Shown: positions 1 to 64,000 of the stretch, in pieces
Layout of the letters: every line of letters starts with the position of its first letter
Numbering within the stretch: the stretch's first letter is position 1
Assembly: GCF_002715865.1 (NCBI RefSeq)
Contig: NZ_CP017696.1
Location: 124,001 to 188,000, forward strand
Reading direction: 5' to 3'
DNA length: 64,000 nucleotides
Source: Bifidobacterium asteroides DSM 20089
GTDB lineage: Bacteria > Actinomycetota > Actinomycetes > Actinomycetales > Bifidobacteriaceae
Program-made: the position numbers and the translations under genes
The notes under the pieces: model-generated
What the model saw: only the letters and a program-made list of their open reading frames with translations
Databases searched by the model: none
What the model was told of the DNA's origin: nothing

Positions 1-776
1 AGCGCCCAGAAGGCAGGGGAGCGCAAGGCCTGGGAGGCAGTCATGCCTACGGTTGACGCTGCAGGCTCAGGACTCTTTTGGTCTTTGCTCCCGGTGCCTG
101 CACTATTGGTGGCCGTCTCAGCTGCATCAGGCTCCTGGTCGGCGCCGTAGGGATGCAGACCCATCTGTTCGGGTGTGCTGCGAATGACGAAAATGGTGAA
201 GGGCAGGGTGATCACCAGGATGAGAATAGCGAAAACCAGATATCCCCGCCTCCATCCATCAGGGGCGGATCTGATGATCATGGTGCCTATCTGGTTGAAG
301 ATCACGCCGCCTATGCCGGTGAAGGCCATGCACAGGCCGATGAAGAACCCGACCCGCTTGCGGAACCAGGCGTTGATGAGTGTTGGCACTGACAGATAGA
401 GGACGGCCGGCATGCCGATTCCCAGAACCACTCCGCATAGATAGAACTGCCACATGGCGGATGATCGGGACATACCCAGGCAGCCCAGTCCAGCCAGGAC
501 GGTGCTTGCGGTCAGTACGATGCGCAGATCGTAGCGGTGCATCAGCCATCCGGCCACCGGCAGGAAGGCGACCATGGTGATGCTGAATATGCTGAAATAT
601 CCGGTGAATGCGGCCTTGGGAACATGGAAGTAGCTGCTGACAGGCGTGAAGAAGATACCTGCGCAACTGCAGACCAGCGATACCGGGATGGCCGTGAAGA
701 CGATGCCCGACAGCACGATCAAGTACGGGTAAACAGCCTGTTTTCGTGATGATGGCTGTGTCGGTGTGGTCGACAT
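1..776 (-). CDS. MFS transporter, N-terminal part (runs off left edge)
   Basis: The reverse strand is open from an ATG at 776 to the window edge, giving about 258 residues of a major facilitator family permease; the C-terminal half lies outside. Several hydrophobic helices are visible, with an Arg/Lys loop (NAWFRKRVG) between helices 4 and 5 as in MFS proteins. After six helices comes a hydrophilic loop rich in Ala/Glu/Ser, then the start of the second half. A GAGAGGAAGG-type ribosome site precedes the ATG. The shape recalls the oxalate/formate or monocarboxylate antiporter branch, but the substrate cannot be named. Confidence 0.85.
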   Translation of the reverse strand, partial: MSTTPTQPSSRKQAVYPYLIVLSGIVFTAIPVSLVCSCAGIFFTPVSSYFHVPKAAFTGYFSIFSITMVAFLPVAGWLMHRYDLRIVLTASTVLAGLGCLGMSRSSAMWQFYLCGVVLGIGMPAVLYLSVPTLINAWFRKRVGFFIGLCMAFTGIGGVIFNQIGTMIIRSAPDGWRRGYLVFAILILVITLPFTIFVIRSTPEQMGLHPYGADQEPDAAETATNSAGTGSKDQKSPEPAASTVGMTASQALRSPAFWA

Positions 777-929
777 GACTGCGACCTTCCTCTCGCGGAA
801 TCGGGACTGGCTAACTGCTGCTTGGTTTGTATGCTCCCATTGTTCTGCGGTTTGTCTGCTTTGAATGTCCACTATGGGGAATTTAAGAACTAATTGTAGT
901 TCAATATTTGACCCTCACCTATCGTTACA
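777..929. promoter_or_regulatory. Divergent promoter region with an inverted repeat
   Basis: This 153-base gap separates the leftward MFS gene from the rightward glycosyltransferase. It is AT-rich and holds an inverted repeat GAACTA-ATTG-TAGTTC at 887-902, 28 bases before the glycosyltransferase start. An operator or hairpin role is inferred; no regulator gene is adjacent. Confidence 0.4.
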
Positions 930-1925
930 ATGCAGACTATGAGGTTTTTTGTCGTCGCTGTTGTTGTCTCCTACAACCGCTCCAAACTCCTTAAGGAGTG
1001 CCTGGATGGCATAAGCAGCCAGTCCCGCAAGCCTGATCAAGTCCTTGTCGTAGACAATGCCAGCGAGGACGGACCGGTGGATGTGGTTTTGTCGCACCCC
1101 TCGAAACCTGACTTGGTCCGTTTGCATCACAATATGGGCGGTGCGGGGGGATTCGTAGCTGGCATGGCAGCGGCCCTGGCGAATATTCCTCCCCGGTGTG
1201 AAGCTTACCTGTGGCTGATGGATGACGATGTGGTGCCGCAGCCTGATGCTCTGTCTGGTTTGCTGGATGCTGCTTCCGAGGCTCATACCGACAATGGCTC
1301 TTGGCCGGCCCTTTTGGGCTCTGAGGCTGTCTGGGTCGACGGCCGGGTGCATGGGATGAACAAGCCCCGTCGACGTCTGCCGATCAGGAACGGCAGGCCA
1401 CAGTTGCGGGTCAGCGATCATGCCTACCAGGTGCGCTCCTTGTCTTTCGTCTCCTGCCTGGTGAATGTCAGGGCCATCCAAGCTGCAGGAACTCTGCCGC
1501 GTGCCGCCTTCTTCCTTTGGAATGATGACTTCGAATATACTTCCAGACTGCTGAAAACGGGTATCGGCTATTACGTTCCTGCCAGTCGGGTATGGCATAA
1601 AACCAAGGTCTTCGGCTCCAGCGATGCCGACCCGGGTTCTCGCTTCTTCTATGAGGTGCGCAACAAGATATGGATGTTCCGATTCAGCAGGGGCAATTTC
1701 ACAACGATTGAATTTCTGGCACTGCTCGTTGCTACTGGCAGACGGTGGCTTCTTACCTTTGTCAGGGCGCATGATCGGCGGCAGATCTTGCATTGCTTGT
1801 CTCGTGGATTTAAAGCCGGCCTGGCTACACGCCCTAGCAGCAACCATGATCTGTTTGCCCGGGAACCCGAGGTTCAGGCACTGATCGACCGTGCCGATCA
1901 GGGACGGCAGGCGGTGATCCGGTAG
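930..1925 (+). CDS. Family 2 glycosyltransferase (galactofuranosyl/rhamnosyl-transferase-like)
   Basis: 331 residues with a GT-A fold signature: VVVSYNR near residue 11, VVDNAS near 40, GGAGGF at 70-75 and a triple aspartate DDD at 98-100 that would bind the nucleotide-sugar metal. The GGAGGF-DDD combination is typical of the GlfT/rhamnosyltransferase branch of GT2. It probably adds a sugar to a cell-surface polysaccharide on the cytoplasmic face. An alternative ATG lies at 939. Its 3' end overlaps the opposing gene by 28 bases. It has a paralogue at 22040. Acceptor and donor are not known. Confidence 0.85.
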   Translation: MQTMRFFVVAVVVSYNRSKLLKECLDGISSQSRKPDQVLVVDNASEDGPVDVVLSHPSKPDLVRLHHNMGGAGGFVAGMAAALANIPPRCEAYLWLMDDDVVPQPDALSGLLDAASEAHTDNGSWPALLGSEAVWVDGRVHGMNKPRRRLPIRNGRPQLRVSDHAYQVRSLSFVSCLVNVRAIQAAGTLPRAAFFLWNDDFEYTSRLLKTGIGYYVPASRVWHKTKVFGSSDADPGSRFFYEVRNKIWMFRFSRGNFTTIEFLALLVATGRRWLLTFVRAHDRRQILHCLSRGFKAGLATRPSSNHDLFAREPEVQALIDRADQGRQAVIR

Positions 1926-3949
1926 AGCTTCGCCCGGCCTTGGCTGTCAACCAGTTGAAGGGCTTGCGGAACGGGTTGGAGTCCATTGAAGATCTGATGC
2001 TGGGGATCGTTGGCAACGTATGGTCCGCCCATATCCGCATACCAGTCAATGTGATGAGCGGTCAGGATCCTGCACACCTGCGGGTCTGAGTCTATGTGTT
2101 CGAAGTTTGTGGCCAGGTAGGCATGGTCATGGTCCCAATTCATGTACAAGTGGGCGTAGAAGGGTGTGGTGCCGCCAATAGCCAGCATGTATCCGCTGCC
2201 ATTCCATGGATCGGACAGGACTTGCTCGCGATCTGATACATGGCGGCCCATTCTCTTCATCAGCAGGAATTCGTCAGTTGACAGCATCGGAGCATCGGCA
2301 TTGTTGGCTGCGAAAGTATATGTTGAGCCTAAAGTCTTCTCCATGGAGTCCAACTGCGGATTCACAGTGCAGATCAGCACGGCTACCGTGGCTGCCAACA
2401 TCATAATTGGCATCGATATCATCTTCTCGGCCTGCGGCGTATACCTTTTCAAGGCCTCGATGCCATGTTCCAAGGCCATGCCCATGATGGGGATGGCTAC
2501 TACAGGCCAGGCGGAGAAGAGGCGGCGTTGATCCTTGTACCACAAGGCTGTAAGGATCTTGGCCCAATCGGCATGGGTGCCCGCGCAGGCGACGAAGACC
2601 AGGCCCAGCAGCAGGAAGGATGACACTAGGAGCATGTCCTTTCTGCTGTGGTGCAGACAAAGCACAATCAGGGCCAGGATCAGGGCCAGAGCCAGGGGCC
2701 AGTATACCGGTAGTCGACGGTTGCCTGAATCGATGGGCTGTCCCAACAGGAAGCGCACTATGGCGGATGGCAGGTCTTCCGTAGGCTGTGCCGGGCCGCC
2801 GTTGAGATGATCCGATATTTTCCGGGCAGGACCCTGCAGGTACAGATTATGGAAGATCTTCAGGCCTATAGCCAGCAGGACCAGGAAGCCTGCAGTCAAT
2901 ACACCGGCGGCCACATGGAAACGATGCTTGTTGGTTTGGGCCAGCTGCCTCCCTGCCCTGATCAGCCAAGACAGAATCACTGGCAGCACAAGAAGAGCAC
3001 CGGTCATCATGACTCTGAAATGGCAGAAGGAAACGGCGACGACGCTGAGGAGAATCCAGACAAGGCCGACTACGGATTGGCGGCTTTCCCGCCACCCGTC
3101 TATACACCAGGACCAGGTAAGCGCGACGAAGACGGGCAGTATGACCTGGCCGGCGAACATGGAATATAAGGTGCCCCAATCCAGCAGGAGGAAGGGGAAG
3201 CCCGCGCAGCATGAGGCGAGTACCGGTGTGAGCAGATCGCTCCAGGCATGTCTACCCAGCAGGGTTCTGACCAGAAAGAGCATGGAGACCGGCCAGATCA
3301 GAGCGGCGAAGACCAGCCAGGTGCAGGTGACTGCGCTGACTGCTGTGGCGGGCCTATAGGCCATTGCTCCCATGGCAGCGAATTCCTGAAAAGCGATGGG
3401 GTATATTTCCCTGATGGGCGGAAGAGCGTGCAGGGATGAAGCCTGACCGGTGAGCACAATTCGTGCCACAATGTTGTAGTGGAAGACCGAGTCGTAATTT
3501 TGCGTGACCTGATCCGGCGAAGGCGCGGCATGCATCAGCCTGATGCCGATGTTGCAGGCGGCTATTGCTGTGCCGATGACTGCGGGAAGGAAGAGCTTCA
3601 ATCGAAGTTTGGTTTTTCCGTCATTGCTTGCCAGTGTCGAGGATTCTCGGCCAGCTCCATCAGGATTACGAAAATGATTGAAGAGCTTACGCGCCAGAAG
3701 AATGATGGCAATGAGTGCCATGGCCGAAAGCCCGTAAGATCGCCAGTTCCAGGATATGCCGAAGAGCTGGAAGAGCACGCCATCGATGCCCGCGAGTGCG
3801 ATGGAGACCACAGGGCCAAGTGCCGTCACGAAGATGGGTTTGCGGCTGCCCAGTGCTGTCACCAGCAGGCAGCCAGGCAGATACAGGGCTGCGATGATGA
3901 ACAGCAACAGTGGCCAGGATTGTTGCCAGGTCATCAGGGTTGATTGCAT
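1898..3949 (-). CDS. Large polytopic membrane protein, DUF6541 type
   Basis: 683 residues beginning with a hydrophobic N-terminus (LLLFIIAALYLPGCLLV) and carrying roughly a dozen membrane helices over the first 500 residues. A soluble C-terminal part follows, with a motif-rich segment (DPWNGSGYMLAIGG, HIDWYADMG). This architecture matches actinobacterial DUF6541 proteins, which resemble GT-C glycosyltransferases: many helices, then an extracytoplasmic domain. It sits between two GT2 genes and its stop lies three bases before the start region of the next leftward unit, so it probably takes part in the same glycan pathway. Function is inferred from context only. Confidence 0.75.
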   Translation of the reverse strand: MQSTLMTWQQSWPLLLFIIAALYLPGCLLVTALGSRKPIFVTALGPVVSIALAGIDGVLFQLFGISWNWRSYGLSAMALIAIILLARKLFNHFRNPDGAGRESSTLASNDGKTKLRLKLFLPAVIGTAIAACNIGIRLMHAAPSPDQVTQNYDSVFHYNIVARIVLTGQASSLHALPPIREIYPIAFQEFAAMGAMAYRPATAVSAVTCTWLVFAALIWPVSMLFLVRTLLGRHAWSDLLTPVLASCCAGFPFLLLDWGTLYSMFAGQVILPVFVALTWSWCIDGWRESRQSVVGLVWILLSVVAVSFCHFRVMMTGALLVLPVILSWLIRAGRQLAQTNKHRFHVAAGVLTAGFLVLLAIGLKIFHNLYLQGPARKISDHLNGGPAQPTEDLPSAIVRFLLGQPIDSGNRRLPVYWPLALALILALIVLCLHHSRKDMLLVSSFLLLGLVFVACAGTHADWAKILTALWYKDQRRLFSAWPVVAIPIMGMALEHGIEALKRYTPQAEKMISMPIMMLAATVAVLICTVNPQLDSMEKTLGSTYTFAANNADAPMLSTDEFLLMKRMGRHVSDREQVLSDPWNGSGYMLAIGGTTPFYAHLYMNWDHDHAYLATNFEHIDSDPQVCRILTAHHIDWYADMGGPYVANDPQHQIFNGLQPVPQALQLVDSQGRAKLYRITACRP

Positions 3950-3952
3950 GAG

Positions 3953-4876
3953 TCACTTCTTTCGGCTGTCATTCACCGACTTCCCATGGAACCGGTTGAG
4001 CAGGGTGGTCATGATGGCGTACAGACAGCTGCGGACTTGGTCGGGCAGCAGACGGTAGCAGGCGCGGATGAGGATGTTTCTGACATATTGTATAGGGCTG
4101 ATGAAGCCGTCATGCAGAAAATCTTTTTGTAGACGCAGCTCGTCACGAAACATGCGCATGCCGCCTCTGCGGTGATACATAGCCGTATCAGATCGATAGA
4201 GGACCAGGGGTTTCTTGATATTTCCGATATGCTCGCCGGCGACCAGCATGGTTTCCCAAAGACGGTAATCCTCAAAGCGCCCGGATCCCTCCGGATAACC
4301 GCCAACCCTGCACACGCTGGTCTTGCGAAAGGCCACACTAGGGTGATGCAGTGGGGAATGCAGGGTGGCGTATGTTCGAAGCTCGGATCCTCCGCTCGGC
4401 AGATAGCGGATCCGGCCGGGGGTGTGCTCGTCGTTTGAAAACTCCTGGATGGCGCTACCCAAGGCGTCTAGACCCGATGAGGCCAGCAGGGGGATGAGAA
4501 CGCTGAATCTTGATGGCCGGGAGATGTCGTCGCTGTCCGCCCGGGCCACCAGTTCGTACTTGCAGGCCTTCAACCCGAAATTCAGTGCGTGGGCAAGGCC
4601 TTTGTTGGTCGGCAGCCGCACGATCGTGAACTCGGGCATTTCCTCGGCTCTATTGGCATGGAGCAACTGTGCCTTCAGCTGAGCCGGATATTGATCAATC
4701 AGCTGAGCCAGTTCTCTGCTCAATGGACCGTCGCGCACAATGACGACCTGATTGGGCAAGAGAGTTTGTTCGATGGTGTCAGATTTCAATGCGCGGGCAA
4801 CGAAGGAGGGTGTGTCCCCGGCATAGACAGCCATCAGGAGGGAAAACGGAGTGTGACTCTGGCTCCTTGCGCTCAT
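3953..4876 (-). CDS. Family 2 glycosyltransferase
   Basis: About 307 residues. FSLLMAVYAGD opens the GT-A fold, LPNQVVIVRDGP follows, NKGLAHALNFG is the nucleotide-binding stretch, and ARADSDD gives the DxD-like metal site. RVGGYPEGSGRFEDYRLWE resembles the acceptor/catalytic ED region of GT2 enzymes. I chose ATG 4876 because a GAAAGGCGG stretch lies upstream; an in-frame ATG at 4900 has no ribosome site. It is followed three bases later by the DUF6541 gene on the same strand, so the two are probably one operon. Product sugar unknown. Confidence 0.85.
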   Translation of the reverse strand: MSARSQSHTPFSLLMAVYAGDTPSFVARALKSDTIEQTLLPNQVVIVRDGPLSRELAQLIDQYPAQLKAQLLHANRAEEMPEFTIVRLPTNKGLAHALNFGLKACKYELVARADSDDISRPSRFSVLIPLLASSGLDALGSAIQEFSNDEHTPGRIRYLPSGGSELRTYATLHSPLHHPSVAFRKTSVCRVGGYPEGSGRFEDYRLWETMLVAGEHIGNIKKPLVLYRSDTAMYHRRGGMRMFRDELRLQKDFLHDGFISPIQYVRNILIRACYRLLPDQVRSCLYAIMTTLLNRFHGKSVNDSRKK

Positions 4877-5029
4877 GGCAGTGCCGCCGCCTTTCTTCAT
4901 GGATTACTGCGTCGATTCTACATGTGCCCATGCTGGCGTGGTCCGGACTGATCTTTCCTTGTCAAAAGGCTCAGCCCCTACCTCGTATTTGATCATGGTT
5001 GTGGATGTGGGTCTGGTTGTAGTTAAGAC

Positions 5030-5060
5030 TTGCACCTCCAGCGACTCGAGGTTGTACCAT
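5030..5060 (+). promoter_or_regulatory. MerR-type promoter (19-base spacer with dyad) for the SDR gene
   Basis: A -35 TTGCAC (5030-5035) and a -10 TACCAT (5055-5060) are separated by exactly 19 bases. The spacer region carries the near-perfect dyad ACCTCCAG-CGA-CTCGAGGT (5034-5052). An over-long 19-20 base spacer with a dyad between the hexamers is the hallmark of promoters activated by MerR/SoxR-family regulators through DNA distortion. The start codon at 5094 follows about 27 bases after the predicted transcript start. Confidence 0.65.
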
Positions 5061-5093
5061 CAGGCCGACCGAAGATCGGGGAAAGGTGGAACT

Positions 5094-5840
5094 ATGACAG
5101 TTGCGAATAAGATAGTGCTGATCACCGGAGCTTCGTCCGGCATCGGGGAGGCCACGGCGAGGCTCTTGGCGCAGCGAGGGGCCAGGTTGGTGCTGGGCGC
5201 TCGCCGCAAGGATCGGCTGGATACGATTGTCAACGACATCGTTCAGGCGGGTGGCCAGGCAGTCTCCATGGCTTTGGATGTGACGAATCGACAGGCTAAT
5301 GAGGACTTCGTGGCTTTCGCCAAGAAGCAGTTCGGCGGTGTGGACGTGGTATTCCTCAACGCTGGCCTCATGCCTAACTCGCCTCTGTCGGCTCTGCATG
5401 TGGACGAGTGGGATCGAACCATTGATGTCAACCTGAAAGGCGCACTATACGGCATTGCTGCGGCCCTTCCGGAGTTCACCGGGCAGCGACACGGACAGTT
5501 CATCGCCACCTCTTCGGTGGCTGGACTCAAAGCCTATCCGGGTGGAGCGGTCTATGGGGCAACCAAGTGGGGTCTGCGCGACCTGATGGAGGTGCTCAGG
5601 ATGGAGTCCGCCCAAGAAGGGACCCATATTCGCACCTCTACCATTTACCCGGCGGCCATTCGAACCGAGTTGCTGGACACCATCACGGACAAGCAGACCC
5701 TGGCTGATATGAACAAGACCTATGACAGCTACCAGATCGATCCCGAACGGGTGGCCCAGGTGGTGGCCTTTGCCATCGATCAGCCTGAGGATACCAATGT
5801 ATCGGAATTCACCGTAGGCCCTACCATTCAGCCCTGGTGA
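5094..5840 (+). CDS. Short-chain dehydrogenase/reductase (SDR)
   Basis: 248 residues, the usual length of a classical SDR. LITGASSGIGEAT is the TGxxxGxG cofactor motif, DVVFLNAG the NNAG-like motif, ATSSVAG carries the catalytic Ser, and YGATK is the YxxxK active site. An Arg after the glycine motif (GARRKDRL) suggests NADP(H). The ATG at 5094 follows a GGGGAAAGGTGGA ribosome site; longer upstream readings would run through the promoter. The MerR-type promoter suggests induction by a reactive or toxic small molecule. Substrate unknown. Confidence 0.92.
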   Translation: MTVANKIVLITGASSGIGEATARLLAQRGARLVLGARRKDRLDTIVNDIVQAGGQAVSMALDVTNRQANEDFVAFAKKQFGGVDVVFLNAGLMPNSPLSALHVDEWDRTIDVNLKGALYGIAAALPEFTGQRHGQFIATSSVAGLKAYPGGAVYGATKWGLRDLMEVLRMESAQEGTHIRTSTIYPAAIRTELLDTITDKQTLADMNKTYDSYQIDPERVAQVVAFAIDQPEDTNVSEFTVGPTIQPW

Positions 5841-5857
5841 ATTCCTCTGCCACTGCC

Positions 5858-6478
5858 TTAGTCGCCCTTGGAGGAAAGAAGATGAATGCCTGCTTGGGCC
5901 ATGGCCTTTCGAGCCTCCACGCCCTGATCCTCACTGACAGGGACGGTCAGATCCTCGAAGACCGTGACCTGGTAGCCAATTTTTGCAGCATCCAAGGCCG
6001 TCTCCTTGACGCAGTGGGATTCGGCGATGCCGACTACGTCCACCTGGTCGACGCCAGCCTGCGCCAGGGCGTCGGCCAGGGTGACGCCTGATGATTTGGC
6101 CGCAGCGAACTCCTCCCTGCTCTGGATCCGATCAGTGTTGTCCTCGATGCCCTCAAATCCGGAGTAAGCGGCTGAATACTGGCCCTTTTTGAAGTGGTGG
6201 ACGATGTCCAGCTCCCGAATCCTGGGATGAAGCTCCGCACCAGGTGAGCCAGCCACGCCGTGCTTGGGCCAGGTGTCCACAAAATCAGGATGGTCGGACC
6301 AATGAGATCCAGGTTCGATGTGCCAATCCTGGGTGGTGGCCATGTAGGCGTAGTCCCCGGCATGGTCGTGGACATAGTCAGCGATTTTGCTGGCTGTGGC
6401 ATTGCCTCCCTCGACTCCCAGCTCACCTCCTTCGCAGAAGGTCGGTTGAACATCCACGACAATCAAAGCCTTGGACAT
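5858..6478 (-). CDS. pncA: Nicotinamidase / isochorismatase-family hydrolase
   Basis: 206 residues. VVDVQPTF holds the catalytic Asp, TTQDWHIEPGSHW the metal-binding Asp/His residues, HFKKGQ the catalytic Lys and GIAESHCVKETALDAA the nucleophilic Cys. This set is that of PncA, which converts nicotinamide to nicotinic acid for NAD salvage. ATG 6478 follows AAGGGAG at good spacing; a GTG at 6487 overlaps that site and is less likely. It converges on the SDR gene with a 17-base gap. Confidence 0.9.
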   Translation of the reverse strand: MSKALIVVDVQPTFCEGGELGVEGGNATASKIADYVHDHAGDYAYMATTQDWHIEPGSHWSDHPDFVDTWPKHGVAGSPGAELHPRIRELDIVHHFKKGQYSAAYSGFEGIEDNTDRIQSREEFAAAKSSGVTLADALAQAGVDQVDVVGIAESHCVKETALDAAKIGYQVTVFEDLTVPVSEDQGVEARKAMAQAGIHLLSSKGD

Positions 6479-6487
6479 GATGATCAC

Positions 6488-6829
6488 TCCCTTGGTCGAT
6501 GCTGACGGTAGGCAGGGGGAATACCGGTTGAAGCTCGGCGAGCATTCCTCTTATGCATCAGTCTAATTCTCGCGGAGCCGTCAGTTCTTCGGCTTCTGCC
6601 CATGTGGATAAATATGCCTGAGAATCTGCATCGTGTGCTCAGGATGGCCAGGAAGGCAGCAGAGAGGATTGAATGTGGCCGTTTGTGGTTGTACCTATGC
6701 GGATTCCAGGGTGTTTGCTTGGTATCCTGAGTGCAAGGATTATGTGCAGTTATGACAGGTGATTCTTTTGTCCTGTCTCTTTACAACGAAGGCGGAGCCA
6801 AGCATCATCCCAGAGGAGGAGATGCGGAT
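6488..6829. other. Intergenic region, no gene seen
   Basis: About 340 bases between the divergent pncA and GNAT genes. A small hairpin (GACAGG at 6754-6759 with CCTGTC at 6772-6777) followed by TCTTT is visible, but it lies in the leader of the acetyltransferase gene. I see no convincing small gene or RNA. Confidence 0.4.
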
Positions 6830-7600
6830 ATGAGAATCAATGAGTTCGAACAGCCCATCGGTGATGTGGTCTCGTTCGCGGGGGCTATGATGCCGGAGCC
6901 TGCCAAGTTGATAGGCAGGACGGTTCTGGTGACGCCCTTGGATGCGAACCAAGGCGATGCCTTCTACGAGCGGATTTTTGGCCCGGATTGCGACGAGTCC
7001 ATCATGACCTACAGTAGCCATGACCTCTATCTTGATAGGGCCTCGTTCGACTTGGGTTTTGCTTCCATGACGGCAAGCCGGGATCCACTCTTCTTTGCTA
7101 TTCTGCGTAAGCCGTCCGCATCCGATCTTTGTGTTGGCCAGCCTGCGCGTGGGAAGAATTCGGATTTACAGGAGCCGGTGAAGCTTGATGATTCGTCGGA
7201 TCTGTTGGGCATGTATGCCTTGATGCGGATTCGGGCGGACATGGGAAGCGTCGAGATGGGCCATGTCATCTATACCAGGGAGTTGCAGAAAAGCAGACAG
7301 GCCACCGAGGCTCAGTATCTGATGGCCCGGCATGTCTTCGAGGACTTGGGCTATCGACGATACGAGTGGAAGTGTGACAGCCTCAACGCACCCTCACGGG
7401 CGGCTGCGCTGAGGCTGGGGTTCAAGGCTGAAGGCCGGTTCAGAAACGATATGGTCTACAAGGGCCGAACTCGTGATACGGATTGGTTTTCCATATTGGA
7501 TAGTGAATGGCCGGCCGTGAAAGAGCGGTTGGAGACCTGGCTGGACGATGATAATTTCGATCAGCAGGGCAGGCAGAAGCGCCGTCTGCAAGATTGCTGA
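6830..7600 (+). CDS. GNAT-family N-acetyltransferase
   Basis: 256 residues. The middle and C-terminal part matches the RimJ/RimL-like branch of GNAT: MGHVIYTRELQKSRQATEAQYLMARHVFEDLGYRRYEWKCDS, then NAPSRAAALRLGFKAEGRFR, where the Asn and the LGF-x-EG pattern are characteristic. ATG 6830 is preceded by AGAGGAGGAG at ideal distance, so the longer upstream reading is rejected. The N-terminal 60 residues are less typical. It probably acetylates a small molecule or protein amino group from acetyl-CoA; the substrate is unknown. Confidence 0.85.
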   Translation: MRINEFEQPIGDVVSFAGAMMPEPAKLIGRTVLVTPLDANQGDAFYERIFGPDCDESIMTYSSHDLYLDRASFDLGFASMTASRDPLFFAILRKPSASDLCVGQPARGKNSDLQEPVKLDDSSDLLGMYALMRIRADMGSVEMGHVIYTRELQKSRQATEAQYLMARHVFEDLGYRRYEWKCDSLNAPSRAAALRLGFKAEGRFRNDMVYKGRTRDTDWFSILDSEWPAVKERLETWLDDDNFDQQGRQKRRLQDC

Positions 7601-7626
7601 ACTCTTGCTGATCTGAATGCAGCAGC

Positions 7627-9900
7627 CTATGGTTGCACCGCGGCATCCTTGATAAAGCCGAAATAGGTATTCATGGCTTGGGCCGTAGGAGTGTCATTGC
7701 GGCGCATCAGTGCAAGCGGAGTTCCTTCAAACAAGACCTTGCCACCCGCGCTTCCGGCTCCTGGGCCCATGTCGATCACCCAGTCGGTCTGACCGATGAA
7801 GCGCAGGTTATGCTCTATGGCGACAACAGTCAGATTTTTATTGGTGATGAGTTTGCGCAAGAGGGCAATCTGCTGCAGGATGTTGGATTCATGCAGGCCG
7901 CTGGTAGGCTCATCCAAAATCAGGGTCTCATGAATTCCGTCTTTGAGCAGCTTGGCCAGCTTGAGACGTTGCAACTCACCGCCCGAGAGTGTATCGAGAG
8001 CCTGCCCAAGGGATAGATAAGACAGCCCGACATCTTCCAGGGCTATCATGGCTGGGCCCAGCACCTCACGATATCGATTCACGGCCTCGCTGGCAGTCAA
8101 TTTCAGCGCCTGAGCGATGCTGAGGCCGCGATATCTGGCAGACAGAGCCTGTGTTGAATACCTGGTTCCGCGGCAGCTTTCGCAGACAGTGCTGGTGTCG
8201 CCCAAGTAGGCAATATCCAGGGTGACAACCCCCTTGCCCTTGCAGACCGGACAGGCTCCGGCAGCGTTGAACGAGAAGAGCGAAGCGGACTTGCCCGTGG
8301 CCTTGGCAAAGGCCTTGCGAAGCGGGTCGAAGACACCCAAGTAAGTCAACAGATTGGAGCGTCCGCTGGCCTTGATCGGCTTCTGGTCCAGGAGTATGGC
8401 ATCATGCTGAGCCATGAAGCCTTCCCTGATCAGCGTGCTCTTACCTGAGCCGGCCACTCCGGTCACCACAGTAAGCATTTGCCGGGGTATCTTGGCGTGG
8501 ACTTCTCTGGCGTTGTGGGCAGTGACCTTGTCTATTGTATAGAAGCCATGCGAAGGCACCGATGGTTCATTTACCACGCCTGGATCTGCCAGGGCTCTGC
8601 CAGTTGCTGTGCCGCTTCTCAGCAGAGACTGATAGTTCCCTTCAAAGATGATCCGTCCGCCTTCACTGCCTGCCCCTGGCCCCATGTCGACGATACGGTC
8701 CGCAATGGCGATGAGCTCGGGGTCATGATCCACGATCACCACCGTATTGCCCTTGTCTCGCAAGCCCTCAAAGATTTTCTTGATACCAGTCAGGTCACGT
8801 GGGTGCAGTCCAATGCTTGGTTCGTCGAAGATGTAGAGAACGTCATTCAAGGGGCTGTTCAGGCAGTTGGCGATTTTCAGACGTTGCCCCTCTCCTCCGG
8901 AAAGCGTAGAGGTGCCACGCTGTAGGCTCAGGTAGCCCAGACCAACCGTTATCAGGTTGGCTATCTTGCGCATTAGGTCCTGCAGAATGGTCTCAGCTTG
9001 ATCGTCATGAATCTTCCCGAGCCATTCCTGCAGGTCTGCCACGCTCATGGCTGAGCAGTCAGCTATGTTCAGTCCGTCAATCTTGGCCGAGCGCACCCTG
9101 GCGTTGACCCTGGCCCCTTGGCAGTCGGGGCACTGGGTGATTCGCGTAATCTGCTCCAGCTCATGCTGGTACTTGTCGCCGTTTTGGTTGATGAAGGTCT
9201 TGGTGATCCGGGGCACCAACCCCTCATACATGGCCGTCTTGTGCCAGTTGGGACTAGTGTGTGCCGGTTTCTGCTTCTTGCCATAGAGCAGAAGGTCAAG
9301 GTCGCCGCTCGTCCACTCCCGCAGGGGCAGATCGTTGTCAAAGTAGCCTGAATCCGTATACCTGGTCAGTCTCCAGCCGTCCGGCTGGAAGGTGGGAAAG
9401 TCGATGGCTCCCTGGTTCAGCGAAAGATCCATATTGAGCAGGCGATCAAGCACCAGACTGCGCACAGTTCCCAGCCCCTGGCAGGTCGGGCACATTCCCG
9501 CAGGATTGTTGAAGGAATACGCCATGGAGTACCCGATGAAGGGCTGGGCCATACGGGAGAACAGCAGGCGCAGGGCAGTGTAGATATCAGTGTAGGTGCC
9601 TACGGTTGAGCGAGCACTGCCCGAGAGCTGCTTTTGGGTTATGGCAATGGAGAAGGGCAGGTTGTCGATACGCGCAACTTCCGCAGGTTCATACTTGGGC
9701 AGGAGTTGCTGAATGTAGGTGCTATAGCTGCGGTTGATCATGCGCTGTGATTCGGCAGCAAGAGTGGAAAACACGAGAGACGACTTTCCTGAACCCGACA
9801 GGCCGGTGACCACGGTGATGGCCCGTTTGGGTATGGACAGCGAGACCTGCTTGAGGTTGTGCGTGGAAGCTCGATCTATAAGAATGCACTCGGTCCTCAT
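7627..9900 (-). CDS. UvrA-like ABC ATPase (drug-resistance type)
   Basis: 757 residues with two ABC ATPase modules: GLSGSGKSS (Walker A1), CPTCQG and CPDCQG cysteines, TLSGGEGQRL (signature 1), GVAGSGKSTL (Walker A2), a CPVCKGKG...CESCRG zinc finger and TLSGGELQRL (signature 2). Repair UvrA is about 950 residues; this protein is shorter and appears to lack the UvrB-binding insertion, as in the UvrA-like proteins found in resistance operons. Its start overlaps the stop of the upstream MarR gene (ATGA), so the two are translationally coupled. Likely protection against a DNA-binding or MarR-sensed compound. Direct repair function is uncertain. Confidence 0.9.
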   Translation of the reverse strand: MRTECILIDRASTHNLKQVSLSIPKRAITVVTGLSGSGKSSLVFSTLAAESQRMINRSYSTYIQQLLPKYEPAEVARIDNLPFSIAITQKQLSGSARSTVGTYTDIYTALRLLFSRMAQPFIGYSMAYSFNNPAGMCPTCQGLGTVRSLVLDRLLNMDLSLNQGAIDFPTFQPDGWRLTRYTDSGYFDNDLPLREWTSGDLDLLLYGKKQKPAHTSPNWHKTAMYEGLVPRITKTFINQNGDKYQHELEQITRITQCPDCQGARVNARVRSAKIDGLNIADCSAMSVADLQEWLGKIHDDQAETILQDLMRKIANLITVGLGYLSLQRGTSTLSGGEGQRLKIANCLNSPLNDVLYIFDEPSIGLHPRDLTGIKKIFEGLRDKGNTVVIVDHDPELIAIADRIVDMGPGAGSEGGRIIFEGNYQSLLRSGTATGRALADPGVVNEPSVPSHGFYTIDKVTAHNAREVHAKIPRQMLTVVTGVAGSGKSTLIREGFMAQHDAILLDQKPIKASGRSNLLTYLGVFDPLRKAFAKATGKSASLFSFNAAGACPVCKGKGVVTLDIAYLGDTSTVCESCRGTRYSTQALSARYRGLSIAQALKLTASEAVNRYREVLGPAMIALEDVGLSYLSLGQALDTLSGGELQRLKLAKLLKDGIHETLILDEPTSGLHESNILQQIALLRKLITNKNLTVVAIEHNLRFIGQTDWVIDMGPGAGSAGGKVLFEGTPLALMRRNDTPTAQAMNTYFGFIKDAAVQP

Positions 9901-10334
9901 TGGGCGACTCGCTCCTTGCGCAGCTTGGTGATGAGCCTGTTGGCAAGAGCAGCAAACTCTTCCTGTTCGTCTTTGGACCAGACCTGTCGGGCATCTTCCT
10001 CAAGGGTTTTATGCTGTTGATCGATGATGTCGAGCATGTCCCGGCCATCCTGGGTCAGATTGGTCTCCAGCTCTCGCCGGTCGTGGGCGTCAGGCACCTG
10101 CCTGATGTATCCGAGATCGCGCAGAGTGCTGAGGTTCTTGGAGACCTTGGATCGGCTCATGCCGAGCCTTCGGCCGATCTGTGAGGGCATGGACGCTCCG
10201 GTGCGCAGAACGGTGAGGATGTCGAACTGTTGCCAGGTTATGTTTCCCGGGTTGACCCTGTTGCGCTCCGCCACGAATTCGCACTGCAGATACATGAGCG
10301 CATCGTAGAGGGAGGACGGCTTATTTGATTTCAT
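9897..10334 (-). CDS. MarR-family transcriptional regulator
   Basis: 145 residues, the usual MarR size. The winged helix is visible in ITWQQFDILTVLRTGASMPSQIGRRLGMSRSKVSKNLSTLRDLGYIRQVPDAHDRRELE, with the wing DAHDRR typical of the family. The next gene starts inside its stop codon. Repeated GAAACTAT elements lie just upstream of its start and probably serve autoregulation, with the UvrA-like gene in the same regulon. The ligand is unknown. Confidence 0.92.
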   Translation of the reverse strand: MKSNKPSSLYDALMYLQCEFVAERNRVNPGNITWQQFDILTVLRTGASMPSQIGRRLGMSRSKVSKNLSTLRDLGYIRQVPDAHDRRELETNLTQDGRDMLDIIDQQHKTLEEDARQVWSKDEQEEFAALANRLITKLRKERVAQ

Positions 10335-10336
10335 TA

Positions 10337-10365
10337 TAGAAACTATATCATATTGGAAACTATCT
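10337..10365 (-). promoter_or_regulatory. Repeated operator-like elements upstream of the MarR gene
   Basis: GAAACTAT occurs at 10339-10346 and again at 10356-10363, a 17-base period, immediately upstream of the MarR start at 10334. The region is very AT-rich and contains TATGAT and TATAAT hexamers on the minus strand. Spacing of about one and a half helical turns next to a regulator start suggests the regulator's own operator. Confidence 0.5.
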
Positions 10366-10889
10366 ATCTCCCAGATAGGCAGCTACGCTCTGGCTTCGGT
10401 ATTGTCTGACTGTATCGGACCGATGAAGTCGGGTCTCAGGAGGTTCGATATTCGCTGTGTTTTGTTGAAATAGCGCAGGATATTTCATGGAACGCTTAAT
10501 CGGACCTTTCTGTGCAAAGGACGCTCTTCCATGCCTCCATTGCTGCTCGAAAGAGCTTCTTGCATGAGAGTAGGCGTGTGTTTGCCGGGTGGATCCCTTG
10601 AGGCGGGTTAGCGGTTCTTTGTATCGGTCGCTCTAAGGCAAAGAGGGGCTATGGGACTCAAGGCTCGTGATTTGTTGACAGGGGGTGGTGGGACGGAGTG
10701 TCAACTTATCGCCCTATCAGTTTTGCTTAGTCGGTCGGTTATGCAGAACGACGATACTGACACCTCAATGCCAGGTAAGCCAGCATGTCCACCGGTCGGA
10801 GAGGCTGAGCTATGGCTCTTCTTTGGCTCGAGCATCCCCTCGTCTCCTGTATTACGAACGTTGTTGGATAGGTTTTGTAGTTCCTTGAT
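10366..10889. other. Intergenic region, no gene supported
   Basis: Roughly 520 bases between the two MarR modules. An 80-codon reading frame at 10651-10893 has a ribosome-like AGAGGGG but its product resembles nothing I know and its end runs into the -35 box of the next promoter. I see no RNA gene. Confidence 0.35.
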
Positions 10890-10933
10890 TTGACAGCATG
10901 TCTTTCTTCGCTAATAATGTAGCATGCTACATT
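10890..10933 (+). promoter_or_regulatory. Promoter with overlapping 18-base palindromic operator
   Basis: TTGACA at 10890-10895 is followed 16-17 bases later by TAATAA/AATAAT (10912-10918). A perfect 18-base palindrome, AATGTAGCATGCTACATT, occupies 10916-10933 and overlaps the -10 and the predicted transcript start. This is the classic geometry of a MarR-type autorepressor site, and places the regulator's true start downstream of it. Confidence 0.7.
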
Positions 10934-10951
10934 TTAGAGAGGCGGTATCTT

Positions 10952-11401
10952 TTGGAGCTCTCGGAGAAGCGGCCAGAGGGGCTGGTCAAAATAGCCAACA
11001 CCCTGCTGGAAAAGCACATGAATGAGTGTGTGCGGAACATCTTTCCCAATCTGACTGGTCCCCAATTCGTCATGGTCTATTACCTGTATGAGCATGAGGG
11101 CCGGGAGGTGACGCAGAAGACGGTGGGCGACAGGTTCCGTTTGAGCCATCCCACGGTTCGGGGAGTTGTCAAACGGCTGGTCAAGGCAGGATGGCTGACG
11201 GCAAAGCCACAGACTGATGACCGACGTCAGATGGTTCTTGAGCTTACCGGACATGCGCGCAAGGAGCTGAACGCCCACCAGGTAGAGATCCGGCATGTAT
11301 TAGAGGCCACGGGCAAGCTTGCCTTGAAAGGGTTCGATGAGCGGGAGAGCAGACAGCTGGTCGGCTACCTGGAACGGATCATTAGAAATATGGAATCCTG
11401 A
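10952..11401 (+). CDS. MarR-family transcriptional regulator of the efflux pump
   Basis: About 149 residues from a TTG at 10952, preceded by GAGAGGCGG. The helix-turn-helix and wing are clear (KTVGDRFRLSHPTVRGVVKRLVKAGWLTAKPQTDDRRQMV). An ATG at 10898 is in frame but lies inside the promoter spacer, upstream of the likely transcript start, so it should not be the start. The gene lies 63 bases before a 14-TM efflux pump in the same direction. It probably represses both genes through the palindrome at 10916-10933 and is released by a pump substrate. Confidence 0.88.
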   Translation: MELSEKRPEGLVKIANTLLEKHMNECVRNIFPNLTGPQFVMVYYLYEHEGREVTQKTVGDRFRLSHPTVRGVVKRLVKAGWLTAKPQTDDRRQMVLELTGHARKELNAHQVEIRHVLEATGKLALKGFDERESRQLVGYLERIIRNMES

Positions 11402-11464
11402 TCTGTTTTTAGTCGGAGCATGCAGGCTTTGGACCGAGCCGGTGAAGGACGGGGAGGATGCGGT

Positions 11465-12898
11465 ATGAATAAGGATGGCGGCAAGGGGAAAGGCAGCAAA
11501 GGCGGGGCTAGGGGAAGTCGTACTGCGATGATGGGCACGCTTTTGGCAGGGGCCTTCCTGGCCTTGATGGCGGAGACTTTCCTTAACAATGCTCTGCCTA
11601 CCATTATGGCGGAATTCCATGTGTCCCAATCCACCGCACAGTGGCTGAGCACCTCCTATCTGCTGGTGGTGGGGCTGATGATACCTGTATCGGCTTGGGT
11701 GTTTTCTAACTTCCGGTCCAAGCACACCTTCATGGCCATGATGGCTATTTTCCTGACGGGCTCCCTGGTCTGTGTCTTCTCCGAAGGGCATTTCCCGCTG
11801 CTGTTGGCGGGCAGAATCATTCAGGCCGTGGCCGCTGGATCGTTGATGCCTTTCATTCAGAATGTGGTACTGCTGCTTTTCCCGCCGGATAGGCGCGGTG
11901 TGGCCCTGGGCGCGGTGGGCCTAGTGGTGGCCTTGGGTCCCACGGTTGGACCCACGCTCTCGGGGTTTGTTTTGGAGCACTGGTCCTGGAGGGCCTTGTT
12001 TGTGCTGCTTGCTGCCTTGAGCGCCGCGATCCTGGTGGCGTCGTTTTTCCTGGTCTATACGGTCAACCGCCAGGTGAGAACCCGGCTGGACGTGCCTTCC
12101 GTGGTATATTCCTGCCTAGGTTTCGGGCTCATTCTTTATGCCCTGTCCGCCATTGGGGAGGCGGGCGGTGCCTCAGTGCTTGACCTCGGATTGCTTCTGG
12201 CCGGCTTGCTGGTGGTGGCCCTGTTCTGTCGGCGTCAGCTGCTTCTGGAGTCTCCGCTGGTGAATTTGCGTGTCTTCACGAACTTCACCTTCAATCTGAC
12301 CAGCCTGCTGAGCACCCTGAGTAACGTCGCCATGGTCGGGGTGGAGCTGGTCCTTCCTCTTTACCTGCAGAATATGCGCGGGTCAAGCGCGCTCATCTCT
12401 GGTCTGGTCATGTTGCCGGGAGCCATTGTCATGGGCATATTCAACCCTCTCTCCGGGATGATCTACCAAAGAATCGGGGCGAGGAAGATTTCCCTTTTGG
12501 GGTATGCGGTGCTGTTGGCCGGAACCTTGCCGATGATATGGTTCGGCACCGCTACCAGTCTTATCGTTATCGCCTCCTGTTATGCTCTGCGCCTGGCAGG
12601 AGTGGCACTGGTCATGATGACTACTTTCACCGAGGGCATCAACGCTCTGCCGACGGAACTTACGGCTCATGGCAACGCGGCTGCCTCGACTGTCCGTCAG
12701 GTGGGCGGTTCGCTCGGTACGGCCGCCGCTATGATGATCGTAACCATCGGTGCCCAGCGTGGCAGTCTCAGTGGAGCCACGACAGCCCAGGCTCTCGACC
12801 AGGGCTTCCAATGGGCCTTCATCTTCCTTGCAGTCATAGCCCTGATCGGCCTATGCGGCTCGCTCTTCCTTAAACCGAATAGAACTGCGACTGAGTAA
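11465..12898 (+). CDS. MFS drug efflux permease, DHA2 (14-TM) type
   Basis: 477 residues from ATG 11465, which follows GGGGAGG. The N-terminus is basic and glycine-rich, then helix 1 ends in ALPTIMAEFHVSQ, close to the DHA2 pattern ALPxI, followed by STAQWLSTSYLLVVGLMIP. The motif-C-like stretch VVALGPTVGPTLSGFVLEHWSWRALF is typical of drug:H+ antiporters of the EmrB/QacA branch. Fourteen hydrophobic helices fit the sequence. Co-transcription with a MarR repressor supports a role in export of toxic compounds; the actual drugs are unknown. Confidence 0.9.
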   Translation: MNKDGGKGKGSKGGARGSRTAMMGTLLAGAFLALMAETFLNNALPTIMAEFHVSQSTAQWLSTSYLLVVGLMIPVSAWVFSNFRSKHTFMAMMAIFLTGSLVCVFSEGHFPLLLAGRIIQAVAAGSLMPFIQNVVLLLFPPDRRGVALGAVGLVVALGPTVGPTLSGFVLEHWSWRALFVLLAALSAAILVASFFLVYTVNRQVRTRLDVPSVVYSCLGFGLILYALSAIGEAGGASVLDLGLLLAGLLVVALFCRRQLLLESPLVNLRVFTNFTFNLTSLLSTLSNVAMVGVELVLPLYLQNMRGSSALISGLVMLPGAIVMGIFNPLSGMIYQRIGARKISLLGYAVLLAGTLPMIWFGTATSLIVIASCYALRLAGVALVMMTTFTEGINALPTELTAHGNAAASTVRQVGGSLGTAAAMMIVTIGAQRGSLSGATTAQALDQGFQWAFIFLAVIALIGLCGSLFLKPNRTATE

Positions 12899-13504
12899 GA
12901 AAGGTGTCTTTTCGCTTTCAAAGCAGGGACCGTTTCTGACATCGATTGGCTCATGATGCCAACGAGCAGGGATACAGGCATCGGTCATAATTTGATACTT
13001 AAAAAGGTATGACGCTTATATAGATGTACGAAATGGAAATTGATATGATGCCGATCATTACATTTGCAGATTGTATAACCTTCAGTCTGCTGTGGACGCA
13101 CTCAGCGCTCAGACCAGAAGCGGCGCCTATCAGCCTGTCCAGGAAACGACCGGTGATTCGCTTAAGTAAGATCACCCGTCGCAAAGATCTATGGGTGCCA
13201 ACTTGTAGCTGGTGACGGGGCTGAGCGTATCCTCTCTCACATTTGCCGTAAGTCTTCAACGGCATGGCCTTGAACTTTCTTCGTCTCGCTCTGCTCGCAG
13301 CGTCTTGTCGCCTCCAGACATCCCTGTCTTGCCAAGTACTTAGGTGATCAGGCGCCTTATCGTAACAAGACCGCCTAGCTCACTATAGTAAACGACCTGC
13401 TAAGACCAGACATAGTGGAAAGGAACAGGATAGACAGCGCAAAGGATGGTGATGCCGATATTGCGCATACAAAAAGAGTCTTGGGTCACTGTCCAAGACT
13501 CTGC
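12899..13504. other. Intergenic region, no gene supported
   Basis: About 600 bases between the efflux gene and tRNA-Ser. Part of it (12960-13080) is markedly AT-richer. A possible 88-residue minus-strand frame at 12999-13265 is basic and resembles no family I recognise. I see no clear RNA gene, repeat or promoter; it may be a decayed gene. Confidence 0.35.
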
Positions 13505-13592
13505 TGGCGGAGGATACGAGATTCGAACTCGTGAGGGCGTGAACCCAACACGCTTTCCAAGCGTGCGCCATAGACCACTAGGCGAATCCTCC
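13505..13592 (-). tRNA. tRNA-Ser (anticodon GGA)
   Basis: On the minus strand the sequence folds as a class II tRNA: acceptor GGAGGAT pairs with ATCCTCC, the anticodon loop reads CTTGGAAAG with anticodon GGA, a long variable arm (GGTTCACGCC region) follows, the T loop is GTTCGAATC, and a G discriminator plus an encoded CCA end the gene. The long variable arm and GGA anticodon identify serine (UCC/UCU codons). Confidence 0.95.
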
Positions 13593-13677
13593 AGGTGCTG
13601 CAAAAACCATTGGCTTTCGTAGCGGCACAAAAGAAAACTATAGCATAGGCGGCGGATCTTACCGCTCCTGGCGTGTG

Positions 13678-13716
13678 GGGTCATTGGAGCCCGATTAGCC
13701 TGGGCTCCAATGACCC
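13678..13716 (-). terminator. Perfect 15-bp hairpin after the GDSL hydrolase gene
   Basis: Arms at 13678-13692 and 13702-13716 pair perfectly over 15 bases around a 9-base loop. It begins five bases beyond the stop of the leftward hydrolase gene and before tRNA-Ser. There is no strong T-run, so it may also act as a transcript 3'-end stabiliser. Confidence 0.65.
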
Positions 13717-13720
13717 ATGT

Positions 13721-14395
13721 TCACAACAGATACGGCAGCAGCAGGCCGGTAATCCGGCGCCCGAGCCGTTGGTAACCCTCCTGGCTGTAGTGCAGGCCGT
13801 CAGGCATGAAGCGTTCATGTCCCTCTATGAAGGGGCTGATGCCGCTCTGTGCAAACAGATCGACGACCGGGATGCAGTAGCTGGCGCATATCTCCTTCAT
13901 CCTCTGTACATAGTCCTCCTGCAAAAGATTGCAGGCGTTGCGTTGACGGGTGTTGGGGTAGTTCTTGGTCGGGTGGACGAAGTTGTTCTGTGTGGCCGTA
14001 ATGACGACCAGGTTCTGTGTGGGATACATCTTCAGCAGACCAGTCAGCATGACATTCAAGGCACCGGAGAATGTATGGCTGTCCATGCTGTTTTTCTCAC
14101 CTAGCGGTACATCATGTTGGAAGTCGTTGACTCCGCCGAAGATCACAACATCGTCCGCCTCGGTATCCATCTGCTCGAACCGTTCGATGAAGGAATCGTC
14201 CCTGTCCTCGCAGACAGCGATGCGCGACCCGCAGACACCGTAGTTCCGCACTTCCTTGAAAGGTATGAGCCGATGGAGGGTCTGGGTCCAGGAGATGCTT
14301 TGCCCTCCTGAATCCAGACCGTTATCGCCCCAGGTCGTCGAATCTCCGAAGCAGTTGATGATCTTGTCTTTGAAGTAATCCTCAGACAGCATCAT
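13721..14395 (-). CDS. SGNH/GDSL-family hydrolase
   Basis: 224 residues with all SGNH blocks: INCFGDSTTWGD (block I, catalytic Ser), YGVCGSR (block II, Gly), FGGVNDF (block III, Asn) and PDGLHYSQEGYQRL (block V, Asp-x-x-His). There is no signal peptide, so it acts in the cytoplasm, probably as an esterase that removes acyl groups from a carbohydrate or metabolite. It lies 39 bases downstream of the sugar porter on the same strand, which suggests joint use of an acylated sugar or glycoside; that link is inferred. Confidence 0.88.
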   Translation of the reverse strand: MMLSEDYFKDKIINCFGDSTTWGDNGLDSGGQSISWTQTLHRLIPFKEVRNYGVCGSRIAVCEDRDDSFIERFEQMDTEADDVVIFGGVNDFQHDVPLGEKNSMDSHTFSGALNVMLTGLLKMYPTQNLVVITATQNNFVHPTKNYPNTRQRNACNLLQEDYVQRMKEICASYCIPVVDLFAQSGISPFIEGHERFMPDGLHYSQEGYQRLGRRITGLLLPYLL

Positions 14396-14434
14396 GTCTT
14401 GTCTTATTCCCTTTCTTCCCTTGCCTGATCGGGT

Positions 14435-15820
14435 TTACTTCTGGAATTCGGCCTGGATTTCCTCCAGGGTCTTGCCGTTGGTCTCGGGCAGGACGTTCCT
14501 GGCGAACCATGCCATGACAAGGCAGAAGAGGGCAAAGATGATGAAGGTCCATGTGGCTCCGATTCCGTTGAGCATGATCGGGAAGCCCTGTCCAACGAAG
14601 AAGGAGGCCAAGAACATGGTCAGGGAGCAGAGGGACTGCGCGCGGCCGCGAATGCGGGTCGGGAATACCTCAGACATGATGACCCAGGCGCCGCCGCCCC
14701 AGGACAGCTCATAGAAAGCGGTGTGGGCGAGGATCCCGATGACGATCAGGATGTTCATGAGCGTGTTGAACTTGCCGATGGAGAAGAAGAGTGCCAAGGC
14801 AAGAAGGGCGCCGGCCATGGCCACTGCGCCCCAGGTCAGTAGCTTCTTGCGGCCCAGCTTGTCAATGTAGACCATGAAGATGGCCACAAAGATGATCTTG
14901 ACCACGCCGATGCCGATGGTTTCGATCAGGGAGGCGTTGGCGCCGATGCCGGTCTTCTGGAAGATGATGGGAGCGTAATACCCGACGGCTATGGTGCCAG
15001 TGAGCTGCTGGAAGGCGGCTGCCAGGAGGGCGATGAGCAGGGCGAAGCGGATGCCGGGCTTGAAGAGTTCACTGAAGAGGCCCTTCTGCTCGGTCTGGAC
15101 CGTCTTGCTGATCAGGTCTACCTCGTCCTTAGCGGATTTGGCGCCGTTCATACGGGTCAGGACCTTCATGGCCGTCTCGGTGCGGCCCTTTTCGATCAGG
15201 TAGCGCGGGCTCTCGGGAATGATGGGCGTCAGTACGAAGAAGATGATTGCGGGAACCATGCCTGAGCCGAACATGAACCGCCAGCCCCAGGCGTTGTTCC
15301 AGTCAGGCGGGTTCAGGTTGGCAATGGTGGCATTGACTATGTAGACCACGGTCATGCCGATGGCGAAGGCCAGCTGGTTGGCGCTGACCAGGGTCCCGCG
15401 GATCCTGGCTGGTGCAACCTCGGAAATGTAGAGCGGGACGATGGTCGAGGCCATGCCGATGGCGATGCCGGATAGGATACGGCCGATGATCAGTACCGTC
15501 ACCGTCGGCGAGACGGCCATGGTCAGGCTGGAGAGTGTGAAGAGCAGGCCCGCAACGATCATGACGGGTTTACGGCCTACATGGTCGCTCATCCAGCCGG
15601 CGATCAGGCACCCGGCCATGGCTCCCAGAGCCAGCACGGCCGACACGAATCCCACCTGGGCCTGGGACAGTTTGAAATGTACCGAGAAGAAACTGATGGC
15701 ACCGGATATAACACCCTGGTCGTATCCGAAAAGCGAACCGCCGATGGCTGCTATCAGTACGACGAATATGACATATTTGGAACCGCTGGTTTCTTTTTGC
15801 TCTGAGTATCCTGTGCTCAC
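14435..15820 (-). CDS. MFS sugar porter (sugar:H+ symporter family)
   Basis: 461 residues, 12 helices. Sugar-porter signatures are all present: GGSLFGYDQGVISGA in helix 1, GWMSDHVGRKP (motif A), PLYISEVAPARIRG, PESPRYLIEKGR after helix 6, QQLTGTIAVGYYAP in helix 7, DKLGRKKL and PTRIRGRAQS. It imports a monosaccharide, perhaps xylose, arabinose or glucose. GTG 15820 sits five bases after AAAGGAG and is the best start; the upstream ATG at 15841 lies before that site. The ribosome site and start are part of a 21-base inverted repeat whose mate lies at 15911-15931. Confidence 0.9.
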   Translation of the reverse strand: MSTGYSEQKETSGSKYVIFVVLIAAIGGSLFGYDQGVISGAISFFSVHFKLSQAQVGFVSAVLALGAMAGCLIAGWMSDHVGRKPVMIVAGLLFTLSSLTMAVSPTVTVLIIGRILSGIAIGMASTIVPLYISEVAPARIRGTLVSANQLAFAIGMTVVYIVNATIANLNPPDWNNAWGWRFMFGSGMVPAIIFFVLTPIIPESPRYLIEKGRTETAMKVLTRMNGAKSAKDEVDLISKTVQTEQKGLFSELFKPGIRFALLIALLAAAFQQLTGTIAVGYYAPIIFQKTGIGANASLIETIGIGVVKIIFVAIFMVYIDKLGRKKLLTWGAVAMAGALLALALFFSIGKFNTLMNILIVIGILAHTAFYELSWGGGAWVIMSEVFPTRIRGRAQSLCSLTMFLASFFVGQGFPIMLNGIGATWTFIIFALFCLVMAWFARNVLPETNGKTLEEIQAEFQK

Positions 15821-15931
15821 GCTGACTCCTTTATCAGGCATACACTTTCATACATTTAATGTGATATATCTGACATTTTTAAATCTCAGTAGTTGTTGCC
15901 AGACTTTGCACTGATAAAGGAGTCAGCGTGA
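15817..15931. repeat. 21-base perfect inverted repeat flanking the sugar-porter promoter region
   Basis: The 21 bases 15911-15931 on the plus strand are identical to the reverse complement of 15817-15837. Each copy contains AAAGGAG and a GTG; the left copy is the real ribosome site and start of the sugar porter. The 73 bases between are AT-rich and hold the porter's promoter region. Similarity continues past the repeat with a two-base gap (GTGA-GC-ACAGGAT against GTGA-ACAGGGAT). It could be an invertible promoter or the scar of an inverted duplication. Confidence 0.75.
15856..15880 (-). promoter_or_regulatory. Near-palindromic operator candidate upstream of the sugar porter
   Basis: AATGTGATATATCTGACATT at 15859-15878 has 8 of 10 symmetric pairs. 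Its core GTGATATATCTGAC matches, 12 of 14, the reverse complement of a sequence upstream of the catalase gene (17572-17585). It lies about 40-55 bases before the porter start. Confidence 0.45.
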
Positions 15932-15947
15932 ACAGGGATTGAAGAAC

Positions 15948-17405
15948 CTACTTGATCTGGTCCATGGAAAGGCCAAGGGCCTCGGCCACACGCTGGCCGT
16001 AGTCGGGGTCGGCCTGGTAGAACTGCCTGGTCTCAAGGATCTGGATTTCCTGGTCATCAACGGATCCCAGGTTGTTCTTGATGGTCTGGATCAGGCGGTC
16101 CTTCTCCTCCGGGCTCATCAGCCTGTAGAGACGGCCGGCCGCGGAGTAGTAGTCCTTGTCATAGGGGCGGGAGTACTCGGTTTGCCCCTGGACGGCATCG
16201 CCGTGCATACGGGCATCGTTATCCTCCACGGGGCCGCCCTTGCTGTTGGGCTCGTAGTTGACTGATCCGTCCTGCCCCTGGGACATGAACCCATCCCGCT
16301 CGTAGTTGTGGACCTCGTTGACCGGTCGGTTGATGGGCAGCTGTTCGTAGTTGGCGCCCAGACGGTAACGCTCTGCGTCCTTGTATCCGAACAGGCGGCC
16401 CTGCAGCAGCTTGTCGGGCGAGGGCTCGATGCCGGGAACGAAGTTGGCGGGGGAGAAGGCCGCCTCCTCCACATCGTCAAAATAGTTGGTCGGGTTGGTG
16501 TCCAGCACGAACTCGCCTATTTCAATGCGCGGATAGTCCTTCTTGGAGACCACCTTGGTCACGTCGAAGATATCGTCCTTATAGTCCAGGCCCTCCTGAT
16601 AGGGCAGGATCTGTACGCAGACCTTCCACTTCGGGTAGTCGCCCCGGTCGATGGCATCGTAGAGATCGTGCAGGAGGAAGTCCGTGTCCTCGGAGGCGAC
16701 CTTGGCGGCGGTCTCGTCGGTCATGTTCTTCACGCCCTGCTCGCTCAGGAAGTGGTACTTGACCCAGAACTGCTCGCCCTTGGCATTGACCCACTTGAAG
16801 GTGTGGCTTCCGTAGCCGTTCATGTTCCGATAGCTGGCCGGGTTGCCCCTGTCGCCCATCAGGTAGGTCACCTGATGCACAGACTCTGGTGAGTGCGACC
16901 AGAAGTCCCACTGCATCTCCTGGCTGCGCAGGTGGGTGGCCGGGTCGCGCTTCTGCGAGTGGATGAAGTCGGGGAACTTCAGGGGGTCGTTGACGAAGAA
17001 TACTGGGGTGTTGTTGCCCACTACGTCATAGTTGCCCTCCTGCGTGTAGAAGCGCAGGGCGAAGCCGCGGACGTCGCGCAGGGTGTCGGGATAGCCGGAT
17101 TCACCGGCCACCTGGGAGAAGCGCAACAGGATGGGCGTGGTCTTGCCGGCTCCGTTGAATACGTCGGCCTTGGTGTAGGCGCTCATGTCCTTGGTCAAGG
17201 TGAAGCTTCCCTTGGCTCCGGCCCCCTTGGCGTGTACTACGCGCTCTGGGATGCGCTCGCGGTTGAAGTGGGCCAGCTTTTCGAGGAGCTGGTAGTCCTG
17301 CATGAGGATGGGCCCGCGGGTCCCCGCCGTCTGGCTATGGTTGTTGTCTGCCCAGGGCTGCCCTTCGTTGGTGGTGAGTTTGTCGTTCATGTCTGCTCGA
17401 TTCAT
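15948..17405 (-). CDS. katA: Haem catalase (small-subunit, clade 3 type)
   Basis: 485 residues, matching the length of small-subunit monofunctional catalases. The distal His lies in [12 protein letters not shown] (H58), the distal Asn in [20 protein letters not shown] (N131), and the haem-ligand Tyr in [14 protein letters not shown] (about residue 345). It converts hydrogen peroxide to water and oxygen in the cytoplasm. Starts at 17405 or 17390 are both possible; neither has a strong ribosome site. It lies between the sugar porter and the Mn2+ importer on the same strand, but gaps and a terminator suggest its own promoter. Catalase is rare in bifidobacteria. Confidence 0.97.
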
Positions 17406-17585
17406 CTGACATCTTTGATTTTTGCGATTGACGGTCCCATGCGAGCCAGGTCCGCGACCTTACTCCTGGTTAACCGCTCGATCGCTGATAGCAAGACCCT
17501 TGATAAAATCCTGCTATCATCCACCGTATCTGACAGGCAACGGAGTTGGTGGATATGCGCGCTGAGCGAGAGTCAGATATCTCAC
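17404..17585 (-). promoter_or_regulatory. Catalase upstream region with repeated ATCTGACA motifs
   Basis: The element GTCAGATATCTCAC at 17572-17585 is symmetric in 12 of 14 positions around AGATATCT. TATCTGACA recurs at 17527-17535 and ATCTGACAT at 17404-17412, overlapping the start codon. A separate inverted repeat TGATAGCA/TGCTATCA lies at 17486-17493 and 17512-17519. These are candidates for the operator of a peroxide- or metal-responsive regulator. Confidence 0.45.
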
Positions 17586-17649
17586 TAATCAAGCCAGTGC
17601 TTTATGAACCCTAAGGGTGATGGGTCTGATGCAGAAAGAATTATAGGAA

Positions 17650-17692
17650 AGCCGCCGGCACTGCCTCATTCATTCGGCAAACGGCGGCGGCT
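17650..17692 (-). terminator. mntH: Terminator-like hairpin downstream of mntH
   Basis: On the minus strand AGCCGCCG pairs with CGGCGGCT (17685-17692 with 17650-17657), with an inner TGCC/GGCA stem, followed by TTTCCTATAATTC. It starts about 20 bases past the mntH stop and should separate mntH from the catalase gene. Confidence 0.6.
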
Positions 17693-17711
17693 CTCATCAG
17701 GGCATTGGCGC

Positions 17712-19154
17712 TCAGAGCATCTGTATCAGTTCGCCCACATCCTGGATGACCAGTTGGAGGTTGAGCCCGGTCAGGACGGCTACGACAATCCAGGCCAGGA
17801 AGACCATCCATCGAGGGTTGGCGTACTTGCCCATGATCTTCTTGGAGGAGGTGAACCAGACCAAGGGGATCATGGATATGGGCAGGGCCACGCACAGGAA
17901 GACCTGGGAGTAAACCAGCAGGCTATCCAGGGCGGACTCCTTGCCGCCGAAGGCTATGGTGCAGATAAGCACGGGGATGATGGAGATTACACGGGTGACC
18001 AGCCTGCGCAGCCAGAGAGGAATCCTCATGCGGATGAAGCCCTCCATGACGATCTGCCCGGTCAGGGTGCCGGTGATGGTCGAGTTCTGACCTGAGGCCA
18101 GCAGGGCTACGGCGAAGAGGGTTGAGAGCAGTCCGGAGGCGACCGGCCCGGCGATGGTCTTGTCGCCAAGGGCGTTGTAGAGGGCCGTGAAGGTATCCAG
18201 CCCCTCGCCATGTCCGAAGAACATGGCCGCACCCAGCACCAGCAGCAGGCAGTTGACTACGAAGGCGGCGGACAGCTGGATGTTGGAATCCCAGGTGGCG
18301 AAGCGGACCGCGTTGGCAACCTGACGGTCATCGCTTCGGTCGAAGTCGCGGGTCTGGACGATGGATGAGTGCAGGTAGAGGTTGTGGGGCATGACCGTGG
18401 CGCCCACGATGCCCAGAGCCATGGTCAGCTGGCCGTTGCCCAGGATGGCCTTGTCGGGGATGAAGCCGCGGAAGACCGCGGGCAGGTCGGGTCTTGCCAG
18501 GAAGACCTCGTAGAGAAAGACCGCCATGATGACCAGGATCAGTGTGGCCACGATGGCCTCGATGCGTCTGAAGCCGATCTTGGTCAGCAGCAGGAGGATG
18601 AGCACATCCAGGACGGTCAGCGTTACGCCTAGGATCAGCGGAATGCCGAAGAGCAGCTTCAGGGCGATGGCTCCGCCGATCACCTCCGCGATGTCGGTGG
18701 CCATCACAGCCAGCTCCGTACAGATCCAGAGGGCGAAGCTGAGCCGACGGCTGGTGTGCTGGCGGGTGGCCTGCGCCAGATCCAGACCGGTCACGATTCC
18801 CAGCTTGGCCGACATGTACTGTAGCATCATGGCGATCAGGCTGGAGATGAGGATGACGCTCATGAGTAGGTAGCCGTACTGGGCGCCGCCGCCGATGGAG
18901 GTGATCCAGTTGCCTGGGTCCATGTAGCCGACTGCCACCAGAGCGCCAGGGCCGGAGAAAGCTGCCAGGTTCTTCCAGAAGGAGGATGTCGAGTTGGGCA
19001 CGGAGACCGTGGCGTTGATCTCCTCCAGGGAGCGTCCGTTGGCCGTTTCGATGATGGGATGGGATTGGTGCTGCCGACCGGATGGCGGATTCCTGACTTC
19101 GGATCCGGCTGGACTGGCGGACCCTGAAGCGGGTCGGGTCTTAGTGTTCGGCAT
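17712..19154 (-). CDS. mntH: Nramp-family Mn2+/Fe2+ importer
   Basis: 480 residues. DPGN at 79-82 in the first helix and [10 protein letters not shown] in helix 6 are the metal-binding motifs of Nramp transporters; about 11 helices follow an unusually long hydrophilic N-terminus of some 55 residues. It imports Mn2+ (or Fe2+) with protons, supporting peroxide resistance beside the catalase. ATG 19154 follows AAGGAAGGTGAC. It is divergent from a DtxR/MntR regulator, with a perfect palindrome in the shared region. Confidence 0.95.
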
Positions 19155-19199
19155 GTCACCTTCCTTGTTTCTGGACCTTGGCGGTCGTACGGCTGGCTA

Positions 19200-19223
19200 T
19201 AGACTTCGACCCTTCGAAGTCTA
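19200..19223. promoter_or_regulatory. Perfect 24-base palindrome, probable Mn-responsive operator
   Basis: Arms TAGACTTCGA and TCGAAGTCTA are exact inverted copies around CCCT. The site lies 46 bases upstream of mntH and 107-130 bases upstream of the regulator gene, where a -10-like TATAGC overlaps it on the mntH strand. Its size fits a dimeric DtxR/MntR repressor. Confidence 0.75.
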
Positions 19224-19329
19224 ATGGCGCTTGACGAAGAATACCAGAGGTGATCTGTGACAATGTCGAAATATGCCTGCTGGGTTACCTGCGGGTCGTG
19301 CCATGGAGCTGTGCTATAGACTGTGGAAC

Positions 19330-20031
19330 ATGGGAATTGCCGAACTGTCCTCCAGCGCCCAGGATTATCTCAAGGTCATCTGGGATCTTCAGGAATGGGA
19401 CAAGGGGCCTGTCCAGCCCACTGCGGTGGCCGACAGGACGGGCATGAAACAGTCGACGGTATCAGGCGCGCTGGGCCGTCTGGTCGATGCCGGTCTGGTC
19501 ACCCACAGGCCTTACGGCAAGGTCGAGCTGACCGAGACCGGTCGTCGCTACGCGGTCACCATGGTCCGGCGCCACAGACTGCTGGAGACCTTTCTGGTGC
19601 AGGTCCTCGGTTACGGCTGGGATGAGGTGCATGAGGAGGCTGACAGCCTTGAGCACGCCGTCTCCGATAAAATGATCGACCGCATTGACGACTATCTGGG
19701 ACACCCCACAGCTGATCCACATGGTGATCTCATACCCTCGGCCGCAGGGAATCTCCCCCCTATGCCCACAACTACAAGGCCCCTTTCAGAAGTATCCTCC
19801 GGTTCGAAGGTACGTGTGCAACGAGTCAGCGATGAGGATCCACGAATACTGCGCACGCTCGGCAATTACCATATAGGACCTGGCTGTCTGGTGTGGGTGG
19901 AAAGTCGGCAGGCTGATGATGAATTAGCCATAAGTCGGACGGATATGCGTTCCACAACCAGCTCCACTTCCGGGGACTTCCTAGTGCTGTCCAAAGAAGA
20001 GGCCGCACTGATTCAGGTCAGTCTTGACTGA
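19330..20031 (+). CDS. DtxR/MntR-family metal-dependent regulator
   Basis: 233 residues from ATG 19330. The N-terminal winged helix reads SSAQDYLKVIWDLQEWDKGPVQPTAVADRTGMKQSTVSGALGRLVDAGLV; the dimerisation/metal domain contains RRHRLLETFLVQVLGYGWDEVHEEADSLEHAVSDKMIDRID, with the conserved Glu/His metal ligands; an SH3-like C-terminal domain starts near residue 155. With Mn2+ or Fe2+ bound it would repress mntH. The start has no ribosome site but a TATAGAC box lies 8-14 bases upstream, so the transcript may be leaderless; a longer start at 19273 is also open. Confidence 0.9.
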   Translation: MGIAELSSSAQDYLKVIWDLQEWDKGPVQPTAVADRTGMKQSTVSGALGRLVDAGLVTHRPYGKVELTETGRRYAVTMVRRHRLLETFLVQVLGYGWDEVHEEADSLEHAVSDKMIDRIDDYLGHPTADPHGDLIPSAAGNLPPMPTTTRPLSEVSSGSKVRVQRVSDEDPRILRTLGNYHIGPGCLVWVESRQADDELAISRTDMRSTTSSTSGDFLVLSKEEAALIQVSLD

Positions 20032-20276
20032 GCAAAGAACCACTCGGTGATTTGTCGTACTGAACAGCGTTACTGTTCACTGAGGTCGGCCTCGTGCTGT
20101 CTGTGCGCTATGCGAGTAAATAGCCATCGGGTTATTGCTGGAGATATTTCAGGAGTTCTTCGTGAGTTGGATCCGTCTGTAATTTTCTGCGATACAGCAT
20201 GATGAGTGCATGACTGTAGCGACTTTATTGGATAAATAACATATAGCGAAGTGTGGTGTGAGTATTTCTTGGGATT
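20032..20276. other. Intergenic region with a small hairpin
   Basis: The perfect repeat TGAACAG-CGTTA-CTGTTCA (20061-20079) follows the regulator stop by 29 bases and may end its transcript. The rest is AT-rich and should contain the promoter of the polysaccharide cluster. No gene is seen. Confidence 0.45.
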
Positions 20277-22043
20277 ATGAAACTTATGGGTAATAGCGAG
20301 TTACATATCAGAACTGCGTACCACGCTCAAGTTACTATTAACCACATGCAGAAGCTATTTGAAACCGGACCTGATATCTGGAAGCAACTTAATGGCTTGA
20401 GCAAACGGCAGTGTCGTTTGATTATTTCCGCAGTCAACTACCATTCATTGATGCAGCCCAACCGAGAACTCCTCTATCGGATCTACATGGGTGAGGACTG
20501 GCAGTATCCCCGCTTAACCGATACCTCGACCCTGAATGGTTCGCTGACCAAGGATGCTGGTCTTAAACCAATGATCGAGTTCAAAGCCAGGTCCGTATCC
20601 AAACCCAAGACGGCCTTCACGCCTCATTACTTTGACCTGCATCATCAGATAGTCGACTGGAATGAGCGCTACATACTTTTGACTCCGGACGATGCTACGG
20701 ATATGACGGTCAAGAGTCGGCATCTATCATCCCGACTGCCTATGCGAAACCAGATTTACAATTACTGTGAGTTCCATTTCCCTCTGCTGTTCGATCAAAT
20801 ACGTGAACTGCTCAGGAAGATTCGTGAAAAGGCGAGCTATAAAGATATTAGGGTATATCATCCTGAATCAATTAACGAGTTGTTCGCTCATAAGGCCATA
20901 CATCACCCCTATCAGCCTGTTGAACCGAGCCAACCGGATTCCTCGGCTCCCAAAGCTGTAATCATAGCCATGCATTGGCTACAGCCCGGAGGAGCTGAGC
21001 GTTGGGCCATGGAAACAGTGGCTCTTGCCCGTAAGGCAGGGTTCTTGCCCATCGTCATTACCAATAATGACAGTCATCAACCTTGGATTGTAAGTAAGGA
21101 CTTGGATGATGCCCTCGTCATTAATCTAACCTTTCCGGCACAAGAAAGCATTGGCGACGTACCGCTGCTCAGGGCATTGTTTGAGCAATACAATATTCGC
21201 GGAGTTATGATTCATCACAATCAGTGGATGTACGACCGTCTCTGGTGGATTAAGCGGTATTATCCGAGTACGTTCATTGTTGATTCTCTGCATATTCTTG
21301 AATACCACGATCGGGGTGGGTACCCGAACCAAAGCGTGAGCCGCGACCCATATATTGATTTGCACCATGTCATTTCACCCCAGTTGCAAAATTGGTTGGT
21401 AAATCGTCATGGAATAGCAGAGGAAAAAGTGGTCATGGCACCTTTGGTCGGTCTAACCGCCGACCAAATGCATCCGAGGTATAAGGATCGGGTGCAGCGG
21501 GATGTCTTCCACGTGGCCTTCGTAGGGAGAATGACCAGGCAGAAGCGACCTGAGGCTTTTATCAACGTTGCCAGAACACTAGAACGTCATCATCCCGGCT
21601 GTTTCCGATTCATCATGCACGGCAGTGGCGATATGGATTCGGAAGTGTCCAAGCTTCTCAAGAAGTACGGCCTGGATAATGCCGTAGAGCGCCGTGATGT
21701 CTCTCGGCCGGTTTCCGAAACTTATGATTGGGCAGATGCCCTGCTCGTTACTTCGATTAACGAAGGCATTACCCTTACGACCATTGAGGCCATCAGTCGG
21801 GGTATGCCTGTGTTGAGCGCCGATGTCGGCTCACAGTCGACCTTGGTTCCATCTCAGGGGCTGTTGCCACGACAATCGCTGGAGCTGGTCAGGCAGGCTG
21901 ATCGATCCCTGCGACGGATGGATGATAGTGAAGAGGACCGCAGGCGGTTGTGGGAGGTTGAGCTGGAAAGGCTCCAGGAGTTTTCGAGGAAGGAATCAGC
22001 TGACTCCTTCTTCACGCGAATGTTGGGAGAATGGGCAAAGTGA
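20277..22043 (+). CDS. Family 4 glycosyltransferase with N-terminal extension
   Basis: 588 residues. The first 225 residues are a helical, Tyr/His-rich domain I do not recognise. The GT-B part starts at AVIIAMHWLQPGGAERWAMETVALARKAGF, and VAFVGRMTRQKRPEAFINVARTL with SINEGITLTTIEAISRGMPVLSADVGSQ is the family 4 sugar-nucleotide site (the E-x7-E motif in EGITLTTIE). It probably transfers a sugar to a lipid-linked glycan at the cytoplasmic face. The next gene starts in its stop codon. Codon use and base composition are AT-richer than the housekeeping genes, suggesting transfer. Confidence 0.85.
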   Translation: MKLMGNSELHIRTAYHAQVTINHMQKLFETGPDIWKQLNGLSKRQCRLIISAVNYHSLMQPNRELLYRIYMGEDWQYPRLTDTSTLNGSLTKDAGLKPMIEFKARSVSKPKTAFTPHYFDLHHQIVDWNERYILLTPDDATDMTVKSRHLSSRLPMRNQIYNYCEFHFPLLFDQIRELLRKIREKASYKDIRVYHPESINELFAHKAIHHPYQPVEPSQPDSSAPKAVIIAMHWLQPGGAERWAMETVALARKAGFLPIVITNNDSHQPWIVSKDLDDALVINLTFPAQESIGDVPLLRALFEQYNIRGVMIHHNQWMYDRLWWIKRYYPSTFIVDSLHILEYHDRGGYPNQSVSRDPYIDLHHVISPQLQNWLVNRHGIAEEKVVMAPLVGLTADQMHPRYKDRVQRDVFHVAFVGRMTRQKRPEAFINVARTLERHHPGCFRFIMHGSGDMDSEVSKLLKKYGLDNAVERRDVSRPVSETYDWADALLVTSINEGITLTTIEAISRGMPVLSADVGSQSTLVPSQGLLPRQSLELVRQADRSLRRMDDSEEDRRRLWEVELERLQEFSRKESADSFFTRMLGEWAK

Positions 22044-22975
22044 TAAATACTCCAGTTAACCAGCAGAATGTGGCCGCCGTTGTTGTCACTTTCAACCGTC
22101 TTGCGAAATTGAAGAAGGTACTTGCCTCCTTGGAGGCGCAGACCCTTCTGCCCAAGGCCCTGATCATCGTAGACAATGCTTCGACGGACGGGACAGCGGA
22201 TTACTTGGATGAATATAAGAATTCATTTCCGCTAGAGGGCAGGACAGAACTTCGTATTGTCACTCTGGCGGAAAATGTCGGTGGGGCTGGTGGTTTCTCT
22301 GCGGGTATGCGCGAGGGATACCGAATGGGTGCGGATTACGTCTGGATTTTCGATGACGATGGCTATCCCGCCCCGGATGCCTTGGAGAAATTGCTTCAGG
22401 GATATGAGCGTGCCGCTACGGCCTTCAGCCCAGATATTCCCTTTGCGTGCTCCTTAATCAAATATATTGACGGAACCATCTCGGAAATGAACAATCCTGA
22501 GCCAACCTGGGATTGGGGCAGGCTCCGGGCTATGGGGCTTAGGGATCTTGTGCTGATCAATCAGGCATCTTTTGTATCGGTACTCATACCACGTTGGGTC
22601 ATGGAGGCTTACGGTCTGCCCTACAAGGAGTACTTCATCTGGTTTGACGATGCCGAATATACACGGCGCATCAGTGGAGACTGCCCCGGAGTTCAGGTTC
22701 TCGATAGCGTAGTGGTGCATGATATGGGCGAGAACAAGGGAGTCAATTTCTCGATGATCAATGAGAAGAATGCCTGGAAATTCGCCTATGGTATTCGCAA
22801 TCAGGGATCTTATAGATTGCATCACAAGAGTCTGGTGCATTATTTGCTCTTCTGCGCCCAGGTTAGGTATGCCATGCGCTCTGGGGGAGTTGATAAGAAG
22901 TTGCGTTGTCAAATGTACAAGAAGATGGTCGAAGCAATACGGTTCAACCCTTCGATTGATTATCCGCAACTATAA
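22040..22975 (+). CDS. Family 2 glycosyltransferase (galactofuranosyl/rhamnosyl-transferase-like)
   Basis: About 311 residues. VVVTFNRLAKLKKVL, IIVDNASTDGTADYL, GGAGGFSAGMREG and WIFDDDGYP give the GT2 fold and DDD metal site; EYFIWFDDAEYTRRI is the catalytic acidic region of GlfT-like enzymes. GTG 22040 overlaps the TGA of the preceding gene and is spaced properly from GGGAGA; an ATG at 22031 is too close to that site. It is a paralogue of the gene at 930. Donor and acceptor unknown. Confidence 0.87.
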   Translation: MINTPVNQQNVAAVVVTFNRLAKLKKVLASLEAQTLLPKALIIVDNASTDGTADYLDEYKNSFPLEGRTELRIVTLAENVGGAGGFSAGMREGYRMGADYVWIFDDDGYPAPDALEKLLQGYERAATAFSPDIPFACSLIKYIDGTISEMNNPEPTWDWGRLRAMGLRDLVLINQASFVSVLIPRWVMEAYGLPYKEYFIWFDDAEYTRRISGDCPGVQVLDSVVVHDMGENKGVNFSMINEKNAWKFAYGIRNQGSYRLHHKSLVHYLLFCAQVRYAMRSGGVDKKLRCQMYKKMVEAIRFNPSIDYPQL

Positions 22976-22995
22976 GCGGTCCAGAGGGGATTTAC

Positions 22996-25008
22996 ATGGC
23001 TTTGGTGGAGGAAAGAGCGCGATTCGGCAAAACGCGATGTCTTTTGTCTGTGGGCATTGGAATCCTTGCGGCCCAATCCCTGACGTTTAGGAACGTGGAT
23101 TCTTCGGCTTTCGATAATTTCGGCAATCTGGCGGCACTAGGCTTAGACTCCATTGCCCAGGTTGGCCAGGTGGGTTCTGCCGCACTTGCCGTGGGAATAG
23201 GGTTTTTATTTTACAAACTTTATCCTGAATTTGAAAAAGCAGAAAGGCGGAATCGTCTAACGGCTTCCATCGTTGCCTGCTTTTTGGCTTTCACTGTTGT
23301 TCTCCCTCGGCTAATGAAGCAGGCAATCACGCCTTTTAACTCCTATCCAAACTATTTGGGCGGTGTACCTCGATGGCAAGAACCTATTTTTTGGTTGGTG
23401 GCACTTGTTCAAGTGTTGTCTATAGGTTCCGCACTTGCTGTCGGCATTTGTTGGTTAATGCACAAGGCGGCTGATTTAGGTGAATACGGAAAACCCGAGG
23501 ATGGGGATGCCATTACTACTCCAGGGCACGACAGTATCTGGGGAAGAGGGGCCCGACTATTTGATGGTGCATCTGGTCATTTGGTTTTAGCCACTGTTGC
23601 CATGGTCCTTTGTTGGACACCAATGCTAATAATCCAGGGGCCCGCGAAACTTGGCCTTGACACTATGGTCCAATTGATCCAGTTTCGTACCGATCATGTC
23701 TGGGATCCCATAATGATGGTTGAATTGCCAGGGTATGCGGGACAGGATCATCATCCTTTTGCGGATACCTACTTGTATGGGTTTTTTGATGAGCTTGGAT
23801 TGTGGCTTGGCCATGAGATTCTCGGCTTTTGCATTCTGATTGTGCTGCAAAGTATTGCAACCGCATTTGCTCTTGTGGTGTCTTTCATCTGGCTTAGAAA
23901 GCGCACTAATCTTCCGGACTCCTGTGTCTGCATCTGCTGGTGTCTAGCGGCTTTTTTGCCGGCCTTCCCCATGTATATGAGTACGATTGTCAAGGACTCG
24001 ACCTGGATTCCAATCTTTTTGTTGTGGCTTGTCGCTTTTTTTGAAGCTCTCTATCGATGCGGCAATCATCAAGTAATCGGTTGGAAACTGGTGACGTGCC
24101 TGATAGTGCTGGGCGTGCTTTCTGGACTAACTAAAAAAACTGGTATTTACGTCACAACCCTGTCGCTCTTGCTGCTAATTATTTTTCTAAGAAAACAAAT
24201 CATTTCCTTGTTTCTGTCTATGTTAGTTCCAGCTGTGCTGGTGATGGGATTTGTGCCGATGGTGGTCCTTCCTGCCTTGGACATCGCACCTGGAGGGCCT
24301 CAGGAGGCACTTTCTGTTCCTATTCAGCAGCTGTCGAAAGTAGCAATGGTCCATAAAGATGAATTGTCCGAATCTGACCGACAGGCAATCGATAAAGTTG
24401 TGGACATTAAACGTATGGAGCCGCAATGGAGGGACAGCTCAGCCGATTACGCCAAGCATTATGGGTACAAGATAAATTCGAGCTCTGAAGACAGGATGCA
24501 ATTTATCAAGACTTGGGTCCGGCTTTTCTTCCATTACCCCAAGGATTACATTGCCGCAGTACCGTACTTGGTAGATTCATTTGTTTTTGGGGATACCTAT
24601 TATTACAGCGGTCCTGTGCGTTGTGGTTGGTGGGAGGCCGGTGGCTATAAGATACTTCCGGGGTACTCTGAATGCAAGCCCAGTTATACGCAGGAAAAGA
24701 TCGGCATTCCATTAAATGATGCTTTGAATAAGCTACCCCCATTCTCCTTCCTGGGCAGTGAAGCTTTATATACGGTATGGCTGCCTCTGATGGCTATGGC
24801 GCTTGTTGTGGCGAACAAACGGTACCGGAACATGCTGTATCTAATTCCCAGCGTTGTGAACTGGTGCAGTCTGTTGCTATTGGCTGCGAGTAGTTCCAGA
24901 TATTCGCTCTGTTTCCTTTTCATGTTTGCGCTGACGATTGCAGTGCCATTCGTCAAAGTGGAACGTCATGAGTTGCATCTTGAGCATGCAGCACCAGCTA
25001 AAAGATGA
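22996..25008 (+). CDS. Polytopic membrane protein, DUF6020 type
   Basis: 670 residues with some 12 or more helices. Between early helices lie LDTMVQLIQF and GQDHHPFADTYLYG, and further on KDSTWIPIFLLWL, the D...Q...HHP...KD layout of DUF6020 proteins, which I take to be GT-C-like glycosyltransferases or polymerases. A large extracytoplasmic loop (about residues 440-580) contains many charged and Tyr residues. It follows the GT2 gene by 20 bases in the same direction. It could be the polymerase of the polysaccharide made here; that is inference. Confidence 0.75.
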   Translation: MALVEERARFGKTRCLLSVGIGILAAQSLTFRNVDSSAFDNFGNLAALGLDSIAQVGQVGSAALAVGIGFLFYKLYPEFEKAERRNRLTASIVACFLAFTVVLPRLMKQAITPFNSYPNYLGGVPRWQEPIFWLVALVQVLSIGSALAVGICWLMHKAADLGEYGKPEDGDAITTPGHDSIWGRGARLFDGASGHLVLATVAMVLCWTPMLIIQGPAKLGLDTMVQLIQFRTDHVWDPIMMVELPGYAGQDHHPFADTYLYGFFDELGLWLGHEILGFCILIVLQSIATAFALVVSFIWLRKRTNLPDSCVCICWCLAAFLPAFPMYMSTIVKDSTWIPIFLLWLVAFFEALYRCGNHQVIGWKLVTCLIVLGVLSGLTKKTGIYVTTLSLLLLIIFLRKQIISLFLSMLVPAVLVMGFVPMVVLPALDIAPGGPQEALSVPIQQLSKVAMVHKDELSESDRQAIDKVVDIKRMEPQWRDSSADYAKHYGYKINSSSEDRMQFIKTWVRLFFHYPKDYIAAVPYLVDSFVFGDTYYYSGPVRCGWWEAGGYKILPGYSECKPSYTQEKIGIPLNDALNKLPPFSFLGSEALYTVWLPLMAMALVVANKRYRNMLYLIPSVVNWCSLLLLAASSSRYSLCFLFMFALTIAVPFVKVERHELHLEHAAPAKR

Positions 25009-25012
25009 CCTA

Positions 25013-26173
25013 TCAGCTCTTATGGTCAGGTCCTTGAATTCGTTGAACCTTGCCAATGACGAGATTCCGCAAAGGGTAGGCAAGCATTCGGTCAACGAGC
25101 ATGGCTATTGCATCAAGAACTGCAAAAGTCAACAGGCCAGTGATTACGAAAATCAGGATTAGGCTTATTTTGCCTGATATATTTGGTAGCCAAGAGGCGA
25201 CGACACCCCAGATGAATCGGAAACCGAATGTGTTCTCATGCAGGAGGTAGACACCGAAGGTCCCTGCTGAAACCTGCAGTAGGAAAGTGCTCCATCTGTG
25301 CGGGAGGCGGAGCTGCGGAAGCCGACAGGCTGCCACAAAAAGGCAAAATGCAATGCAGATAGGCAGTATTTGCAGGCCCTCATGGATTTGTGCCGTCCAG
25401 GTCAGTCTCTGTGCCCAGTATGATTCCGACAAGACAAAATGATTGAACCCCAGCATGAGTGCTGTGCATAAGACCGTGCAGATGGCCAGCGCACCATTTG
25501 ATATGGCTTGCAACGAATCTCGGTAGGTCTGGATATAAGCGCCGATGATGTATCCCAGAACGGCATATACTACGTTGTTCCAGTGATTGGCTCTGCCGAA
25601 AAACAGGGGCCATGTACCGATGAACATGAGAAGAGCGATCAGCGCAAGAATCTGCTTCCGGGACATGTGCGCATATACAGTATTGATGAATGGGCTAAGA
25701 AGCAGCATGAGAATATACGCATCTATAAACCAGTAGCTGTTGTACAAAAATGGGAATAAACTCCATAGGACCGTATCCAGGGTCTGGGAACCAGATAGCA
25801 GCTCATTGGTGCCAAAGGGCAGGGGTCGGAATTGCTTGGCAATGATTGCAATTACTAGGCATAGAGTTGCGTAGAGAAACATCTGGAACCAGGTCGAGAA
25901 AATTCGCCGCCATGAAAACTGCTTCTTAACAAGGAAGTATCCTGAGATCATGAAGAAGATTGAAACGCCAACCTGACCGTACTGTACGATGGTGAAGCTG
26001 ATCGCGGATTTCCATCCTGGAAACATGGGTAACACGATGCGTGAGGTGCCATTGGTGAAATCAACGTGGATGATCATATGGCAATAGACGACCAGCAGCA
26101 TTGCCAATATGCGCAGGAGTTCGATATTGAGGTTGCGGGCTGATCGGCCTGTTACCTTATCCGGTTGAGACAT
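25013..26173 (-). CDS. Acyltransferase family 3 membrane protein
   Basis: 386 residues with about ten helices. RNLNIELLRILAMLLVVYCHM is the N-terminal acyltransferase-3 motif with the conserved Arg and His, and GVSIFFMISGYFLVKK is the second family motif. Such proteins O-acetylate surface polysaccharides or peptidoglycan by moving acyl groups across the membrane. ATG 26173 lies nine bases after GGGAG. Its end is four bases from the convergent DUF6020 gene and it is divergent from the exporter genes, so it is probably the modifying enzyme of this cluster. Confidence 0.88.
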   Translation of the reverse strand: MSQPDKVTGRSARNLNIELLRILAMLLVVYCHMIIHVDFTNGTSRIVLPMFPGWKSAISFTIVQYGQVGVSIFFMISGYFLVKKQFSWRRIFSTWFQMFLYATLCLVIAIIAKQFRPLPFGTNELLSGSQTLDTVLWSLFPFLYNSYWFIDAYILMLLLSPFINTVYAHMSRKQILALIALLMFIGTWPLFFGRANHWNNVVYAVLGYIIGAYIQTYRDSLQAISNGALAICTVLCTALMLGFNHFVLSESYWAQRLTWTAQIHEGLQILPICIAFCLFVAACRLPQLRLPHRWSTFLLQVSAGTFGVYLLHENTFGFRFIWGVVASWLPNISGKISLILIFVITGLLTFAVLDAIAMLVDRMLAYPLRNLVIGKVQRIQGPDHKS

Positions 26174-26280
26174 CACTATGATCTCCCATCGAGCTGACAT
26201 GAATATGTCACAGGATAATGCTTGGTGCCTACCTGAAGCAGTGACTGAAAAGTGTCAACAAGCTGTTGTTATTTGTGAGG

Positions 26281-27171
26281 ATGCAGAGATGGAAGGATAT
26301 CTTTCACGGCTGTTTGGTAGTCTGTACGTTTGTGAGAAGCATCGTAGATAGATTACGCCAGCGATACCACTATTCGTTGGTTATCCTGCGTGAACTTGTC
26401 AAGACCGATTTCAAGCTCAGGTATCAGGGATCCTTCCTTGGCGTGGCCTGGTCGGTCCTGCAGCCCTTGATGCTCTTCGTGGTCATGTATCTGGTCTTCG
26501 CCAAATTCCTCAGGATGACCGATGGCACGCCGACCTATCCCGTCGTGCTGCTTCTGGGCATCAGCTCCTGGCAGTTCTTCAACGAGTCAACTTCCATAGG
26601 CCTGCGTTCTATTGTGGATCGTGGCGACCTCCTGCGTAAGGTGCATTTCCCCAATTACATTGTGGTCGTGTCGGCCACCATGGGGGCGCTGATCAGTTAC
26701 GGCATCAACCTGATCGTGGTTCTCATCTTTGCCATCTTCTGCCGGGTGCATTTCACTTGGAGGGTTCTGTTGCTGCCCATTAGCGTATTCCAGCTGTATA
26801 TTCTGGCTTTGGGCTTCACGCTGATCATGGCTACCATGTACGTCTACTTCCGTGATGTGTCGCATATCTGGGACGTTTTGCAACAGGTGATCTTCTATTC
26901 CATTCCTGTCATCTATCCTCTGACAGCGGTGTCGGGAATCCACCATTGGTGGGGCCCCGTCGTAGCCAAGCTGCTCCTGCTCAACCCCATTGCGCAATCC
27001 ATCCAGGATATCCGGCATTCGTTCATCGCTCCGGAAACCACTCCGACTGTGTGGAATCAGGTCGGCAATCCATACATAACCATGATCCCCATCCTGCTCA
27101 CCGTGATCATGGTGGTGCTGGGTGTATGCGTATTCCGTAAGTACAATCACAAATTCGCCGAGGTGATGTGA
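26281..27171 (+). CDS. wzm: Polysaccharide ABC exporter, permease subunit (Wzm/RfbD type)
   Basis: About 296 residues with six membrane helices. The ABC-2 entry motif LVILRELVKTDFKLRYQGSFLGVAWSVLQPLMLF is characteristic of Wzm/TagG permeases, and YFRDVSHIWDVLQQVIFYSIPVIYP is the conserved cytoplasmic loop and helix. It forms the membrane channel for a lipid-linked glycan. The start is uncertain: ATG 26281 or TTG 26266. The ATPase gene begins within its stop codon (ATGTGATG), so the pair is coupled. Confidence 0.9.
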   Translation: MQRWKDIFHGCLVVCTFVRSIVDRLRQRYHYSLVILRELVKTDFKLRYQGSFLGVAWSVLQPLMLFVVMYLVFAKFLRMTDGTPTYPVVLLLGISSWQFFNESTSIGLRSIVDRGDLLRKVHFPNYIVVVSATMGALISYGINLIVVLIFAIFCRVHFTWRVLLLPISVFQLYILALGFTLIMATMYVYFRDVSHIWDVLQQVIFYSIPVIYPLTAVSGIHHWWGPVVAKLLLLNPIAQSIQDIRHSFIAPETTPTVWNQVGNPYITMIPILLTVIMVVLGVCVFRKYNHKFAEVM

Positions 27172-28445
27172 TGAGCAAGGCTGGGGAAGCAATCCGTCAG
27201 AAAAAAGACGATCGGCCCGTGGTCCTGTCAGTGGAGCATGTGGACAAGGTCTTCCGGCTGCCTACCGAACAAGCCACAGGACTCAAACAGGCCTTTATCA
27301 ACTGGACCCGAGGAATCAAGGGATACAAGGAGCAGCAGGTGCTGCAGGACGTGTCCTTCCAGGTGCGCCGGGGCGACTTTTTCGGAATTGTCGGACGCAA
27401 TGGCAGCGGCAAGTCAACCCTGCTCAAGCTGATTTCGGGCATCTACTATCCTGAGCGCGGCCATATCTCTTATACAGGCAAACTGGTGCCCTTTATCGAA
27501 TTGGGCGTGGGCTTCAACCCGGAGCTGACTGGTCGCGAGAACGTCTACTTGAACGGAGCGCTGCTGGGATTCACCCGCAGCGAGGTCGATGACATGTACG
27601 ATGACATCGTGGATTTCGCTGAGCTGGGCGAGTTCATGGATCAGAAACTGAAGAACTACTCCAGTGGCATGCAGGTGCGTCTGGCTTTTTCCGTTGCCAT
27701 CAAGGCCCAAGGCGACATACTGATCCTGGACGAGGTCCTGGCGGTCGGCGATGAGGCCTTCCAGCGTAAATGCGATGATTACTTCACCGAAGTCAAGAAG
27801 GATCCCAGCAAGACGGTCATCCTCGTCACCCATGACATGGGCGCCGTGAAGAAGTACTGCGACAGGGCAATCCTGATCAAAGATGGCCATGTGGTTATCA
27901 ATGGCGACAAGGATGATGTAGCCAATCGATACACCTTGGAGAATCTTAAGAATACGGACCAACAATCCGATACTGATAAGTTGGGTGAGAACGAGTATCC
28001 AACTGGTCTTAGCGCCCAGGTCCCCACCCTGCGTTCCTATCCGGTATCATCGTCGGTCTGCAAGAGTTCAGATATCCTCCGCTTCGATGTGGAATACGAA
28101 TGTGCACAATATGACCATCTCTATATGGCTATTGCCATGCACGACACCCGACGCGGCGGTATTGCCTATGACACAGGTTCCATTCCTTTGAAAGGTTGTG
28201 GTCATCGAATAGTGCATTGCTCGATGCCATTGAACATTTTCAACAATGGCGAGTTCCGTCTTGTCGTTTCCTTGCGCGTCAATGATTCCGGACAGACGGA
28301 TAAAGATGCTCCGACGCAGATGATCGCATTTACTAGCGATGAAAATTCGTGTGTCTTTGCCATTCGTGACAAGCGGAATAGGGACTATGCGATGCTGAGC
28401 GATCGCGGTCTGCAAATCAAAGTGCTGGGCGGGGAATCCCTATAG
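27171..28445 (+). CDS. wzt: Polysaccharide ABC exporter, ATPase with C-terminal glycan-binding domain (Wzt type)
   Basis: 424 residues. GRNGSGKSTLLKL is Walker A, NYSSGMQVRLAFS the signature, ILILDEVLAVGD Walker B and VTHDMG the switch His. After about residue 245 comes a beta-rich domain of some 170 residues, as in Wzt proteins that recognise the non-reducing end of their glycan. It powers export of the polysaccharide through the Wzm partner. GAGGTG lies six bases before ATG 27171. The presence of the C-terminal domain hints at a terminally modified polymer, consistent with the nearby acyltransferase. Confidence 0.93.
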   Translation: MSKAGEAIRQKKDDRPVVLSVEHVDKVFRLPTEQATGLKQAFINWTRGIKGYKEQQVLQDVSFQVRRGDFFGIVGRNGSGKSTLLKLISGIYYPERGHISYTGKLVPFIELGVGFNPELTGRENVYLNGALLGFTRSEVDDMYDDIVDFAELGEFMDQKLKNYSSGMQVRLAFSVAIKAQGDILILDEVLAVGDEAFQRKCDDYFTEVKKDPSKTVILVTHDMGAVKKYCDRAILIKDGHVVINGDKDDVANRYTLENLKNTDQQSDTDKLGENEYPTGLSAQVPTLRSYPVSSSVCKSSDILRFDVEYECAQYDHLYMAIAMHDTRRGGIAYDTGSIPLKGCGHRIVHCSMPLNIFNNGEFRLVVSLRVNDSGQTDKDAPTQMIAFTSDENSCVFAIRDKRNRDYAMLSDRGLQIKVLGGESL

Positions 28446-29016
28446 CTGATTGTCATGTGTGCCTCTTTCTCAAAAGTCAGGAATTTATAGGCTGATATGG
28501 GCCGAGCAAGCATGGATACTTCTGATAAGGTCTGCTCTCTAATCCTGATTGCCGACGTATAGGGTTGCGTACATTGTCTGATTGCTTATGGTTCCTGCTG
28601 ACCTCTATATCTTTGGCCTCTATGCCAGAGCTTCAGTGAGAATGCCGTCATTATGGTTTCGTGGTGTGGATGTGCAAGGTTCCATGAATGTATGAAGGAT
28701 TTATCAGTGGGCACGAGCTGACCCGGGTCTGGTTTGGCATGTCTGGCAGTGTCATCGGCTTCGAACTCGCTCATTGCCGACCTCTACATTGAGACGAGCA
28801 GTACGAATTTGAAAAATATTGGAAAACATTTGTTTTATTCATAAGGTTCCCATGTGCAGTGAGCCGAATGTATGATCGATCTCGGTAGGATTAATGCAGA
28901 GAATAATGGTAATTCCGTCACCGTAGCACGTGAGAGTTCCTGTGACTTGGCAGTATAGGCCACAGATTGATACATCTATGCGTTGCTCTCAGACGAGTGG
29001 GAACGGGTACTTGGTG
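28446..29016. other. Intergenic region, no gene seen
   Basis: About 570 bases between the exporter and the dehydratase. An AT-rich stretch around 28808-28845 contains TTGAAA and TTTTAT hexamers 18 bases apart and could be a promoter for the next gene. No RNA gene or repeat is visible. Part of it (from 28930) is open in frame with the dehydratase but does not look like protein. Confidence 0.4.
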
Positions 29017-30087
29017 ATGAGCGAGGGTAAGAAGTTTGAACGTCATGCGGACAGAGTCGGCGGCTGTGAATCAAGCGGTCCCTCATGCCTGATGGTGACG
29101 GGGGGTGCCGGATTCATCGGCACGAATTTTGTGCGCTATGTGCTGTCCCGGCATCCCGACACGCACATCGTGGTGTACGATCTGCTCACCTATGCAGCCA
29201 AGATGGACAACCTCCATGGCCTTATTCCCGATCGGATCGACATGGTCCATGCCGATATCTGCGATGCCGAATCCGTGGATCGTGCCATCCGCCGGTTTCG
29301 TGTTGATGCCATCGTCAATTTCGCAGCCGAATCGCACAATGACAATTCCATCCAGGATCCGGCGCCCTTTATCAGGACCAATCTCTATGGCACCTATGTT
29401 CTGCTGGAGGCGGCCCGTCGCCACGACCTGCGCTTCCATCAGGTGTCCACTGACGAGGTTTTCGGCGATCTCGACTTCGATGATCCGGACCGCTTCACTG
29501 AGACCAGCCCCTACCGGCCATCGAGCCCATATTCGGCCACCAAGGCTGGGGCTGACCATCTGGCGCGAGCTTGGTGTCGCACCTATGGGACCCGGGTCAC
29601 CATCTCCAACTGCTCCAATAACTACGGCCCCTATCAGCACATCGAGAAGTTCATTCCACGGCAGATCACCAACATCCTGTCAGGAATCCGTCCGCGGATT
29701 TATGGGCATGGTCGAGCGATCCGGGATTGGATTCACGTGGAGGATGATTGCCGGGCCATTTGGAGCATCCTGGTCCATGGAGCGCCTGGATCGACCTACC
29801 TTATCGGCGCGGATGGCGAGTTGAGCAACATGGAGGTGCTCAGGATGATTCTGCGCCTCATGGGGCGCAGGCCCGACGAATTCGATTTGGTGGCAGACCG
29901 CCCTGGAGGTGATCGTAGGTATGCCATCGATGCCGGAAAGATACGGCGGGAGCTCGATTGGCAGCCTCTGCACCGAGATTTCGAGCAGGGTCTGGCAGAG
30001 ACGATCGACTGGTATCGTCGTCACCGCAGGTGGTGGGCGGATGACAAGCAGGCGGTCGAGGCCCGCTATCGGGAACAGGGACACTGA
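29017..30087 (+). CDS. rmlB: dTDP-glucose 4,6-dehydratase
   Basis: About 356 residues from ATG 29017; earlier in-frame starts at 28978 and 28930 cannot be excluded since none has a good ribosome site. VTGGAGFIGTNFV is the NAD-binding motif, VNFAAESHNDNSI and VSTDEVFGDL carry catalytic residues (Thr-Asp-Glu), and YSATKAGADHL is the YxxxK motif. It converts dTDP-glucose to dTDP-4-keto-6-deoxyglucose in the cytoplasm, a precursor of dTDP-rhamnose and other deoxysugars. The other rml genes are not in this window. A 25-residue hydrophilic leader precedes the fold. Confidence 0.88.
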   Translation: MSEGKKFERHADRVGGCESSGPSCLMVTGGAGFIGTNFVRYVLSRHPDTHIVVYDLLTYAAKMDNLHGLIPDRIDMVHADICDAESVDRAIRRFRVDAIVNFAAESHNDNSIQDPAPFIRTNLYGTYVLLEAARRHDLRFHQVSTDEVFGDLDFDDPDRFTETSPYRPSSPYSATKAGADHLARAWCRTYGTRVTISNCSNNYGPYQHIEKFIPRQITNILSGIRPRIYGHGRAIRDWIHVEDDCRAIWSILVHGAPGSTYLIGADGELSNMEVLRMILRLMGRRPDEFDLVADRPGGDRRYAIDAGKIRRELDWQPLHRDFEQGLAETIDWYRRHRRWWADDKQAVEARYREQGH

Positions 30088-30183
30088 TATTTGTGGCTGT
30101 ACCACCCCTGGATGTAAACTAGCCGGGTTACCGTCGTGGTCAGAGGATTGTTCTGCCACTGGTGGCGTGCAATACACCCTCCT

Positions 30184-30202
30184 GTCACGGAAGGTCCGTG
30201 AC
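30184..30202 (+). promoter_or_regulatory. Leader hairpin of the rpsF operon
   Basis: GTCACGG-AAGGT-CCGTGAC forms a perfect 7-bp stem 11 bases before the rpsF ribosome site (AAAGGAGG). Autoregulatory leaders bound by the S6:S18 complex are known at this position in many bacteria, so a translational control role is plausible; the diagnostic bulged CCG cannot be settled by eye. Confidence 0.45.
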
Positions 30203-30226
30203 CTGTAAGTCCAAAGGAGGTGGGTG

Positions 30227-30523
30227 ATGTCTGCGCATAAGTATGAATTGATGTTCATTGCCGATCCGGCCATGGATGAGCGCTCGCTGAAGAAGCTGAC
30301 CGACCAGTATCTCGAGGTGGTCACCAAGGAAGGCGGCTCCGTCGACAACATCGACGTCTGGGGCCGTCGCAAGCTGGCCTATGAGATTGACAAGCACAAG
30401 GAAGGCAACTATGTGGTGGTCGAGTACACCTGCGAGCCTTCCGCCAGCGCTGAGCTTGATCGTGTGCTCAATCTGAACGAGTCCGTCATCCGCACCAAGA
30501 TTCTTCGCAAGGATGACAAGTAA
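30227..30523 (+). CDS. rpsF: 30S ribosomal protein S6
   Basis: 98 residues: KYELMFIADPAMDERSL, VDNIDVWGRRKLAYEIDKHKEGNYVVVEY and ESVIRTKILRKDD are the standard S6 blocks. S6 binds 16S rRNA with S18 on the platform of the small subunit. ATG 30227 lies six bases after a full GGAGG. It opens the conserved rpsF-ssb-rpsR-rplI operon. Confidence 0.97.
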   Translation: MSAHKYELMFIADPAMDERSLKKLTDQYLEVVTKEGGSVDNIDVWGRRKLAYEIDKHKEGNYVVVEYTCEPSASAELDRVLNLNESVIRTKILRKDDK

Positions 30524-30646
30524 GCAAATAACAAAAGGACGTCGAAGCGTCGGCTGACATTCACGCCCCGCGTCGAAGGTCCAAGGGTGCGGGATTCGCC
30601 CCAGCAGGCCCATTCCCAAGTCCTCATTCCGAGGAAAGGTCGTGAC

Positions 30647-31264
30647 ATGGCGGGAGATACATACATCACCGTGGTGGGTAATCTCACTGCGGATCCGGAG
30701 GTGCGTACGACCTCCAACGGAGGCACGGTGGCCAACCTGACCATCGCGTCCACGCCCAGGCAGTTCAACAGGAACTCGGGGCAGTGGGAGGACGGCGACT
30801 CGCTCTTCATGCGTTGCTCGGCCTGGGACTCCACATACAGTCCCATGGCCTCCAACATTCAGGCCAGCCTGACCAAGGGCATGAGGGTGATTGCCCAGGG
30901 TCGTCTGGTGCAGCGCTCCTATCAGGATCGTGAGGGCAACAACCGCACGGTCGTGGAGCTGCGTTTGGACGAGATTGGACCCGCACTGACACGGAATACT
31001 GCCCAGGTCACCAGGAACGCCAACACTGGTGGCGGTGGATCCCGTGGTGGCTTCGCCGGCTCCAACAACGGCGGCTACCAGGGTGGGGCATCCTACCAGG
31101 GTGGCGCCGGCGCGGCATCGGCCCCCATGGGTCGTCAGCAGCCAGCGCAGAACCAACAGGCTCCCGCTCAGGATCCATGGTCATCGACCGGATCCGGCGA
31201 TTCCTTCGGATCCTTCGGGTCCACCGGCGAGTTCGGTGGTTCCGGGGACGAACCCGAATTCTGA
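30647..31264 (+). CDS. ssb: Single-stranded DNA-binding protein
   Basis: 205 residues. The OB fold covers about the first 120 (ITVVGNLTADPEVRTTSNGGTVANLTIAS, WDSTYSPMASNIQASLTKGMRVIAQGRL). A Gly/Gln/Ser-rich linker follows and the acidic tip ends DEPEF, which recruits partner proteins. ATG 30647 has GAGGAAAGG upstream; 60 more in-frame bases upstream look non-coding. It protects single-stranded DNA in replication and repair. Confidence 0.96.
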   Translation: MAGDTYITVVGNLTADPEVRTTSNGGTVANLTIASTPRQFNRNSGQWEDGDSLFMRCSAWDSTYSPMASNIQASLTKGMRVIAQGRLVQRSYQDREGNNRTVVELRLDEIGPALTRNTAQVTRNANTGGGGSRGGFAGSNNGGYQGGASYQGGAGAASAPMGRQQPAQNQQAPAQDPWSSTGSGDSFGSFGSTGEFGGSGDEPEF

Positions 31265-31300
31265 AGTTTCATAGCGTCATCATTCATTTAAGGAGTACCA

Positions 31301-31549
31301 ATGTCACGTAAAAGGCCGCAACCGCCGGTCAAGCCCTTCAAGAAGAAGCCAAATCCTCTGAGGGCCGCCAAGATTCATACCATCGATTACAAGGACGTGG
31401 CTCTGCTGCGCAAGTTCATCTCCGACCGTGGCAAGATTCGTTCACGCCGTATCACTGGCGTCACCGTCCAGGAGCAGCGTGAGATTTCCAAGGCGATCAA
31501 GAACGCCCGCGAGATGGCCCTGCTGCCTTACGCCACCAACGGTCGCTGA
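31301..31549 (+). CDS. rpsR: 30S ribosomal protein S18
   Basis: 82 residues with [50 protein letters not shown], the S18 core. AAGGAG lies just before the ATG. No cysteine motif is present, so this is the zinc-independent form. Confidence 0.97.
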
Positions 31550-31563
31550 GGGAGGTCCGGATT

Positions 31564-32013
31564 ATGGCAAAGGAAACCAAGGTTATTCTGACCGATACCG
31601 TGACCGATCTGGGCCACAAGGGCGACGTTGTCGCCGTCAAGCCTGGTTATGCGCGCAACTTTCTGATTCCTCAGGGCCTGGCTTTCGCCTGGTCCAAGGG
31701 CGCTGCTGCGCAGATCGAGTCCCTGCAGCGGGCCCGTCGTGCCAAGTCCATGGCCACCCGTGAGGATGCCGTGGCTGCTAAGGCCGCCATTGATGGGCAG
31801 ACCGTCGAGATCGCTGCCAAGGTGTCCGATTCGGGCAAGCTCTTCGGCGGCATTTCCAACGATGCCATCGCCCAGGCTCTTCGCCCCCTGGCCGATGTGA
31901 ATCCCCGCGCCATCTCCGTGGAGACCATCAAGGCCACCGGCGAGTTCCCGGCCACCGTAGCCCTGCATCCTGAGATCTCGGCCGCTTTCACGGTCAAGGT
32001 CGTCGCAGAGTAG
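31564..32013 (+). CDS. rplI: 50S ribosomal protein L9
   Basis: 149 residues. [37 protein letters not shown] is the N-terminal rRNA-binding domain, followed by the long connecting helix and the C-terminal domain ([30 protein letters not shown]). It begins 14 bases after rpsR and ends the operon before a strong hairpin. Confidence 0.97.
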
Positions 32014-32099
32014 CAAACCTGGGGTCGGTGTTGGTTTCCAACTCGCCGACCCCGATTATCCCATAGCGATCCTTTTGAAATAGGGATCAAGGCTTAAGC

Positions 32100-32141
32100 A
32101 GAAGGCCTTCCCGCAGCAGATCATGCGCGGGAAGGCCTTCT
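32100..32141. terminator. Bidirectional terminator between rplI and the tautomerase gene
   Basis: Perfect 15-base arms (32100-32114 and 32127-32141; AGAAGGCCTTCCCGC and its complement) flank a 12-base loop. The AAG/CTT ends give short T-rich tails in both directions. It lies between convergent genes. Confidence 0.85.
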
Positions 32142-32166
32142 TATGTATTACAGCGGATTATTCAAT

Positions 32167-32514
32167 TTAGAAATTGCCGCCGTTCCAGCCCCAGTCAGTA
32201 GTGGCCGTGTAACGGATGTAGGTGCGGTCCTTAGGAATGGACAGCTCCGATTCCAGCGCGTCCATGATGGTCTTGGTCAGACTTTCCCAGGCGGACTTGG
32301 GCACGTCACTGCCGAAGACGTTGACCTCCACATAGGCTGCGGGCTTGCTGTCGTCACCACCGAAGTAGATGGGCATGTCCGACTCGAAGGGGCACATGAG
32401 CCAGCCCTCGGACTTGCCGGGGACGGCGGTGATGGCCTTGCCATAGGCGGTCTTGATCCGCTCGCGCTGTTCGGCGGTGATGGGTGTGCTCACATGAGTG
32501 TGGATAACGGGCAT
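32167..32514 (-). CDS. MIF-superfamily tautomerase
   Basis: 115 residues, the length of macrophage migration inhibitory factor proteins. After Met comes Pro2, the catalytic base; a Lys sits near residue 34, IYFGGDDSKPAAYVEV matches the MIF FGG strand, and IPKDRTYIRYTATTDWGWNGGNF corresponds to the C-terminal DRxYI...GWN strand of MIF. It probably tautomerises phenylpyruvate-like keto acids; real substrate unknown. It is monocistronic, ending at a shared terminator. Confidence 0.88.
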   Translation of the reverse strand: MPVIHTHVSTPITAEQRERIKTAYGKAITAVPGKSEGWLMCPFESDMPIYFGGDDSKPAAYVEVNVFGSDVPKSAWESLTKTIMDALESELSIPKDRTYIRYTATTDWGWNGGNF

Positions 32515-32623
32515 GATGCTTCCTTTCCTGTCCGTCAGGCATGACCAATCAGAATGATTCGATCCGCCTGACGGATGGCTGACTATTCCCGTCCCATAGT
32601 AGCCTCGACCGGGTGGAACGAGC

Positions 32624-33130
32624 TCAGCGCCAGCCGAAGGGACGATGACGCAGGGACCAGGCTCCTAGACGATGGGCCACCGAACGCGTGTTGACAGGTT
32701 TGTCGGGCGCGGGTGCGTCCAGCAGCCACTTGCGGATCAGGAAGTTCCAGATGGCCACTACCACGGTGGCCGTGATTTTGGCGATGTTTGAGTAGAGCAG
32801 ATAGCGGGCGTGCATGGTGGTGATGGCATCCGATGGCAGCATGGCGGTACCCAACCATAGGATCACCTCGTTGATTCCCAGACCGATGACCGAGGAGACC
32901 AGGAAGACCGTCATCTCCATCCACCGGGCCATGTCCTCCCGATGCTTGAAGACGTAACGCATGCTGGCCAGATAGTTGAAGACCAGAGAGATCAGGAAGG
33001 AGATGGCTCCTGCCAGGACATTGTTCAGGTGTGGCCCCATGATCAGCAGGTTCATGATGCCGATGTCAATCAGAAAGGCGATGACGCCCACGATGCCGAA
33101 CTTGAGCAGCTGTCCGATTAATCTACGCAC
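32624..33130 (-). CDS. GtrA-family membrane protein
   Basis: 168 residues with four membrane helices. QLLKFGIVGVIAFLIDIGIMNLL and the YLASMRYVFKHRE stretch after helix 3 are family signatures. GtrA-like proteins are thought to help move undecaprenyl-linked sugars across the membrane. The soluble C-terminal tail is basic. No glycosyltransferase is adjacent, so its pathway cannot be assigned. Confidence 0.85.
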   Translation of the reverse strand: MRRLIGQLLKFGIVGVIAFLIDIGIMNLLIMGPHLNNVLAGAISFLISLVFNYLASMRYVFKHREDMARWMEMTVFLVSSVIGLGINEVILWLGTAMLPSDAITTMHARYLLYSNIAKITATVVVAIWNFLIRKWLLDAPAPDKPVNTRSVAHRLGAWSLRHRPFGWR

Positions 33131-33208
33131 GGTAGCCTATTCAATCATTCCTCCTGTGCTGTCAGGGTACCAGGAGCCGCTTGTGTGCAAAAGCCTTACG
33201 TTACGCCC

Positions 33209-34594
33209 TCAGGCGGGCAGCTCGGTCAGAATGGGCTCCTCGGTGCTGTTGCGGATCTGACGGAAGCCTACAAAAGCGATGGCCAGCGAGGCCAGAGCCA
33301 GGGTAGTGACTACACCGAATCCGCCCTGGGATCCGTAGCGGTCGATGAACTGCCCGGCCACAGCCGAACCGGCCGAAGACCCGATTGAATTCATGGCGCT
33401 CAGCCAGGCCATGCCTTCGGTGAAGCGGATGGGTGGCACCAGGTGGAGCATGAGCTGGTTGCCATTGATCCAAGTGGGTGCCTGGCAGACGCCGATGATC
33501 AGATAGATGACCATGATGGTCCACAGATTCCTGGCGAACATGAAGGTTCCGATGCCCAGGTTGACCACCAGCAGGCAGAAGTAGAAACGCTTCCAGAGGG
33601 GGATGGTCCAGTTTTTGGCCCCGTACAGCAGGGCACCGACCAGGGAGCTGAAGGAGAAGCAGGCGAAGACGAACCCGGTCATCTGCTTCATCCCCTGCTC
33701 GGTGGCGAAGGCGATGATGGAGATGGATGCCGCGCTCTGGAAGGCTCCCAGACCGAACCAGGTGGCGCAGACGGCAATCATGCCGGCGCTCCAGAAGGCG
33801 CTGCTGCGGTCGTTCCTGCCCTCCTGTGCCCGCAGATGAGACACCTGCTGAGCCTGTCGCTCCCGGTACTCCTTGCGGGTGATCCCTTGGGCGCGGGCCA
33901 TGTCCGTCTGCGAGGGCGGCTCGGTTTCCCGGCAGGAGAGAAACATAAAGGCTCCGACCAGCACGCAGATCCCGGTGAAGGAGAAAGCCAACACGCCTGA
34001 AATGACCGCCAGTATGGAAGCCAGTGGATTACCGATCACCCACATGGCCTCGTCGAAGACGCCTGACAGGGACAGGGCCTGGTTGGTGGCCCGGTGGTCG
34101 CCTCGCAGCAGATGTGTCCACCGGCTGCGGCTCATGGCGCCCCAGGGCGGAATGGCTGCCATGAAGGGGGTGACCAAATAGAGCACCCAGGTGGGAGCGT
34201 GGGCGGTGATGGCTGTGATCAGGACCGTGGCGGCCACAATCCAGACCAGAACCGTGGGGATGGAGACCTGTCGCTGGCCGAACTTGTCAACCAACTTGCC
34301 CAGCATGGGGCTGACCAGGGCCAGGGCCACGGCTTGGATGGCGGTCAGGGCTCCGGCCAGGGAATAACTGCCGTAGTAATGCTGCACCGAGATGGTGATG
34401 GTCATGCCCACCATGGGGAAGGGCATGGAGGCAATGACCGACCCGACTGCGAACCGCGCCGTATGAGGCAGTCGCAGAAGCGCTGAGTATCCTCCGAAGA
34501 CTCTGTGACCGGCTTCGACCAGAGCCGCCTTCAGTTGCCGTGGCATGGGCTGTTCGTCTCGCTTTCCCTGGGTGTTTTCACGGTCCCGAAGCAT
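33209..34594 (-). CDS. MFS transporter
   Basis: About 461 residues (start uncertain: ATG 34594, GTG 34621 or ATG 34546). Twelve helices; AVGSVIASMPFPMVGMTI opens helix 1, GALTAIQAVALALVSPMLGKLVDKFGQRQV carries MFS motif A, and a long hydrophilic loop (residues about 220-270, Arg/Gln-rich) joins the halves. The type resembles actinobacterial exporters of unknown substrate. It ends near GtrA on the same strand and is divergent from the phosphatase gene. Confidence 0.85.
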   Translation of the reverse strand: MLRDRENTQGKRDEQPMPRQLKAALVEAGHRVFGGYSALLRLPHTARFAVGSVIASMPFPMVGMTITISVQHYYGSYSLAGALTAIQAVALALVSPMLGKLVDKFGQRQVSIPTVLVWIVAATVLITAITAHAPTWVLYLVTPFMAAIPPWGAMSRSRWTHLLRGDHRATNQALSLSGVFDEAMWVIGNPLASILAVISGVLAFSFTGICVLVGAFMFLSCRETEPPSQTDMARAQGITRKEYRERQAQQVSHLRAQEGRNDRSSAFWSAGMIAVCATWFGLGAFQSAASISIIAFATEQGMKQMTGFVFACFSFSSLVGALLYGAKNWTIPLWKRFYFCLLVVNLGIGTFMFARNLWTIMVIYLIIGVCQAPTWINGNQLMLHLVPPIRFTEGMAWLSAMNSIGSSAGSAVAGQFIDRYGSQGGFGVVTTLALASLAIAFVGFRQIRNSTEEPILTELPA

Positions 34595-34760
34595 GTTTTC
34601 CACAAGACCTTCTAGACGCACGAAAAGGAAGTGGGGATGCTGGGGGGACTGCTACAGTGGTAACCATATTGGCGCCTGATCGGTGCCATTCGGATAGTCA
34701 TAATTCTACCCCCCGCCATGGTCACTTAAGGGGCCCGTCGGGGAGCTTGGGAGGTGGGTC

Positions 34761-35417
34761 GTGCCTGCGACGACCATTCATTTCGTCCGTCATGGCCAGG
34801 TTGATAATCCCGATCATATTCTCTATGAGCGATTGCCGGGATTCCATTTGTCTGACAGAGGCAGGGCCATGGTCGATGCGACAGCCCGCTTTATGGCCGA
34901 GGCTCCCGGCATGCGCAATCTGGAAGCCGTCTATTCCTCACCACTGGACAGGACCAGGGAGACCACGGACATCCTGCTTGAGCAGATCAATCCCGCTCGT
35001 GTCCGGCACGGATTGAAACCGTTGGAGCCTATCTACGACCGTCGTCTGATCGAGGCTGGCAATGAATTCCGCGGCAAGCGCGTCGGGCACGGGCAGGGGG
35101 CCCTCTGGAGACCCTCCAACCTGCGGCTGATTCTGGATCTGCGCCGTCCCAGCTGGGGGGAGTCCTATCGGCAGATCGCCCGGCGTGTGGGGGATTTCGT
35201 CCGGCAGGTGGTCCGCAGCCATCCTGACGCACAGGTTCTCGCCGTCTCGCACGAATCGCCTATCTGGTCGTATCGTCATCTTTTGGAGACCGGCCATCCC
35301 GAGCACAATATGCTCCTTAGAGCCACTGCCTTGGCTTCGGTGACCTCCATTACCCTGGACTGTGAAACCGGCAAATTGCTGGGAATCGCCTATGCGAACC
35401 CGGCGGCAGGCGTGTAA
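34761..35417 (+). CDS. Histidine phosphatase / phosphoglycerate mutase-like protein
   Basis: 218 residues. FVRHGQVDNP holds the phospho-accepting His, VYSSPLDRTRETTDILLE the second Arg, and VLAVSHESPIW the C-terminal His. GTG 34761 follows GGGAGG. The family includes broad-specificity phosphatases; true glycolytic mutase is less likely given the divergent middle region (GAGNEFRGKRVGHG-like loop). It probably acts on a small phosphate ester in the cytoplasm. Confidence 0.88.
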   Translation: MPATTIHFVRHGQVDNPDHILYERLPGFHLSDRGRAMVDATARFMAEAPGMRNLEAVYSSPLDRTRETTDILLEQINPARVRHGLKPLEPIYDRRLIEAGNEFRGKRVGHGQGALWRPSNLRLILDLRRPSWGESYRQIARRVGDFVRQVVRSHPDAQVLAVSHESPIWSYRHLLETGHPEHNMLLRATALASVTSITLDCETGKLLGIAYANPAAGV

Positions 35418-35492
35418 AGACCGCTTGAGCGGCCTAGGATAGCTGGGGATACTGTCGTGGATGACTGTCCGAGAACCCGATGAAGGAGTGTG

Positions 35493-36359
35493 ATGATCAT
35501 GGTGGATGTACAGGCGGGCGCGGAGGCAATAGCCGGACGGCCCACTGTGGCCGAGGCAGCTGAACAGGGGGCCAGGCTGGTCGACCTCTGGCCCTTGACG
35601 AGTGCCGAGCATCTGGCCAACGACGCCAAATACGCGGAGGACCTGCAGGTGCGCATCAGCATGGTGCTGGCACAGCTGATGACGGGTGAGGATGTGACCA
35701 TCCCCGACGCTGAATATGTCTATGAGGGCGCTGAGGATATCCCCGGTCGTCCCCAGGATTTAGTGGATGCGCTCATGGCGGCCAACGATGCCATTGAGGC
35801 GGCTTCACGGGCGCAGGACGACCAGTCCCGGATGTTTGCGGATTTGGCTGAAACCTTGGGCAGCGGCTGGGACCAGGCTCGGCGGCAGGATGTGGTTGCG
35901 GGTGCGGCCAAGGCTGAGCAGTCCCTGGACGATCGGAACAAATCTCCCGAATCCCCTCAGAACAAGGAGGGGGTGGCCCAGGCCCTGGCTACGAGTCTGG
36001 AGATATGCCGGGACTTGCTTCAACGCGCAGGCGCTGACCCTGACCATGCTGCAGCCGCCGCGCCGGTCCTGGTCTATGTCAATGAGCTCAACGAGCGACT
36101 GGGCATTCCCCGGGCCTTCCTGTCTGACGAGGATGTCGTCCGTGCCCTGAAGGTGCTGGATGATCCTCAGGCTTTCGCCGACCTGCTGGCCCCTCTCGTG
36201 GGCGCTGAGTGGGACCATCATCGTCAGGAGGTGCTCTGGGACCCCGAGGAGGCCAAGCGCAAGGCCAAGGAGGACGACGAGCGTAAGAGCCGTGAAGCCC
36301 TGCAGGCCAAGTTTGCCCATGTGCCCGAGGATCCCAACAAGCCTCCTGTGGAGCTTTAA
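35493..36359 (+). CDS. Conserved-looking hypothetical protein, acidic and helical
   Basis: 288 residues, soluble, rich in Ala/Asp/Glu, and ending in a charged Lys/Glu stretch (EEAKRKAKEDDERKSREALQAKF). I do not recognise a domain. AAGGAG precedes closely spaced ATGs at 35493 and 35499. Typical high-GC codon use and a clean terminator after the stop show it is a real gene. It follows the phosphatase by 75 bases and may share its transcript. Function unknown. Confidence 0.75.
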   Translation: MIMVDVQAGAEAIAGRPTVAEAAEQGARLVDLWPLTSAEHLANDAKYAEDLQVRISMVLAQLMTGEDVTIPDAEYVYEGAEDIPGRPQDLVDALMAANDAIEAASRAQDDQSRMFADLAETLGSGWDQARRQDVVAGAAKAEQSLDDRNKSPESPQNKEGVAQALATSLEICRDLLQRAGADPDHAAAAAPVLVYVNELNERLGIPRAFLSDEDVVRALKVLDDPQAFADLLAPLVGAEWDHHRQEVLWDPEEAKRKAKEDDERKSREALQAKFAHVPEDPNKPPVEL

Positions 36360-36367
36360 GACCTTCC

Positions 36368-36401
36368 GCCCTTCGCCTTGGCATCGGTCAAGGCGAAGGG
36401 C
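36368..36401. terminator. Bidirectional terminator, 13-bp stem
   Basis: GCCCTTCGCCTTG at 36368-36380 pairs perfectly with 36389-36401 around an 8-base loop, in the 51-base gap between two convergent genes. Confidence 0.8.
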
Positions 36402-36410
36402 AGGGTGGAT

Positions 36411-37463
36411 TCAGCGATCGAAACGGGCTCCTCGTGGATCGCTGGGTCGGGCCAGCAGAATGATCCCGGCGACTGCTCCGGCGATCATGATCAATGCGCC
36501 CAAGCCAAGCAGGGAGAGCGAGGACCCTGGATGCCCGTCGATGATAGCCACGATGGCGAAGACCAGAGGGATGCCACCCACCAGCTCGCTTACGAAGGGC
36601 AGGAGTATCCAGAATCCGGACATGTTGGTGTCGTGAAGTCGCCGTATGCCCACGGCCAGATTCGGTATGAAAAGTCCAAGGGCGACCAGGAAGGATAGGA
36701 TCCGTCCCACAAAGACGGATCCTGAGGTGATGATCGAAATCGCAAAGTCGATGAGGAAGATCATTAGAAAAACCCACCAGAATTCCCCGCGGGAGGCCCT
36801 CCCGGAGAAGACGGAATATTTGACGAAGAAACGCTTGCAGGCGTTTACGAAGTCAATGCCGTACCAGGGTGCGTTCAGCGGAGGCTCGCCGTTGAAACCG
36901 GCATCCGCATAGGGATAGGCCGGATACTGAGGGACCTGAGGTCCGGGCTGGTACCCTGCCTGATATCCCGATTGGTAGCCTGCCTGCGACCAACCTTCAG
37001 GAGATTGATAAGAGTTGTCCGATGCATAGCCAGACGGCGGGGTCGTACCATTGGGCTGGCCATTGGCCTGGCCGGGATTCGGAACTTGACCGTAGGGCGC
37101 CTGCTGCTGTCCGTAGTACTGCTGTTCATTGGACTGTTGACCATAGGGTTGTTGCTGGTTGTAGCCTGACTGTTGAGCCTGTGGCTGTTGACCGTATGGC
37201 TGCCCTTGATATGGCTGTTCCCGGCGGTAATCGTCGGCAGGTCTTTGCGTTTCCTCGATCGGATGGTAGATGTTGCTCTGATCCGAAGCTGCCGGCGCAT
37301 AGCCGGATTGTCCTGGTTGGGGCCGGTTCGGGTAGGCTGTGGGTCCTGAGCCGGATCCGTCTGCGGGATTGTTCCGGGGCCAGCCGTAGCCCGGACCCTG
37401 ATCAGCTGAACCCTGGTCATTGGGGGCCTGGTTCACACTGTTCGTGTCGTCTGTATGGCTCAT
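36411..37463 (-). CDS. DUF805 membrane protein with Gln/Tyr/Pro-rich N-terminus
   Basis: 350 residues. The first 200 are low-complexity, rich in Gln, Gly, Tyr and Pro with repeated YGQQ/GYQ units. Then comes the DUF805 domain: NACKRFFVKYSVFSGRASRGEFWWVFLMIFLID, helices, and LAVGIRRLHDTNMSGFWIL. The charged RASRxEFW and RRLHD motifs are diagnostic. DUF805 proteins have no defined role; here the disordered arm would face the cytoplasm. A compressible, repeat-rich arm like this can mediate clustering, but that is speculation. Confidence 0.85.
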   Translation of the reverse strand: MSHTDDTNSVNQAPNDQGSADQGPGYGWPRNNPADGSGSGPTAYPNRPQPGQSGYAPAASDQSNIYHPIEETQRPADDYRREQPYQGQPYGQQPQAQQSGYNQQQPYGQQSNEQQYYGQQQAPYGQVPNPGQANGQPNGTTPPSGYASDNSYQSPEGWSQAGYQSGYQAGYQPGPQVPQYPAYPYADAGFNGEPPLNAPWYGIDFVNACKRFFVKYSVFSGRASRGEFWWVFLMIFLIDFAISIITSGSVFVGRILSFLVALGLFIPNLAVGIRRLHDTNMSGFWILLPFVSELVGGIPLVFAIVAIIDGHPGSSLSLLGLGALIMIAGAVAGIILLARPSDPRGARFDR

Positions 37464-37634
37464 GGTATCGTCCCTCTCATCTTCCGTTGATTATTCCGGA
37501 TCTGACTTCATCCCTATTATGGCAGGCCTGCTCTTCTGCTTGCCGGTCATGGATAGCTCAGGGGATCGGGGACTCGTCACATTTACTCGGACCGGTCTGT
37601 CGGATTCGGTATGTGATTGCTGTTGCAAGACTCT

Positions 37635-38423
37635 TCACTCGTCGTCCGGATTGACCATATGGTCGTCGCCGGCATCGCCCAGAAGTAGCCGCTCGGTCAA
37701 GGTGATCAGGCCCAGCAGGAGGGCGGTCAGCAGGATGATGACAAGGGTGGCCGAGAAGATCAGCGGGGTTCTGAAGGAGTTGAAGGCTGACTGCAGCCAT
37801 ATGCCCAGGCCGTTCCTGGCGCCCAGATACTCCGAGGTGGCCGCGGTGGCGAAGACATAGGCGGCGCTGATGCGCAGACCGCCGAAGATCTGCCCAGCGG
37901 CTACCCTCAGCTTGACGTGCCAGAGGGTCCAGGTCCGGGTTGCCCCGCAGTTCAGCGCCACGTCCTGATAGAAGCGGGGCACGGATTTGAGTCCCCGGTA
38001 GGTCTGGACCACTACGGGAAAGAGGGCGAAGACGGCCACGATGACCACCTTGCCCAGGGGTTCGAACCCGAACCAGATCACAAACAGGGGAGCGATGGTG
38101 ATGAGAGGAATCATCTGGGCGCCGGCGATCAGTGGGTAGAGGGCATCGTGCAGGGTTCGCCAGCTATAGAGGGCCAGGCCGACCACTATTCCCAGGACTG
38201 AGGCCAGGAGGAAGCCCAGCAGGCCCTCAAGGGCGGTGATGGCGGTAGCGGGCAGCAGGTCCTCACGGGACTGCACCGTTGCAACTAGGATTCGACTGGG
38301 CGCTGGAAGAACCTGTTCGCTGACTCCGCCCAGGCGGGCGGCAAGTTCCCAGATGATCAACAGCGCCAAGAGGGTGAGAGTCGGAGGCAGCGCCCGGGTT
38401 CTGCTCTGCTTCCGCACACTCAT
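37635..38423 (-). CDS. ABC transporter permease (ThiX/SsuC type)
   Basis: 262 residues, six helices. The EAA-like loop reads FRTPLIFSATLV downstream of GGLRISAAYVFATAATSEYLGARNGLGIWL, and LPAPSRILVATVQSREDLL is the N-terminal pattern of the nitrate/sulfonate/thiamine-precursor permeases. ATG 38423 overlaps the stop of the binding-protein gene (ATGA), so it is coupled to it. No ATPase gene lies beside it. Substrate class (hydroxymethylpyrimidine, sulfonate or similar) follows from the partner. Confidence 0.9.
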   Translation of the reverse strand: MSVRKQSRTRALPPTLTLLALLIIWELAARLGGVSEQVLPAPSRILVATVQSREDLLPATAITALEGLLGFLLASVLGIVVGLALYSWRTLHDALYPLIAGAQMIPLITIAPLFVIWFGFEPLGKVVIVAVFALFPVVVQTYRGLKSVPRFYQDVALNCGATRTWTLWHVKLRVAAGQIFGGLRISAAYVFATAATSEYLGARNGLGIWLQSAFNSFRTPLIFSATLVIILLTALLLGLITLTERLLLGDAGDDHMVNPDDE

Positions 38424-39523
38424 CGATCGGCTGCTTCCCGAACGTAGCGATCGGTCCACAAGTCCGTGGCCTGAGGAGCCTTGTTGGGGTCGCCCTTCTT
38501 GGCGTCCCGATAGGTGCCCGCTTTGAACTGGAAGTCCAGATAGTCCTGGGCATCCTTGACGTTGATCAGTCCGGTAATGCTTCTTTGATCTGGACTGTCA
38601 ACCCAGTATCCCTCCTTGACGATGCTCTCCATGGAGCGCTTGGCCAGGGTCGGGTCGATGGCCGATCCCTTGGTCTCCTTGACCAGGATGTCCGCCGCCT
38701 GGTCGGGATGGCTCAGGGCGTAGTTGTATCCTTTCAGGCAGGCCTTGACGAATGCCGTCAGGGCGCGACGGTGGCCGGCCTGCTGCAGCCAGGAATTCTT
38801 GACCACGAAGCCCAGCTGGTCGGGGTTGCCGGGAACTCCCCAGTCGGCCTGGGTGAAGCAGTGCAGTGCCGGACCCTTGAGTTCGCTCTCCACGCCCTCC
38901 CAGTTGGCGTAGAAACCGGCGAAGTCGCCCTTGCCGCTGGTCAGTGTGGCGAAGGTGTTGGTGCCGCTGGTCACCCGCTTGAAGTCGCCCTTGCCGCCTG
39001 CATAGCGGATCATCTGCTTGACCACGGCCGTCTGTTCGGCCGAGCCGAAGCTGACGAAGGTCTTGCCGTCGAAGTCCTTGGGGGTCTGGATGTCGGTGCG
39101 CGAGGCCAGCGAGCACCAGCGCGCCACGGAATGCTGGCCTATGTTGAAGACCTGCCGCAGGTCAGATCCCTGGGAGTTGAAGGTGGCCAGGTTGCTCAGC
39201 TTGGAGAAGCCGACGTCGGCGACCCCGTTCTGAACGGAGGTCTCTGCCCCTGCCTGAGCCGTCGGCAGGATGGTAAGCTTCAGGCCGGCCTTGTCGAAGT
39301 AACCCAGGTGCCGGGCCACGTAGATGCCCACATGATTGGTGTTGGGCGTCCAGTCCAGCATGAAGGAGAGCTTGGAGCCATCATCGGTCTTGTCGTCTGC
39401 CCCCTTGGTCCCGCAGGCTGCGCTCGTAGCTGCCATACAGAACGCTGCTGTCAGGGCGAGCGCCCGTACAATCAGTTTGTGGCCGGGAATTCTCCTGAAG
39501 CCGCTGTTCTCCGACATGCTCAT
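38420..39523 (-). CDS. Substrate-binding lipoprotein, ThiY/NMT1-SsuA type
   Basis: About 367 residues. A signal peptide ends in a lipobox (ATSAAC), so the mature protein is a membrane-anchored lipoprotein. FMLDWTPNTNHVGIYVARHLGYFDKAGL is the entry motif of ThiY/THI5-like pyrimidine-binding proteins. It would capture a thiamine precursor such as formylaminopyrimidine or a related compound and hand it to the permease. The start is 39523 (ATG after AAGG) or GTG 39532. No TPP riboswitch was found upstream, which weakens the thiamine assignment. Confidence 0.88.
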   Translation of the reverse strand: MSMSENSGFRRIPGHKLIVRALALTAAFCMAATSAACGTKGADDKTDDGSKLSFMLDWTPNTNHVGIYVARHLGYFDKAGLKLTILPTAQAGAETSVQNGVADVGFSKLSNLATFNSQGSDLRQVFNIGQHSVARWCSLASRTDIQTPKDFDGKTFVSFGSAEQTAVVKQMIRYAGGKGDFKRVTSGTNTFATLTSGKGDFAGFYANWEGVESELKGPALHCFTQADWGVPGNPDQLGFVVKNSWLQQAGHRRALTAFVKACLKGYNYALSHPDQAADILVKETKGSAIDPTLAKRSMESIVKEGYWVDSPDQRSITGLINVKDAQDYLDFQFKAGTYRDAKKGDPNKAPQATDLWTDRYVREAADR

Positions 39524-39837
39524 CACTGTCACCTTGCCTCTCCGGCACCCCTGGTGCCCATCCGCATCGGGGCCGCTACGGGAAGGTGAGGAGCCCGCGC
39601 GACGATCCGGTACGGTCTTGACCGATGGAATTCTGCGATGTGTGCTACGGCTGCTGCCACCAGCCGCGCGAACAAGACCACTCTAGTCCAACCCAGCCGG
39701 TCCTGCCTCGCCGTGATGAAAGGTTGCATCATTTGCCCTTATACTGGAGACTCACGAGAGGTCCGTGCGGGCCGACCGCTGTCGGTCTCGTCCGGAGCAA
39801 GACAACCGATTTCGGTAGGGTTCGACGGAGGGTTCCC

Positions 39838-40842
39838 ATGTCGGTGACCATCAGTGATGTGGCCAAGCAGGCGGGCATGTCCGTATCCACGGTCTCCCAG
39901 GCGCTCAACGACAAGGGACGCATCTCCCCGCCCACCAAGGACAGAGTCCGCAGGGCGGCCATGGAGCTGGGATATATCCCCGACAGCCGAGCCCGTTCCA
40001 TGCGATCCTCGCGCTCGCATGCCGTAGGCCTGCTGGTCCCCGACATCCGCAACCCTTATTTTTCCGAGCTCGTCTACGCCGTCCAGGACCAGCTCTATTC
40101 GGCAGGCTATGCGCCCCTGATCGGCGTGTCCTCTTGCCGGGCCAGCAGGCAGGAGGACTATTACCGCACCCTTCTGTCCCGGCATATGGACGGTGTCCTG
40201 GTTGTTCCTGACGGGCCAACGTCGCCCATGCTGCGCACCATGCTGGCAAGGGAATTCCCTGTGGTTTTCGTGGACCGTCCCGACCGGACCCTGCCCGGTG
40301 TCCCTCTGGTGGATTCCGACCCTGTGCCCGGCCTGGAGGCGGCCTTGGACGCTCTGGCAGCCAGGGGATGCAGGCGAGTGGCCTTTGTTCCGGGCCCGGA
40401 GAGCCGCTCCTATACCTTCCGCGAGCGTGAGCAGGCTTTTCTGTCCGGCGTGGATGCCCGTCAGGGGCTGACGGGGTTGGTGGTCCGCCAAGGATTCGAG
40501 GACCGTCCCCGGGCGGCCGCGACCATGCGCCGCCTGCTCGGTCAAGGGGTGGATGCGGTCATCTTCGGCTACTCGGCCGATGCCATCAAGGCCGTCGCCG
40601 TGGAGTGGGACAGCGAGCAGCGTTCGCGTGTGCCTCTGGTCTCCTTCGATGACCTGGAGGTCTTTCAGCTGGTCAGTCCCCAGGTTTCGGTCATCTCCCA
40701 GCAAGTGGATCGCATGGGCCGGCAGGGCGTTGACATGCTCCTGTCCATGATTGAGCCGGGGAGACAGGCTCCGGAGGGCATGAGCGTGGATCGCCGGCTG
40801 CGCACCCAAACCCTTTTCGTGCCACGGGGTCTGCTGGCTTAG
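39838..40842 (+). CDS. LacI-family transcriptional regulator
   Basis: 334 residues. VTISDVAKQAGMSVSTVSQALNDKGRISPPTKDRVRRAAMELGYIPDSRARSMRS is the LacI helix-turn-helix and hinge. The periplasmic-binding-like domain follows (VGLLVPDIRNPYFSELVYAVQ, VSFDDLEVFQLVSPQVSVISQ). ATG 39838 lies just after GGAGGG. It is divergent from the binding-protein operon but its sugar ligand and targets are unknown; LacI proteins usually repress carbohydrate genes. Confidence 0.93.
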   Translation: MSVTISDVAKQAGMSVSTVSQALNDKGRISPPTKDRVRRAAMELGYIPDSRARSMRSSRSHAVGLLVPDIRNPYFSELVYAVQDQLYSAGYAPLIGVSSCRASRQEDYYRTLLSRHMDGVLVVPDGPTSPMLRTMLAREFPVVFVDRPDRTLPGVPLVDSDPVPGLEAALDALAARGCRRVAFVPGPESRSYTFREREQAFLSGVDARQGLTGLVVRQGFEDRPRAAATMRRLLGQGVDAVIFGYSADAIKAVAVEWDSEQRSRVPLVSFDDLEVFQLVSPQVSVISQQVDRMGRQGVDMLLSMIEPGRQAPEGMSVDRRLRTQTLFVPRGLLA

Positions 40843-40969
40843 GCCGGTTCCCGCCTGATGCAGGGGTCGGGTCTCGACAAAATATGTGCGTGTCGGCTGG
40901 TTGCCTCCTTCCTGTAAATGACCTCTACCGGCCTTTCGGCCATTTGCCGCCCTTGTCCAGACCCCGCTC

Positions 40970-40989
40970 TTTGTGACTCAGGTCACAAA
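40970..40989 (+). promoter_or_regulatory. Rex- or CRP/FNR-like palindrome upstream of nrdD
   Basis: TTTGTGACTCAGGTCACAAA is a perfect inverted repeat with 8-base arms. It fits both the Rex pattern TTGTGA-N6-TCACAA and the CRP/FNR pattern TGTGA-N6-TCACA. A redox sensor controlling anaerobic ribonucleotide reductase would make biological sense. Confidence 0.7.
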
Positions 40990-40998
40990 ACCTGGGAA

Positions 40999-41045
40999 TT
41001 ACTAGATGTGGGAAACGAATCATCCTCGGGCACTACATATGGTGG
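40999..41045 (+). promoter_or_regulatory. Probable pair of NrdR boxes upstream of nrdD
   Basis: GCACTACATATGGTGG at 41030-41045 fits the NrdR consensus (acaCwAyATaTwGtGt) closely. A weaker copy with core ACTAGATGTG lies at 40999-41014, exactly 31 bases away. Two boxes about three helical turns apart are the known NrdR arrangement. Confidence 0.6.
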
Positions 41046-41099
41046 TCACGACGTGATAGAGTGAGTCTTGTCATTAAGAATGACATCCATGTGATTCGC

Positions 41100-41125
41100 C
41101 GTTCCCAGTACGGAATTTGGGAACG
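41100..41125 (+). promoter_or_regulatory. Leader hairpin of nrdD
   Basis: CGTTCCCA (41100-41107) pairs with TGGGAACG (41118-41125) about 50 bases before the nrdD start. It may influence mRNA stability; no known riboswitch fits. Confidence 0.35.
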
Positions 41126-41174
41126 CCAAAGTAACCGCACATGAGTAACCGCATGAACCGTATGAGGAGTGACG

Positions 41175-43586
41175 ATGGATACTGAGGTCATGACCGATAG
41201 CGTGAAGGAGCGTGGCATTTCGGATCGCGATGCTGTCGATGGCATTCTGGTCGAGAAGCGCGACGGCCGGATCGTCGATTTTGATCCCGTCAACATCATG
41301 AATGCCATCGAAGCCGCCTTCAAGGATGTCAAACACGAGGTCAGCCCTGAGGATCGTCAGCAGATCCGGGGTATGGCCCTGACCGTTCAGTCCGAGATCA
41401 CCGATCGCTACACCAACCCGGTCAAGATCGAGGACATCCAGACATTGGTCGAGCATGCCCTGGTCAATGCCCATCTTTATGAGATTGCGCGCGTCTATAC
41501 CTCATACCGTTTAGACCGTGACATTCAGCGGGCCAAGGCCACCGATGTCAACGAGGCCGTTCACCGCCTGACCAGCAAGGACGAGACCCTGGTGCGCGAG
41601 AACGCCAACAAGGACGCCAACGTATACGCAACTCAGCGCGACCTGCTGGCTGGTGCGGTCTCAAAGGCCTCGGCCTTCGCCATGCTGCCCAAGGATGTCT
41701 CCAACGCTCACATGAAGGGCGACATCCACTTCCACGACGCGGACTACTCGCCCTTTACGGCCGAGACCAACTGCTCCCTGCCCGACTTCGGCGATATGCT
41801 GGCCCACGGTTTTGAGCTGGGCAATGCCATGATGGACTCGCCCAAGTCCATCGGTACGGCCGCCACGCAGATCACCCAGATCATCAAGGACATCGCCGGA
41901 TCCCAGTACGGTGGCCAGACCGTCAATCGTTGCGACGAGATGCTGGACAGGTACGCGCGTCTGGACTACAAGAAGAACTATTCCATGGCTGAGGCCGTCC
42001 TGCCGGACGAGGAGCCCATCGACGTGGCCAAGGATGTCGTCCGCGGCCTCAAGGCCCGGGAGGCCGACTGGCTCCACCTGGATGATCGTGCCCCTATCGG
42101 CGAGGATGCCCCCTTCGATCTGGACGCTCCGCAGATTGTCCGGCTGCGTCAGGTCTATGCCAAGATCCTGACCCGCAAGAACATCTACGATGCCATGCAG
42201 ACCATGGAGTACCAGATCAACTCCAACCGTGTCTCCAACGGGCAGACCCCCTTCGTCACGGTGGGCTTCGGCCTGGGCACCTCCTGGTTCGCCCGGGAGA
42301 TTCAGCGGGCCATCTTCCTGATTCGTATCCGCGGACTGGGCAAGGATCGTCACACCGCCATCTTCCCCAAGCTGGTCTTCACCATCAAGCACGGCCTCAA
42401 CGCGGACGAGGGCGATCCCAACTACGACATGAAGCAGCTGGCTCTGGAGTGCTCGACCAAGCGCATGTACCCTGACGTGGTCTTCTACGAGAACCTGGTC
42501 AAGATCACCGGTTCTTTCAAGGCCCCCATGGGCTGCCGCTCCTTCCTGCAGGCCTGGACCAACCCCGAGACGGGCGAGGATGAAGAGGACGGCCGTATGA
42601 ACCTGGGTGTCGTCACCGTCAACATCCCCCGCATTGCTCTGGAGTCCCGAGGCGACAAGGATCGCTTCTGGAAGATCTTCGACCAGCGCATGGAGGTGGC
42701 CCACCACGCCCTGCAGTTCCGCATCATGCGCTGCAAGCAGGCTACGCCCATCAACGCACCCACCCTCTACCAGTACGGCGCCTTCGGCAGGTTGAAGCCG
42801 ACCGACAGTGTGGACACCCTCTTCCGCAACAGCCGCTCCACCGTTTCGCTGGGCTACATCGGCCTTTACGAGGCCACCAGCGTCTTCTACGGCAAGGACT
42901 GGATGAAGGACCACTCCTGGGATCCGGATGGTAAGGAGTTCGCCCTGAGCATCGTTCGCCGGATGAATCAGCTCTGCAAGCAGTGGGAGAAGGCTGAGGG
43001 ATACCACTACTCGGTCTACTCCACCCCGGCCGAGTCGCTGACCGACCGCTTCGCCCGGATGGACAAGGAGAAGTTCGGCGTAGTCGACGGTGTGACCGAC
43101 CATGACTTCTACACCAACAGCTTCCATTACCCGGTCTGGCTGCGGCCCACACCCATGGAGAAGCTCAGCTATGAACGGGACTTCCCCTATCTGGCCTCGG
43201 GCGGTTTCATCAACTACTGCGAGTTCCCCTCCATGCAGCAGAACCCCAAGGCCCTGGAGGCGGTCTGGGACTACGCCTACGACATCGGCATCGGCTACTT
43301 GGGCACCAACACGCCCATCGATCACTGCTTCGTCTGTGGATACGAGGGCGACTTCGAGCCCACCGAGGAGGGCTTCAAGTGCCCCGAATGCGGCAACGAC
43401 GACCCTGACAAGTGCAACGTGACCAAGCGCACCTGCGGCTACCTGGGCAACCCCGTCCAGCGGCCCATGGTCCACGGCAGGCACGAGGAGATCGCCCACC
43501 GCGTCAAGCACATGGAGGGCGAGACCGGCCACGTGGTCCTCAAGGACGGATCCACCAAGGAGTGGTTCGACGACAAGGCCGAATAG
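41175..43586 (+). CDS. nrdD: Anaerobic ribonucleoside-triphosphate reductase
   Basis: 803 residues. An ATP-cone domain occupies the N-terminal 100 residues (VEKRDGRIVDFDPVNIMNAIEAAF). The catalytic barrel follows, with NCSLPDF and the substrate loops. CFVCGYEGDF...CPECG is the C-terminal zinc site, and RTCGYLG carries the glycyl radical at about G755, 48 residues from the end, a somewhat long tail. It makes deoxyribonucleotides without oxygen and is destroyed by O2. GAGGAG sits five bases before ATG 41175. Activated by NrdG encoded next. Confidence 0.97.
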   Translation: MDTEVMTDSVKERGISDRDAVDGILVEKRDGRIVDFDPVNIMNAIEAAFKDVKHEVSPEDRQQIRGMALTVQSEITDRYTNPVKIEDIQTLVEHALVNAHLYEIARVYTSYRLDRDIQRAKATDVNEAVHRLTSKDETLVRENANKDANVYATQRDLLAGAVSKASAFAMLPKDVSNAHMKGDIHFHDADYSPFTAETNCSLPDFGDMLAHGFELGNAMMDSPKSIGTAATQITQIIKDIAGSQYGGQTVNRCDEMLDRYARLDYKKNYSMAEAVLPDEEPIDVAKDVVRGLKAREADWLHLDDRAPIGEDAPFDLDAPQIVRLRQVYAKILTRKNIYDAMQTMEYQINSNRVSNGQTPFVTVGFGLGTSWFAREIQRAIFLIRIRGLGKDRHTAIFPKLVFTIKHGLNADEGDPNYDMKQLALECSTKRMYPDVVFYENLVKITGSFKAPMGCRSFLQAWTNPETGEDEEDGRMNLGVVTVNIPRIALESRGDKDRFWKIFDQRMEVAHHALQFRIMRCKQATPINAPTLYQYGAFGRLKPTDSVDTLFRNSRSTVSLGYIGLYEATSVFYGKDWMKDHSWDPDGKEFALSIVRRMNQLCKQWEKAEGYHYSVYSTPAESLTDRFARMDKEKFGVVDGVTDHDFYTNSFHYPVWLRPTPMEKLSYERDFPYLASGGFINYCEFPSMQQNPKALEAVWDYAYDIGIGYLGTNTPIDHCFVCGYEGDFEPTEEGFKCPECGNDDPDKCNVTKRTCGYLGNPVQRPMVHGRHEEIAHRVKHMEGETGHVVLKDGSTKEWFDDKAE

Positions 43587-43605
43587 GCTCTGAAAAGACG
43601 CAGTT

Positions 43606-43638
43606 AATGGCGGGCCGGGTAGTTTGCGGCCCGCCATT
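43606..43638 (+). terminator. Hairpin between nrdD and nrdG
   Basis: AATGGCGGGCC and GGCCCGCCATT pair perfectly over 11 bases. There is no T-tract and nrdG follows within 20 bases, so it is more likely an attenuator or RNA-processing/stability element setting the nrdD:nrdG ratio. Confidence 0.5.
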
Positions 43639-43655
43639 GTCATGAGGAGGACCAG

Positions 43656-44378
43656 ATGACGGACATACAGGGAGCCATGAGGAAGACAGGCGGCCACCGT
43701 GATTTCGCTGCTGATGAGCAGGGGCGCGGTCCGGGGGTTCCCTCTGCGCTGACCAACAATCCCAGGGCCGGCCAGTGGGACGGTCGCCGGCTCAGTCGGG
43801 GAATCGTGGCGGACTACAAGCGTCTGGTCATGACCGACGGCGAGGGGATCCGCTGCTCCCTCTACGTCAGCGGCTGCCCCTTCCGCTGCCAGGGGTGCTA
43901 CAACGCCTCCATATGGGACTTCGGCGCCGGGCACCCCTATACCCAGCGGCTTGAGGACCGCATCATCAAGGACCTGTCGCTGTCCTATGTGCAGGGCATC
44001 ACCTACCTGGGAGGGGAGCCTCTGCTCAACACCCCCATGTTGCTCGGCCTTTCGGAGCGAATCCGGCGCGAGTTCGGCCACGAGAAGGATATCTGGTGCT
44101 GGACCGGCTACACCTGGGAGGAGTTGAACCGGCCGGGGGAGACCCCGGACAAGGCCCAGCTGATCTCCTACCTTGACGTGCTGGTGGACGGACGCTACTT
44201 GGAGAATCGGAAGAACAGCCTGCTCCAGTTCCGGGGCTCGGACAACCAGCGGATCATAGACGTGCCGCGTTCCTTGGAGCAGGGCCGGGTGGTCATCTGG
44301 CCCAAGCTGCATGACCAGACCAGGTTCATTCCGGAGACCTACAGCAAGGACCGGCAGCAGGAGCAGCAGCGGGGCTGA
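43656..44378 (+). CDS. nrdG: Anaerobic ribonucleotide reductase activating protein
   Basis: 240 residues. The radical-SAM motif CPFRCQGC places cysteines at 74, 78 and 81; [19 protein letters not shown] is the usual NrdG context and YLGGEPLL is the GGE motif. Using a [4Fe-4S] cluster and S-adenosylmethionine it creates the glycyl radical on NrdD. A 45-residue hydrophilic N-terminal extension is longer than in E. coli NrdG. Same transcript as nrdD. Confidence 0.95.
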
Positions 44379-44425
44379 TACCAGTTCCGGCTCTGTATTG
44401 TCCTACGTCGCCTTGCCGGGGCACA

Positions 44426-45961
44426 ATGGGTGTCATGACTGATGAGCATGATCACGACGCCAAACCCGACCTGCCTAAGGATCTTAGGGTCCGCTTCTGC
44501 CCTTCGCCGACTGGCACCCCGCATGTAGGCATGGTTCGAACAGCACTCTTCAACTGGGCCCAGGCCCGGCACTCGCATGGCACCTTCGTCTTCCGCATCG
44601 AAGACACCGATGCCCAGCGCGACAGCGAGGAGAGCTACAAGCAGATCCTGGAGGCCCTCAAGTGGCTGGGGTTGGACTGGGATGAGGGCGTGGAGGTCGG
44701 CGGCCCGGATGGCCCCTATCGACAGTCCGAGCGTGGCGACATTTACCGCGATGTGGCCCGGCAGCTGCTTGATGCCGGTTATGCCTATGAGTCCTACTCC
44801 ACCGCTGAGGAGATCAAGGAGCGCAACCTGGCTGCCGGTCGTCCGGCCGCTTTTGGCTATGACGGCTACGACCGCGACCTGAGCGACGAGCAGCGTCAGG
44901 CCTTCCGCGATCGGGGCCGCAGTCCCGCCCTGCGTATTCGCATGCCCGACGAAGACATCGCCTTCGACGACCTGATTCGCGGGCATATCGAGTTCAAGGC
45001 CGGGTCCGTGCCCGACTACGTGATTGTGCGCCCCAACGGCGATCCCCTTTATACTCTGACCAACCCGGTCGATGATGCCCTGATGCACATCAATGTGGTC
45101 CTGCGCGGCGAGGATCTGCTCAGCTCCACCCCCCGGCAGATCGTCCTCTACCGGTACCTGATGAAGCTGGGCATAGCCCGGGCTATGCCTCTGTTCGGAC
45201 ACCTGCCCTATGTCATGGGCCAGGGCAAGAAGAAACTGTCCAAGCGCGACCCTGAGTCCAACCTCTTCCTGCACCGGGAGCACGGCTTCATTCCTGAAGG
45301 CCTGCTCAACTATCTGGCTCTTCTGGGCTGGTCCATCGGCCCAGACCGGGATGTCTTCTCCATGGAGGAGATGGTTGAGCACTTCGACATCCGCGACGTC
45401 AAAGCCAATCCGGCGCACTTCGACATCGACAAGGCCGTGGCCATCAACGCCGAGCACATCCGCATGCTGGAGCCACAGGACTTCTTGAACCGGTCCCTGC
45501 CCTACCTCAAGCGTGACGGGCTGGTGAGTGCCGTGCGCTGGCAGGACCTGAGCGATCGGGAGCAGCGGATTCTGAGTGCTGCCGCCCCCCTGGTCCAGCC
45601 TCGCGTACGTCTGCTGGAGGAGGTGTCCGGGATGGTAGGCAGTCTGCTCAGCCAGGAGGAGTACCTCGAGCCTGAACCGGATGCCCGTAAACAGCTCAAG
45701 GATTCGGCCGGACAGGTTCTGGATTTGGCCACTGCCGCCCTGCAGAATGTGTCCGAGCAGGATTGGAAGGCCGATCACCTGCACGACCTTCTCACTCAAG
45801 CGCTGGTGGATGAGGGCGGCTATAAGCCCCGTCTGGCCTTCGGCCCAATCAGGGTGGCGGTCTCGGGAAGGCGGGTATCGCCGCCCCTGTTTGAGTCCCT
45901 GGAGATCCTAGGCAAGAGCACAACACTCCGAAGGTTGGCCAACTTGCGCCAAAACCTATGA
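44426..45961 (+). CDS. gltX: Glutamyl-tRNA synthetase
   Basis: 511 residues. [23 protein letters not shown] contains the HIGH-like motif and GKKKLSKRD the KMSKS motif of a class I synthetase; the helical anticodon-binding C-terminal half follows. It charges tRNA-Glu, whose gene lies 68 bases downstream, and in many actinobacteria also tRNA-Gln for amidotransferase correction. ATG 44426 or 44435 may be the start; no strong ribosome site is visible. Confidence 0.96.
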
Positions 45962-46029
45962 GCGGGTATATTTCTTTTTTGTTGTGCTACTGACCTGTTG
46001 AACCGGGTTCGTACGCGGCGAAAAGTGAA

Positions 46030-46102
46030 GCCCCCGTCGTCTAGCGGTCTAGGACTACGCCCTCTCACGGCGCCAACACCGGTCCAAATCCGGTCGGGGG
46101 TA
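46030..46102 (+). tRNA. tRNA-Glu (anticodon CTC)
   Basis: GCCCCCG pairs with CGGGGGT (one G-U), the D loop reads CTAGCGGTCTAGG, the anticodon loop CCTCTCACG has CTC, and the T arm is ACCGGTCCAAATCCGGT. 73 bases without encoded CCA. It is followed by tRNA-Gln. Confidence 0.95.
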
Positions 46103-46143
46103 CGACATGTGGCAACCGTCCAAGCGATTGTCGCACAGCCAAT

Positions 46144-46215
46144 TGGGGTATGGTGTAATTGGCAACACAGGTGATTCTGGTTCATCCATTCTTGGTTCGA
46201 GTCCAGGTACCCCAG
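46144..46215 (+). tRNA. tRNA-Gln (anticodon CTG)
   Basis: TGGGGTA pairs with TACCCCA, the anticodon loop TTCTGGT has CTG within a GGTGA/TCATC stem, and the T loop is GGTTCGAGTCC. The U1-A72 pair is typical of tRNA-Gln. 72 bases. Confidence 0.93.
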
Positions 46216-46237
46216 CGTAGAGACATAGAGTCCCAGG

Positions 46238-46275
46238 GAGCGGAGCACCGACACGGTGTTCCGCTCTTCTTATTT
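46238..46275 (+). terminator. Intrinsic terminator after the tRNA pair
   Basis: A 13-bp stem (46238-46250 with 46254-46266, one G-U pair) with loop ACA is followed by TTCTTATTT. This closes the gltX-tRNA-Glu-tRNA-Gln unit. Confidence 0.85.
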
Positions 46276-46529
46276 AAGCATTACCATGGATTCTAGGAAT
46301 GCCTCTGGTTTGCAAAGCGGCGGCCAGTGGTATCCACGAGAGTTACTCACGGTGTGAGCAAGCAAACAAAAAGAGGAGGCCTGGCAAACTGCTATGTCAG
46401 AGTTTCCGATGATGGAATCTGATACTTTGAGCATAGAAGCTTGAGTGATGAACCCAATCATCGGCTGATCGGGCAACATCACCCGGTATATGAATCATTG
46501 TACGATTTTTTCGGTAAAGGTGTGTGATT
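46276..46529. other. Intergenic region upstream of ndh
   Basis: About 250 bases, AT-richer than its surroundings. A short inverted repeat CTCAC-GGT-GTGAG lies at 46346-46358. The ndh promoter must be here but no confident -35/-10 pair stands out. No gene seen. Confidence 0.4.
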
Positions 46530-47705
46530 ATGACGACAATCATGGTGTTGGGAGCTGGTTATGCGGGTCTTCGCGTGGTCAAGAAGTTGGCTCATGCAAA
46601 GACTGATGCCCATATAGTCCTGGTCAATCAGAACGAGTACCACTACGAGTCCACCCAGCTGCATCAGGTGGCGGCTGGGACCAAGGAGCCGGCGGACGTG
46701 GTCTTCGACCTGCGCAAGGCCCTGCCTGATTCGGTGGAGCTGATTGTCGACAAGGTGGTCGGTATCGATCAGGATAACCGGCGTGTCAGCCTGGAACATC
46801 ATGACCCTCTGTCCTACGACTACCTGGTCAACGCCCTGGGCTTTGAGTCCGAGACCTTTGGCATCAAGGGGGCCGATGAATATGGATGGCCCCTTGTCGA
46901 CGTGGACACTGCCTTGGCGGCCCGTAAGAAATTGGAGCAGACGCTGGCTCGCTATCAGACCAGCCATGATCCGCTGGATTTGAGCATCGTGGTCTGTGGC
47001 GCGGGCTTCACCAGCATCGAGTATCTGGGCGAGCTGGTCTACCGGCTGCCTCAGCTCTCGAAGCGCCTGGGCTTCCCCATGGATCGGGTCAAGGTGGACT
47101 GCATAGAGGCATCGCCCAAGATTCTGCCCATGTTCAGCCAGGATCTGGTCGACTGGGCTGTGGATTACCTGCGCAAGCGGGGGGTCAACTTCCACACCTC
47201 GACTCCCATCACCGAGGTCAAGCAGGATGCCGTGGTCTCCAATGACCAGGAGTTCAAGGCCCATACGATCATTTGGACAACGGGTGTGCGTGGGAGCCAC
47301 GTTATTGCCGATTCCGGGTATAATCAGAAGCGTAACCGTGTAGTGGTCAGGGATGACCTGTCGGTGGAGCAGCATCCAGAGGAGTTCCTGGTGGGTGATG
47401 TCAGTGCCGTTCCCGACCCCCAATCGGGTCGGCTCTACCCAACCACTGCACAGATTTCGATGGCCCAGGCTGATACCGCGGCCGCGAATGTCCTCGCCAG
47501 AATGCGGGGGCAGGAGCCCCAACGGTTCACCTTCCGAAGCCTGGGGACCGTGTGCTCTCTCGGTCCTCACGCCGGGGTTGCCGAAATCGACCGTATGGGC
47601 ACGCTGAAGCTCAAGGGCAAGGTGGTCTCGGTCCTGAAGTGGATCGTGAATGAGCGGTCGGTCCTGGAATTGGCCGACGTGCGTACCATGTTGGAGAGCA
47701 ACTGA
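46530..47705 (+). CDS. ndh: Type II NADH dehydrogenase
   Basis: 391 residues. MVLGAGYAGLRVVKKL is the FAD-binding Rossmann motif and LSIVVCGAGFTSIEYLGEL the NADH-binding one; EFLVGDVSAV is the second FAD contact. It oxidises NADH at the membrane and reduces quinone without pumping protons. TAAAGG lies nine bases before ATG 46530. The C-terminal part (VSVLKWIVNERSVLELADVRTML) gives an amphipathic membrane anchor. It leads the respiratory locus and supplies electrons to cytochrome bd. Confidence 0.93.
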   Translation: MTTIMVLGAGYAGLRVVKKLAHAKTDAHIVLVNQNEYHYESTQLHQVAAGTKEPADVVFDLRKALPDSVELIVDKVVGIDQDNRRVSLEHHDPLSYDYLVNALGFESETFGIKGADEYGWPLVDVDTALAARKKLEQTLARYQTSHDPLDLSIVVCGAGFTSIEYLGELVYRLPQLSKRLGFPMDRVKVDCIEASPKILPMFSQDLVDWAVDYLRKRGVNFHTSTPITEVKQDAVVSNDQEFKAHTIIWTTGVRGSHVIADSGYNQKRNRVVVRDDLSVEQHPEEFLVGDVSAVPDPQSGRLYPTTAQISMAQADTAAANVLARMRGQEPQRFTFRSLGTVCSLGPHAGVAEIDRMGTLKLKGKVVSVLKWIVNERSVLELADVRTMLESN

Positions 47706-47758
47706 ACCAGCGTCTCAAGGACGCAAGGGGCTAGACGATGAGGAAGAGGAGGACGAAC

Positions 47759-47989
47759 ATGATTCAGGTCATGAGGATGTGGAGCATGTTCGTCCATTTC
47801 CAGCCTCGGATTGGATCGTTGTGGGCGACGATGGCCATCGGCCCTGTGTTCGTCGACATCATTGACTACCTCCTGCTCCTCCTCATTCCGACGGAAACAG
47901 CGGCTCATTGTCGCTTCCGTCCGGATGGCGGAGATTCCCGTGCCAGTGCGCGGATCGGCAGGAGCGAGAGGAGAGTGGCATTAGCATGA
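47759..47989 (+). CDS. Small hydrophobic protein coupled to cydB (candidate bd-oxidase accessory subunit)
   Basis: 76 residues, no family recognised. ATG 47759 has a full AGGAGG six bases upstream, and its TGA overlaps the cydB ATG (ATGA). An N-terminal amphipathic stretch (MIQVMRMWSMFVHFQ) is followed by one strongly hydrophobic segment of about 25 residues (SLWATMAIGPVFVDIIDYLL and LLLIP) and a basic tail. The first 45 codons show strong GC third-position bias. Position, size and single helix recall the CydX/CydS class of small bd subunits, but the sequence does not obviously match either. An earlier ATG at 47738 is in frame. Confidence 0.6.
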   Translation: MIQVMRMWSMFVHFQPRIGSLWATMAIGPVFVDIIDYLLLLLIPTETAAHCRFRPDGGDSRASARIGRSERRVALA

Positions 47990-49038
47990 GTTTTCTACAA
48001 GGTTTATGGTTCTTTGTCATCGGCCTGCTTTTTGCGGGATTCCTTCTGCTTGAAGGGTTCGACTTCGGCGTTGGCATGGCCACCAGGTTCGTGGCCCGTG
48101 ACGGTGATGAGCGCGCCACCTTCATGAGGGCTATCGGCCCCCACTGGGATGGCAACGAGGTCTGGCTGATTACAGCCGGCGGTGCGATGTTTGCTGCTTT
48201 CCCGCTCTGGTACGCCTCCCTTTTCTCGGGGTATTACCTCTTGCTCTTCCTGGTGCTGGTCTCCCTGATTCTGCGTGGCGTCTCATTCGAGTTCGCCTCC
48301 CATGCGCTGACCAGCCGCGAGCGTGGTGTCTGGCAGTGGGCCAACTTCATCGGTTCGCTTTTCGCGCCATTCTTCCTGGGTATGATGCTGACCAGCCTGA
48401 TCCAGGGCATCCCTATGGATAAGAACGGCGATGCCTGGCCCGGGTTCTTCGACGTGTTCAACTGGCTCTCTGTAGTCGGCGGCATTGCTGTAGTCTTCTT
48501 CAGCTTTGTTCATGGCCTGCACTTCCTGAGCCTGAAGTTGGGTGCCATGGATTCCCGCCGGATGCTCAACGTCAGCGAGAAGGCCTACTGGATTGCCTAT
48601 CCGGCCCTGGTCGTCTTCGTGCTCCTGGCCATCTTCAACACCGACTTCTACAAGGCACGTCCCCTGTCCACCTGGCTGATCACCGTCATCATCCTGGCAT
48701 CAGTGATCGGAGGCCACGTTGCCGTCTTCAAGAAGCACGGCGGCTACGCCTTCACCTGCTCGGGCATCACCCTTATGGCCATCATCGCCTTTATCTTCAA
48801 CGGGCTCTTCCCGCGGGTGATGATTGCTGACGATCCGGCACACAACCTGCTGATCCAGGATGCCTCGGCCTCGCCGCTGACCATGAAGATCATGACTGTT
48901 GTGCTTTGCATCTTCCTGCCTATCATGCTGGCCTACTTCATCTGGAGCTACTTCATCCAGCGCAAGCGGCTGGACACCGATGGAGCTCATCTGACCTCAC
49001 CTGTGGCTCCTTCGGCCACCGTGGCTGAGACCGTCTGA
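47986..49038 (+). CDS. cydB: Cytochrome bd ubiquinol/menaquinol oxidase subunit II
   Basis: 350 residues, about eight helices. LWFFVIGLLFAGFLLLEGFDFGVGM is the CydB N-terminal helix with the conserved GFDFG motif, followed by IGPHWDGNEVWLITAGGAMFAAFP, the WDGNEVW signature. It pairs with CydA to form the oxidase core that reduces O2 to water. It starts inside the stop of the small ORF and precedes cydD by 61 bases. Notably cydA is not adjacent but lies 4.2 kb downstream. Confidence 0.96.
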   Translation: MSFLQGLWFFVIGLLFAGFLLLEGFDFGVGMATRFVARDGDERATFMRAIGPHWDGNEVWLITAGGAMFAAFPLWYASLFSGYYLLLFLVLVSLILRGVSFEFASHALTSRERGVWQWANFIGSLFAPFFLGMMLTSLIQGIPMDKNGDAWPGFFDVFNWLSVVGGIAVVFFSFVHGLHFLSLKLGAMDSRRMLNVSEKAYWIAYPALVVFVLLAIFNTDFYKARPLSTWLITVIILASVIGGHVAVFKKHGGYAFTCSGITLMAIIAFIFNGLFPRVMIADDPAHNLLIQDASASPLTMKIMTVVLCIFLPIMLAYFIWSYFIQRKRLDTDGAHLTSPVAPSATVAETV

Positions 49039-49099
49039 GAGCCAAAGGAGGCAGGGGGGCAGTGCTGGCAGGACCGGAGCGCATCCGGAGGGTAATGCA

Positions 49100-51071
49100 T
49101 TGATTGACAAAAATCTCTTCCGTTTCGACGGAGTCCGGTCCACCTTGGGCCTGCTGGCTGCCCTGTCCCTGGTTCAGGGAATAGGTGTGGTGGTTCAGGC
49201 CTATGGGTTGACTTTGGCTCTGGTGCGCATTTGGCACCTTCAGAACCTCAAGGTGCTGGTGGTGCCGGTGCTGATTTTTTTTGGCAGCCTACACCTGTCG
49301 ACAGCTCTGCGACGTGGCCAAGGATCGTATCGCCACCGACCGTGCAGATGCCATCGTAGCCGAGCTGCGGCCCCGTATTCAGGACAAGGTCTTCTCGCTG
49401 GGGCCCTCGGCACTGGCCCGGCGTGGCACGGGCTCGGCCGTCACCATGCTGGTGGATGGACTCGATCAGGTGCGCACTTACGTGCTGACGGTCCTGCCAA
49501 AGATGATGGACCTCATCTTTATTCCCCTGATTGTCCTGGTTGTGGTCTGGATCCAGGATGCAGGTTCCGGGCTCATCCTCATGCTTATGCTGCCCCTGCT
49601 CATCTTCTTCATGGTCATCCTGGGTCTGGCCGCCAGGGATCGCTCCAGTCGGCAGTATGCTCAATTCCGCAAGCTCAACACCAGGTTCATGGATACGGTC
49701 CTGGGTCTGCCGACCCTGAAAATGTTGGGCATAGACAAGGAGTACGAGGACGAGATCTATTCGGTCTCGGATCGTTTCCGCAAGAGGACCATGAGCGTTA
49801 TCCGGGTCGCCATGACCTCCACCTTTGCTTTGGACTTCTTTGCCACCTTGGCAATCGCCATCATGGCCGTTTTCTTGGGCAACAATCTGATCAATGCCAA
49901 GGTGGAGCTCTTTCCAGCCCTTTTGGCCCTGATTCTGGCCCCTGAGTACTTCATGCCCATCCGCCAGTTCGGAGATGATTTCCACGCCACGCTGAACGGG
50001 AAGAACGCCTTGGATGACATCGCGGATATGCTGGACCAACCGGAGCCCAAGCGCTTGGAGGAACTGGACTGGTCCGGGTGGAAGGAAGACAGCCACCTGC
50101 GTCTGAAGGGAATCGACTTCTCCTATCCTGGTCCCAAGCCGGTAGAGAGCAATGCTTCAGCCGGGGCGCAGATGGATGCCATGGCAAAGTCCGAGAGTCA
50201 AAAGCCCAGCAAGAAGAGACGCAAACCCAAGGCATCCAAGATTCATGACGGTGATGGGACGTCGGCTTCGGTGGGGCTCGGCTCCACGGCATCGAAGGGA
50301 ACCGGAGTCGAAACTGCTGCGGATTCACAGGTCAGCTGGTCTGACGGGGGCTCGGAAGAGCAGCCCCTTGCCCTGAATGGACTGGACTTCGACCTGCACG
50401 GCTTTTCCAAGGTGGCTGTTGTCGGCCGCTCCGGTGCCGGCAAGTCTACGCTGATGGATCTGCTGGCCGGATTTGACCAGCCCAAGGCAGGCACCATCGA
50501 CCTGGATGGTCATCAGCTGGAGCATTGCAACGTCGCTGCCTGGCAGCGACACATCAGTTACATTCCGCAGAACCCCTTCATCTTCCACGGCACAGTGGCC
50601 GACAATATTCGCTTCTACAATCAGGAAGCAGACGATGCCGAAGTAGCCCGTGCAGCCGATCGGGCTGGACTGACCGACTGGCTGAAAACATTGCCTGACG
50701 GTCTGCACACCCAAATCGGAGAGGGCAACCGCGGCATCAGCGGCGGCCAGGCCCAGCGGATCGCCCTGGCCAGGGGCATCCTGGATCCCTCGCGCGAAAT
50801 CCTGTTCTTTGACGAGCCCACAGCCCACCTGGACATCGAGACCGAATACGATCTGAAACAGACCCTGCTGCCCATCATGGACGGGCACCTGGTCGTCCTT
50901 GCCACCCACCGGCTGCACTGGCTGGCCAACATGGACTGGGTGATCATGCTGGAGCATGGACGAATTGTGGCCCAGGGCGATCCGCATGAGCTGATTGGAC
51001 AAGGCGGACCCTTGGACGCGCTGATCGATGAGATGGGAGGGAACCAGATTGCCGACTACCAGCAGGACTGA
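49100..51071 (+). CDS. cydD: CydD, ABC transporter for cytochrome bd assembly, reading frame broken at an 8-T tract
   Basis: TTG 49100 follows GGAGGG and encodes 60 residues with helix 1 and the start of helix 2 (LKVLVVPVLIFF). At T8 (49275-49282) the frame changes; with seven Ts it would read on as LIF-LAAYTCRQLCDVAKDRIATDR and continue to 51071, about 656 residues in all. The downstream part has Walker A GRSGAGKSTLM, signature ISGGQAQRIALARG and Walker B ILFFDEPTAHLD. CydDC exports cysteine/glutathione-type thiols or handles haem for bd assembly. A low-complexity Ser/Lys/Gly insert (about 70 residues) sits at the start of the ATPase domain. Sequencing error, slippage or true inactivation are all possible. 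Confidence 0.85.
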
Positions 51072-51090
51072 AACCGCCGGAAGAGACGGC

Positions 51091-52950
51091 ATGGGATCGC
51101 CTAAGGCCTCCCGCCGCGGCCGCGGACTGTCGGGCTACATGCATATCTGGCACCGGGACCATTGGTTCTGGCCCTACCTGCGTCAGAACAAGGGGCTGCT
51201 TGCCCTGATCTTCTTCCTGGGAACCATCACCTTCGTATGCGCAGCCGGGCTGATGTTCACCTCAGGCTTCCTGATCAGCAGGTCTGCCCGTCATCCCTTC
51301 AACATCTTTGCCGTGTACGTGCCGGTGGTCCTGACCAGGGCCTTCGGCATTGGACGGCCTACATTCAAGTACCTGGAGCGCATCAAGAGCCATGACTGGG
51401 TGCTCCGAGTGGTTTCCAAGCTACGGGTTCAGCTTTACCGCACCCTTTCGAAGGACGCAGCTTTCCTGAACGAGCATGAGCGTACAGGCACGGTACTTGG
51501 CATGCTCTCGGACGATCTGGACCACTTGGAGAACTTCTATCTGCGCACCATCTTCCCTACGGTAGTGGCCTACATGATGTGGGTGGTGGTCACCATAGCT
51601 GTAGGCGTCTTCTCCTGGCTGACCTCGCTCCTACTCTTCCTGCTTTTCGCTCTGATCCTGATCCTGATCCCGCTGGTCTCGCTGGCTTATTCAGACGGGC
51701 GTTATGACATGGAGAAAGCGCGGCGGCAGGACCAGTACACTGCAGTGACCGAGAGCTACATGGGCCTGGGGGACTGGGTGATCACTCGCCGTCGTCGGCG
51801 TTTTGTGGATACGGCGTCCGGCGACTTCAACGATATCGCCACCGGCCGCAGAGAGCAGAAGCGATTTGAACGCTGGCGCAACTGTGGTATCCAGATGATT
51901 TTCGCCCTTATGGTGGTGGCCCTGATTGTGGGGGGAGATCTGCGTATGACCAGCTCCACTTCCATAGCTGACTTCGCGGCAGCCGTGGTCCTGGCGGTTT
52001 TCCCCTTGGTCGACTGCTTCATCGTGGTCTCGCAGGCAGTGGCTGAGGTTCCCCTCTACACAGATTCGCTGGACCACCTGAATGATCTGACCGAGCGGGT
52101 CGAGTCCCGGCAAATTGCGCCAAGTCCCCAGACCAAGCTGGAGGGGCCGATCAAGTCAATCGTCTTCGATCATGTCAGCTTCTCCTACGGACCTGATGAC
52201 CCCCTGTTGCTGGACGACTTCAGCCTGCGGATTGAAGGTGGGCAGCGGGTGGCTCTGCTCGGTCCCAGCGGAGAGGGCAAGACAACGGTTCTTCAGCTGC
52301 TTTTAGGCGATCTGCGCCCCACCAGTGGCCGCATCCTCATCAACGACATACCAGTCGACGCACTGCAGGATCAGCGTCCTGAGCTCTTCGGCTACCTGAA
52401 CCAGCAGGCATTCCTCTTCAACACCACTATCGCCTCTAACGTGCGTCTGGGGGCCCCACAGGCTGATGATGACCAGGTTCGTCAAGCCTTGAAGGCTGTA
52501 CAGCTGGATCAGGTTGTTGCTGACATGCCGCAGGGAATCGACACGCCGGTTGATGAAGCTGGCGGTCGTCTTTCAGGCGGGCAGCGCCAGCGTCTGGCCC
52601 TGGCCAGGATAGTGCTCAAGCGTACTCCAATCATCCTTTTGGACGAGCCCACCATCGGTTTGGATCCCATAACCGAGCGCAGGCTCATGGCCATGATCTT
52701 CAAGGTCAGCCAGGATCGTACCCTTCTTTGGGTGACCCACCACCTGCAGGGGCTGGAGGAGGCCGACCAGGTCATCTTTATGCAGGACGGGCACATCGCC
52801 ATGCAGGGTCGGCCTGTCGACCTGTACCGGGAGAACGCCCGTTTCCGTGAACTTTATCGCATGGACGTCTCGGACGTGGACAAGGGTGCCGGTCAAGGGA
52901 TATACTTAAAGAAGCAGTCAGATTCAGATGGACGGAACCCTGTTGAATGA
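51091..52950 (+). CDS. cydC: CydC, ABC transporter for cytochrome bd assembly
   Basis: 619 residues from ATG 51091. Six helices (LLALIFFLGTITFVCAAGLMFTSGFLISRSA marks helix 1 and the conserved SxxLISRSA) are followed by an ATPase domain: LLGPSGEGKTTVLQL (Walker A), LSGGQRQRLALARI (signature), ILLDEPTIGLDP (Walker B), WVTHH (switch His). It forms the heterodimer with CydD. GGAAGAG lies upstream; the gene begins 19 bases after cydD ends. A basic 15-residue N-terminus precedes the first helix. Confidence 0.94.
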   Translation: MGSPKASRRGRGLSGYMHIWHRDHWFWPYLRQNKGLLALIFFLGTITFVCAAGLMFTSGFLISRSARHPFNIFAVYVPVVLTRAFGIGRPTFKYLERIKSHDWVLRVVSKLRVQLYRTLSKDAAFLNEHERTGTVLGMLSDDLDHLENFYLRTIFPTVVAYMMWVVVTIAVGVFSWLTSLLLFLLFALILILIPLVSLAYSDGRYDMEKARRQDQYTAVTESYMGLGDWVITRRRRRFVDTASGDFNDIATGRREQKRFERWRNCGIQMIFALMVVALIVGGDLRMTSSTSIADFAAAVVLAVFPLVDCFIVVSQAVAEVPLYTDSLDHLNDLTERVESRQIAPSPQTKLEGPIKSIVFDHVSFSYGPDDPLLLDDFSLRIEGGQRVALLGPSGEGKTTVLQLLLGDLRPTSGRILINDIPVDALQDQRPELFGYLNQQAFLFNTTIASNVRLGAPQADDDQVRQALKAVQLDQVVADMPQGIDTPVDEAGGRLSGGQRQRLALARIVLKRTPIILLDEPTIGLDPITERRLMAMIFKVSQDRTLLWVTHHLQGLEEADQVIFMQDGHIAMQGRPVDLYRENARFRELYRMDVSDVDKGAGQGIYLKKQSDSDGRNPVE

Positions 52951-53211
52951 CCATCAGGCTGTTTCCCGAGCAATGAATTTTGCACGGTTGTCGGGTCGCC
53001 GATCTTGGCGGATGGCTTCTCGACCGGTCACCGTGCGCCGTCGGTTCATGGACTGGACGGTATGGAAACCGGAGCCCGTGGAAGCGACCAGGTCGCGAAG
53101 TCGGGGAGAGCTGAAAGGTTCTCGTGGGCATAAGCCTGGTCATATCTGAATCCGTCCGGATTCGACCCGTGTACCCGCGCCCGACGAACCCTGCAGAGAT
53201 TGGGAGGAACG
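52951..53211. other. Gap between cydC and cydA
   Basis: 261 bases, long for an operon joint, so a separate cydA promoter is plausible, though I cannot fix one. CATATCTGAA at 53141-53150 partly resembles the motif repeated around the catalase gene. No gene is supported. Confidence 0.4.
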
Positions 53212-54705
53212 ATGTTCACTGTATTGGGATTGTCTAGATTCCAGTTCGCCATGACGACGATATTCCACTTCTTCTATGTTCCTATGACCATCGGTCTGGC
53301 CCTGGCGGTCGCCATCATGGAGACCGTCTATGTGGTGACCAAGAAGGATGTCTACAAGAAGATGACCATGTTCTGGTCCAAGATCTTCCTGCTCTCCTTT
53401 GCGGTGGGTGTGGTAACCGGCATCATCCAGGAGTTCCAGTTCGGCATGAACTGGTCCAATTACTCCAGGTTCATGGGTGACATATTCGGCGCTCCACTGG
53501 CCATTGAGGCCTTGGTGGCCTTCTTCCTGGAATCAACTTTCATTGGCGTGTGGATGTTCACCTGGAACCGTTTCAAGCCTGCCGTGCATGCGGTCTTCAT
53601 CTGGCTGACCTTCCTGGGTTCCTCCATGTCGGCCATCTGGATTCTGGCTGCCAACAGCTTCATGCAGCACCCGGTTGGATTTGAGATCAACCAGGCCACC
53701 GGCCATGTGCGGCTGCGCAGTTTCGGTGACGTCGTATCCAATCCCCAGCTGTGGATTGAGTTCCCCCACGTCTTCTTTGCCGCTGTCTGCACAGGGGCCT
53801 TTGTGGTCATGGGTTGCAGTGCTTTCAGCCTGCTGAGGATGCATATGGGAAACAAGGACAAGGCCGTGGCCGCTGTCGAGGCCGACTCCGAGAAGCAGGC
53901 CAAGGTCAACTTGTTCACCAAGTCAATCCGTCTGGCCGCTCTGCTCGGACTTATCGGTTCCATCTGCGTGATCACCTACGGTGATTTACAGGGCAAGTAC
54001 ATCGTGACCGATCAGCCTATGAAGCTGGCTGCCACCGAGGCCATCTATGAAGACACCGGTGATCCCGCCCCCTGGAATGCTGTGGCTCTGATCAATGAGA
54101 AGGACCACAAGATCGAGGGGTCCGTCGAGATTCCCGGAGCCATGTCGCAGCTGGCTTACGGCAAGAAGACAGGTGCCGTCAAGGGCATGAACACCGTCAA
54201 TAAGGAGCTGCACGAGAAGTATGACGCCAAGTTTGGCAAGGACATGAACTACTACGTGCCGGTTACCACCCTATTCTGGGTCTTCCGTCTGATGGTCGGA
54301 ATCGGGTTTGCCTTTGCCCTGATATCCGCATTGGTGCTCTGGTTCACACGTAAGAAGAAGAACACACTGTTCACCTCGCGTTGGAAGCTCTGGATCATGG
54401 GTATTTTTACCTTTGCTCCCTTCGCTGCGACAACCAGTGGCTGGCTGGTGACTGAGCTTGGTCGCTATCCATGGCTGGTTTACGGTTATCAGACCATTGC
54501 CGATGGAGTTTCGCCCACCAGCACGGTGCCGAACCTGCTCTTCACCTGCATCGTCTACTTCCTGCTCTTCCTGGTTCTGGGCGGAGTTATGGTCTTCTAC
54601 ACCAGGAGAACCCTGCACCAGGGACCCTTCTACAAGCCGGATGACGGCAATGGGCCGCAGCCTGCCAAGGTGCATGGAGCACCGGCTCGAGTAGCCTTGG
54701 CCTGA
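53212..54705 (+). CDS. cydA: Cytochrome bd oxidase subunit I
   Basis: 497 residues, short Q-loop type. Haem residues fall at the E. coli positions: H19 (IFHFFYVP), E99 and E107 (IEALVAFFLES), H186 (EFPHVFF); FRLMVGIG supplies the Met haem ligand. SGWLVTELGRYPW is the GRQPW signature with Tyr replacing Gln. It binds haems b558, b595 and d, oxidises quinol and reduces O2. ATG 53212 follows GGGAGGA. The gene ends the locus before a very strong terminator. Confidence 0.97.
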   Translation: MFTVLGLSRFQFAMTTIFHFFYVPMTIGLALAVAIMETVYVVTKKDVYKKMTMFWSKIFLLSFAVGVVTGIIQEFQFGMNWSNYSRFMGDIFGAPLAIEALVAFFLESTFIGVWMFTWNRFKPAVHAVFIWLTFLGSSMSAIWILAANSFMQHPVGFEINQATGHVRLRSFGDVVSNPQLWIEFPHVFFAAVCTGAFVVMGCSAFSLLRMHMGNKDKAVAAVEADSEKQAKVNLFTKSIRLAALLGLIGSICVITYGDLQGKYIVTDQPMKLAATEAIYEDTGDPAPWNAVALINEKDHKIEGSVEIPGAMSQLAYGKKTGAVKGMNTVNKELHEKYDAKFGKDMNYYVPVTTLFWVFRLMVGIGFAFALISALVLWFTRKKKNTLFTSRWKLWIMGIFTFAPFAATTSGWLVTELGRYPWLVYGYQTIADGVSPTSTVPNLLFTCIVYFLLFLVLGGVMVFYTRRTLHQGPFYKPDDGNGPQPAKVHGAPARVALA

Positions 54706-54719
54706 TGGTCGTCTGACCT

Positions 54720-54801
54720 CAAACCTTTCCTTCCCCTTCGGCAAATCCCCCGCTTCGGACCGTATGGTTCGGAACGGGGGATTTGCTGTCTTAAAGGTTT
54801 G
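54720..54801. terminator. Very strong nested hairpin terminator after cydA
   Basis: Perfect 12-base arms GCAAATCCCCCG (54741-54752) and its complement (54775-54786) enclose a further near-complete inner stem. An outer pair CAAACCTTT/AAAGGTTTG (54720-54728, 54793-54801) extends it. ATTTGCTGTCTTAA gives a modest T-rich tail. It separates cydA from the convergent prenyl synthase gene and probably works in both directions. Confidence 0.85.
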
Positions 54802-54955
54802 CCATCAGTGGCGAGCGGCTGTGAGATTCAGATCAGAACAGAGAGCAATGGCGAACATGATGCGACAGAGGTTATGCATGTTCGGCATAGAGCTGATACC
54901 AGGCTGGCTTCACTCATTTTGGTTCTGTTGCTTTGGTTCTGTTGCACCGATTCGT

Positions 54956-55915
54956 TCAGACCTGGGCGGTCAGCTTGGCTGTAATCCTGTGCAACAAGTC
55001 TCGCACCTCTTTGTCCATTGGGGAACCCTCAAGGTTGTCCGCAGCCTGTTGCAGATAGTCCCTGGCGGTTTGCCGGCTGCTCTCCATCAGTTGGGGATGG
55101 GATCTGAAGTAGTCGACCACCTGGTCGGGATCGTCCTGCTGGACTAGGGTTCTGAAGTTCTCATCCTTTTGGAACCCCAGCAGGACCGGCAGAGTGTAGA
55201 TTCCGTCGCGAATATCCTCCAGCTTGGGCTTGCCGGTGTCGCGATCCAGATCGAAATCGTTGATGTCATCGATGATCTGGAAGGCCATGCCCAGATTGCT
55301 GCCGAAGTCTCTGGCGGTACGTTCCAGGGCCGTGTCAGTTGGCTGGCCATCAAGGCGGATTCCAGTCAGGCAGGCCAGTCGGAAGAGTGCTGCGGTCTTG
55401 CCCGAGATGGCCCGGTCGTAATCGTCAATGGTTATATGGGTGTGGTGACGGTCTGACTCCTGGTAGAGCTCGCCACCCACGATCTCACAGACCGTGCCGG
55501 CTTGCTCGCGGATAAAGGCTGTGTCAGGGGCGATGGAGGCCATAATCTCCATATAGCGTGAAAGGATCAGGTCTCCTAGATAGATGGCGGCCTTGTTGCC
55601 CCGGATGGTGTGGACCGTGGGCTTGTTGCGGCGTATGGGGGCATTGTCCAGAACGTCGTCGTGGACCAGGGTGGCCAGATGAAGCATCTCGATGGCGGCG
55701 GCGCCGGTGATGACGGTATTGTCCAGGCGCCCTTTGTTTCGTGAGCCGGCCCGGGCAAAGAGGATCACAATGGCGGCGCGAATCATCTTGCCGTGGTTAT
55801 CCAGCAGTCGACGGTAATCCTCCTGATAGGGAGCCACATGGGTACGTTCCTGGTGTAGACGGTTGACAACCCGCTCAAGATCCTTGCGCAACAGGAGCTC
55901 TTGTCCTTCTGCCAT
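54956..55915 (-). CDS. Polyprenyl (long-chain) diphosphate synthase
   Basis: 319 residues. The two Asp-rich motifs are LVHDDVLDNAPIRR (DDVLD, residues 86-90) and FQIIDDINDFD (DDIND, about residue 218). HGKMIRAA stands where most enzymes have GGKRxRP. It extends allylic diphosphate with isopentenyl diphosphate units; chain length cannot be read from sequence by eye, but the small residues before DDVLD suggest a long product. It might make a quinone side chain for the respiratory locus beside it, or serve another prenyl pathway. GAGGGAG precedes the ATG at 55915. Confidence 0.92.
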   Translation of the reverse strand: MAEGQELLLRKDLERVVNRLHQERTHVAPYQEDYRRLLDNHGKMIRAAIVILFARAGSRNKGRLDNTVITGAAAIEMLHLATLVHDDVLDNAPIRRNKPTVHTIRGNKAAIYLGDLILSRYMEIMASIAPDTAFIREQAGTVCEIVGGELYQESDRHHTHITIDDYDRAISGKTAALFRLACLTGIRLDGQPTDTALERTARDFGSNLGMAFQIIDDINDFDLDRDTGKPKLEDIRDGIYTLPVLLGFQKDENFRTLVQQDDPDQVVDYFRSHPQLMESSRQTARDYLQQAADNLEGSPMDKEVRDLLHRITAKLTAQV

Positions 55916-56143
55916 GGAGGTACGCTCCCTCTATCTCGTTAAGAACCGCAACGTATCCAATATACCAAGACCGGGGCCAGGCCTGAAGATTGTCGCCCCA
56001 GTCCTGACTATCGCCGTAATCACTGTGGTCAAGCTCACATCAAAGTGTTGTCGTACTGTGATGATCCTGAAGCCTGAATCCGATTCGTAAGGGGGCTGCA
56101 TAGATAGGCCCAGAGGCGAAGGCCGGTGAAGTAGGCTAGATGT

Positions 56144-57625
56144 ATGAGTCAGCATTACAACGCGGATCGGGTTTCCCCACAAGGCGGCGAGGGAGAGCAT
56201 GATCGACCGCTGTCCGTTTCGGCTCGGCTGGGGCGGCTTCAGTTCCACTACTCGGGCAAGTTCAGACTTTTGCAGCTGGCCGACGTCCAGGAGGGGCCTA
56301 AGGTCTCTTCGGACACAATCAGACTGATAGCCGCGGCCTGTGATGCAGCAAAGCCTGATCTGGTGGTCTTCTCGGGCAACCAGGTGGCCGGTTACGACAC
56401 GGCCTATGAGCGCACCTTCCGTAAAAGGCGTTGGAGCACCCCCCTGGATGGCATCTACTCGGCTGGTCTGAGCATGGGCGGCGCCCTGGGACTTGGGGGA
56501 GCCTCCCTGAAGCGCTCCTCCAAGATTCAGGATGGCCAATCTGCTGCTGACCGCAGGGAGCTGAGTCGCAGGGAATCGGAGCATCAGGCGGACGACAGGG
56601 ATGCCGAGCGTGTACGTCGGCAGAACATCAAACACACCGAGGACCTGGTTCGCAGAACTGTTGGCCTGATCACAGGCCCACTGGTTGAGCGCGGGATTCC
56701 TTTCGTCGTCACTTATGGTAACCACGATTTTCAGTGCGGTCTGGACACGGATCAAATGGATGCCATCTATCGGGAGGTGCCCGGTTGCCTGAACCCGGAG
56801 GCTACGGTCGCCCACCCTGATCGGGTCCATGCGCTGATCGGATCGGCCCTGCCCTCCCAGACGGCCTTCGTCTGCGCTCCGGGCACCTTCGCGTTGCCTG
56901 TGGCGGATTGCGACGGTCACGGGGTGGTCATGGGCCTGGTTCTGGTGGACTCTGGTGACTATGCCCGTGCAGGCGGTTACGGCTCACCTTCGGCCCAGGC
57001 CCTGGATTTCCTGGCGGCTGCTCCTGACCTTCTGGGCAACCGATCCATAGTCTTCCAGCACATGCCCCTTCCCCAGTTCTATGATCTGCTCAAGCCGGTG
57101 CCGGCCACCACAGCCTATGCGGTCCAGGGCTACCGGAGTTTCGACTCCCGCTGCTACATTCTGGACGAGTCGCGCACCTGCCCGGGCTCCTACTTGGGCG
57201 AAGGAGTCTCCTGTCCGGACGAGGACAGCGGCGAGTATGACCTGCTTACCCGGAACCGGGGCTATTTCGCCCTCTTCGCTGGGCATGACCACCGCAATGG
57301 CTTCGTCGGACGCAGCGGTGAACTGACTCTGGGGGCTACGCCCACATGCGGATTCGGCTCCTACGGTCCGGTGCCCGGCAAGCGGGCGGCACGGCTCTTC
57401 GAATTCGACATCCGTCATCCCCATCATCCTCGCACCCAACTTTTGGAGTTCGGGCAATTGGTGGGGCGGCCCGGATCCCACAAGGTCTACACCTTCGCCA
57501 TGAGCCATGTGCCTACCTCTACTGGGGATGCAGTCAACCTCCTGCGTCGGCCTGGGTTCTTGGCTGGTGGCCTGACGGCCCTGGCAGGGTTGATCGCCTC
57601 CTGGGGCTCCACCCGACGGCGGTAA
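56144..57625 (+). CDS. Calcineurin-like metallophosphoesterase
   Basis: 493 residues. Metal-site blocks in order: LLQLADVQEGP (Asp; Gln where His is usual), LVVFSGNQVAG (normally GD), VTYGNHDFQ, VFQHMPLPQ and LFAGHDHRNGF. The first and second blocks resemble the Dcr2/PhoD-like branch, where these substitutions occur. A charged linker rich in Arg/Asp lies between blocks two and three. The C-terminus ends in one hydrophobic helix (FLAGGLTALAGLIASW), so the protein may be membrane-attached. Substrate unknown. Confidence 0.88.
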   Translation: MSQHYNADRVSPQGGEGEHDRPLSVSARLGRLQFHYSGKFRLLQLADVQEGPKVSSDTIRLIAAACDAAKPDLVVFSGNQVAGYDTAYERTFRKRRWSTPLDGIYSAGLSMGGALGLGGASLKRSSKIQDGQSAADRRELSRRESEHQADDRDAERVRRQNIKHTEDLVRRTVGLITGPLVERGIPFVVTYGNHDFQCGLDTDQMDAIYREVPGCLNPEATVAHPDRVHALIGSALPSQTAFVCAPGTFALPVADCDGHGVVMGLVLVDSGDYARAGGYGSPSAQALDFLAAAPDLLGNRSIVFQHMPLPQFYDLLKPVPATTAYAVQGYRSFDSRCYILDESRTCPGSYLGEGVSCPDEDSGEYDLLTRNRGYFALFAGHDHRNGFVGRSGELTLGATPTCGFGSYGPVPGKRAARLFEFDIRHPHHPRTQLLEFGQLVGRPGSHKVYTFAMSHVPTSTGDAVNLLRRPGFLAGGLTALAGLIASWGSTRRR

Positions 57626-57652
57626 GGATGGCGATAAGGGCCAGGAATGTCC

Positions 57653-58456
57653 TCAGACCCTACGACGGGTAGGGGATGAGGCTCGTAGCAGGGCTTCGGT
57701 CAGATATTTGCCAGCGGCCATGACCAGGGGGGCGTAACGTCTTCCAGGCGTGGTGGACATACGGTTGACCGGCCCGGAGATGGAAATGGCGGCCATGACT
57801 TGCCCGGATCCGTTGCGGATGGGAGCCGAGATGGAACAGACGCCCTCTTCCCGCTCATTGATGGACTCTGCCCAGCCGCGTTTGCGTACAGTGGCAAGGG
57901 TTGCTGCGTTGAACTTGGCGTGTCGCAGACCCTGATGGAGGCGTTCGGGTTCCTCCCAGGCCAGCAGGATCTGCGCCGCCGACCCGGCCTCCATGGACAG
58001 CAGGGCGCCTACGGGGATGGAGTCGCGCAGGCCGGAGGCGCGTTCCACCGCGGCGATGCAGACCCGGACCTCGCCTTGGCGGCGGAAGATCTGGGCCGAT
58101 TCGCCCGAACGGTTGAGCAGTGTATGCAGAATGGGCCCCGAGGCGGTCAGTAGACGATCCTCGCCGGCGGCAGCGGCCAGTTCGGCGAAGCGGGAGCCCA
58201 GAACGAAGCGGCCATGCACGTCCCGCAGAACGAAGCGGTGGCGCTCCAAGGCGATGGCCAGTCGGTGGGCGGTGGGGCGAGCCAACCCGGTTGCGTTGAC
58301 CAGCTGTCCCAAGGTCATGGGTCCGGTCTCCAGGGTGTCCAGAATTCGCACCGTCTTGTCCAGAACGCCGACGCCCGAATGAATCTCCTCCTGATGCATG
58401 TTCGGATCATTTGCGGAGGGGTATCTGTCGTCGTCGTTCATAGAAAGCGTGTCCAT
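57653..58456 (-). CDS. IclR-family regulator divergent from leuCD (NdgR-like)
   Basis: 267 residues. The winged helix reads VRILDTLETGPMTLGQLVNATGLARPTAHRLAIALERHRFV; the effector domain contains GSAAQILLAWEEPERL and GVCSISAPIRNGSGQVMAAISISGP, the IclR signature. In Streptomyces and relatives an IclR protein in this position (NdgR) controls leuCD, so this is probably its orthologue. The ATG at 58456 lies six bases after a good -10, so the mRNA is likely leaderless. Confidence 0.92.
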   Translation of the reverse strand: MDTLSMNDDDRYPSANDPNMHQEEIHSGVGVLDKTVRILDTLETGPMTLGQLVNATGLARPTAHRLAIALERHRFVLRDVHGRFVLGSRFAELAAAAGEDRLLTASGPILHTLLNRSGESAQIFRRQGEVRVCIAAVERASGLRDSIPVGALLSMEAGSAAQILLAWEEPERLHQGLRHAKFNAATLATVRKRGWAESINEREEGVCSISAPIRNGSGQVMAAISISGPVNRMSTTPGRRYAPLVMAAGKYLTEALLRASSPTRRRV

Positions 58457-58462
58457 GGTTGA

Positions 58463-58500
58463 ATTATGCCATCTCAGTATATGAAATGCAAAAGTTCATA
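58463..58500 (-). promoter_or_regulatory. IclR gene promoter with overlapping inverted repeat
   Basis: On the minus strand TTGCAT (58486-58491) and CATAAT (58463-58468) are 17 bases apart. TATGAA-N9-TTCATA (58480-58500) overlaps the -35 and lies about 95 bases before leuC, a likely binding site for the divergent regulator. Confidence 0.65.
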
Positions 58501-58592
58501 ACGGTTGGGCAGTTCCATACTCGGTGGTAAGAGGCCGGCGGGGTGCCGATGAGGTTGGCGCCCCGGCCGGTCGTAGGCTTTCAGGAGGCGAT

Positions 58593-59996
58593 ATGGGACG
58601 CACAATGGCGGAAAAGGTCTGGACCGATCATTTGGTCAGAAAGGGCCAGGGAGGCGAACCCGATCTGATTTACATCGATCTGCAGCTCATGCACGAGGTG
58701 ACCAGTCCACAGGCCTTCGAGGGTCTGCGCCTGGCAGGCCGGAAGATCCGTCACCTGGACCAGGTCATCGCCACTGAGGACCACAACACCCCTACCATCG
58801 ACATCGATCGGCCCATCGCAGACAAGATCTCGGCTCTGCAGATCTCCACCCTGGAGCGCAACTGCCGCGAGTTCGGAGTCCGTCTGCATCCATTGGGGGA
58901 CGCGGATCAGGGCATTGTCCATGCTTTTGCACCCGTCCTGGGATTGACCCAGCCCGGCATGACCATCGTCTGCGGTGATTCGCATACCTCGACCCACGGG
59001 GCTTTCGGGGCCCTTGCTTTCGGTATCGGCACCTCCGAGGTGGAGCACGTTCTGGCCACCCAGACCCTGAGCCTGAAGCCTTTCAAAACCATGGCCATCA
59101 CCGTCCGCGGTCAGCTCAAGCCCGGCGTGGGCGCCAAGGACGTCATCCTGGCCGTCATTGCCAAGATCGGCACGGGTGGCGGTCAAGGGCACGTTCTGGA
59201 GTACCGGGGCGACGCCATTCGACGCATGTCCATGGACGCGCGCATGACCATCTGCAACATGTCCATCGAGGCCGGGGCGAGGGCCGGGATGATCGCGCCG
59301 GATGAGACCACCTTCGCCTACTTGGAGGGCCGGCCGCATGCCCCCAAGGGAGCCATGTGGAATCAGGCCCTGGAGTACTGGCGAACCCTCCCCACCGATT
59401 CGGATGCAGTCTTCGACAAGGAGGTCATCCTGGATGCCGACCAGCTGACCCCTTACGTGACCTGGGGCACCAACCCCGGACAGGGTCTGCCCATAGGTGC
59501 TGATGTGCCTGTGCCAGAAAAGATTGCCGACCCGGCCAAGCGCCAGGCGGCCCAGGAGGCCATCGACTACATGGGTCTGAAGCCGGGGATGCCCATCCGG
59601 GACATCGCCGTGGACACCGTCTTCATCGGCTCCTGCACCAACGGGCGCATCGAGGATCTGCGCGCAGCAGCGGCCATCATGAAGGGGCACCACAAGGCCA
59701 AGAACCTGCATCGCGTCCTGGTGGTTCCGGCCTCTTCGCGAGTTCGCATTCAGGCCGAAAAGGAGGGGTTGGACCGTATCTTCGAGGACTTTGGAGCCGA
59801 ATGGCGCAACGCCGGCTGCTCCATGTGCCTGGGAATGAACCCCGACCAACTGGTGCCGGGTGAGCGTTCCATTTCCACATCCAACCGCAACTTCCAGGGT
59901 CGTCAGGGCAAAGGCGGCAGGACGCATCTGGCCTCGCCCGAGGTGGCTGCAGCCACCGCCATAAGAGGAACCATTTGCTCCCCGGCCGATCTGTAG
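58593..59996 (+). CDS. leuC: 3-isopropylmalate dehydratase, large subunit
   Basis: 467 residues. The [4Fe-4S] ligands are in [17 protein letters not shown] and [43 protein letters not shown] is the aconitase-family core. With LeuD it isomerises 2- to 3-isopropylmalate in leucine synthesis. AGGAGG lies four bases before ATG 58593; a second ATG at 58605 is possible. Divergent from the IclR gene. Confidence 0.97.
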
Positions 59997-60048
59997 GCCT
60001 ATCGAGCATTCGTCATCGTCATCGCCATCCAGCAGTCAGGAGGTCATC

Positions 60049-60735
60049 ATGGAGCCACTTTCCGTTGTAACCGGGGTCGGGGTGCCCTTGCGCCGCTCCA
60101 ACGTCGACACCGATCAGATCATCCCCGCCGTATTCCTGAAGCGGGTGAAGAAGACCGGCTTCGAGGATGCGCTCTTCTACGCCTGGCGAAGGGATCCGAA
60201 TTTCGTGCTCAACCGACCCGAATATTCAGGTGCCCGCGTCCTGGTGGCCGGGCCGGACTTCGGCATCGGATCCTCGCGCGAGCACGCGGTCTGGGCACTG
60301 CGGGACTACGGCTTTCGGGTGGTCATCGCCCCCCGCTTCGCTGACATCTTCTATGGGAACACCGCCAAGAACGGGGTCCTGGCCGCCATCATGCCCCAGG
60401 AATCAGTGGAGTTGCTCTGGAAGCTCCTGGAGGAGGACCCCGGCACCGAGATGACCGTGGATCTGGGCGCTCGCACGGTCACCTGCGCGGATGTGACCCT
60501 GCCCTTCCAGGTAGACGACTACGTGCGATGGCGGCTCATGAACGGCTACGACGACATCGATCTGACCTTGCAGCACGAGGATGACATCCGTGCCTATGAG
60601 CGCATGCGAGCTGAGCGCTTCCCCTTCAAGCCGCGTACCCTACCGGCTCAGCACATGCCCGAAGAGCCGGTCACTTCAGCCAGAGAGGGCCAAATCGACT
60701 GGCCTGGGCCCCTGGCTGACCGCGGCATCATCTGA
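60049..60735 (+). CDS. leuD: 3-isopropylmalate dehydratase, small subunit
   Basis: 228 residues. [22 protein letters not shown] and [37 protein letters not shown] are the LeuD swivel-domain motifs with the Ser-Ser-Arg active-site loop. It follows leuC by 52 bases with AGGAGG before the ATG. The C-terminal extension ([14 protein letters not shown]-like region) is typical of actinobacterial LeuD. Confidence 0.97.
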
Positions 60736-60849
60736 CCGACGGGCCGTGCGCCCTCATATGAGAGTCCTCCGCTCCTTTTTCGCTTACCATGGGATATGAC
60801 AGTCATTGGCCGACTGTGACCGGTTGGCGAGCGAAGAGGGGCGGTTATC

Positions 60850-61812
60850 ATGAGGCACAGCAGCGGCGATGTGCACGACTGGGGCGTTCGACGGGCAGTG
60901 AATGCCCTTAGTGCTTTTGCTTTCATCTATGTGGCCATCGAGACCCTGGCAGGTCTATTGGGAGGCAAGGTGGTTCTGCCCGCCCTCTTCCCACATGCGT
61001 CCAAGGCGCAGCTCAACGGTCCTTTGTCGGACTGGACAGTGGTTATCGCCGTAGTGCTGGCCCTGCTGTTTGCCTTGATCAGTCAATGGCCGGTCATCGT
61101 AGGTCGTGAACGGCATGGCCAGGACCAGGTGCGTTGGGTTACTGCGCGCCGATTCAGCCTGCTGGCGTTGATTATCGCCCTGGCCTGCTTCTTCCTCAGT
61201 CAGTTGGTGGCCAGTGCGGCTAACTCTGGACTGAGCGCTATCCTGTCCGGCACGGGGCTGCATCCGCCGACCGCACCTGACGATGGCGGCGGCCTGGAAA
61301 CGCCGATCATGCTCTTCTATGGCATTCTTCTGGGACCCTTTGCCGAGGAGTTGGTCTTTCGTGGGGTCATCATGAACGGCCTGCGCCGCTTTGGTCGAGT
61401 CTTCGCCATCATTACCTCTTCCCTGCTTTTCGGCTTCATGCATGGCTCCTTGGTCCAGGGTCTGTTTGGTTTCATTTCCGGCCTGGTTCTGGGCTATCTG
61501 GCCATGGAATATGGGCTGGTCTGGTCCCTGCTGGTGCACATGCTCAACAATGCCTTCTCTTCAGGTCTGCTGGCCAAGTACATGCCCCTGGCACCCGAGG
61601 TGGTTCGCATCGGCCTAGGCCTGCTTATGATCCTGGTGCTGTTGATCGGTGTCGTCGGGCTGCTGTTCAAGATCAGGACTCTCCGTGATTACTGCCGCGG
61701 CAATCGCGCTCCCAAGGGGATCTACGCTTCATGGAGGGCGCCCTGGTTCCTGCTCTTCTGCCTGGCATGCCTGCTGATGGCCCTGAGCGAATTCGTACCA
61801 GGGCTGGCCTGA
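60850..61812 (+). CDS. CPBP-family intramembrane metalloprotease
   Basis: 320 residues, eight or so helices. FAEELVFRGVIMNGLRRFG carries the EExxxR motif, FGFMHGSLVQGLFGF the FxxxH motif and LLVHMLNNAF the third His/Asn motif, together the metal-binding active site of the CAAX/Abi protease family. Members cleave membrane peptides or confer bacteriocin self-immunity. No peptide gene is adjacent, so the target is unknown. Confidence 0.9.
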   Translation: MRHSSGDVHDWGVRRAVNALSAFAFIYVAIETLAGLLGGKVVLPALFPHASKAQLNGPLSDWTVVIAVVLALLFALISQWPVIVGRERHGQDQVRWVTARRFSLLALIIALACFFLSQLVASAANSGLSAILSGTGLHPPTAPDDGGGLETPIMLFYGILLGPFAEELVFRGVIMNGLRRFGRVFAIITSSLLFGFMHGSLVQGLFGFISGLVLGYLAMEYGLVWSLLVHMLNNAFSSGLLAKYMPLAPEVVRIGLGLLMILVLLIGVVGLLFKIRTLRDYCRGNRAPKGIYASWRAPWFLLFCLACLLMALSEFVPGLA

Positions 61813-61979
61813 CCGGGCAGTCGATGTGCCGGCTCATTGTCGGGATTCTGTCGAGGAAGGGCGGGGTCGGGCTAGACTCGGATATGTAGTGTCATGATAT
61901 GAACGCGGGGAAAGGTTCGTGTCGCTGGACGCCCTTGACGGTCGTACGGTAGTGCATGAAGGGGAAGGATCATCGACGG

Positions 61980-64000
61980 ATGAGGGATGATGAGGATCGC
62001 GACAGCGGCAGCGAGTCTGCCGATGCCCAAAGCGATCAGGGGCGCTGGAAAGTGTCGCGCTCCTCTATCGCCCTCATGACTGCAAGCCACAGTGCCAGCA
62101 AGGACTACGCACGCCACTGGGATTATGAGGAAGGGTCCATCGACCTGCCGCCTTTGAGCCTGCCGGGGGAGGCCGTGGATGATGGTTTGGCCTATCCGGG
62201 ACGAATAGCCCATAGGAAGACTGCGCTGCTGAATGATGAAGGAGCTGGCGGCAAGGGTGCCAGGCCAGTCGGTGAACGACCCTCCGTGCTTCCCGGATCC
62301 TATGATTTTTTGACCTCGGTCACTGTGGCCAATCAACCGGAAGTCCCCACATTTCCTCCGGCAGACCTGCCATCTGACGGGCATACTGGAAAGGATTCCG
62401 GCCAGGAGCCATCCCCGCGGCGCGTGGTGGCTCGCCGAGAGCTGGAGGATTCCAAGGCCGCAGAGATCTCGTCACAGCCGAAGCAGCCTGCGGCCAAAGT
62501 TGTCTGGTCCTGGACCAAGCCTGAGGTGGACAATGGTCCGGTCTTCTCTTGGAATATGCGCAAGCGTCGTAAGCCGTCCGCAGGGGCCCGCGCAGGCAAA
62601 TCCGCAGCTTCCATAGCCAAGACCACATCTGTTTCCGCATCCTCTGTAAAGGCTGTCGATTCCACCGTTCCGGCACCTTCCAAGATTGAGCAGAAGTCTT
62701 CCAAAGCTTCTGTTCCCGCTGCTTCTGCGGTTGAACCAGTCGGAACCAAGCCAGTGACCAAGGCCGGGGCACCCTCGGCTTCCGGCTATGAGGATTCGAT
62801 GTCTGCGAAACCGAATCCGGGGGTCTCTGCGCCTACAACCTCTGTTCATACGTCAGCAAACCCCGTGGTATTCGCCGACCGACCGGTTGTTGTCAGTCAT
62901 TCAGATGTCGACCGGGATTCCTCGGTAACTGGTTCATCGGCTCCAGGGCAGAGCAATGCTGTGTCGCAAACTGTGGCCAGCGAAGCCGATCATCAGGGGC
63001 GTCGGGTCTGTTCGACTCCACGTGTAGTTGCCCAGTCTGCTGCAGTCGCCGGTGACGGCACCGGTGGTCGCGTCGTTTCGTCAAAGGCTATTGGCGGACA
63101 AGGGACGGCGCTCGCGCAGAAGGATCATGTCGGTCAGCCCTTGCAGACCGACCAAGAAGGCATTGCCGTTCAGACTGCCCCCTCTAAATCTTCAGAGGCT
63201 GTGAACGCATCTCCAGGGACGCAGTCGGTCGTCCAGTTTGCCTCTTCGCCCACATCCGTATCCTCTCCAGGCGCTTCTGTGGCCCTTGCCGCCAAGGCTG
63301 CAGAGGCTGCTGCAGCTGCCGTGGCCGCCAAGACCGAGTCCGCCGAGACTGGGGACGCCGCGAAGAACGCAACCAAACCGACACGTTCTTCGCGTGGTCC
63401 TCGCAAACGTGTTGGTGGCCTTCATCTCGGTCTTTTCGCCAGAGGTCAGGAAGGGAGCGAAGGAACCCGTCGGTCGTCCAAGCGGCGGTCTGCCCAAAAC
63501 CGTACCCGTACTTCAGTGGAGGCGGCAGCGCCCAGGGTCGTTCCCAATGCTTCGGAAGGACCCGGCGCAGGAGCAAGCCGACCGGTACCAGGCAATTCGC
63601 AGTCGATTGTTGCTCCAAGTGAACTTGACGCTGTCACGCCATCTGCTGCAATTGCGGCTCAGGCCCAGCCCCAGGCTCAGTCGCAGACGACTAAGCCCGC
63701 TGCGCAAAAGTCCACCACCTACACAGCCAGTTCGGGGGTACTCCACGCCGTCAATGGCCAGGCTGCCTTCGCCTTTGTCTATCTGGCCATATCGGTTCTG
63801 GTGCTCATGGTCGGTTCGGGGATGATCCTGCCGGTCATCATGGAGCAGGTCAAGGACCCCAGATCCATCGCTTTCCTGTCCGATGGAATAACCCTCCTGT
63901 CGGTTCTGCTGGCGTTGACATATGCCTGCATCTCAGAGTGGAGCGTTATTCGAGGTAAGGATCAGCGAGGGCGGGACGCTGTCCACTGGCGAACAGACAG
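61980..64000 (+). CDS. Long low-complexity membrane protein, partial (runs off right edge)
   Basis: The frame is open from ATG 61980 (or 61956) to the end of the window, at least 673 residues. The N-terminal 580 residues are Ala/Ser/Pro/Thr/Val-rich and disordered with Arg/Lys patches (e.g. SKRRSAQNRTRT). From about residue 590 there are at least two hydrophobic helices: AAFAFVYLAISVLVLMVGSG and FLSDGITLLSVLLALTYACI. No signal peptide is seen, so the long arm is probably cytoplasmic. I recognise no domain. AAGGGGAAGG lies upstream. Confidence 0.75.
   Translation, partial: MRDDEDRDSGSESADAQSDQGRWKVSRSSIALMTASHSASKDYARHWDYEEGSIDLPPLSLPGEAVDDGLAYPGRIAHRKTALLNDEGAGGKGARPVGERPSVLPGSYDFLTSVTVANQPEVPTFPPADLPSDGHTGKDSGQEPSPRRVVARRELEDSKAAEISSQPKQPAAKVVWSWTKPEVDNGPVFSWNMRKRRKPSAGARAGKSAASIAKTTSVSASSVKAVDSTVPAPSKIEQKSSKASVPAASAVEPVGTKPVTKAGAPSASGYEDSMSAKPNPGVSAPTTSVHTSANPVVFADRPVVVSHSDVDRDSSVTGSSAPGQSNAVSQTVASEADHQGRRVCSTPRVVAQSAAVAGDGTGGRVVSSKAIGGQGTALAQKDHVGQPLQTDQEGIAVQTAPSKSSEAVNASPGTQSVVQFASSPTSVSSPGASVALAAKAAEAAAAAVAAKTESAETGDAAKNATKPTRSSRGPRKRVGGLHLGLFARGQEGSEGTRRSSKRRSAQNRTRTSVEAAAPRVVPNASEGPGAGASRPVPGNSQSIVAPSELDAVTPSAAIAAQAQPQAQSQTTKPAAQKSTTYTASSGVLHAVNGQAAFAFVYLAISVLVLMVGSGMILPVIMEQVKDPRSIAFLSDGITLLSVLLALTYACISEWSVIRGKDQRGRDAVHWRTD

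Follow-up and report, generated by a model that had tools for sequence, protein, structure and literature searches.

CydD is one half of the CydDC transporter that matures cytochrome bd oxidase. In the deposited genome of Bifidobacterium asteroides DSM 20089 the cydD frame is lost at a run of eight T residues (T8), and the question that this locus raises is whether the break belongs to the living strain or only to its sequence. The earlier note on this DNA had offered three options, namely a sequencing error, a recent inactivation or a homopolymer switch on bd oxidase assembly; the first two survive our analysis, with an error favoured, and the switch is unsupported. Respiration in bifidobacteria was first proposed for B. 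asteroides (PMC3447821), and if the type strain were truly without CydD, claims about respiration that draw on this genome would be mistaken.

The genes cydB, cydD, cydC and cydA adjoin one another on one strand (Table 1) in the same order as in B. asteroides PRL2011 (PMC3447821). The earlier note described a normal CydD N-terminus opened by a TTG codon with a strong ribosome site, and this holds: the GGAGGG motif is at normal spacing, the first 60 codons are 88-100% identical to those of 12 close relatives and the start is kept as TTG, GTG or ATG. The frame is then lost exactly at the T8 that the note had named. As it had also claimed, the rest of the gene continues in the other frame, with the Walker A (GRSGAGKST), signature (ISGGQ) and Walker B (ILFFDEP) motifs all intact. 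This part carries both the ABC transmembrane and the ATPase domain, and E. coli CydD (7zd5) is its top match in the PDB (E 9e-75). The gene resembles E. coli CydDC and BAST_0291 of PRL2011 in its best structural match, its ATPase motifs and, for PRL2011, its gene order; it differs from them in having an ~80-residue linker ahead of the ATPase domain and a frame that, in this assembly, is not continuous but shifted by +1 at T8. Uncorrected, the product would have 60 native and 221 out-of-frame residues. A second cydD copy was sought in the genome and rejected, the next best match being a different ABC protein (E 7e-37), and a search for the cydD locus in viral contigs gave no match.

Table 1. 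Features of the cydD locus. Positions are those of the window, the whole 64,000 nt stretch of DNA that was analysed.
Feature	Position	Strand	Evidence or remark
cydB (bd oxidase subunit II), intact	47986..49038	+	Pfam PF02322, E 4e-89
GGAGGG, Shine-Dalgarno-like, of cydD	49087..49092	+	Sequence; 7 nt upstream of TTG 49100
cydD 5' part, 60 native codons up to the break	49100..49282	+	Zero frame runs to a stop at 49945
Potential RNA hairpin GGUGCUGGU-GGU-GCCGGUGCU, terminator-like	49252..49272	+	-9.7 kcal/mol; 2 nt before T8
T8 homopolymer, point of frame loss in cydD	49275..49282	+	Sequence
cydD remainder, +1 frame, ~596 codons	49283..51071	+	Pfam PF00664 and PF00005; ATPase motifs intact
cydC, intact	51091..52950	+	Pfam PF00664 and PF00005
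cydA (bd oxidase subunit I), intact, 3' of cydDC	53212..54705	+	Pfam PF01654, E 1e-152

When aligned to E. coli CydD, T8 falls near residue 70 of 588, which fits a predicted position in the second membrane helix. A run of this length is not improbable per se, as at least one T8 turned up in 33 cases when the window was dinucleotide-shuffled 100 times; the unusual point is that this run interrupts a conserved gene, not that it exists. Ribosomal frameshifting was rejected as a way across the break, because U_UUU_UUU favours a -1 shift where +1 is needed and the shift site has no stop codon. Restart at TTG 49281 was rejected as well, since this codon is without a ribosome site and helix 1 would be lost.

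We compared the site with its counterparts in the honey-bee B. asteroides group, in which the cydD locus was found in 23 of the 26 congeners searched. The frame is continuous across the site in all 23. The tract is T2-T5 in 22 of them and T7, in frame, in the remaining one (B. mellis Bin7N), whose sister VRA_9sq has ATTTTTCTG at the same place. These lengths suggest that synonymous changes in Ile-Phe-Leu codons give rise to long T runs, which are then not retained. Evolved contingency tracts, in contrast, are maintained in relatives, and with T2-T5 in all but one congener the T8 of DSM 20089 is no conserved repeat switch. The earlier note had set this comparison of T tracts beforehand as a refuting test, and for nearly all of the relatives the result goes against a switch, in which populations of mixed T7 and T8 would alternate between assembling and not assembling bd oxidase and would have been selected for it. 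We regard such a switch as improbable, even though the run lies within a gene, the genome has no MutS and homopolymer slippage switches are in use in bifidobacteria (PMC9187656). Eight A/T residues are also short for a switch, and the likely contingency tracts of this genome are runs of G10-G19 in surface-protein genes.

If the break is real, it must be recent. For the 596 codons downstream of T8 the mean dN/dS is 0.090 in DSM 20089, as compared with 0.080-0.149 in the relatives with an intact gene, which leaves no room for a long period without function. An ancient pseudogene was rejected on the same grounds.

The quality of the assembly, a complete genome of 2,190,368 bp, bears directly on the question. 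A vanZ coordinate published for DSM 20089 (CP017696.1:1959032-1960146; PMC8950671) ends precisely at the stop codon of a matching open frame in it. In the 200 kb around cydD, ~76 conserved genes were tested and none but cydD is broken; candidate frameshifts of two relatives in this first 200 kb were rejected as false positives (start-region, intergenic or shadow-ORF). In a second 200-kb stretch, where ~110 genes were compared, the clearest break in DSM 20089 is in a transposase copy. Over the 400 kb, cydD and this one transposase copy are the only genes among ~180 compared that looked clearly frameshifted. The small number of breaks in both stretches suggests that the assembly is generally good, with long A/T runs as the exception. 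In one relative (G018, C1 720001-920000) one-base frameshifts were seen outside homopolymers, for example in a ~1650-codon gene that is intact in DSM 20089.

The whole assembly has eight A/T tracts of at least 8 nt, two of them intergenic and six within genes. Four of the six are out of frame: cydD (T8), hsdS (A9), an ABC transporter (A8) and an AAA/DUF4435 gene (A8). The other two, in a membrane acyltransferase gene and a 600-codon ORF, are in frame. Three of these four are one base over and the other (AAA/DUF4435, judged by its homologue) is one base short. In seven relatives ~10 coding A/T tracts of at least 8 nt are intact and no clear split was seen, one short case being ambiguous; apparent splits at other long A/T tracts of these genomes were rejected as gene boundaries or intergenic sites. 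The difference between 4/6 in DSM 20089 and 0/10 in the seven relatives gives a Fisher p of ~0.008 by hand calculation, on a mechanical scoring of split and intact genes in the relatives that could miss decayed ones. Codon-usage scoring, applied to A/T tracts of at least 7 nt, is too weak outside typical genes. Breaks concentrate at long homopolymers in DSM 20089, and more so than in its relatives. Frame breaks in this assembly track the homopolymer, not the gene, and this, together with the unconserved tract, runs counter to the switch on bd oxidase assembly raised in the earlier note, because the breaks fall on long A/T tracts whatever the function of the gene.

The ABC transporter gives the most direct comparison. 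The gene is split at A8 (genome positions 2132205-2132212), whereas stretches of 417-629 bp in three relatives (G003, G009 and G020) are identical to this locus except for an A7, which leaves the frame open. That this DNA is common to three other Bifidobacterium species suggests a recently spread element. The type I restriction specificity gene hsdS is split at the genome's only A/T tract of 9 (1932286-1932294); the split may be genuine, as a phase-variable switch of specificity, or may stem from the assembly.

On balance, we think it somewhat more probable than otherwise that the deposited DSM 20089 consensus has the length of this homopolymer wrong by one base, and we infer that the extra T is technical and not a real recent mutation. 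The cydD of the living strain would then most likely have T7 and be unbroken. The run itself would have come about by chance as the Ile-Phe-Leu codons of helix 2 (ATC/ATT-TTT/TTC-CTG/TTG) drifted synonymously, in which case nothing has evolved to slip at T8. An error is favoured by the singleton nature of the break, all 23 congeners with cydD being continuous; by the intact cydB, cydC and cydA and a downstream dN/dS within the range of intact relatives; and by the four of six long genic A/T tracts that are out of frame, with the ABC transporter contradicted by the A7 of relatives. Against an error, the assembly is otherwise clean over ~180 genes, and mobile or defence-type genes, which are often truly lost, hold three of the four out-of-frame tracts. 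A survey of 1106 prokaryotic genomes expected a singleton frameshift that is validated by BLASTp to reflect a sequencing error and not a true indel (PMC3711429), and many apparent pseudogenes have been ascribed to assembly error (PMC11017572). The cydD case is like these spurious pseudogenes in being a single one-base homopolymer indel, found once, in a gene that is otherwise intact and under purifying selection; it differs from them in being known from the deposited consensus alone. More likely than a type strain without CydD is a deposited consensus that should be corrected at a few long A/T runs, a point of consequence to users of this type-strain reference.

The main alternative is that a real T7 to T8 replication slippage occurred very recently, possibly becoming fixed in the type-strain culture, and that CydD, and hence bd oxidase maturation, is inactivated or strongly lowered. 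We see this as a serious possibility, but one that is appreciably less probable than not. A search of the genome for MutS found none (the controls worked); the genome has only NucS. NucS does not correct indels (PMC8228993), so a real mutation at a slip-prone T7 is plausible in this genome, and this counts against an error. High-frequency replication slippage at G tracts is documented in B. breve (PMC9187656), and the clean surrounding assembly is also consistent with a real change. CydDC is needed for cytochrome bd in E. coli (PMC10374445) and loss of cydD would, without rescue, probably be null. However, the E. coli RNA polymerase was reported to show ~10% deletion slippage at T8, as measured by rescue of a gfp reporter (PMC6260861); if T8 is real, non-programmed slippage may leave a few to ten per cent of the mRNA in frame and the cells may not be fully CydD-negative. 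Relaxed selection is not seen in the downstream part of cydD and the rest of the cyd genes are intact, which speaks against a real loss. So do the three further out-of-frame long A/T tracts in the same assembly, one of which is contradicted by the otherwise identical DNA of three relatives.

A hairpin with terminator-like character can be drawn just upstream of T8 (Table 1), and it could be argued that it promotes forward slippage of the RNA polymerase, such that a set share of transcripts would have U7 and encode full-length CydD. The hairpin is placed as is the stem-loop of the Roseiflexus IS630 element, where transcriptional slippage depends on the stem-loop just upstream of the slippery run and one base is omitted, which is the direction needed here (PMC5009743). 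In cydD, however, the slippery run is unconserved and any use of the hairpin would be hypothetical. Pairing is largely kept in relatives that have no slippery run, it follows from the codons for VLVVPVL and there is no double-sided covariation, so that the hairpin is best explained as a side effect of the protein sequence encoded here. No member of the family has a conserved frameshift. Additionally, transcription deletions rarely start in homopolymers across the E. coli genome (PMC5574713). Programmed realignment of this kind is, to our minds, very improbable. It is also quite unlikely that T8 is real and acts as a homopolymer dial on respiration, with bd oxidase assembly kept low by forward slippage of the RNA polymerase at the hairpin and U8 or toggled by T7/T8 replication slippage. 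Positions 49252-49282 of the window together resemble an intrinsic terminator (9-bp hairpin, 2 nt, U8) within the coding strand of cydD; if T8 is real, this element could also end transcription early, before cydC and cydA are reached.

Whatever the status of T8, poly-G tracts in genes for surface proteins look like the true contingency loci of this genome. The genome carries dozens of tracts of G10-G19. At genome positions 1068105-1079984 three tandem genes encode surface proteins of ~1200 residues with RCC1 repeats and Listeria-Bacteroides repeats, and they have tracts of G13, G15 and G14 that directly follow the signal peptide; of the three, only the copy with G14 is in frame. Judged by its sequence, the trio looks like a phase-variable surface-protein array. 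In B. breve, ON/OFF slippage has been described at G tracts of pilus genes (PMC9187656), a paper from which B. asteroides is absent. The cydD tract is similar to these in that it, too, is a homopolymer close to the 5' end of its gene and a one-base change restores the frame. The B. breve tracts, however, are G10-G12 in surface genes and occur across species, whereas that of cydD is a T8 in a respiratory assembly gene and is unconserved. G tracts spaced similarly to those of the RCC1-repeat array were seen in B. apousia (G004:C7 358080-370481). Almost every genome of the genus group has poly-G/C tracts of at least 10 nt, with 34 in DSM 20089 and up to 98 in another genome (G026), and these tracts are apparently a clade-wide reservoir of contingency loci.
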